Part shown: piece after piece, positions 1-33,133 of the stretch
How positions within the stretch are numbered: the stretch's first letter is position 1
Layout: each line of letters starts with the position of its first letter
From: Rhodopila sp.
Lineage (GTDB): Bacteria; Pseudomonadota; Alphaproteobacteria; Acetobacterales; Acetobacteraceae
NCBI GenBank assembly: GCA_031291715.1
Contig: JARLIN010000347.1
Span: 1 to 33,133, forward strand
Reading direction: 5' to 3'
Length of the DNA: 33,133 bases
The notes under the pieces: generated by a model
The model's input: only the letters and a program-made list of their open reading frames with translations
Told to the model about the DNA's origin: nothing
Databases searched by the model: none
Position numbers and translations under genes: made by a program

Positions 1-20
1 AGGTCTTTCCTACCCGACCG

Positions 21-1568
21 GTGGGGCTGACCGTGGAGGTATCCATTCCGCCTTTACATATAGGACTGATCGTCGACTCCTGGCCGCCGACCGTTTGGCA
101 GAGTCGGCTGTATCACAAGCTGGCACGACTCGGCACAGTGAGCCTGCTCACTCACCAGGAACGGCCCGCTGGGCCTTGGCTCTGGAGCCAACTTGCCGGA
201 AGAGTCCCCGCTTTGACGCGCAGTGATGATTGCTTGAAGGTCGAGCACGTGTCCGGCATGGAAGCGGCCCTGGGTTGGTGCCAACGGGCGGAGATGGACC
301 TGGTCATCGATGGCACGGCCTCTCGCCCGTTGGGGATGGAACCGCCCTCGTTTCGCCTCGGTCTGTGGTCGTTGCGCCAAAATGATGGCCGCGCGGTGGG
401 CGCCAATTACGCCTATCTCGACGAGATCGCCCGCCCTGAGCCGCAACCCTCGATCAATCTGGTGCGCGATGATACCAGCGTGCTCATCTCCGCCTATCCG
501 CAGGTGAAGCGGGGCCATTATCTTACTGCCCTCGACCGCCTGCTCGACATAGCCGCCTCACTGCCTGTCCAGGCTCTAAGCACCCGCGGCCCCGGTCAGC
601 CATGGCTGCCCCAGCCGACCCGACCGGCCAATCCTGTGAAAGCGCTTGTCCGCGCCGCGCGACTGATGTTGTGGGATCGCTGGCGCAATCTGACATCTAG
701 TGAGGCTTGGGTCATCGGTTTGATCGACAAACCGATCGAAGCTGTCCACGCCGCGGACCTGAATAGTGAGGTGCATTGGATCGGACCGTGGGACAATCGG
801 CGCTATTGGGCGGACCCGTTCGGCATCGCCGGGGATGCTACACGAATTCTTTGCGAGGAGGTTCATCATGATCATCCCACCGGCATTCTCAAGGAACTGA
901 CCCTCGGGACTTCCCTGCAGGTGGTGGCCGAGCGCCAATTGGAGGTGGGATTGGCCGGTCATCTCTCCTATCCTTTCATATTCGTGAGCGACGGCGAATC
1001 CTATTGTGTCCCAGAATCAATAGCTGCCGGCCGGGTTGTCATCCACCGAGCCGGCGCTGCCGGTACGGAATGGCGGCCCTATTGCCTGGCCTTGGATGGG
1101 GTGCGAGCGGCCGATCCGACCCTGTTCGTCCATGGGGGTCTCTTTTGGATGGCCTATTCCGATTATGGCATGGGTTCGGAAGACACGTTGTGTCTCGCCT
1201 GGGCCAACAGCATCGCTGGACCATGGCGACAACACCGTCTGAACCCGGTCAAGATCGACGTTCGTTCGGCGAGGCCGGCAGGGACGCCATTTGTTCGGAA
1301 CGGTATGCTGTTGCGTCCGGCACAGGATTGCTCGCGCACCTATGGTGGGGCTATCGCCATCAATCGTATCGATGTTTGCACGCCTGATGCATTCACCGAG
1401 GAAACTGTCGAAGTACTGCGCCCCCAACCCGCGAGTCCCGCGTCACACGGCCTCCACACCTTGTCCGCATGGGGGAACCGCACCCTGATCGACGGTAAGC
1501 GGGAGTGGATCAATCCCTGGGTCGTCCGGCATAAGATCCGTAGGAAACTGGGTCTTGTCGCCGCCTAA
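21..1568 (+). CDS. Glycosyltransferase-like protein with C-terminal beta-propeller (GINT1-like family)
   Basis: The C-terminal half (about residues 235-500) has the repeated aromatic/acidic pattern of a five-bladed GH43-like propeller: WADPFGI, GHLSYPFIF, ADPTLFVHGGLFWMAYSDYG and RPAQDCSRTYGGAI. This is the domain found in plant glucosamine inositolphosphorylceramide transferase and in bacterial proteins of polysaccharide clusters. The first 200 residues (RLGLWSLR region) resemble the degenerate formyltransferase-like N-terminal part of the same bacterial proteins. A role in building or modifying the exopolysaccharide made by the neighbouring minus-strand genes is inferred. The listed start is GTG at 21, but the frame is open to the window edge, so the true start may be outside; GTG at 33 is another option. 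It is convergent with the polymerase gene that ends 62 bp away. The family is recognised with moderate confidence; the substrate is unknown. Confidence 0.72.
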   Translation: MGLTVEVSIPPLHIGLIVDSWPPTVWQSRLYHKLARLGTVSLLTHQERPAGPWLWSQLAGRVPALTRSDDCLKVEHVSGMEAALGWCQRAEMDLVIDGTASRPLGMEPPSFRLGLWSLRQNDGRAVGANYAYLDEIARPEPQPSINLVRDDTSVLISAYPQVKRGHYLTALDRLLDIAASLPVQALSTRGPGQPWLPQPTRPANPVKALVRAARLMLWDRWRNLTSSEAWVIGLIDKPIEAVHAADLNSEVHWIGPWDNRRYWADPFGIAGDATRILCEEVHHDHPTGILKELTLGTSLQVVAERQLEVGLAGHLSYPFIFVSDGESYCVPESIAAGRVVIHRAGAAGTEWRPYCLALDGVRAADPTLFVHGGLFWMAYSDYGMGSEDTLCLAWANSIAGPWRQHRLNPVKIDVRSARPAGTPFVRNGMLLRPAQDCSRTYGGAIAINRIDVCTPDAFTEETVEVLRPQPASPASHGLHTLSAWGNRTLIDGKREWINPWVVRHKIRRKLGLVAA

Positions 1569-1630
1569 ATCCGTGAGCGGCCGCGATTGCCGAGATGAAG
1601 GGGGGAGGGAGGCAGATCGGCTCTGGCTGT

Positions 1631-2938
1631 TCATGGCGACGATTGGCCTGAGTGGTGGACGAAACGGTCCACGGCACTCGGTCTGTACCCGCGAACAGGG
1701 CGCTTGTGCTGGCCTCGTGGAAGCAAAAACAGGAAGACAAAGCTGACAGCCAGTGACACCACGAGGGAGGGAAAGTATCGGCTTTCACCCCAGTAGAAAA
1801 CTCTGGGTATCTCCAATACGCCAACATACCAAGTGGGGAAGAGGATAAGGCCTAAGCAATCTCCTTCTACAAACCGACGGAACAGGCGTCCTGACATATA
1901 GCCGAGAGCAATCCAGACCAAAACGCCTACAGCCGGGCCGAAGTCTATCAGCGGCGCGAACACACCAGATGTGTTGTTGAATTCGATGTTGAGCCCGTAC
2001 AGCGCATCAGGAAGGTCCAACTTCGCGCCACTTATCGCCGTCAAACCGTCAGCGAGGCCCGGAATGGGCAGGTGCCAAAGCCAACCAGCGCTCATTTTGG
2101 GAAAGAAGTAGGGCTGAACGTCACTATGCAGGCCATATAGGAAGGCGCCATTGTTGATCGCTGTCGTATAATATCCGAACATCCGGTTCAGCGCGAAGTC
2201 GAACAGACTATCGGACCTGGTGGAATAGAAGGCAACCCATGACCGCAGGTATTCTGTCCCCATGAAAAGCAAGAACAAGCCCACGACGCCAACGACAGGG
2301 GCCAGCGCCCAGACGGCCGACCGTCGTCGCTGCGCGATCACCAGCATGCCCAGGGGAACCGCGAGTTCGATAAGGGCAAGCCGCTCGGTGTGAATGATGA
2401 CCTTGAGCGCCGTTATGGCGAGGATGAACGCCAGGAGCAACTTGTCGGTTATGGTTCGACGACAGCCCGTAAATCGTGGCTTCGCAATGATCAGCACGAC
2501 AACCAGATTGAACAGATTTTCCTGAGATGTGATACCGGGAAGCTGATCGGCGTAGAGACGCACGGTATCCGAGGCGGCTGGCTCACCCTTTAGGATACTC
2601 AGGACAAGGGCCGGATGCGAGAGGATGGGCGCCATGAAAATGATTGTGGCCACGGTCGCGACCAAGGCCAAGCTGAACAGCAGCACGCTGTAGTTGCTCT
2701 GACGTATATACAGTGTGGACTGTTGCCTGGGGTTTGTCACCAGGGTTTCGCCCAGCCAGCTCGCGCCCGCGAAGCCTATGATCGACAGCCACACCGGAAA
2801 GAAGCGGTCAGGGGTGATCACGTTGACGGCGCCGAATTGCCTATAATAGTCGTCAGATGCGGCAAAAGCGAAGCACGCGATCGGCATGACGATCAGTAAG
2901 GCGACCCGACTCGGACGAAACCACCAATAGGTTCTCAT
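1631..2938 (-). CDS. Wzy-like polysaccharide repeat-unit polymerase (integral membrane)
   Basis: A 435-residue, very hydrophobic protein with about ten membrane spans, beginning with VALLIVMPIACFAFAAS. A long polar periplasmic-type loop (about residues 240-340, containing YLRSWVAFYSTRSDSLFDFALNRMFG-type aromatic and Arg residues) is typical of Wzy/O-antigen polymerases, which join lipid-linked repeat units at the periplasmic face. Primary sequence in this family is poorly conserved, so the call rests on topology and context: it lies 49 bp downstream of a Wzc/ExoP autokinase on the same strand. I chose ATG at 2938 because a strong ribosome site (GGAGAGG, about 5 bases upstream) precedes it; an in-frame start 8 codons upstream has no such support. 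It is the last gene of the minus-strand exopolysaccharide set. Confidence 0.75.
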   Translation of the reverse strand: MRTYWWFRPSRVALLIVMPIACFAFAASDDYYRQFGAVNVITPDRFFPVWLSIIGFAGASWLGETLVTNPRQQSTLYIRQSNYSVLLFSLALVATVATIIFMAPILSHPALVLSILKGEPAASDTVRLYADQLPGITSQENLFNLVVVLIIAKPRFTGCRRTITDKLLLAFILAITALKVIIHTERLALIELAVPLGMLVIAQRRRSAVWALAPVVGVVGLFLLFMGTEYLRSWVAFYSTRSDSLFDFALNRMFGYYTTAINNGAFLYGLHSDVQPYFFPKMSAGWLWHLPIPGLADGLTAISGAKLDLPDALYGLNIEFNNTSGVFAPLIDFGPAVGVLVWIALGYMSGRLFRRFVEGDCLGLILFPTWYVGVLEIPRVFYWGESRYFPSLVVSLAVSFVFLFLLPRGQHKRPVRGYRPSAVDRFVHHSGQSSP

Positions 2939-2987
2939 CGTATCCTCTCCGGATGGCAGCACGACGCCAGCGCCGGCCGGCCGGCGG

Positions 2988-5279
2988 TCAATAAGCGTCC
3001 CTGGTAGTCAGGCTTCGGCGAAGAGATGCACCATAGTAATAGCCGCCGCTTCTATAATGAAGATACTTACGCATATCTACCAAGGAGAGAATCGTTCCCA
3101 GTGACGATTTACCAGAGAGTTGCAGCAGTCTCAGTGCCTCGGCGATGAGCCGGCTGGGCGTATGACCCCATCGCACCACAAGGAGTGTGGCGTCGGTAAC
3201 CCGTGACAGGTGAAGCGCGTCCGATACCGTGAGAAGGGGGGGCGTGTCGAGCACGACAAGGTCGTATTCGCTGCGCGCCCATACGATAAGCTCGTCCATC
3301 CATTGAGACCCTAGAATCTCTTGAGGATTGGAAGTCATTCGACGAGCCGCGAGATAGTGGAGACCTGAAGACTCATCCTTTTTTACAAACCGCGAGAAAT
3401 CAATGGTCTTCTGCTTGAACATCGTCTCGATCGCCGGCGTCGCCGCCTGTCCAAACAATTTGCCAACCATCGGGCGCCGCATGTCGCAATCCATGAGCAG
3501 TGTCCGCGTCCCTGCCGTCGCCGCACTACGTGCCAGCGCAGAGGCGATCACGGTCTTGCCCTCGTTGGGAACGGCTGAGGTGATCGCGATTACGCGGTTC
3601 GCACCAAGCGCCGCGCCGGCGCGCAGTGCGATAAGGACGTTGTTGATCGCCTCCGCATAGGCGGACAGCGGCGAATCGACAATCGCGGCCAAAGCCCGGC
3701 TCCCGTTGCGGACGCGCGGAACAATGCCCAACGCTGGCACACCGGTCAGGCGCTCGGCGTCTTCGGGACTCCGAAGCGATTCGTCGAGTTGTTCGACAAA
3801 GAAGGCCAGCAGAATGCCAATGAACACCGATCCAAAAAAACCGAAGGCAATGAACAGCAGCTTGCGGGGGAATGACGGCTGGGTTGGCGTCTCGGCCGGG
3901 ACGACGCGCGCATCGGTCTGTAACGACTGCTCATCCGCCTCAACCTGCTGCGACCGGAGCAGAAGGCTGTCGTAAAGATTGCGGCTCGTGCTTGCATCGT
4001 GCTGCAATTTCGTCAACTCGACTCGGGCGCTGTTGACCGCATCCAGTTTGCCCTGCTCTTGACGGATCGCCTCTTTCAAAGCCTCTATCCGTGCGCGCCC
4101 GGCACTGATATCGCCCGAGAGCCCGGTGACGATCCGCCTAATCTCAGCGTTTATCCTTTGCTCGAACTCTCTCTTGCGTGGTTCGCCACCTGGGTACACT
4201 GCATTATATGCCTTGCTTAGCGCGGCAACACGGGCTGCCGCGTCGGCTTCCTGTTCTCGCAGCTTCTGAATCAGCGGTGACGCGAGAACTTGAGAGGCGG
4301 CAGCGGCGCCGCCAGGCGAATGCAGCATATCCTGGATTTGCGCTAAGCTGGCTTCCTTTTGGGCGACATCATTCGAGGTGGCCATAAGCTGTGCATTCAG
4401 TCCGTGCAACCGCTGCTCCGTCAAAGTGCCACTTAAGACGGTATCCAGATGGTTCTGCGCCTGGAAGTCAGCGACCTTCCGCTCACTGGCCTGAACCTCC
4501 GCCTGCAGGACTTCGAGCCGGCCCTTGAGCCATGCGACCGCTCTATGCGCGACTGCCTGCTTGCTGGCTAGTTGATCCGCTATGTAAATTTGCGCAAGCG
4601 AATTGACAACCATCGTTGCGAATTGGGGATTTTGCGACTCGTAACGCAGGCTGATCGCGTATGAACGGTCGTCGTTGTACACCACCAGACGTTGCTTAAA
4701 CGCGCCGATTGCGCGCCCCATCTCCGTCGATGTCCCGGCGGACGATTCGCGGTCGGGGAATAAAGATGCGAGTGTGCTTCGGAGGAATTGGACAGCGCGG
4801 CTTAGTCCATCCGAGCCAACCTCCGGGTTCACCTCGCGCTGAAACACCGGATTATGGAGAAGGTCCAGGTTGTCGATGACCTTGCGTGCATACGCCGGCG
4901 AATTGATCAGCGCCACCTCGCTCCGCACAATTGCCGGGTCTGCCGTTGACCCGCTCACCAAATTCGCCAGGACCGTGGATTGTTGCACGATTTCCGGCCG
5001 TCGCGTGTCCAGGATCACCAGGGACTCAGCGACGTAGCGCGGCGTCAAGGCGAATGAGATGATCGCCGATATCAGTGTAAGCAGGCAAACGCACCCGATT
5101 ATCAAGGATTTGTGCCGACCCAGGACAGAAAGAACCGCACGGGCGCTATAGCCGCTTTCTTCGCGGGCGAAATCCCCGCGTAGTTCAGGGCGCCTTCCCA
5201 ATAGAGATGATGACGGAACCAGAACACTGCGCGCCGGCCCGGCGGACGGCGAGTCCATGGGGCCTGAGAAGTCGCTCAT
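2988..5279 (-). CDS. Polysaccharide biosynthesis tyrosine autokinase (Wzc/ExoP/GumC type)
   Basis: An inner-membrane co-polymerase fused to a bacterial tyrosine kinase, 763 aa, which is full length. A first membrane span lies at about residues 58-78 and a Wzz-type periplasmic region with long coiled coil at about 80-480. A proline-rich stretch precedes the second span (LLFIAFGFFGSVFIGILLAF), followed by the cytoplasmic kinase. Walker A is PNEGKT with K575, Walker A' is LLMDCDMRRP, and Walker B is VVLDTPP with D678. The C-terminal tail carries the tyrosine cluster expected for autophosphorylation (Y739, Y742, Y747-749, Y763). Such proteins govern chain length and export of capsule or exopolysaccharide with an outer-membrane Wza channel, which is not in this window. 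The ATG at 5279 has AGGAG 6-7 bases upstream. It shares a strand with the sugar transferase upstream but is separated by a 408-bp gap, so it may have its own promoter. Confidence 0.93.
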   Translation of the reverse strand: MSDFSGPMDSPSAGPARSVLVPSSSLLGRRPELRGDFAREESGYSARAVLSVLGRHKSLIIGCVCLLTLISAIISFALTPRYVAESLVILDTRRPEIVQQSTVLANLVSGSTADPAIVRSEVALINSPAYARKVIDNLDLLHNPVFQREVNPEVGSDGLSRAVQFLRSTLASLFPDRESSAGTSTEMGRAIGAFKQRLVVYNDDRSYAISLRYESQNPQFATMVVNSLAQIYIADQLASKQAVAHRAVAWLKGRLEVLQAEVQASERKVADFQAQNHLDTVLSGTLTEQRLHGLNAQLMATSNDVAQKEASLAQIQDMLHSPGGAAAASQVLASPLIQKLREQEADAAARVAALSKAYNAVYPGGEPRKREFEQRINAEIRRIVTGLSGDISAGRARIEALKEAIRQEQGKLDAVNSARVELTKLQHDASTSRNLYDSLLLRSQQVEADEQSLQTDARVVPAETPTQPSFPRKLLFIAFGFFGSVFIGILLAFFVEQLDESLRSPEDAERLTGVPALGIVPRVRNGSRALAAIVDSPLSAYAEAINNVLIALRAGAALGANRVIAITSAVPNEGKTVIASALARSAATAGTRTLLMDCDMRRPMVGKLFGQAATPAIETMFKQKTIDFSRFVKKDESSGLHYLAARRMTSNPQEILGSQWMDELIVWARSEYDLVVLDTPPLLTVSDALHLSRVTDATLLVVRWGHTPSRLIAEALRLLQLSGKSSLGTILSLVDMRKYLHYRSGGYYYGASLRRSLTTRDAY

Positions 5280-5687
5280 TTCGAACTCCTATCGCGCAAT
5301 GACTCTGCACTGTGCTGGCGACCTGTTCCATAGCGAGCCGTTTCAGAGCCCGCCCGGGTCACGTGCCGGAAAACCCCGCCGCGATGTTTGATCACACTAA
5401 GGTCCCTCCGTCGGACGGGCTTTCGGAACAGGTTGGGACGGGTTTCGTCGTCGGAAAATCTTCCATTGATAATGATCACATTAAACAGGCGCACACCTGA
5501 TCTTGCCATAAGGAGCATATATTCTGCGATTAACTTCTCGCGATGGACCAACCAACGGGCGCCCCCCCGAAATGGCACAGGAAAATATAGCAGACGGCGT
5601 CGCCGCACGGATGACCTGCTCGTCCCGGGCTGCGGATCCCGAAACATCAAGGGTGTGCCCGCCGAAGAGGGAGAAAGCTTCCCGCCA
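5280..5687 (-). other. 408-bp intergenic leader between sugar transferase and autokinase genes
   Basis: No convincing gene is seen here. Open frames crossing it are Arg/Pro/Ser-rich continuations of shadows of the flanking genes. The middle (about 5450-5560) is AT-richer than the genes on either side, as expected for a promoter or untranslated leader of the autokinase gene. I found no JUMPstart-like motif and no clear terminator after the transferase stop at 5688. Confidence 0.5.
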
Positions 5688-7178
5688 CTAAAACGCATTC
5701 TCATGGCCGAATGCGCAGGACACCGTCTTGAACAAGATTCTGATGTCGAAGATCGTCGACCAGTTCTCGATATAATACAAATCGTGCTCGACCCTGTTTT
5801 TGAGCTGTTCCAGCGTATCGGTCGGGCCGCGCCATCCACAGACCTGCGCCCAGCCGGTGATACCCGGCTTGATGCGGTATCGTGCGGCGTATTCCTGGAT
5901 AGCCTTGGCGTAGACCATGCCGCCGGCCATGGCGAAGGGTGAATGCGGCCGCGGTCCGACGATCCACATATCGCCGCGCAGCACATTCAAGAGTTGCGGA
6001 AGCTCATCCAGGCTGGTCTTTCGCAAGATGCGTCCGAGAGGAAACACGCGAGGGTCGTCGCGGATCGTCAGCCTCAGCGCCTGCGCGTCCGGTGGGACGG
6101 CGGCGACCCGCATTGTTCTGAACTTGATGATGTCGAAAGTGTTTCCAGCGTAGCCGAGGCGCTTCTGGCGGAAGAACGCCGGCCCAGGATCCGACATCTT
6201 GATGGCGATGGTTATCGCAAGCATCACGGGTGCCACGATGCCGAGGAACGCAAGCGCGAGCGTCCTGTCCTGCATGTCTTTCATCACCCAGCGCCAGCCG
6301 GCTAATGGGCGATCAGAAATCTTGATCACGATCATTTGGCCTAAGCCATCCGGTTGGCCGGCTGTCTGCGTGACCGGGTGCACAACGATATCGTCATCGC
6401 CCTCGAGGCTGGGGGTGAACAGGATGGTGCGCGGGAGGCTGCGCAGAACACGGGCAGCTGCCACAAGACGATCCCGTTGGGACAGGGGAAGCTTTAATAT
6501 GACGACATCGACGGGGTTGATTCGCAGGAAACTCAGGGAGCCTTCCAAGGCGGTCTCGAGAGAGCCGTTTTGGCTCGATAAACTGCAGGTTCCGACCACC
6601 CGATTGTCGGGCGAGCGCTCAAGGGCCGATGTCAGCGACGTGGCCGCCTCGGTGCTGTCAGCGACGATGTAGATACGGCATCCCACGGCCCCCGCTTGTC
6701 GTAGGACTGTGGCGAGCCGGGCAATCCCCAAACGCATCACCGCGATGCCTGCGAGTCCCGTGGCGACAAGGCCGCATCCCGCCGCCACAGATGTATTGGA
6801 GCTGTCTTTCTGGATTAGCAGGGGCGCCAGGAACGGGCCCGAGGACACAAGCCCCGCGCAGAAGGCGCGAATCGCCGCTTCCCTTCCGCAGGTTAAAACC
6901 GCGAAGTCGTACGCGCGGAAGCACTGAAATACACAATGGATCATGGCGGTCGCGATAAGCGCCACGACCAGATACAAGAGCCACCGGCTGCTTGTTTGCT
7001 GCTGCGCAAACCCCTGAAACCACCACAAGCCAGCCAAAAAGAATATCAGAAAATCGAATGCCTGCACACAAGCGATGAACCGCCAGCGCGAAGCGAAACG
7101 ACGAAGCGGCGAAACCGCACCGGTAATGGTATTGCCGGTGTCCCTGACAACGTTGGCGATTTCCAATACTTCATCCAA
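5688..7178 (-). CDS. Undecaprenyl-phosphate sugar-1-phosphate transferase (exopolysaccharide priming enzyme)
   Basis: A polyisoprenyl-phosphate hexose-1-phosphate transferase of the WbaP/GumD/ExoY class, 496 aa. The N-terminal half has four hydrophobic segments (for example FDFLIFFLAGLWWF, LYLVVALIATAMIHCVF and VAAGCGLVATGLAGIAV) and a soluble central region. A fifth hydrophobic segment (LALAFLGIVAPVMLAITIAI) leads into the catalytic domain. Signatures are PAFFRQKRLG, KFRTMR, the acidic pair in SLDELPQLLNVL, VGPRPH and KPGITGWAQV. The family attaches the first sugar phosphate to the lipid carrier at the cytoplasmic face, so this enzyme would start the repeat unit processed by the polymerase and autokinase downstream. 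It is the first gene of the minus-strand set and faces a 609-bp divergent region that must hold its promoter. The sugar used cannot be read from the sequence. Confidence 0.93.
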   Translation of the reverse strand: MDEVLEIANVVRDTGNTITGAVSPLRRFASRWRFIACVQAFDFLIFFLAGLWWFQGFAQQQTSSRWLLYLVVALIATAMIHCVFQCFRAYDFAVLTCGREAAIRAFCAGLVSSGPFLAPLLIQKDSSNTSVAAGCGLVATGLAGIAVMRLGIARLATVLRQAGAVGCRIYIVADSTEAATSLTSALERSPDNRVVGTCSLSSQNGSLETALEGSLSFLRINPVDVVILKLPLSQRDRLVAAARVLRSLPRTILFTPSLEGDDDIVVHPVTQTAGQPDGLGQMIVIKISDRPLAGWRWVMKDMQDRTLALAFLGIVAPVMLAITIAIKMSDPGPAFFRQKRLGYAGNTFDIIKFRTMRVAAVPPDAQALRLTIRDDPRVFPLGRILRKTSLDELPQLLNVLRGDMWIVGPRPHSPFAMAGGMVYAKAIQEYAARYRIKPGITGWAQVCGWRGPTDTLEQLKNRVEHDLYYIENWSTIFDIRILFKTVSCAFGHENAF

Positions 7179-7787
7179 TGGCCGGCCTCCGAGTCCTGGG
7201 ACCGCTCGCTTCAGACTTCATCTCGCAAAACACCGAACCGACCGCGGGATCGGGTCAATATCTTCGGGAAGTTCAAACGAGCAGATTTCGGTCATAAATA
7301 AAGTCACATTTCCCGCACAATCCGTTTCCATAATGGTGCGGCCCGAATGCCGCATTTGTTGGAATTTCGATGTCAAACCGAGTGTGGTTTTTGAGGCGGT
7401 TAGTTATTTAGTCTGACCATTTGCTGCCGCAGGACGCAAGTGACACTTTCCCATCGAGGAAACCGAGACAATCGCGAATGGCAATATAAAAATGCACAAA
7501 GGACGGTTGATGGCATGATTGTGTGTCTTATGATGATGTGCCGTTTTATATATCCCCGATTTATCTTCGAATCAGCAATGTCTTCGACATTTCCGGCTTG
7601 AAACCTGAAGGAAGCGATGAGCGCCACATTTTAGTGAGCAGGTGCAGCATGGACGGCATACGGCGGTTCGCCGCATCTTTCCCCGGTGTTTCGCCGCATT
7701 CTTTCCCCTTGGACGGACCCGCTCGTTTGCCCGGAGACAGGCCGCAGACGTACACTGCCGGCCAACAATGCCCCGGGGGACCCGCCC
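7179..7787. other. 609-bp divergent intergenic region, AT-rich in the middle
   Basis: It separates the exopolysaccharide set (minus) from the dehydratase gene (plus) and should hold promoters for both. Composition drops well below the genome average between about 7300 and 7650, with TA-rich runs near 7540-7570. The only open frames are short or are upstream extensions of the dehydratase frame; none has a believable protein. A direct repeat lies at 7667-7708. I could not assign confident -35/-10 boxes. Confidence 0.5.
7667..7708 (+). repeat. Imperfect tandem direct repeat upstream of the dehydratase gene
   Basis: TTCGCCGCATCTTTCCCC at 7667-7684 recurs as TTCGCCGCATTCTTTCCCC at 7690-7708, identical except for one inserted T. 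The period is about two DNA helical turns. It sits roughly 80-120 bases before the start codon at 7788, a position suited to a repeated regulator site, but it could also be a chance duplication. Confidence 0.55.
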
Positions 7788-8987
7788 ATGAAGATCGCAC
7801 GCATCGAGACGTTCCTGTTCGACCCAGGCACCGCCAAGAATCTGCTGTTCTGCCGCGTCGAAACCGAAAGCGGCCTCCACGGTTGGGGCGAGGCCTACGT
7901 CACCCCCGGCAAGGAACCGGTCATCGAACACCTGCTGCGTGACCTCGCCAAATACATGATCGGCCGCGACGCCTTCAGCATCCGCCACACCGCGCAGGTG
8001 GTGTTCGAGGATTTCGCCATGCGCCGCGCGTCGCTCGACCTGATGTCGGCGTGGAGCGCAATCGAGATCGCGATGTGGGATATCGTCGCCAAGCACGCCA
8101 ACCAGCCGCTGTACAATATTCTTGGTGGTGCCTCGCGGGAGCGTGTGAAGGTCTATGCCAACGGCTGGTCCAGTGGGACCGACAGCATCGAGCAGAACAT
8201 CGAACGCGCGCTGCTGGTGAAGGATATGGGCTACACCGCGCTGAAATGGGATCCGTTCCCCGGCCCCTGGCGCAGCTTCATCCACAAAGAAGATGAGGAT
8301 CACGTCGTCAACTACGTCCGACAGATGCGCGAAGCCCTCGGCCCGGACTTCACTTTGTTGGTCGAGGTCCATCGCCGCCTCGCACCGATGCACGCCATCC
8401 GCATCGGCCGGCGCATCGCCGAGTACGACATCGGTTGGTACGAAGAACCCTGCCTCTGTGACAACATCGAATTGGTGGCCGAGGTCCGTCGTGCCCTGCC
8501 GATGCCGATTGTGACCGGCGAAGCGATCTATTCGAAAGAGGGCTTCGCCGCGGCCCTGGCTGCCCGTGCGGCCGACATCATCAACCCGGACATTTGCAAC
8601 TGCGGCGGGATCACCGCCATGCTCGACATCGCCGCGATGGCGCAGCCGCACGCCGTGGGGGTCGCACCGCACAACTACAATTCCACACTCGTCGGCCTGG
8701 CGGCCACCGTGCAGCTGTCCGCCATGATCCCGAACTTCTGGATCGCGGAGTGCTTCATCAACCTCAAGCCCGCCTGTGATGAAATCGCGATGACGCCGCT
8801 GACGGTCCATGAAAGTTTCGTCGATCTGCCCACCACGCCGGGCATCGGCATCGACCTGGACGTGACCCGTTTGCGCGCCAAGCCCTACCGCGACATGGGC
8901 ACCCGCATGGGCAAGGGCCTACGTTCCTACACTGAGGAGTTCCCTCGCAAACACTACACCGTCGCCGCGACCCGGACGGGGTATTGA
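7788..8987 (+). CDS. Enolase-superfamily acid-sugar dehydratase (galactonate-dehydratase-like)
   Basis: A 399-residue mandelate racemase/muconate lactonizing family protein. Key residues keep exactly the spacing I recall for galactonate dehydratase: E193 and H195 (VEVHRR), E219 (YEEP), E245 (VTGEAIY) and H295 (APHNYNST), with D268 placed to pair with H295. The first metal ligand, normally Asp, is Glu193. The family removes the alpha proton of a sugar acid beside Mg2+ and eliminates water to give a 2-keto-3-deoxy acid; the actual substrate is not readable here. ATG at 7788 has GGGGGA 7 bases upstream; the longer open frame back to 7686 has poor protein character. The MFS gene follows 31 bp later, so uptake and catabolism of one compound is inferred. 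Confidence 0.88.
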   Translation: MKIARIETFLFDPGTAKNLLFCRVETESGLHGWGEAYVTPGKEPVIEHLLRDLAKYMIGRDAFSIRHTAQVVFEDFAMRRASLDLMSAWSAIEIAMWDIVAKHANQPLYNILGGASRERVKVYANGWSSGTDSIEQNIERALLVKDMGYTALKWDPFPGPWRSFIHKEDEDHVVNYVRQMREALGPDFTLLVEVHRRLAPMHAIRIGRRIAEYDIGWYEEPCLCDNIELVAEVRRALPMPIVTGEAIYSKEGFAAALAARAADIINPDICNCGGITAMLDIAAMAQPHAVGVAPHNYNSTLVGLAATVQLSAMIPNFWIAECFINLKPACDEIAMTPLTVHESFVDLPTTPGIGIDLDVTRLRAKPYRDMGTRMGKGLRSYTEEFPRKHYTVAATRTGY

Positions 8988-9018
8988 CTTCCGTCCCTCG
9001 CGCCATGACGGGCGGGGG

Positions 9019-10218
9019 ATGAAAGACTATCACGCTCTTCTTCAGGCGCGAGGCTTCCGCGCCTTCTGGCTGGCCCTGCTGTGCAACAACCTGGGAAGCT
9101 GGTGCGTCATCGCCACCCTGCCGATCCTGGTGGCGGAGCGCTTCGGCGCCGGCATGGTGCTGGTGCTCAGCCTGGGCCTGCGGATCGTGCCCAAGCTGAT
9201 CCTCGCTCCCGTCGCCGGCGGTTTCCTGCGCCGGTTTGGGGCTGCCCGCACCGCCAGCACAGCCATGCTGGCGATGGCCACGCTGACCGCGCTGCTGCCC
9301 TGGTGCACCAATGTCATTCTGTTGCAGGCGTTGATTGGCACCATTGGCACGCTGGACCTCTTCGTCATGCCTGGCCTGCTGTCTCTCCGCGGCCCCGTCA
9401 CGCCGCCGGGCTTGGCGATGGCCGGCAACACGATGTGCTCGGTGGCGGACCGAGCCGCCAAGGTCGCCGGCCCGGCGCTCGGCGGCCTCGCGGTCACCGC
9501 CGGGTTCGATCTCGCCTTCGCCGGCTTCGCGCTGCTCATCGCACTGTCCGCCATCCCGGTCTCCCGCCTGTCAGCTCCGGCGGAACAGGCTTCCACCCGC
9601 AGCCAGACCGGCAGCCTGATTGGCTTCGTGCGCTTGATCCGCGCCGATAGGCAGGTCGCCGGCCTGCTGGTCGCCGCCGTCACCTACATGGTCATGCTGG
9701 GCGGCCTGAGGCCGTTCCTGTTCTGGGCCAACCGCGACTGGTTCGGCGCCTCCGACACCGCCTGGACCGGTCTTCTGGCGGCTCAGGGAGCCGGCGCGCT
9801 GATCGGTGCCCTGGTCTCCGCTCTGTTCGTTGGCCGCCTGCTGCGCGGCATGTCCGCCTACACGCTGTCCATGCTGACAGGCGTGATGGAGGGCGTGATC
9901 CACCTGCTGCTGCTGTTCGCTCAGACCAGCTCACAGGCGATTGTCATTCTGGCCCTGGCCGGAATCCCGGAGATCGTCTCGACCGCCGCCTGGTTCACCG
10001 CCATCCAGGCACGCCTTGCCCCCAGTCAGCAGGGCGTCTTTTTCACCTTCATCACGCCGCTCTGGGACCTGTTCTTCGCGCTGGGAATTGCCTCCGCGGC
10101 GCTGCACGCCGAGGGCATGCTGTCGCTGTCCGCCTACTGGGCCCTGGTTTCCCTGACCGCGACCCTGCCGCTGGTCCCGTTATTGGCGACGGCGGCCAAA
10201 CGTTCCCGTGCCGCTTGA
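9019..10218 (+). CDS. Major facilitator superfamily transporter
   Basis: A 399-residue polytopic inner-membrane protein with about twelve hydrophobic segments in two halves separated by a polar stretch near residues 190-215 (PAEQASTRSQTG). An MFS-like basic turn (RRFGAARTA) lies between spans 2 and 3. It has no recognisable substrate-specific motif; overall form resembles drug/metabolite exporters and sugar-acid carriers alike. It lies 31 bp downstream of the dehydratase on the same strand, so co-transcription and transport of the dehydratase substrate are likely inferences. The ATG at 9019 follows a G-rich stretch that serves as a ribosome site. Its last 85 bases overlap the 3' end of the convergent Hint-protein gene. 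Confidence 0.85.
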   Translation: MKDYHALLQARGFRAFWLALLCNNLGSWCVIATLPILVAERFGAGMVLVLSLGLRIVPKLILAPVAGGFLRRFGAARTASTAMLAMATLTALLPWCTNVILLQALIGTIGTLDLFVMPGLLSLRGPVTPPGLAMAGNTMCSVADRAAKVAGPALGGLAVTAGFDLAFAGFALLIALSAIPVSRLSAPAEQASTRSQTGSLIGFVRLIRADRQVAGLLVAAVTYMVMLGGLRPFLFWANRDWFGASDTAWTGLLAAQGAGALIGALVSALFVGRLLRGMSAYTLSMLTGVMEGVIHLLLLFAQTSSQAIVILALAGIPEIVSTAAWFTAIQARLAPSQQGVFFTFITPLWDLFFALGIASAALHAEGMLSLSAYWALVSLTATLPLVPLLATAAKRSRAA

Positions 10219-11913
10219 AGCGGCGCTCCGATCACCACCAGCGGCGCGCAAGCGGAGCCCTCCCAGACCAGTGGCGCGAAATCCGGGTGGATCCATGCGA
10301 CGTCGCCGCCATTTGCGAAGGCGGAACGGTTGCCGGTATCGAGGAAACTCTCGACCGGCAGACCCTCGGCCAGCAGCAGGGCGTGATGGTCGAGTTCGAT
10401 GTGGTAATAGGTGATCCGATCCACCTTTTCCTGCACCACGGTTGTGCCGTTCACCAGTAGGCGAACCGGGATCAGCACGTCCTCGCAGAACACTGCGTGG
10501 TCCGGAGACAGCAGCAGGTCGCGCGACGGAACGCCGGCGGCGAAGGCGCCCGCGCGGACGCGCACGGGCCATACCGTCTCGGGCTTCGGGTGCCGGCGGC
10601 AATCGACGTCGCGGTGACCGATCCAGACGATGGGTGCGGTTGTTCCGAGTGGCGCCGTGACCGCCTGCATCCCCACGCTCAGGTGCTCGACCGCGACCGG
10701 TCCGGACGCCGTGTCGATCCATGTGCCGGCGGCGAAGCAGGCGACGGCGGGGCTATAGATGTAGCTGATCTGCACGCTGGCGCCGGCGTTGAGGTGCAAC
10801 TCGGACACCAGGTTCGCGCCACCTTGCGCGAGCGACGTGCCGGTGGATGAAATCGGCACTGTGTAGATGCCGGTGCCGGTGAACGCCGCAAGAATGGACG
10901 GGTCGGTTTCGGTGCTGGTGAGTGAGGCGGTGCCACCGGGGGTAGAACCAGTCAGTCAGCCCGGTATCCGTATGCCCCGACGCGCCGGCGAAATCGGTCG
11001 TGCCGTCATAGGCGCCGAGATTCATCGAATCCTTGACGATCAAAGGCACCACGGCATCCAGTGTGCCGGCCAAACCGAGCGTGACCGCTGCTTCTTGGGT
11101 CGTGCTGAACACGATAGCGCTGTTGCCGGTGTTTTCCGCCGCGACCGATCCGACGATGTCGCCGTTCAGAACGACTTCGACCGCCTCCAAAGTGCCCAGG
11201 GCGGGATTGAACTGCGCAACACCGAGCGATTGGCTCCATCCGGCCGTGCTGTCCGCGACGGTGAATGTCTGGGCGATAGTGGTCGCGCTATTGGCGAAGG
11301 ATGATTGGAACGGGACGGTGATGCTAATACTTGTGAAGCCCGCGTCCCCGCTGCTGGATGAGCCACTGCCGGCCGTGCTGCCCGCGGCGACGTAATCATA
11401 CTGCACGCTGACCACGGCGCCCGCGTTGGTCTGCAGGGTCGTCAAAAGATTGGCGTCGCCGGTTTCGACCGAGTCGCTGAAGGTCTTCGCCGTTAGTGTA
11501 ACGTTTCCGGCGCCGATGAACTGGGCGAGGTTCGCGCCATCGACCACCACTGTATTGGCCGCGGCGATCCCGCTGACGACGGTGCCGGAATTGCCGGCAT
11601 AATCCGCCGTGCCGTCATAGGCACCCAGGTTGACTGTCGATACCGGGTCTACGAGCAGAGCGGACTGCCAAGCGCCGTCCGGCGTGTACACATCGACATA
11701 GACCGGGATGGAAACGGTCACCGATGAAGCGGCGGCGCCAAGGTTCTCGATCGAGGCCGTGCCGTTGACGTCGCCGACGACCCCGATCCGGACATCGACC
11801 AGCGTACCGAGCGACGGATCGAACTGGGTGAAGCTGAGGGCCTGGGTCCAATCGGCCGTCGTGTCCGCGACGGTCTGGGTCTGGAGGATCGTCGTGCCAG
11901 TTGTCATTGACAT
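10134..11913 (-). pseudogene. Surface protein with two choice-of-anchor E-like repeats and a C-terminal Hint domain, split by a frameshift
   Basis: The gene starts at ATG 11913 (GGGGA upstream) and reads two related segments. Both share QxxTVADxTAxWxQxLxxxQFxPxLGTL at the start and a later LGAYDGTxDxAG, as in choice-of-anchor E proteins. At about residue 318 the frame breaks: the first frame runs out of phase to a stop at 10753. The adjacent frame continues perfectly (GSTPGGTASLTSTETDPSIL, then the Hint start ACFAAGTWIDT and the motifs ELDHHALLLAEGLPVESFLDTGNR) to the stop at 10134. The break is at a CAGT tandem repeat, 10949-10959. Removing one 4-bp unit gives a single 591-aa protein whose second segment matches the first. 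Exported Hint-domain proteins of this kind are frequent in Acetobacteraceae; their function is not established. Without the missing frame the cell would make a 386-aa form lacking Hint. A sequencing error cannot be ruled out. Confidence 0.8.
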
Positions 11914-12005
11914 ATATCCCCAAAATCACCGCCAAACCGGCATCGATTCGAGGCATAATGGCTTGCCGTTACCCATGCAAGACAAGTCTGTTACAAATCA
12001 CAAAC

Positions 12006-12018
12006 AAAGCCCGGCTTT
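12006..12018 (-). terminator. Weak terminator-like hairpin after the hydrolase gene
   Basis: On the minus strand AAAGC-CGG-GCTTT forms a 5-bp stem overlapping the stop codon, followed by GTTTGTG. It is short and has only a broken T run, so it is a marginal terminator. It sits where the CoA-transferase/hydrolase operon would end. Confidence 0.3.
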
Positions 12019-13807
12019 ATGCCACATATCGTTCCGCGTCCTCCTGCAGCAACAACCGGTCCTGCAACAATGCCCGAGCCACCGCCCGCACGGCATCCTC
12101 ATACGCATGGCCGGGATAACGCGCCGCCAGCGAAGCCCGCGGATCGCCTGCCCGCTCGGACTCCGTCACCGCGAACGCCAGGAACGTCCCGTCACGATCG
12201 GCGAGTTCGCCGTCAGGGTAGGGGGCCTTATACAGGTTCCACCCCGTGAACGTGCCCTTCGGCACCGCGATATCCGGCAGGCGAATTCCCGCGATTTCGT
12301 TTCCGTCCGCATCCACCTGAGGCACCAGTGCGACATACGCCCGAGCCGCCGGCACCGGATCGGTCCAATCCGTCGGCGGCGCCACGTCGTTCGCCGCTCG
12401 CGGCCGGACCAGCGCCGGTATCGCCGGAAAAGCAACCTTTTCAGCCGCCACCAGCGTGCCGTCAGCGATCCGAGGCATCCGGCTATCGGGCGGAAGCCGT
12501 CCCGTCGCCACCCACTCGTCCAGTGCCACAAGCAACGCGCGCACGGCCGGCATCGGGTCATGCCAGTTGCGCGGGTTGATGCACGGCCCATTGTCCCGAG
12601 GCATCCCCGCCTTGCCGCCATGCTGCGTCCCAGGCAGCAAGTAAGTCCTCACATTCGCGGGCGGCGCGACATCCTTCGTCCCCAGCGGATCGGTGTGCAG
12701 CAGCGATGCGCCCTTCTGCCAATACTCCGTCGAGGTATTGGTTTCGATCAGCTTCGGATCGGTGCCATCGCCGCGCAGCAATGCGCCGCTGCGGCCCGTG
12801 ACCGGATCGTCCATCGAGGCGGATGAATGCGGAAACTCCACTTCAGGAAAATCGTGATCCTCGTGCCACGTGCGCGTCCTGAATGGCTGCCCGAACGGGG
12901 TATTGTGGAACACGCGCCCGATTCCGGCGACATGGGTGAACACGCCGTCGAACACGCGCCGCCCGTCCTCGTCACCGTTGAACCCCTGCGCGATATGGTC
13001 ACGCAAGTAACGACCTGCCTGCGAAATGCCAAAGGCCAGCGTGTGCTCGACGGGCCGCCCCAACAGGTCCGCGCCCTTATGCCGCAGATGACTGACAATA
13101 TCCCGCGTCGCGGCGAACCCGATGCCCAGCACGCGCGGCTTCGTCGCCTGGTATCGGACTTCGTAGATCGAACCGACCTCGATCGCCGCCAACGGCCGCA
13201 CCGTGCGGTTATCGGCCATCTGGGACGGCACGGCGGTACGGGGCGCGGTCTGCGTCCGCCGCACCGTCACCGACGCCGGACCGGTCGCTTCATAAGTCAG
13301 CTTAAACGCCTCATGCACGCCCAGGCGCGTGCCCGAAACGAATTCCTCCCGGATGTTCCTGGTCACGCCCTCGACCACCGGCACATCCAGCGACAGCCCG
13401 GTCGCCTTCGGCGCACCCGGGTCCCAGCCGGTCCACAGCAGCGAGAACCCCAGCCGCAGCGGCAGCGCGTTCCCCAGATCTTCGGCCGACGGCTGATTGC
13501 CGACGGCCCCGGCGCAGAGATTGGCGAACAGCATGATCCGGCCGCGGTTGTTCACCTCATACAGCAGCCGCCCATTGCCCTTCGCCGCGTCTATCGGCCG
13601 CAGCAGCACGAAATCCGAGCGGTATTCCACCAGCCCGGCACCGTTCCGCGGCTCCTGGTCCAGCAGTGCGATTCCCCGGTTCCGCGGATGCGCCGGGTCC
13701 AGCGCACCGGTTGCGACCCCGTCGATCCGCTCATAGGCGCCAACCGAGCCAAACGTCGCGCCGCCGGCGAAGGGGGAGCGGCTCTTGATCTCGATGCCGG
13801 TGATCAT
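12017..13807 (-). CDS. Alpha/beta hydrolase domain-containing protein (Abhydrolase_10 type)
   Basis: A 596-residue protein of the large alpha/beta hydrolase family often annotated simply as alpha/beta hydrolase domain-containing protein. The nucleophile elbow is visible as GISQAGR inside AFGISQAGRYLRDH. Other family stretches are YEVNNRGR near the start and LLPGTQHGG, where the histidine could be catalytic. I see no obvious signal peptide. ATG at 13807 overlaps the upstream stop codon as ATGA, so it is translationally coupled to the CoA-transferase B gene. The open frame back to 14515 is out-of-phase transferase sequence and is not part of the protein. Members hydrolyse unidentified esters or lactones. 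With a 3-oxoacid CoA-transferase as operon partner, release or further breakdown of a carboxylic acid is the natural inference. Confidence 0.8.
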   Translation of the reverse strand: MITGIEIKSRSPFAGGATFGSVGAYERIDGVATGALDPAHPRNRGIALLDQEPRNGAGLVEYRSDFVLLRPIDAAKGNGRLLYEVNNRGRIMLFANLCAGAVGNQPSAEDLGNALPLRLGFSLLWTGWDPGAPKATGLSLDVPVVEGVTRNIREEFVSGTRLGVHEAFKLTYEATGPASVTVRRTQTAPRTAVPSQMADNRTVRPLAAIEVGSIYEVRYQATKPRVLGIGFAATRDIVSHLRHKGADLLGRPVEHTLAFGISQAGRYLRDHIAQGFNGDEDGRRVFDGVFTHVAGIGRVFHNTPFGQPFRTRTWHEDHDFPEVEFPHSSASMDDPVTGRSGALLRGDGTDPKLIETNTSTEYWQKGASLLHTDPLGTKDVAPPANVRTYLLPGTQHGGKAGMPRDNGPCINPRNWHDPMPAVRALLVALDEWVATGRLPPDSRMPRIADGTLVAAEKVAFPAIPALVRPRAANDVAPPTDWTDPVPAARAYVALVPQVDADGNEIAGIRLPDIAVPKGTFTGWNLYKAPYPDGELADRDGTFLAFAVTESERAGDPRASLAARYPGHAYEDAVRAVARALLQDRLLLQEDAERYVA

Positions 13808-14451
13808 GTCCAGTGCAACTCCGCTTCGCTGCGATCCTGCAGGCCCTGTCGTGTCATACCCGGAACCATATCCAGAACGGTGAAGCCGCGCGGCGTGACC
13901 TCCAGGACCGCGAGGTCTGTATAGACACGCTGCACGACACCCTTCGCGGTCAGCGGGTAGGAACACGCCCGCCGGATGCGCGACCCGCCGTGGCCCTTGG
14001 TGATGTGCTCCATCGCCACCCACAGCCGCTTGGCGCCGATCGCCAGGTCCATCGCGCCGCCGACCTGTTTCACCGGTTCGTCGGGGGAGCGCGCCCAGTT
14101 GGCGATATCGCCGTTCTCCGCCACCTCGAACGCACCCAGCACGCACAGATCGAGATGCCCGCCGCGCGCGATGGCGAAACTGTCGGCGTGGTGCACGAAC
14201 GATCCGCCGGTGCGCAGCGTTATGTGCTGCGTGCCGGCGTTGACCAGGTACGGATTGATCTTGTCCGGGGCAGGGGCGGGGCCGGCGCCGATCACGCCAT
14301 TCTCGGAATGGAAGATGACTTCGCGATCCGGCGGCACGTGGTCCGAGACGCCGGTGGGGATGCCGATCCCCAGATTGACGAACCAGCCTTCGGGTATGTC
14401 CTGTGCGATGCGGGCGGCGATGCCGGCGCGGTCCAACGGACGGAATGTCAT
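13804..14451 (-). CDS. 3-oxoacid/3-oxoadipate CoA-transferase subunit B
   Basis: A 215-aa beta subunit of a family I CoA-transferase (PcaJ/ScoB/AtoA type). The active-site glutamate lies in SENGVIG (E50), where the family forms a glutamyl-CoA thioester. Other conserved stretches are VNLGIGIPTGVSDH, the GGHLDLCVLGAFEVAENGDIANW region, and GAMDLAIGAKRLWV followed by MEHITKGHG. ATG at 14451 has AAGGA upstream; the longer frame to 14652 is a shadow of subunit A. It follows subunit A by 11 bp and its stop overlaps the hydrolase start (ATGA). The pair would move CoA from succinyl-CoA or a similar donor to a keto acid; which acid is not visible. Confidence 0.92.
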   Translation of the reverse strand: MTFRPLDRAGIAARIAQDIPEGWFVNLGIGIPTGVSDHVPPDREVIFHSENGVIGAGPAPAPDKINPYLVNAGTQHITLRTGGSFVHHADSFAIARGGHLDLCVLGAFEVAENGDIANWARSPDEPVKQVGGAMDLAIGAKRLWVAMEHITKGHGGSRIRRACSYPLTAKGVVQRVYTDLAVLEVTPRGFTVLDMVPGMTRQGLQDRSEAELHWT

Positions 14452-14462
14452 TGTGGTTTCCT

Positions 14463-15119
14463 TCACGCTGGGACGTGGACGACGCGATGCACGAAGACGC
14501 CGGGTGTATGGACATGTTCCGGCGGGATAGCGCCCAGCGGCACGGCGTGGCGTGTCTGCGCGATGGTCAGTTTGGCCGCCATGGCCATCACCGGGTTGAA
14601 GTTCCGGGCGCTTTCCCGATGCGTCAGGTTGCCCCAGCGATCGGCCTCCCACGCATCGACCAGCGCGACGTCGCCGGCCAGCGGGTATTCAAGCAGGCAG
14701 TTGCGGCCGTTGATGATCCGGGTCTCCCGTCCTTCGGCCAGCAGAGTGTCGGCCCCGGTCGGGGTGTAGAACGCTTGCACGCCGGCGCCGGCGGCGCGCA
14801 ACCGCTCCGCCAGCGTACCTTGCGGCACGATCTCCAGCTCCAGCTTGCCAGCGGCGAACAACCGGCCGGCGGTGCTGTCAGCCCGAACGAAACTGCAGAT
14901 CAGTTTGCGGACGTGGCCGGAGGCCAGAAGATCGGCCGTAGGGCCGGTGTCCCGTCCGCCTGAGTTGACCACCAGGGTAAGGTCCCGCGCGCCTTGCGCG
15001 ATCAGGCCCTCTACAAGGGTTTCCGGCATGCCATTGCCGAAACCGGGCAACAGGATGACGGCACCGTCCTCGATGCCGGCCAGCGCGGCCGTCACATCGG
15101 GCACGAATTTATCGATCAT
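14463..15119 (-). CDS. 3-oxoacid/3-oxoadipate CoA-transferase subunit A
   Basis: A 218-aa alpha subunit of a family I CoA-transferase (PcaI/ScoA/AtoD type). The family signature is GFGNGMPETLVEGL at residues 26-39. Further family features are LTLVVNSGG, the PQGTLAERLRAAGAGVQAFYTPTG-type segment and YPLAGDVALVDAWEADRWGNL. It normally works as an A2B2 complex with subunit B, which starts 11 bp downstream. ATG at 15119 has only a weak ribosome site. It heads a three-gene operon; the 105 bp upstream, between it and the TPR gene, must contain its promoter if it is not read through. PcaI versus ScoA/AtoD identity cannot be settled by eye. Confidence 0.92.
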   Translation of the reverse strand: MIDKFVPDVTAALAGIEDGAVILLPGFGNGMPETLVEGLIAQGARDLTLVVNSGGRDTGPTADLLASGHVRKLICSFVRADSTAGRLFAAGKLELEIVPQGTLAERLRAAGAGVQAFYTPTGADTLLAEGRETRIINGRNCLLEYPLAGDVALVDAWEADRWGNLTHRESARNFNPVMAMAAKLTIAQTRHAVPLGAIPPEHVHTPGVFVHRVVHVPA

Positions 15120-15224
15120 GCGGAGATACTTTCTTGGACTCTGGACGCTGTAACCCTGGCATCTGAGCGCGGAAACGGGCCGATGGCAACGGAAGGCAGA
15201 GGGAACGCAAACGACCGCCCCCAG

Positions 15225-16049
15225 CTATCGCCGCGGCCCGGCCTCCAACAGCGACAGGTTCTGCGCCGCCAGATCGGCGGTCGTGCTGTTCGGGTCCACG
15301 CCGCGCGCATGTTCCCAATCCGTCCGTGCCCCGTCCCAGTCGCCCATGCGCTGACGCAGGATACCGCGTTCCAGCAGCGCGTCCGGATCGTCCGGGTCCA
15401 GTGCGAGAGCCTGCGTGACATCTGCCTGCGCCAGATCCAGTTGGTTCAGCTTCCGATGCATCACCGCGCGCAAGACCAGCGCGTCTGGCCGGGCGCCCTC
15501 CAACCGCAGCGCCTGGCTCAGGTCCTCGACCGCATCCCCGAACCGGCTCTGCATGCCCTCGGCTGACGCGCGCATGATGAACAATTCGGTATCCGCGGGT
15601 GACAATCGAAGTGCCGCCGATGCATCGTCCGCCGCCTTGTCCGCTTGTGCCACCATCAGCCGCGCCTGCACCGCCTGGCCCAGCACCGAGGCGCGCGCCA
15701 TGGCCGGCGCGCTGCTCCGCTGGGCGAGTTGCTCCAGCAGTTCGGCACCATCCGCCGGCTTGCCCACCGCGATCAGCGCCAGCCCGCGGCAATGCACCGC
15801 CCCGTCGCCGCCCCCCTTGCCCTCCCATGCCTCGGCCATCGAGGCCGCGCTCGTGGGGTCGCCGGCCAATGTGGCCAGGCAGGACTCATAGGCGCTGCCT
15901 TCTGTGATGCGCGGCGGGAACGGCGGTACGGGTAGTTCCGTCAGCGTCTCCGTTTGGGGGGCGGAAGGAACGGACAGCCACCAGACAGCGGCGGCAACGC
16001 CTCCAACCAGAACAAGGGACGCACAGAATACTGGCAGGCGCCGGGACAT
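15225..16049 (-). CDS. Membrane-anchored tetratricopeptide repeat protein
   Basis: A 274-aa protein. A single N-terminal hydrophobic segment (LPVFCASLVLVGGVAAAVWWLSV) is followed by a proline-rich linker and then helical repeats. The clearest TPR units lie between about residues 140 and 250: DDASAALRLSPADTELFIMRA, LSQALRLEGARPDALVLRA, VTQALALDPDDPDALLERG and WEHARGVDPNSTT. It is likely a periplasmic or inner-membrane-anchored scaffold. ATG at 16049 places it 10 bp after the stop of the TPR/glycosyltransferase gene, so the two are probably co-transcribed and may act together. No partner or precise role is recognised. Confidence 0.8.
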   Translation of the reverse strand: MSRRLPVFCASLVLVGGVAAAVWWLSVPSAPQTETLTELPVPPFPPRITEGSAYESCLATLAGDPTSAASMAEAWEGKGGGDGAVHCRGLALIAVGKPADGAELLEQLAQRSSAPAMARASVLGQAVQARLMVAQADKAADDASAALRLSPADTELFIMRASAEGMQSRFGDAVEDLSQALRLEGARPDALVLRAVMHRKLNQLDLAQADVTQALALDPDDPDALLERGILRQRMGDWDGARTDWEHARGVDPNSTTADLAAQNLSLLEAGPRR

Positions 16050-16059
16050 GGACGCCAGT

Positions 16060-17307
16060 TTAGCCCGACTTGCTGAATAGAGGGAATGCATTCTCTCCGA
16101 TATGGCGTCCGGGCGGCAGAGCGCCGAACGGGGGGAATGGCACACTGCCCAGGCAGGGGACAAAAATACTGTCGTGGATCAGAACGTTGCCGCGGATCGT
16201 CGGCCAGACCGTTTCGCTCAGCACATCCTGGTCGATATGATCGGTTTCCATCCGCCAGAAGGTGTAGGCGCGCAACAATGCGGCGGGGGTGGGCAGGATG
16301 CCGCCGACCCCGCCCCACATGCCGGCCAGAAGCAGGTCAGTATGCGTGTACCAATCGCGCATGGCGTGGAAATGAAAATCCGACTGAAGCCACGCATCGA
16401 CCGCGACCCGTTCCTTCACCGTCAGCAGTGAGTCCGCATCCCGGATCAGGAAGCGCCGAACGGTCGGGTCGGCGATCGCCTCGAACCGCCACAGAAGCCC
16501 GCGATGAGCCGGAACGCCCTCCGGCAAACCCATCGGGCGAAGCTCAACGCCGTGATTGGTCAAGGCGGCAAGATAGGCAGGATCGACCGTGTGGTCGTGG
16601 TAGACCCGGATCGTCCATTCGGGAAACAGATGCGGGCGGATCCGCGCATTCTCCAGGAGCGGCACGTGGTAGCGCGGCAGATTCCCCCATAACGCGTAGG
16701 AGATGACGCTCCCCTCCGGCCGGCCAGGGTTGAATGTGGGCGGCGATCCCGCCGGTATCACGGCCAGGGGCGCCGCTCCACCGAAGCGGCGGTCCTTCGC
16801 TTCCAGCGCGGACCGCCCCGCCGCCACCGCCAAGTCAGTCCGCCCGGTCCGCTGATATGCTTCGCACAGGCAGTCATGGACAGTGGGGCTGACAGAACCA
16901 AACGACAGGGCGGCCTGGCAGGACGCGATAGACCCGGCCATGTCATTGGCCGCCAGCAACAGGACCGCGAGATTCTCGTGCAGCGAGGCACTGCCCGGAG
17001 ACAGGCCGAGACCTTCCCGCAGGATGCCGATGCCGTCCGCGAAGCGGCGAGCGGCGTAGTGGACCAGGCCCGCGAACAGGAAATCGTCCGCCTGTTGGAC
17101 GCCGGCCGCCTTGGCCATAGCCAGCACGGCGGATTGCGCCTCGGTCGCATCGGCCAGCCGTCCCTTTGCATAGGCGTCGCGGGCGGCAAGGCGGAGCGTT
17201 TCAAGCCCGCCCGGCGCCTGCCGCTGACCGGACGCAATGGACGATGCCACGCCGGTCGGCACGTTGGCCGAGGGGCCGAAAAACCCGCCGCTGCCACCCG
17301 AGGACAT
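16060..17307 (-). CDS. TPR protein with C-terminal glycosyltransferase-like domain
   Basis: A 415-aa protein. Roughly residues 25-150 are TPR-like helices (LRLAARDAYAKGRLADATEAQ, ASLHENLAVLLLAANDMAGSI). From about 175 onward the sequence has the look of a nucleotide-sugar glycosyltransferase: VISYALWGNLPRY, then FPEWTIRVYHDHTV, GLLWRFEAIAD and a DxD-type motif FLIRDADSLL (D290, D292) that would hold the metal and sugar nucleotide. The glycine-rich AGMWGGVGG segment follows. Acceptor and sugar are unknown; a role in cell-surface or protein glycosylation is an inference from the fold. No signal peptide is seen, so it is likely cytoplasmic. The start at 17307 has only a weak ribosome site. Confidence 0.72.
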   Translation of the reverse strand: MSSGGSGGFFGPSANVPTGVASSIASGQRQAPGGLETLRLAARDAYAKGRLADATEAQSAVLAMAKAAGVQQADDFLFAGLVHYAARRFADGIGILREGLGLSPGSASLHENLAVLLLAANDMAGSIASCQAALSFGSVSPTVHDCLCEAYQRTGRTDLAVAAGRSALEAKDRRFGGAAPLAVIPAGSPPTFNPGRPEGSVISYALWGNLPRYHVPLLENARIRPHLFPEWTIRVYHDHTVDPAYLAALTNHGVELRPMGLPEGVPAHRGLLWRFEAIADPTVRRFLIRDADSLLTVKERVAVDAWLQSDFHFHAMRDWYTHTDLLLAGMWGGVGGILPTPAALLRAYTFWRMETDHIDQDVLSETVWPTIRGNVLIHDSIFVPCLGSVPFPPFGALPPGRHIGENAFPLFSKSG

Positions 17308-17428
17308 GCCCTATCGCGCTCCGTCCGCGATCGAAAGCATCAGTCCAGACATCGCGGCGCGGACATGGCGCTCTTTTTCACGGCCATGACGGTAAGATAA
17401 CCATTTTGTCGTGGGCCGCCGGCGGTCC

Positions 17429-19594
17429 TCACCCCGCGGCCTTCGCCTCCCGCCGGCGGCGGTGCAGGATGAACTCGGTATAGCCATTCGGCTGCGTCCG
17501 CCCGTCGAAGATCAGGTCGGAGGCCGCCTTGAACGCCACGCCATCGAATCCCGGTGCCATCGGCTTATAGAGCGGATCGTCGGCGTTCTGCCGGTCCACC
17601 ACCAGCGCCATCCGCTTCAGCGCCTCGGTTACCTGCTCCTTGGTCACCACGCCATGATGCAGCCAGTTGGCGATGTGCTGTGAAGAAATCCGCAGCGTCG
17701 CCCGGTCTTCCATCAGGCCGACATCGTGGATGTCCGGCACCTTGGAGCAACCGATTCCCTGGTCGATCCAGCGCACCACGTACCCGAGGATGCCCTGGCA
17801 GTTATTGTCCAGCTCCTGCCGCAAATCGTCGGGTGACCAGTTCTGGCCTTCCGCCACCGGGATCGTCAGCAAGTCCTTCAATGCTGCCCGTTTGCGTGAT
17901 GCCAACTCGGTCTGCCGGGCGGCGACATCGACCTGATGATAATGCAGCGCATGCAGCGTGGCGGCGGTGGGCGAGGGGACCCACGCCGTGTTCGCCCCCG
18001 CCATCGGATGCGCGATCTTCTGCGCCAGCATGTCCGCCATCCGGTCCGGCGCCGCCCACATGCCCTTGCCGATCTGGGCCTTGCCGCGCAGCCCGCATTC
18101 CAGGCCGATATCGACGTTTTGGTCCTCGTACGCCTTGATCCAGGCGGTGCCGCGCATCTCGTTCTTGCGGATCATCGGCCCGGTTTCGATCGAGGTATGA
18201 ATCTCATCGCCCGTCCGGTCGAGGAAGCCGGTGTTGATGAACACCACCCGTGACGCCGCCGCCGCGATGCTGGCCTTGAGGTTCGCGGACGTCCGCCGCT
18301 CCTCATCCATGATGCCCATCTTCAGCGTGTTCGCGGCCAGGCCAAGGATACCTTCCACGAGCCCGAACAGATCGGCGGTCAGCGCCACCTCCTCCGGCCC
18401 ATGCATCTTCGGCTTGACGATATAGACCGACCCCGCCCGGCTGTTCTTGATCGGTCCCTTGCTGCTCAGGTCATGCATCGCGATCAGAGATGTCACCGCC
18501 GCATCCAGGAACCCTTCCGGGATTTCCGCGCCGGCCGAATCCAGCACCGCGTCCGTGTACATGTGATGACCGACATTCCGGACCAGCATCAGGCTGCGTC
18601 CGGACAGCCACAGGGTGCCGCCTGCCGGCTTGGTGTATTGCCGATCGGCGTTGAGCTTGCGGGTCATCTGTTGGCCACCCTTCTCGAAGGTGTCCTCCAG
18701 CGTCCCGTTCATCAAACCAAGCCAGTTGCGATAGGCGAGCACCTTGTCTTCGGCATCGACCGCGGCGATCGAGTCCTCGCAATCCTGGATCGTCGTCAGC
18801 GCGGCTTCCATGACCACATCCGCGACGCCGGCCGGATCGTCCTTGCCGATCGGGTTGGTGCGGTCGATCACAATCTCGAGATGCAACCCGTGATGCTTCA
18901 GCAGCACGATGGACGGCGCGGACGCCTCCCCGCGATACCCCGCGAACTGGGCCGCATCCTTTAAACCGGTGCTGCCGCCGCCTTTAAGGCTGACCGAAAG
19001 CGCCCCGTCCTTCACCACATAGCCAACGGCATCGGCATGGCTGCCGGTGGCGAGAGGCGCCGCACCGTCCAGGATTTCCCGCGCCTTCGCCACCACCCGG
19101 TCGCCACGGACCTTGTTGTAGCCGCGGCCTCGGGTCGCGCCTCCGTCCTCCGGGATCGCATCGGTGCCATACAGCGCGTCGTAAAGGCTGCCCCACCGCG
19201 CATTGGCGGCGTTCAACGCATAGCGGGCGTTGGTGACCGGCACCACGAGCTGCGGACCGGCGAGCGTCGCGATCTCCGCATCGACGTTGGAGGTGCTGAC
19301 CGCGACGGAAGCCGGCTCATCGACCAGATAACCGATGCTGCGCAGGAAGCTGAGATATCCCTCGGTGTCGGCCGGCTTGCCCTTGTTGCCCAGGTGCCAG
19401 GCATCGACCTGCGCCTGGATGCGGTCGCGCTTGTCCAAGAGCGCTTTGCAGCGCGGCCCCAGATCGCGCAGCAGCGCGGCAAACCCGCTCCAGAAGGCGT
19501 CGCTTCCTATCGAGGTCCCCGGCAAGGCTTCGCGGTTGACAAAATCGTAAAGCGGTTTGGCGATGCGGATACCGGCTGACTCGACATAATCCAT
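17429..19594 (-). CDS. glcB: Malate synthase G
   Basis: Condenses glyoxylate with acetyl-CoA to malate in the glyoxylate shunt. The 721-aa length is standard for the monomeric G form. Conserved stretches include [39 protein letters not shown] and the [18 protein letters not shown] region. Residues placed like the catalytic set of characterised enzymes are R339 (LVRN), E431 ([10 protein letters not shown]), D459 ([11 protein letters not shown]) and D630 (LMEDRATLR); C616 lies in [11 protein letters not shown] at 19594 has GGAGG 8-9 bases upstream, so the frame beyond it to 19768 is leader. No isocitrate lyase is in the window. A small RNA gene runs in the opposite direction about 185 bp upstream. 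Confidence 0.97.
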
Positions 19595-19744
19595 GCGGAC
19601 TGCCTCCTGCGGGGAGAGAAAAGCGGAATAAGCGATGGATATTGGATGGAATCCGGCGGTCTTGCCAGCCCTGGCCGGCGACGGCGGTATCGATGTCGCC
19701 ACGGGTCCAGGTGATAACCGCAAAAAACATGCACAAGCATGAGC

Positions 19745-19772
19745 TTGACAGGACGAGATGGCACCCAATGTC
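19745..19772 (+). promoter_or_regulatory. Candidate promoter of the small RNA
   Basis: A perfect -35 box TTGACA (19745-19750), preceded by C as in the alphaproteobacterial CTTGAC form, stands 28 bases before the first nucleotide of the RNA hairpin. The matching -10 region (about 19767-19772, AATGTC) is a poor match, so the promoter is supported mainly by its -35 box and position. Confidence 0.5.
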
Positions 19773-19778
19773 GTGAAA

Positions 19779-19854
19779 GCGGATGATGGCTAGGCCTCAT
19801 CCGCATGACGTTTCCCCCCCAAACTTAAGCGGCGCCTCCGGGCGCCGTTTTTTT
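19779..19854 (+). ncRNA. Candidate trans-acting small RNA (about 76 nt)
   Basis: This is an unannotated transcript-like unit. A 5' hairpin has an 8-bp perfect stem GCGGATGA/TCATCCGC (19779-19786 with 19797-19804), extended by GGC/GCC to a 3-base loop. It is followed by an unpaired TTTCCCCCCC tract (19811-19820) and A-rich linker. A textbook Rho-independent terminator closes it (19830-19854). A TTGACA box lies 28 bases upstream. No plus-strand gene precedes it, so the terminator needs its own transcript. The size and plan (hairpin, single-stranded pyrimidine tract able to pair with Shine-Dalgarno sequences, terminator with U tail) match Hfq-dependent alphaproteobacterial sRNAs. The suhB/MmgR (alpha-r8) family is a candidate by size, but membership is not shown. 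No function is assigned. Confidence 0.7.
19830..19854 (+). terminator. Rho-independent terminator of the small RNA
   Basis: CGGCGCC (19830-19836), loop TCCG and GGCGCCG (19841-19847) form a perfect 7-bp GC stem, followed by seven consecutive T (19848-19854). It is the only classic intrinsic terminator I saw in this window. Confidence 0.9.
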
Positions 19855-20105
19855 GTTTGATATCAAGTCATACCGACACCGACTCTCAGTCGGCTCCCTC
19901 CACGTCATGTCCGGCCTGGGTCCGGGCACCCGTTGCACCATGGTAAGTGGCTGTTCATCAATGAGTGATCTGGCACCGATGGCCGAATCAAGCCTCCGGC
20001 CATGGTGACCATGGGACAGCGGCCGCTGTGTCAGTCTTTGCACGAGCTTTGCGTTCGATCGCATGATTCCCGCGCTTCGGACGGTCCGCCCGGCGCGATC
20101 GGGCT

Positions 20106-21080
20106 CTAACCCCGGGGATGCGTCTTGCGCCAAACTGCAAGCAGCGCTGTGTCGTCCACCGCGGTGTATCGCTGGGTGGTGGACAGGCTGGCATGCCCCA
20201 GCAGATCCTGGATCGAGCGCAGATCGCTGCCGCTCGCGAGCAGGTGCGTGGCGAATGAATGCCGCAACGCGTGCGGCGTCGCATGTTCGGGCAACCCCGC
20301 GAGCCGGCGATAGGTCCGCAGCACCCGCTGCGCCACCGCCGGATCGAGCCGTTTGCCCCGCGCGCCCAGGAACAGCGGGCTGTCCGGCTGCGGCGCCGGA
20401 TGCAGGGCCAGGTAGGCCTCGATCGCCGCGCGCACCGCTGGCAGTACCGGCACGATGCGCGTTTTCGAGCCCTTGCCGGTGACGGTCAGTGACAGGTTGC
20501 TCCGCAGCGCGGTGGCGTCGCGCACGTTCAGTGCCAACGCCTCGGCGATGCGCAGGCCGCTGCCATACAGCAGCGAGAAAAACGCGATGTCGCGCGCCTG
20601 AAGCGCGGGATCGTCGGAGATATCGTCAACATGGCCGGTCACGTCGCGTGCCTGGTCGACCGTCAGGGCGCGGGGCAGGGCGGGACGTGCGCGGGCGGTG
20701 GAAACCAGACGCACCGCGGCGATATCGACCCCATGCCGCCGGCTCAGGTAGCGGAAGAAGCCGCGCAGCGCGGACAGATGCTGCGCGCGGGAGGACGCCA
20801 CCAGCTTGTCATTGGCCAGTGCGGCCAGCCAGGCGCGGATATCCGCCGCCCGTAAACCGGCCAACGCGGCCAGGTCGGGTTCTCCACCCAGATGCCTGGT
20901 CAGGAACCCGAGGAAGCCGGCCAGTGCGTGGCCGTATGCTTCGACGGTGTTGGCGGCGGCATGCCGTTCCTGTTCCAGCCAGCCCAGGAAGGCGGTGCGG
21001 GCGGCTTCGCCGGTCATCGCGGGGATCGGACCTGGCGTGGGCGGCGGCGACGGGCTTTGGGTGGTGGGACGGCGGCCCAT
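20106..21080 (-). CDS. xerC: Tyrosine recombinase XerC
   Basis: A 324-aa site-specific recombinase that with XerD resolves chromosome dimers at dif. All catalytic residues are present: R177 (GSGLRIAEAL), K203 (TGKGSKTR), H270 and R273 (HALRHSFATHLL), H296 (LGHASLSTTQ) and the nucleophile Y305 (QRYT). The N-terminal SAM-like DNA-binding domain spans about residues 25-115. The start is uncertain: ATG at 21080 gives a proline-rich N-terminus, and ATG at 21017 (MTGEAARTAF) begins directly at the domain and would be 303 aa, nearer the usual XerC length. Being chromosomal, single and next to housekeeping genes, it is more likely XerC than a phage or integron integrase. Confidence 0.92.
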   Translation of the reverse strand: MGRRPTTQSPSPPPTPGPIPAMTGEAARTAFLGWLEQERHAAANTVEAYGHALAGFLGFLTRHLGGEPDLAALAGLRAADIRAWLAALANDKLVASSRAQHLSALRGFFRYLSRRHGVDIAAVRLVSTARARPALPRALTVDQARDVTGHVDDISDDPALQARDIAFFSLLYGSGLRIAEALALNVRDATALRSNLSLTVTGKGSKTRIVPVLPAVRAAIEAYLALHPAPQPDSPLFLGARGKRLDPAVAQRVLRTYRRLAGLPEHATPHALRHSFATHLLASGSDLRSIQDLLGHASLSTTQRYTAVDDTALLAVWRKTHPRG

Positions 21081-21156
21081 CAGGTCGCCATTGACCTAAG
21101 AGCGGCCGATGGGCGGAAAACGCTCGCATCAGGGCGATCGCGGCGCGGACATTTCG

Positions 21157-21257
21157 CCCCGGTGTCATGGCCGGGCTTGGCCCGGCCACCCACGACTTTG
21201 TCACATCCGGCACCGCAAGTCGTGGGGCTCCGGGCCAAGCCCGGCGATGACACGGGG
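21157..21257. repeat. About 100-bp palindromic intergenic repeat element
   Basis: Two arms of about 40 bases, CCCCGGTGTCATGGCCGGGC... and ...GCCCGGCGATGACACGGGG, are near-perfect inverted copies around a central TGTCACATCCGGCACC spacer. This is the style of dispersed palindromic element seen in many high-GC alphaproteobacterial genomes, whose translations give recurring GLARPPTT and AKPGDDT strings. It lies between the 3' end of the dioxygenase gene and the xerC start. Shorter look-alikes occur near 26838-26866 and 28525-28552. Confidence 0.75.
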
Positions 21258-21332
21258 AAAGGCGCGTGTGCGTTAGCCATTGGATTATCGCTGATGGAGG
21301 AGGGGCCTGGGCATGACGGTGAGGGCCATCCC

Positions 21333-22214
21333 TCAAACCGGCTTGTCGCCCGCCACCGTCACCCGGAATCCCGAGCGGGTATGCGGCCAGTAGTCCCACA
21401 TCGCGCGATGCTGAACGCACCGGTTGTCCCAGAACGCGACCGAATTCTCCTGCCAGCGAAACCGGCACTGGAACAGCGGATTTTCCGCATGGTCGTAGAG
21501 GTAGGACAGGATCGCCGCGCTCTCGTCGCGAGGTACGCCGAGCAGGCGCTTGGTGAATCCGCGGTTCACATACAGCGCCTTGCGGCCGGTCACCGGATGG
21601 GTGCGGATGACCGGATGCTCCGCCCGGGGATAGACCGGCTTATCGGCGATCCCGAGATTCTTGTAGGTACCGCGATAGGCTTCCTCGCCGTCATGCACCG
21701 CGGTCATCCCGTCCAGATATGCCTTCATCCGGTCGGATAGAGCCTCGTACGCGGCGTACATATTGGCGAACAGCGTGTCGCCACCGCGCGGCGGGCACTG
21801 CTTGATGTACAAAATACTGCCCATCGGCGGCTCGGGGTCGCATGACACGTCGCTGTGCCAGCCTTCGCCGTTGGCCCGCGGGCTGTCCTTGTCGGCGCGG
21901 ATGATCATCAGTTCCGGATGACCCGGTGCGTGCGGGGCGGCCGGATGCAGGTGCAGCGGGCCGAAGTTGCGGCCGAACGCCAGATGCTGCTCGGGCGTCA
22001 GTGTCTGGTCTCGGAAGAAGATGACGCAGTTCTCGGCCAACGCCCGATGGATCTCGTCCATCTGATGGTTCGGCAATGGCGTGGACAGGTCCACGCCGCT
22101 GATCTCCGCCCCAATGATCGGGGTCAGCTTGTCGATGGTGATGGTTTCGTACGGCGCGGACTCGTCCACGGTGTGCCGATACCGGGGACCGTTGTTGCCG
22201 CGGAGCGCGCTCAT
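21333..22214 (-). CDS. TauD/TfdA family 2-oxoglutarate-dependent dioxygenase
   Basis: A 293-aa Fe(II)/2-oxoglutarate dioxygenase that would oxidise a small acidic or sulfonated substrate with O2, releasing succinate and CO2. The facial triad is H120 and D122 (GWHSDVSC) with H269 (NRCVQHRAMWDY). R280 (PHTR), eleven residues after H269 as in TauD, would bind 2-oxoglutarate. Other family stretches are GAEISGVDLS, FFRDQTLTPEQHLAFGRNFG and GGDTLFANMYAAYEAL. The start at 22214 has GGAAAGGG upstream. It is divergent from an ArsR regulator about 110 bp away, which might control it. The substrate (taurine, alkylsulfate, herbicide acid or other) is not readable; absence of nearby sulfonate transport genes argues against a taurine-specific role. 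Confidence 0.9.
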   Translation of the reverse strand: MSALRGNNGPRYRHTVDESAPYETITIDKLTPIIGAEISGVDLSTPLPNHQMDEIHRALAENCVIFFRDQTLTPEQHLAFGRNFGPLHLHPAAPHAPGHPELMIIRADKDSPRANGEGWHSDVSCDPEPPMGSILYIKQCPPRGGDTLFANMYAAYEALSDRMKAYLDGMTAVHDGEEAYRGTYKNLGIADKPVYPRAEHPVIRTHPVTGRKALYVNRGFTKRLLGVPRDESAAILSYLYDHAENPLFQCRFRWQENSVAFWDNRCVQHRAMWDYWPHTRSGFRVTVAGDKPV

Positions 22215-22326
22215 GGTTCAACCCTTTCCAGTTGGACGCTTGCCTTGATCATCCGCCCCGGCTTGTTGGACCGCAAGTGGGATCGGGTCTCTTGAAAAGG
22301 CAACCGCCAGATTGCATATTCCCGGC

Positions 22327-22653
22327 ATGAGCATGGACGCGGTCTTCCGAGCCCTCGCCGATCCGATCAGGCGGCAGCTGCTGGACAGCCTTCATGCCCA
22401 CAACGGACAAACTTTGAATGCGCTTTGCGAAGGCCGGGAAATGACCCGGCAAGCCGTGACGAAACATCTGGCGATACTGGAGGAGGCGAACCTCGTCACG
22501 ACACTGAAACGTGGGCGGGAGAAGCTGCACTACCTCAACCCCGTCCCGCTCCACGAGATCACCGAACGGTGGATTGGCAAATACGAGCGCTCGCGCCTGC
22601 AAGCGCTCGGCGATCTCAAGCGAGACCTGGAAGGAAAGACCGATGAGCCATGA
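22327..22653 (+). CDS. ArsR-family winged-helix transcriptional regulator
   Basis: A 108-aa DNA-binding protein. It begins MSMDAVFRALADPIRRQLLDSL, a standard ArsR first helix. The recognition-helix region MTRQAVTKHLAILEEANLVTT is followed by the wing KRGREKLHYLN. No metal-binding cysteine cluster is present, so it belongs to the non-metal type that usually sits before an AHSA1/SRPBCC gene. I prefer ATG at 22327 (22333 is also possible) over the TTG at 22312. The last 11 bases overlap the downstream SRPBCC gene, so the two are translationally coupled. It is divergent from the TauD-type gene and may repress both directions. Confidence 0.9.
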   Translation: MSMDAVFRALADPIRRQLLDSLHAHNGQTLNALCEGREMTRQAVTKHLAILEEANLVTTLKRGREKLHYLNPVPLHEITERWIGKYERSRLQALGDLKRDLEGKTDEP

Positions 22654-23104
22654 CCGCTTTGTTTATGTGACCTACATCCGCACGACACCGGACAAACTGT
22701 GGGAGGCGCTGACCAGCCCCGAATTCACACGGAAATATTGGTTTGGCATCTGGCAGGATTGCGCCTGGACCGTGGGGGCATCGTGGAAGCTGGTTCTCTC
22801 CGACGGACGGGTTGCCGACGCCGGCGAGGTGCTGGAAATCGATCCTCCGAAGCGGCTGGTGCTGAAATGGCGCAACGAATTCCGGCCGGAACTGCACGAG
22901 GAAGGTTTCTCCCGCGCGACGTTCGACCTGGAACAGATGGACGAGGTGGTGAAGCTGACGATCGTGCATGAGATCGACCGCACCGGATCGAAGTTCATCG
23001 AAGCGGTATCGGGCGGCTGGCCGGTTATCTTGTCGAGTTTGAAGAGCCTGCTTGAAACCGGTCAGGCACTTGAGCGGACCCGGGATTTGCCGAAGCAAGC
23101 ATAG
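22643..23104 (+). CDS. SRPBCC/AHSA1-domain protein
   Basis: A 153-aa START-like (SRPBCC) fold protein of the AHSA1 group. The family pattern is clear: FVYVTYIRTTPDKLWEALTSPEFTRKYWFG at the N-terminus, VLEIDPPKRLVLKWR in the middle and SGGWPVILSSLKSLLETG at the C-terminus, which forms the long closing helix. ATG at 22643 has AAGGA 8 bases upstream, inside the ArsR gene, and overlaps its 3' end by 11 bases. ArsR-AHSA1 pairs are common in bacteria; such proteins bind small hydrophobic ligands but their role is generally unknown. The gene ends convergently to trpE. Confidence 0.88.
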   Translation: MSHDRFVYVTYIRTTPDKLWEALTSPEFTRKYWFGIWQDCAWTVGASWKLVLSDGRVADAGEVLEIDPPKRLVLKWRNEFRPELHEEGFSRATFDLEQMDEVVKLTIVHEIDRTGSKFIEAVSGGWPVILSSLKSLLETGQALERTRDLPKQA

Positions 23105-23166
23105 AGCGGGAGGCGCTCGTTCGGGATGGCGGTTCGATCAGCGTGCGGATGGTGGGCGGGTCGCCA

Positions 23167-23204
23167 GACCATCTTCAAGCTGAGTGTGCACCCTGAAGAT
23201 GGTC
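23167..23204. repeat. 38-bp palindromic repeat, copy 1
   Basis: GACCATCTTCA (23167-23177) and TGAAGATGGTC (23194-23204) are perfect inverted copies; the full layout is 15-base arm, 8-base loop, 15-base arm. A second copy with the same layout lies at 31682-31719. This copy sits between the convergent 3' ends of the SRPBCC gene and trpE and may also act as a bidirectional transcription barrier. There is no T run after the stem. Confidence 0.8.
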
Positions 23205-23315
23205 GGATATCAACCCGCATTGGCGCCGACTCTCCAACCACGTCCTGGCCCGCCGACAGTCCGTGCCATCCGCCAGGGCACGGTGCCGGATTGGATGGCC
23301 CGGATCGACTGGTCG

Positions 23316-24842
23316 CTATCCGGCATTCCCTCCAGCCTTCCCAGCCGCGAACCGGACGGCCTCCTCCGCAGCCCGCACCAAGGCACGCGCCTTTTGCCGG
23401 CATTCCTCGTATTCCGCCTCGGCGACCGAGTCCGCCACGATCCCGGCCCCGGCCTGCACATACATCGTGCCGTCCTTCACCAGTGCCGTGCGCAGCCCGA
23501 TGCAGGTATCCATCGTCCCGTTCGCCGCGAAATAGCCGATGCAGCCGGCATAGATGTTGCGCCGGTCGGGCTCCAGCTCCTCGATGATCTCCATCGCCCG
23601 CACCTTCGGCGCACCCGACAGCGTTCCCGCCGGGAAACCGCCCACCAGTGCGTCCAGCGCGTCCAGCCCGCCCCGCAGCCGGCCCTCGACGTTCGAGGAG
23701 ATGTGCATCACGTGGCTGAACCGCTCGACGATGAAACTCTCGGTCACCTTCACGCTGCCGATCGCCGACACCCGGCCTACATCGTTCCGCCCCAGATCGA
23801 GCAGCATCAGATGCTCCGCCCGCTCCTTCGGATCGGCCAGCAACTCCGCTTCCAGCGCCTGGTCTTCCTCGTGCGTGACGCCACGTCGACGCGTGCCCGC
23901 CAGCGGTCGGATCGTCACGATCCCATCGCGCAGCCGCACCAGTACCTCCGGCGAGGATCCCACGACCGAGAATCCGCCGAAATCCAGGTAGAACAGGAAC
24001 GGCGCCGGGTTGATCCGCCGCAGCGCCCGATACAGGGCGAACGGCGGCAGCGCGAACGGCACCGAAAACCGCTGGCTCAGCACGATCTGGAACGCATCGC
24101 CGGCGGCGATGTACTCCTTGCACCGCGCCACCCCGGCGATGAAATCCTCCTTGGAGAAGTTGGACCCCGGCGCCGGCGGATCGGGTAACATCACCGGCGG
24201 CGGCTGATGCGGCAGCGGCCGTTCCAGCGCCGCCTCGGCGGAGTCCAGACGAGCCGAGGCGCGTTGCCAGGCCGTCTCCGCCGACACGTCGCCGGCGGGA
24301 TAGACCGGCGTGACCAGCGTCAGCTCATCGTTCACGTTGTCGAAGATCGCGAACAGGGTCGGGCGGACCATGACACCCTCGGGCACGCCGATGACGTCGC
24401 GGTTCTTCGCCGGCAGCGTCTCCATCTGCCGCACCATGTCGTAGCCTAGGTAGCCGACCAGACCGCCGGCCATGGGCGGCAGATGCGCCGGGACGTCCAA
24501 CTGGGTTTCGGCGATCAGTGCGCGCAGACTGTCCAGCGGCGCCTTGCTCTCCGCCACGAACGCATGCGGCGCCGACAGGGCATGCCGGTTCACCGACGCC
24601 TTGCCGTCCTGGCAGCGCCAGATCAGGTCCGGCTGCAAGCCGATGACCGAGTAGCGCCCGCGCGCCGCGCCGCCTTCCACGCTCTCCAGCAGGAATGAAT
24701 TGGGCTGGCCATGTGCCAGCTTCAGGAACGCCGCGACCGGCGTTTCCAGATCAGCCACGGTCTTCCGCCACACCAGGCTGCCGCGCCCTGCGTCATAGGC
24801 CAAGCGGAAGGCGGCGAAGCCCGGGGTAACAGACACGTTCAT
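23316..24842 (-). CDS. trpE: Anthranilate synthase component I
   Basis: Converts chorismate with ammonia (from TrpG) to anthranilate, the first step of tryptophan synthesis. The 508-aa length is full. The N-terminal LLES motif (FLLESVEGG) is the tryptophan feedback site. The chorismate-binding domain shows IAAGDAFQIVLSQRF, PLAGTRRRG, LLDLGRNDVGRVS, FSHVMHISSNVEG, FPAGTLSGAPKVRAMEII and the C-terminal IQAGAGIVADS-like element. ATG at 24842 lies 9 bp after the ppiD stop, so the two form an operon. Unusually, no trpG follows; a convergent SRPBCC gene lies there instead, so the amidotransferase subunit must be encoded elsewhere. Confidence 0.97.
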   Translation of the reverse strand: MNVSVTPGFAAFRLAYDAGRGSLVWRKTVADLETPVAAFLKLAHGQPNSFLLESVEGGAARGRYSVIGLQPDLIWRCQDGKASVNRHALSAPHAFVAESKAPLDSLRALIAETQLDVPAHLPPMAGGLVGYLGYDMVRQMETLPAKNRDVIGVPEGVMVRPTLFAIFDNVNDELTLVTPVYPAGDVSAETAWQRASARLDSAEAALERPLPHQPPPVMLPDPPAPGSNFSKEDFIAGVARCKEYIAAGDAFQIVLSQRFSVPFALPPFALYRALRRINPAPFLFYLDFGGFSVVGSSPEVLVRLRDGIVTIRPLAGTRRRGVTHEEDQALEAELLADPKERAEHLMLLDLGRNDVGRVSAIGSVKVTESFIVERFSHVMHISSNVEGRLRGGLDALDALVGGFPAGTLSGAPKVRAMEIIEELEPDRRNIYAGCIGYFAANGTMDTCIGLRTALVKDGTMYVQAGAGIVADSVAEAEYEECRQKARALVRAAEEAVRFAAGKAGGNAG

Positions 24843-24851
24843 GGCTCTCTC

Positions 24852-26765
24852 TTACTGTGTTTGAACAACGCTATCGAAGCCCTGTTGATTGATTTGCGGT
24901 TTGGCACGCCGACGCACCGCATCGACGAATACGGCGGACAGGTCATTGCCGATCGATTGTGTGATCGCGGTGCGTGCCTGATCATAGCCGGGCTTGTCGG
25001 CGGCCGCATCCGGCTTCACCACCTCGGTGAGCTGCGCCACGACAAAGCCTTCCGGGATTTCCACCATCGTGGCCTCACCCTGCTTCAGGCCAAACAGCAC
25101 GCGCTGGAGTTCCGGCGGCATCTCCGGGTTGCCCTGGCTACGGGTGACCAGCGGACTCAGCTTCGGTGCCACGCCGGCGACCGTCGCCGCGTCCGAGAAG
25201 GACTTTCCGCCCTGGACCGAGGTCATCATCGCGGTCGCGGCCTGATCTTCCGACCGACGCCGCTGGTCCTGCTTCCAGTCCTCCGCCACCCGGTCTTTCA
25301 CTGCGTCATAAGGCTTCTCGCCCGGCGGGATCACGCTTTCCACCGTCAGGGCATAGTACGCCGACCCGCCGGTCGAAGGAGTCTGCACTTCCGTCAACCG
25401 CGGCGGATCACCCTGGCGGGACTGGAACGCGGCGGCGACGATGGCCGCCTTCAACTCGGCCGGGCCGGGGATCGGCGCCGGTGTGCCCTGCTGCGTATCG
25501 CCCTTGGAATCCAGCGTTCCGGCGACGCCAACCAGCCCGAGATCGCTTGGCAGGTCGTCCAGGCTGCCACCATTCCCGAGCAACTGATCCAGCTTGTTGG
25601 CGCGGTCATACATCACGTCGGCGGCCTTCCCGACCAGCACCCTGGCGCGCAGGGCATCTTTCGCCTGGTCGAAGGTCGTCTCCGAGCCCGGAACGATCTT
25701 GGTGACCTTCACCACGAACCAGCCCAACTGCCCCTTCACCGGGTCGGATACCGTGTCCGCGGGAGCCGAGAAGACCGTCTTCGCCAGGTCAGGGTCGGGA
25801 AACTGCACCTCGGTCGCGTCATCCTGGGTGAGCGCGGCGGCCCCGGCGGCCTGCGCCGCCGCCTGCATCGCCGTCCAGTCAGTACCGGTACGCCAGCGAT
25901 CCGCCAGCGCACGCGCCTTCGCCTCGTCGGGTGCCGAGATCACCTCGGCCGACCGCTTGGCGGGGGTGAGGTATTCCGATTTGTGTTCGTCGTAGGCAGC
26001 GCGCAGCTCGTCGTCGGTGACGGTCACTTCCGATGCCAGCGACTGTGGCGACAGCTCGACCGCCTTGATCCGGCGGAACTCCGGTGTAGCAAAACTGTCG
26101 GGATGGTTGTCGTACCAGCGCCGCAGCGTCGCGTCATCCGGTGTCGCCGGTTCCGGCGCGGCCGACAGCGGGAAGACCGCCATGTCCGCGGCCCGCTTCT
26201 CGAATTCCGAGTCATACAGCGGCTTCACCTCGGCATCCGGCGCCGCGACCGAACCGCTGATCGCGGACAGAAGCTGGCGCTGCCCGATGTCGGAACGAAG
26301 CTGCGCCATGAAGCGGGCCTCGGTATAGCCGTTGTTCTGCAGCACGGAGGTGAAGACCCCCCGGTTGAACTTGCCGTCCGATCCCTTGAAGGCGGGCATC
26401 GACCGCACCACCGCCGCCAGCGCCTCATCCGGGGTGGTGATGCGCAGGTCTTTCAGCTCCACGGCCAGCGCGGTCTGGGCGATCATCCGGTCGAGCGTCT
26501 GCTGACCGACCCGCCGCCGCAGCTCGGGGGTCGCTTCCTGCCCGGCGGGCAGGTCGCGCGTCTCCTGCGCCATCGCCCGCTGGTATTCGGCCTGGAAGGT
26601 GGGGATCTCGATCGTCTGGCCGCCAACCTTGGCGACCCAGCTTGGCGGTCCCATCAGGCGGAAGATATCGCCGCTGATCCCCCAGCCGACGAACGAGATC
26701 GCCATGATCAGGAAGAAGGCCCGGGCGATCCAGGAATCAGTGTAATGACGGAACTGGGAGATCAT
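24852..26765 (-). CDS. ppiD: PpiD-type membrane-anchored peptidyl-prolyl isomerase/chaperone
   Basis: A 637-aa periplasmic folding factor tethered by one N-terminal span (IARAFFLIMAISFVGWGISG). A SurA_N-type chaperone region follows (FQAEYQRAMAQETRDLP to about residue 220). A degenerate parvulin-like PPIC domain lies near residues 255-365 (FGDEHKSEYLTPAKRSAEVI-like start, GQLGWFVVKV end). The long C-terminal part contains a second parvulin-like stretch (FSDAATVAGVAPKLSPL, GFVVAQLTEVV). I chose ATG at 26765 because MISQFRHYTDSWIARAF is the usual PpiD start; the frame to 26825 adds unlikely sequence. It is followed by trpE with a 9-bp gap, an order common in alphaproteobacteria. Confidence 0.9.
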   Translation of the reverse strand: MISQFRHYTDSWIARAFFLIMAISFVGWGISGDIFRLMGPPSWVAKVGGQTIEIPTFQAEYQRAMAQETRDLPAGQEATPELRRRVGQQTLDRMIAQTALAVELKDLRITTPDEALAAVVRSMPAFKGSDGKFNRGVFTSVLQNNGYTEARFMAQLRSDIGQRQLLSAISGSVAAPDAEVKPLYDSEFEKRAADMAVFPLSAAPEPATPDDATLRRWYDNHPDSFATPEFRRIKAVELSPQSLASEVTVTDDELRAAYDEHKSEYLTPAKRSAEVISAPDEAKARALADRWRTGTDWTAMQAAAQAAGAAALTQDDATEVQFPDPDLAKTVFSAPADTVSDPVKGQLGWFVVKVTKIVPGSETTFDQAKDALRARVLVGKAADVMYDRANKLDQLLGNGGSLDDLPSDLGLVGVAGTLDSKGDTQQGTPAPIPGPAELKAAIVAAAFQSRQGDPPRLTEVQTPSTGGSAYYALTVESVIPPGEKPYDAVKDRVAEDWKQDQRRRSEDQAATAMMTSVQGGKSFSDAATVAGVAPKLSPLVTRSQGNPEMPPELQRVLFGLKQGEATMVEIPEGFVVAQLTEVVKPDAAADKPGYDQARTAITQSIGNDLSAVFVDAVRRRAKPQINQQGFDSVVQTQ

Positions 26766-26951
26766 GAAGCGCGACAGGCCCGGAAATGGGAAACGTGGCG
26801 CAGCATATACGGCGCCCGGGAGCACAAGGCCAGCGGTCGTGCCGTGGCCGGGCCATGACGAGAATAGAGGGGCGGGGCAATGCCGGTTGGTAACACATCG
26901 GTCCCTTTTTGGCGGCGCCCGCGTTCACCGGACCGCTAGGTGTGGCCCCCT

Positions 26952-27566
26952 TCAGTCGAGGAGCCCGAGCCTGCCGAGTTCAGCGGTGAGTTCTTGCGGG
27001 CCGGTGTAGTCGTGGCCGAACAGTCCGGCCTCACGGGCACCGGCGACATTGGCCGGGCTGTCGTCGACGAACAGCGCGGCCCTCGGCTCAACCCCGAGCC
27101 GGACCAGGCAGCGGCGATAGGCTTCCGGATCCGGTTTGCCGGCGCCGAATTCGGCCGAGACATACGCCCGGTCGCCCACCAGCGGGGCAACCTCGGGATA
27201 CAGAGCCGCGAAATGCCGCCGGACCAGCAGATTGTTATTGGTCAGCACGGCGCAACGCACTTCGTGACGGAGGCGGGGCAGCAGCGCCAGCGTGGCCCCG
27301 ATCGGGGTGACCGCGACCTGTTGAGCGGTCACCCATTCGGCTTCGGAGAGGTCGTAGCCGATGCGGGCGCCGAAGCCACCGAGATAGCCAGCCGCATCGA
27401 GCGCGCCCGCATCGCCGGCGTCCTCGAACCCCGAGTCCCAGATCGCGGCTTTGATCGCGTCTGACGGCCGGTTCGACACCGAAGCGAGATAGGCGATCCG
27501 CGCGTCCCGGTCATAGCGGTAGAGGACACCATTGAGATCGAACAGGATCAGCGTGATTTCGGTCAC
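26952..27566 (-). CDS. HAD-superfamily hydrolase (subfamily IA), with DxN motif I
   Basis: A 204-aa haloacid-dehalogenase-like phosphatase. Motif I is LILFDLNGVLY: the nucleophile D10 is present but the usual second Asp is N12. Motif II is AVLTNNN, motif III the lysine in GAGKPDPEAY, and motif IV FVDDSPANV. The helical cap lies between motifs I and II. DxN forms occur in some HAD clades, so activity is possible but may be altered. The preferred start is GTG at 27566 (VTEITLILFD), with GAGGG about 9 bases upstream; an ATG-type extension to 27602 is possible. The substrate is unknown. It lies between ppiD and the tpiA block and is probably transcribed separately. Confidence 0.85.
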   Translation of the reverse strand: MTEITLILFDLNGVLYRYDRDARIAYLASVSNRPSDAIKAAIWDSGFEDAGDAGALDAAGYLGGFGARIGYDLSEAEWVTAQQVAVTPIGATLALLPRLRHEVRCAVLTNNNLLVRRHFAALYPEVAPLVGDRAYVSAEFGAGKPDPEAYRRCLVRLGVEPRAALFVDDSPANVAGAREAGLFGHDYTGPQELTAELGRLGLLD

Positions 27567-27858
27567 GGCGGCCACCCTCGGTTCCTCGCAGAAGCCTAGC
27601 AAACCGTGTGCCGCCGTTTGGTGAAGTCATGCGGCAGGGGCGCCGGGGGCGGCAAACGGCCCGATCTCGCCGGGATCATCCCGGATCGCCGGGGCTCGCC
27701 GCGGATGGATGGTCCGACAAGGGCATCTTCTGCCGCCAAAATCGATTTTGCCGGTGCGCGCTGACCTTGATTTCTCGCGAGCGGTCGCTAACTTCGGAAC
27801 ATAATAGGAACTTTAACGCCGCCTTTCCACCTTTCCCCATTCACCCGGACAGCCATTC

Positions 27859-28482
27859 ATGACCGAACCGGACAGCACCGGATCCCAACCAAGCCCGACC
27901 CGCGCCGACGCGATCGACGTCATGTATCATCAGGCGATGTTCACCCTGACGCCGTTCTTCATAGACGGGGCTAAAGGTGACCCAGCCAAAGCACGCGCTG
28001 CCGCGCGGGCGATGCTGCTCTCCTACAAGGCCGGTTCGGCCGTCGAAATTCAGCTTGCGGTCGAGTGCATCATGTTCGCCTACACCGCCATGGACAGCCT
28101 GCGGCAGGCCAAGGTGGATGATATGCCGGACGCAAGGCGCTTGCGCCTGCGCAACAGTGCGGTCGCCTTGCACCGGGAGAGCCACCGGAATCGTCAGGCG
28201 CTGGAGGCTTTCCGGAAAGCTCGCATAGCGGCATCCCCCGTGCGGCCCGCGCAAACCGAACCGCCGGCTGAACCGCCGGCACCGAACCCCGACTTCGATC
28301 CGAAGGCGAACATACGGAATTTCCTGAGGCATCTGACCGCGGGTGGCGAAACCTTCCCGGGTTTTCCCTCTCAACCGGATCCGGCGGCAGCCCAGGCGGC
28401 TCCGCCCCCGTTCATGAACCGCGAACAACGCCGGGCGGCCGAACTGGCGGCGCGGCGAGAGGCTCGGCGGGCACGGGGATAG
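27859..28482 (+). CDS. Hypothetical protein, Acetobacteraceae-like
   Basis: A 207-aa soluble protein that I do not recognise. Residues 20-125 look like a single alpha-helical bundle rich in Ala, Arg and Met (MYHQAMFTLTPFFIDGAKGD, SAVEIQLAVECIMFAYTAMDSLRQA). The rest is a low-complexity Pro/Ala linker (TEPPAEPPAPNPDFDP) ending in a highly basic tail (NREQRRAAELAARREARRARG) that could bind nucleic acid or membrane. ATG at 27859 starts just after an AT-richer leader (27781-27830, with a CATAAT box). The coding bias is clear and the frame is not a shadow of another gene. It may have a role in the cytoplasm near DNA or RNA, but this is only a guess from its charge. Confidence 0.7.
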   Translation: MTEPDSTGSQPSPTRADAIDVMYHQAMFTLTPFFIDGAKGDPAKARAAARAMLLSYKAGSAVEIQLAVECIMFAYTAMDSLRQAKVDDMPDARRLRLRNSAVALHRESHRNRQALEAFRKARIAASPVRPAQTEPPAEPPAPNPDFDPKANIRNFLRHLTAGGETFPGFPSQPDPAAAQAAPPPFMNREQRRAAELAARREARRARG

Positions 28483-28663
28483 ACCGGGAACCATCGCCCC
28501 GATCGTCGCGGCGCACCCGCGATCGTCATGACCCGGCGTGTCCGGGCTACCTCTCGCGGCACGATTGCTTGGACGAGCCGTTCCCTGACGCCAGGGAAAG
28601 CAGACCCTTGACGCCTCCGATCAGTCCGTTAGCAGCATATCGCAGGAGAGGGGAGACGCGCCC

Positions 28664-29401
28664 ATGCCACAACTGATCGCCGGAAACTGGAAAATGCACT
28701 GCCTCGCGGCCGAGGCCGTCGCCCTGGCCCAAGGCGTTGCCGCCGGTGCCCAAGGCATCGCCGCCGAACTGCTCGTGTGCCCAACCGCGCTGCACATCGC
28801 CGCCGTTGCCCAGGCGCTGCGAGGCTCCGCCGTCGCCGTCGGTGGCCAGGATTGCCACCAGGCGAGGCAAGGCGCGCACACCGGCGACATCGCCGGCCCG
28901 ATGCTGCGCGACGCTGGCGCCACGTGGGTCATCCTCGGTCATTCCGAGCGCCGGCAGGATCACGGCGAAACCGACGAGTTGGTGCGCGAGAAGACCCTGG
29001 CCGCGGTCGAAGCCGGCCTGACCCCGATCGTCTGCGTCGGCGAAACCGCCGACCAACGCGCGGGCGGCCAGGAAACCGAGGTTGTCGGCTGGCAACTCGC
29101 CGGCAGCCTGCCGAAGCCCTTTACCGGCGTCGTCGCCTACGAACCCGTCTGGGCGATCGGTACGGGGCGGACCGCGACCGAGGAGGACGTCGCCATCATG
29201 CACGCCTTCATCCGTGACGAACTGGTCCGCCAGTTCGGTGATGCCGGTCGGACCATCCGCATCCTGTATGGCGGCTCGGTCAAAGCCGGCAACGCAGCGT
29301 CCCTGCTGGCCGTGCCGAATGTCGGCGGCGCCCTCGTCGGCGGCGCCAGCCTGAAGGCCGATGAGTTTCTAGCGATTGCCCGCGCCGCTCAGGCCGGGTA
29401 A
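28664..29401 (+). CDS. tpiA: Triosephosphate isomerase
   Basis: Interconverts dihydroxyacetone phosphate and glyceraldehyde 3-phosphate in glycolysis and gluconeogenesis; cytoplasmic. It is 245 aa, the normal length. Active-site residues are K10 (GNWKM), H93 (LGHSERR) and E160 ([11 protein letters not shown]); the phosphate-binding C-terminal YGGSVK and GALVGGASL loops are present. ATG at 28664 has a good ribosome site (AGGAG and GGGGAG within about 8-17 bases). It leads a tpiA-secG-pyrG series typical of alphaproteobacteria. A perfect 10-bp hairpin stands after its stop codon. Confidence 0.97.
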
Positions 29402-29408
29402 GAGGCGC

Positions 29409-29435
29409 GCGCGGCAGTGCACTGTACTGCCGCGC
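29409..29435 (+). terminator. Terminator/attenuator-like hairpin between tpiA and secG
   Basis: GCGCGGCAGT (29409-29418), a 7-base loop and ACTGCCGCGC (29426-29435) form a perfect 10-bp stem. It is followed by TGTTCGTTTG, which is T-rich but not a true T run. It could lower read-through into secG, stabilise the tpiA message, or be a processing site. Confidence 0.55.
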
Positions 29436-29458
29436 TGTTCGTTTGAAAGTCCCGCGCG

Positions 29459-29788
29459 TTGAGCACCGTACTGCTGATCATCTACCTGTTCGTCGCCCTG
29501 GCCTTGATCGGCGTCGTCCTGATCCAGCGCAGTGAGGGCGGCGGGCTAGGCATTGGCAGCTCCCAGGGCATGGGTTCGTTCATGTCCGGCCGCGGCACCG
29601 CCAACCTGCTGACCCGCACGACCGCGATCCTGGCGGCGATCTTTCTGGCGCTGGCGCTGGTCCTGGCATTGTTGAACCGCGGCACCTCGTCGGCCACACG
29701 GTCGATTCTCGACACAACGGCGCCAGCCTCCACCCCGGCGCCACCGCCGCCCGCCGCGCCGCAAGGTCCGTCCGCGCCCACCAACTGA
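29459..29788 (+). CDS. secG: Preprotein translocase subunit SecG
   Basis: A 109-aa SecYEG channel subunit. Its two membrane spans are VLLIIYLFVALALIGVVLIQ and AAIFLALALVLALL. Between them lies the family signature RSEGGGLGIGSSQGMGSFMSGRGTANLLTRTT. The C-terminal tail is Pro/Ala-rich, as usual in alphaproteobacteria. The start must be TTG at 29459: the frame hits a stop codon five codons upstream and no ATG or GTG exists between that stop and the first span. It lies 57 bp after tpiA and 73 bp before pyrG. Confidence 0.93.
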   Translation: MSTVLLIIYLFVALALIGVVLIQRSEGGGLGIGSSQGMGSFMSGRGTANLLTRTTAILAAIFLALALVLALLNRGTSSATRSILDTTAPASTPAPPPPAAPQGPSAPTN

Positions 29789-29852
29789 TTGTTAGACGCA
29801 TGTGTGAATTGCTCCCGACGGGCTTCCATTGGCCCGATTCGGTTTCGTATGA

Positions 29853-31491
<1,639 letters not shown>

Positions 31492-31493
<2 letters not shown>

Positions 31494-31544
31494 TACCGAC
31501 CGCCGCTGTCGCCGACTCTTCCGGCGATAGCGGCGGTCGGTATC
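31492..31544 (+). terminator. Very long hairpin at the pyrG 3' end
   Basis: A 22-bp stem (31492-31513 with 31523-31544), broken by only one G-U pair, with a 9-base loop, begins inside the pyrG stop codon. There is no T run afterwards. It is likely a transcript end or RNA-stabilising structure. A second GC hairpin, GCGCGCGG/CCGCGCGC (31545-31552 with 31567-31574), follows directly. Confidence 0.65.
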
Positions 31545-31681
31545 GCGCGCGGGGTTGGCGGGGCGGCCGCGCGCCAAACCAAGACTCATGCCGACCGCCG
31601 TTGATCCATTTTCATGGGTCAACATCAAGGGCGGTTGGTGTGACAGCGGCGGGTGTCGAACCCGCAATGACAAGCCGCGCC

Positions 31682-31719
31682 GACTATCTTCAGGCTGGCG
31701 GTGGAGCCTGAAAATGGTC
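31682..31719. repeat. 38-bp palindromic repeat, copy 2
   Basis: 15-base arms GACTATCTTCAGGCT (31682-31696) and AGCCTGAAAATGGTC (31705-31719) pair with one mismatch and one G-U around an 8-base loop. It matches copy 1 at 23167-23204 in length, layout and about three quarters of its arm bases. It lies between the convergent 3' ends of pyrG and the GT4 gene. Confidence 0.8.
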
Positions 31720-31750
31720 CAGCTCTATGTTTAATCGTTTGAAGTAGCCT

Positions 31751-32944
31751 CTACCGTCCGATCACCCGCCGGAACAGCGCCAACTGCCCGGCCGTCGTCT
31801 CGTCCCAACTGAACGGCTCGGCATAGGCCCGCGTCGCCGCCCGGTCCGGCAATGCGGCGAACAGGCGCCGCACGCCGGCGGCGAGCCCGTCCGCGGTGTT
31901 CGGTTCATAGATCACGCCGGCCTCGGGCGCGCGCACGACCTCGGGATTGCCCCAGATGTTCGCCGCGATGACCGGGGTTCCGCAGGCCATCGATTCCAGC
32001 AGGACGTTCGCCCAGCCCTCCCGCGACGACGCCAGCACCGAGGCATCCGCTGCCCCATACAGCATTGGCAGGTCCTTGTGCGGCCTAGGCCCCAGCAGCC
32101 GCACGCGGTCACTCAACCCGTGTTGGGCGATGAGGGCCGACAACCGCTCCCGCTCCGGCCCTTCGCCGGCGATGATCAGTTCGAAGCCGGGAAGCTGGCG
32201 CATCGCCTCGATGGTACGGTGATGGCCCTTGCGCTCGATCAGGCCGCCGACGGATATCAGTGCGGGTCGCTTGAGACCCAGAGCCGCGCGGGCGGCCGAT
32301 CGGTCTTCGGGAGGACGGAACAGATCGGTTTCCACACCGTTGCGCAGCACGGTCACCTTCTCGTCCGGTGCGCCGAGATCGACCAGCACCTGCTTCAGGG
32401 CCGCGCTGACCGCGACGAGGGCGCTCGCATCGCGAATTGCGCCCTGGATCAGGCGCCGAGGGATCTGGTACCGCGGAATCAGGTTCACATCGGTGCCGCG
32501 AGCAGTGATCACCACCGGCAACCCGAAGCGCCGGCCCAGCCAGGTCGCGGCGACGCCGTCCGGATACAGGTAATGGGCGTCGATCGCGTCGAACCGGTGG
32601 CCCTCGGCCAGCAGGCGCGCCACCTCGGGCACCATCGCCCGATACAGCAGCCAGGGCGCGACCGACATCCCGACCTTCGGGATGACCGGATAGCGTGGAT
32701 GGCGGGTCTCTATGCCGTGCCGGGTTTCCGCCGCCGGCGCGTGCGCGTTCCGCGCCCAGTCGCCGAACCGGGGAGACGGGCAGGGGAACCACGGCACCGG
32801 GGCGAGCACGAGACTGGTTGCCTCGCCGCTGCCCACGAGGTGCCGCAGGCGGTTCTCCACGAAGATGCCGTGGTTCGGCCGGGCTTCGTGGGGGAACAGG
32901 GTCGAGAAGGTCAGCAGGCGGACGAGGTTCATCTCGATCGGCAC
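31751..32944 (-). CDS. Glycosyltransferase family 4 protein
   Basis: A 397-aa retaining glycosyltransferase of the GT-B fold (GT4). The N-terminal acceptor domain starts LLTFSTLFPHEARPNHGIFVENRL and contains DAIDAHYLYPDG and TARGTDVNLI. The C-terminal donor domain has LRNGVETDLFRP, SVGGLIERKGHH, the IIAGEGPER segment and the EX7E element EGWANVLLESMACGTPVIA. It would transfer a nucleotide-activated sugar to a growing surface glycan or lipid; donor and acceptor are unknown. GTG at 32944 has GGGGA 4-5 bases upstream, while ATG at 32932 (MNLVRLLTF) is the alternative. It is not adjacent to other glycan genes in this window. Confidence 0.92.
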   Translation of the reverse strand: MPIEMNLVRLLTFSTLFPHEARPNHGIFVENRLRHLVGSGEATSLVLAPVPWFPCPSPRFGDWARNAHAPAAETRHGIETRHPRYPVIPKVGMSVAPWLLYRAMVPEVARLLAEGHRFDAIDAHYLYPDGVAATWLGRRFGLPVVITARGTDVNLIPRYQIPRRLIQGAIRDASALVAVSAALKQVLVDLGAPDEKVTVLRNGVETDLFRPPEDRSAARAALGLKRPALISVGGLIERKGHHRTIEAMRQLPGFELIIAGEGPERERLSALIAQHGLSDRVRLLGPRPHKDLPMLYGAADASVLASSREGWANVLLESMACGTPVIAANIWGNPEVVRAPEAGVIYEPNTADGLAAGVRRLFAALPDRAATRAYAEPFSWDETTAGQLALFRRVIGR

Positions 32945-33018
32945 TTATCCCCGGGGCTGGCTGATGGCGTGGAGGGCCGTCCCCAAAAGGATCCGGACAA
33001 ATCAGCGCCCACGCCGGA

Positions 33019-33133
33019 TCAGGAGCCTTTCGACAGATCGTCCAGCAGCTTCTGCGCCAGCGCCTTTTCCTTGAATTCGGACTGGTTGGCGACCACCGTC
33101 TCAAGCGCCTTCTTCGCCGCGTCCTTGTCGCCG
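33019..33133 (-). CDS. 3' end of an unidentified protein, possibly TPR-like (partial)
   Basis: Reading the minus strand from the window edge gives an open frame of 37 codons ending at TGA (33019-33021), with residues DKDAAKKALETVVANQ and then KEKALAQKLLDDLSKGS. The alternating Ala/Leu helical pattern and basic ends look like the last TPR-type helix pair of a tetratricopeptide or YfgM-like protein. The rest lies outside the window. It points toward the GT4 gene 74 bp downstream and might share its transcript. Confidence 0.6.
   Translation of the reverse strand, partial: GDKDAAKKALETVVANQSEFKEKALAQKLLDDLSKGS

Follow-up and report, generated by a model that had tools for sequence, protein, structure and literature searches.

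What kind of gene, if any, lies between malate synthase G and a xerC-like tyrosine recombinase in this Rhodopila genome? The initial annotation had proposed a small RNA (sRNA) gene, on the grounds that a TTGACA box, a hairpin, a C tract and a terminator with seven T follow one another on the plus strand, where no protein gene exists to use the terminator. All of these elements could be read directly in the window (the whole 33,133-nt stretch of DNA analysed, one contig of a 6.24-Mb, 545-contig genome), and both flanking genes are indeed encoded on the minus strand (Table 1). The terminator had also been described as a perfect GC stem; the stem and its T-run are present, but only 7 of 10 pairs are G-C. 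To these elements we could add a -10 element, of which the initial annotation gave none. A promoter scan of positions 19000-20600 returned no sigma70-type promoter (0 found vs 0.2 expected), so the TTGACA box does not lie within a good E. coli-type promoter. The sRNA region folds with a z score of -4.19, and 0 of 200 shuffled sequences were as stable. The scan listed the terminator stem for the minus strand as well, where the T tail is weak and interrupted. Judged by its sequence and its relatives, this is a real, conserved sRNA gene between glcB and xerC, a sibling of the alphaR8 (suhB/MmgR) sRNAs with a changed seed, hereafter type II.

Table 1. The predicted sRNA gene, its parts and its neighbours in the window.
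Feature	Position	Strand	Remarks
-35 element CTTGAC	19744-19749	+	read directly; overlapping TTGACA box at 19745-19750
-10 element CAATGT	19766-19771	+	exactly 16 nt 3' of the -35 element; part of CCCAATGT (19764-19771)
Predicted sRNA, ~77 nt	19778-19854	+	putative start 7 nt after the -10 element; based on promoter and terminator
Hairpin 1, 8-bp stem GCGGATGA/TCATCCGC	19779-19786 / 19797-19804	+	inner GGC/GCC
Seed UUUCCCCCCC	19811-19820	+	read directly
GUUU and AAAC	19810-19813 and 19821-19824	+	could close the seed as a C loop
Intrinsic terminator	19827-19854	+	stem 19827-19850; seven T at 19848-19854; terminator scan
Malate synthase G (glcB)	17429-19594	-	PF01274, PF20656, PF20658, PF20659; divergent neighbour
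Tyrosine recombinase (xerC-like)	20106-21080	-	PF00589, PF02899

Conservation was evaluated in Rhodopila-like Acetobacteraceae (hereafter the genus), in a sample that took in Acidisphaera sp. S103 as well as Rhodopila globiformis DSM 161, which carries the gene at L015/L039. The sRNA layout recurs in 33 loci, the window included, which come from 31 of the 33 genus genomes and two genomes of another genus. When 59 genomes were searched at the DNA level, 24, the window's own among them, had matches, a few of these being canonical siblings or terminators alone, and the first set comprised 24 relatives with the same layout as the window. Scanning named genomes for the exact core returned 26 stretches, 24 of which contain the type II gene, while L041 and L061 were dropped for want of the hairpin-terminator layout. 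These matches are mostly titled Acetobacteraceae, Rhodopila or Rhodospirillales, and the few titles such as Asaia and Nitrosovibrio look like mislabelled bins. The exact-core scan fixes the core by construction for L052, L054 and L062, but searches with R1, a covariance model built from type II alone, found all three again without that demand. Run over all 33 genus genomes, R1 had matches in every one; 80 further regions were read and 17 of the weakest places left out, so that copy counts are lower bounds. On this count type II occurs once per genome in 31 of the 33, and it was not found in G002 (80% complete) and G023 (68%). One rule, running from promoter to T-run, gives a predicted RNA of 67-82 nt in the 33 loci.

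A covariation analysis of the homologous gap in relatives, which the initial annotation had suggested as a check, disclosed compensatory changes in both stems. Across 25 aligned sequences, two-sided changes occurred in 13 of 19 pairs, namely 8 of the 9 counted pairs of hairpin 1 and 5 of the 10 of the terminator stem. Paired cells amounted to 93.2% (85.5% when shuffled) and two-sided cells to 47 (16.1 when shuffled); four measures were matched by 0 of 500 shuffles and a fifth by 7, and structures slid along the same alignment paired 37-55%. In a second alignment, 14 of 22 pairs had two-sided changes; it was weaker on two of the measures, which 4 and 49 of 500 shuffles reached. A small coding RNA was considered and rejected: the distance from the -35 element to the core ranges from 51 to 68 nt without a frame being kept, and the changes track base pairs.

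With ends trimmed to the predicted start and the T-run, all 33 RNAs fold as a hairpin, an open C run and a terminator, and the C run is unpaired in every minimum-energy fold. The mean unpaired probability of the 10-mer is 0.84 over the 33 loci (0.89 in the window) with trimmed ends and 0.62 (range 0.31-0.90) with untrimmed ends, and two early folds paired the C run with a 5' G-run. Variants with GAAC and AGAC keep the stem that closes the seed by means of U-G pairs. The predicted architecture is that of alphaR8, with a single-stranded core, less open in untrimmed RNAs, preceded by a hairpin and followed by an intrinsic terminator.

The initial annotation had compared the gene, with its C-run, to the suhB/MmgR (alphaR8) sRNAs, and had named RF00519 as the family to scan first. 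Relatedness and the C-run held up, but membership did not: the window scores 33.3 bits against a cutoff of 41 (E 3.1e-5 over 401 bases, 1.1e-4 over the whole genome), and no Rfam family matched at its gathering cutoff anywhere in the window. Likewise, 0 of the 27 type II loci scanned reached the RF00519 cutoff, 21 being listed at 24.7-39.8 bits. Homology was also observed in the opposite direction, as R1, built from type II only, matches canonical alphaR8 copies with up to 68.2 bits (L070; 59.1 bits for L249). The core of alphaR8 is given as the 10-mer UUUCCUCCCU in PMC12559287; the window core UUUCCCCCCC is identical in 8 of 10 positions and changed in two. Plain alphaR8 membership was therefore rejected, on the score below 41 and the missing UUUCCUCCCU 10-mer, and from its sequence type II is a relative of alphaR8 that stands outside the family by the two features tested, cutoff and 10-mer.

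The same paper describes SisA-D of Caulobacter as siblings with unrelated promoters, SisA as pairing its 10-mer upstream of the start codon and repressing, and CrfA as a sponge; it links alphaR8 usually to an N-formylglutamate amidohydrolase gene, extra paralogues excepted (PMC12559287). Type II has in common with these RNAs the 5' hairpin, the exposed 10-nt C/U core, the GC terminator and the existence of siblings with unrelated promoters. It differs in its UUUCCCCCCC core, a score below the Rfam cutoff, a conserved promoter pattern of its own, the single copy found per genome and, in the window, malate synthase and the xerC-like gene as neighbours in place of the amidohydrolase gene. Canonical alphaR8 copies sit in the same genomes, which makes type II a separate sibling. 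Two copies in the window's own genome exceed the RF00519 cutoff, scoring 57.2 and 42.4 bits. The stronger (L002/L003 at G000:C59), of the canonical type I, shares the GGACGUUUCC.CCC.AAACUU core and the terminator with type II, whereas type I has a CCUCCCU seed, another upstream region and often several copies, some in tandem. Among 92 cores read, 63 have CCUCCC (61 exactly CCUCCCU), 28 a run of C5-C7 and one neither (L332). The type II loci, which were sorted by this run, have C7 in 22, C6 in 9 and C5 in 2 cases. A C-run variant of alphaR8 was absent from the literature searched, mostly at the level of titles and the beginnings of abstracts; the alphaR8 phylogeny of Lagares (2016) could contain one.

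Further siblings appeared among the R1 matches. Canonical alphaR8 copies are closely paired at L037, L249, L255, L256, L260, L262, L263, L272, L279, L280 and L317, and G006 has 11 R1 matches in all. Weaker matches include a third alphaR8-like type, with core GGACUCCUCCCCAAACUU / CTTGGACTCCTCCCCAAACTTGGCG and a terminator, at 14 loci in 13 genomes (L289, L290, L293, L316, L318-L322, L327, L328, L330, L331, L333); two of these, both in G023 and near contig ends, may be one. A fourth type, with core UGACGUCUUCUCCCAAACUU / CTGACGTCTTCTCCCAAACTT and a common 5' part, is seen at three loci (L268, L275, L284). If the third and fourth are real, at least four seed types exist in this group. A sequence that resembles the type II core, TTTCCCCCCCCAAAC, also occurs at L102 (G000:C404:22881-22895, minus strand), in the apparent 3' trailer of a tRNA gene recognised by eye.

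The promoter separates the two main types as the seed does. All 33 type II loci contain CTTGA[ACT]-N16-C.AT.T with exact spacing, and 0 of 63 type I upstream regions do (chance about 1e-4 per 75 random nt). Since the types were sorted by seed, the promoter is independent of the sorting, while the counts of seeds in each type follow in part from its definition. The 8-mer of the -10 region reads [CG][AC]C.AT.T, in which C3, A5, T6 and T8 are invariant over the 33 loci. RpoH1 of Sinorhizobium meliloti recognises CTTGAA-N15-16-CCTATAT (PMC4843759). The window's CTTGAC-N15-CCAATGT agrees with this pattern at 10 of 13 positions, and the G004 and G027 loci match it fully. Upstream of heat-shock genes in the genus, the strict RpoH pattern was present at 3 of 30 hsp20 loci, weakly at one of them, and at 0 of the 21 clpB loci; by eye, clpB and some hsp20 genes have CTTGA[AG]-N15-CCCCA-like boxes, whose spacing exceeds that of type II by one base. 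The groES genes of the genus have CTTGAC-N17-TTAGAT, a sigma70-like arrangement, beside a CIRCE-like repeat. Alphaproteobacterial sigma70 can use CTTGAC too. We give the RpoH class about an even chance for the type II promoter, with sigma70 as the alternative.

Two side observations concern these upstream regions. At the groES loci L111, L114, L117, L118 and L120-L122, a CIRCE-like inverted repeat is accompanied by a second, similar repeat upstream (by eye). At the sRNA loci L247, L251, L252, L253, L274 and L303 (the last two by eye), the gene upstream has a stop codon that shares letters with the -35 CTTGA. The product of that gene has a DSIAAAA-like C-terminus and is a class-III aminotransferase at L247.

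Candidate targets were evaluated against 472 genes that a home-made gene caller found in 582 kb of the window's own genome. For type II, a seed pairing of -14 kcal/mol or stronger was predicted at 37 starts and 15 internal sites, compared with 29 and 3 for type I, 40 and 10 for the third type, and 13 and 8 for a permuted control. Because the canonical and third seeds are enriched as well, the enrichment at starts partly reflects the Shine-Dalgarno sequence. Type I and type II energies correlate at 0.85 over these genes and share 12 of their top 25, which indicates that the seed change shifts targets rather than separates them. In six genomes, GGGGGGAAA-N0-10-ATG had 50 matches, of which 7 are the antisense of the sRNA itself, compared with 2 when the pattern was reversed. 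The window's own genome contributes 15 distinct non-self sites, 12 of which lead a frame of at least 100 aa. These 12 candidates comprise three Peripla_BP_6 proteins, an ABC permease, an MR/MLE enzyme, a CoA transferase, a TPP enzyme, a GFO/IDH oxidoreductase, a hydrolase, a glyoxalase, a histidine kinase and one protein without a Pfam match. In the background, 5 of 472 genes are Peripla_BP_6-like (phmmer/hmmsearch, four queries), a share obtained by another method and so not measured alike. ABC binding proteins among the candidate targets are suggestive; the class was chosen post hoc, after the target list, and no P value is claimed for it.

Other searches of this kind were less specific. Allowing up to two mismatches, GTTTGGGGGGGAAAC occurs at 12 places of the own genome (2 for the reversed sequence); a perfect match occurs only at the antisense of the sRNA itself, and three places (C59, C404:4536, C473) hold cores of the canonical type on the other strand. 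The pattern GGGGGGGN{3,9}ATG is enriched over its reverse in many genomes, both of the genus and beyond it, and G7 before ATG is also enriched in genomes of other families that had no type II match in the DNA search (for example 20 vs 5 in G043, 23 vs 7 in G046). One candidate recurs: three loci from two genomes (L341, L367 and L382, the last by Pfam) have the same GGGGGGAAACATG ahead of a luciferase-like monooxygenase gene. The initial annotation had singled out the G-rich sites before a dehydratase and an MFS gene as possible partners of the C-run. Their predicted pairing proved unremarkable, with -14.4 kcal/mol in the dehydratase-side stretch 7740-7800 and -17.3 at the start of the MFS gene (the 5th percentile among 3000 stretches taken at random from the window), and two other starts in the window pair better (-20.0 and -19.8).

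The gene's surroundings vary. A neighbour in the glyoxylate shunt had tentatively been read as a clue to function, but glcB adjoins only 14 of the 33 type II loci, with xerC near 11 of these 14 within the DNA examined. Among the 19 other loci, 16 have enough flank (L264, L274 and L303 were excluded for short flanks), and in 13 of these the start motif of a VOC-type gene follows downstream in the same orientation; L251 has a VOC start by eye, L248 a similar unconfirmed one and L242 none. With glcB at 14 loci and VOC at most others, the neighbour says little on function, and glcB adjacency was rejected as a functional clue. The VOC position is also found in both loci of the other genus; it is therefore probably the older one, and the glcB position derived. 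These positions bear on whether the element acts in cis, as a leader or attenuator of the downstream VOC gene or as a terminator for xerC or glcB, and in most non-glcB loci the same-strand VOC gene downstream means that it may do so there. The 13 starts found by motif and the 14th by eye, Glyoxalase_3 matches in 4 of 4 VOC proteins tested and the minus-strand listing of the terminator stem, weak tail included, all fit such a role. We nevertheless consider it improbable as the general explanation, given that the window has no plus-strand gene 3' of the sRNA and both neighbours lie on the opposite strand, that 14 loci lack the VOC position, that the T-run is uninterrupted on the plus strand, and that promoter and seed are the same beside glcB and VOC neighbours.

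Other known families were compared as well. RF02651 (SorY, the Rhodobacter singlet-oxygen sRNA) matched both hairpins of the window with 33.2 bits (E 4.4e-5), and SorY is part of the RpoE/RpoHI/RpoHII network and acts on the mRNA of a malate transporter (PMC8307010). The two-hairpin plan and a C-rich single strand are common to both RNAs, yet the seed is different, the aligned hairpin 1 contains five non-standard pairs, and SorY appeared among the matches of 2 out of 13 type II loci in one scan (E 0.05) and of 0 of 17 in another (E 1). SorY membership was rejected, the gathering score being 111, and homology to SorY is highly improbable. AbcR1/AbcR2 (alpha-r15), which regulate ABC transporters and have partial SuhB homology, resemble type II in their C/U-rich anti-Shine-Dalgarno motifs (PMC7143759); they differ from it in being 114-120 nt long with three stem-loops, and no AbcR family was among the Rfam matches listed for the window and the type II loci scanned. 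That the arrangement is a silent relic or a product of chance is scarcely credible in view of the promoter spacing and compensatory changes kept. It is also unlikely, if less so than any of these, that type II is an ordinary alphaR8 sRNA with the targets and job of its canonical siblings, its C-run being seed drift. The E value of the RF00519 match, the correlated target energies, the canonical last U kept at the type II locus L251 (CCCCCU) and the known Caulobacter siblings with unrelated promoters (PMC12559287) speak for it; the family cutoff, which no scanned type II locus reaches, and a promoter pattern that splits as the seeds do, 33 of 33 against 0 of 63, speak against it.

The reading that we favour, and hold to be probable, is that the gene encodes an independent trans-acting sRNA, a diverged alphaR8/suhB sibling that uses its C tract to bind G-rich ribosome-binding sites and block translation. 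Transcribed from the type II gene's own promoter, an RNA of ~77 nt would end at the terminator. Its 5' hairpin and terminator would leave the C5-C7 tract accessible, perhaps in a loop that GUUU/AAAC closes, for pairing with G-rich ribosome-binding sites, the best fit being 5'-GGGGGGAAA just before ATG. Such pairing could block translation of some uptake and catabolic mRNAs, as SisA does in Caulobacter. Gene structure, conservation, covariation and homology are documented by the sequences themselves; from these we infer that the type II sRNA is transcribed, uses Hfq and represses its targets; with its target-binding letters now a C run, it probably turns down genes with G-run ribosome-binding sites. 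A bolder picture, which we regard as rather unlikely, is that of an alphaR8-derived sibling set with seeds diverged into separate C/U words (CCUCCCU; C5-C7; third CUCCUCCCC; fourth UCUUCUCCC), each under its own promoter. Type II would be its RpoH stress branch, a C-loop RNA shutting down uptake and catabolic genes with GGGGGG ribosome-binding sites, and G/A-rich sponges, CrfA among them, would be a poorer fit to its seed than to the canonical one.

For the family, the favoured reading of type II as a diverged sibling has two implications. A family cutoff can hide an alphaR8-like gene, as the 27 type II loci scanned against RF00519 illustrate. Moreover, a single 10-mer core is described as common to alphaR8 RNAs, and type II changes two of its letters, keeps the C-run throughout the genus and has its own promoter. 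Type II therefore provides a natural experiment on how sibling sRNAs divide their targets, whether through the letters of the seed or solely through the timing of synthesis.
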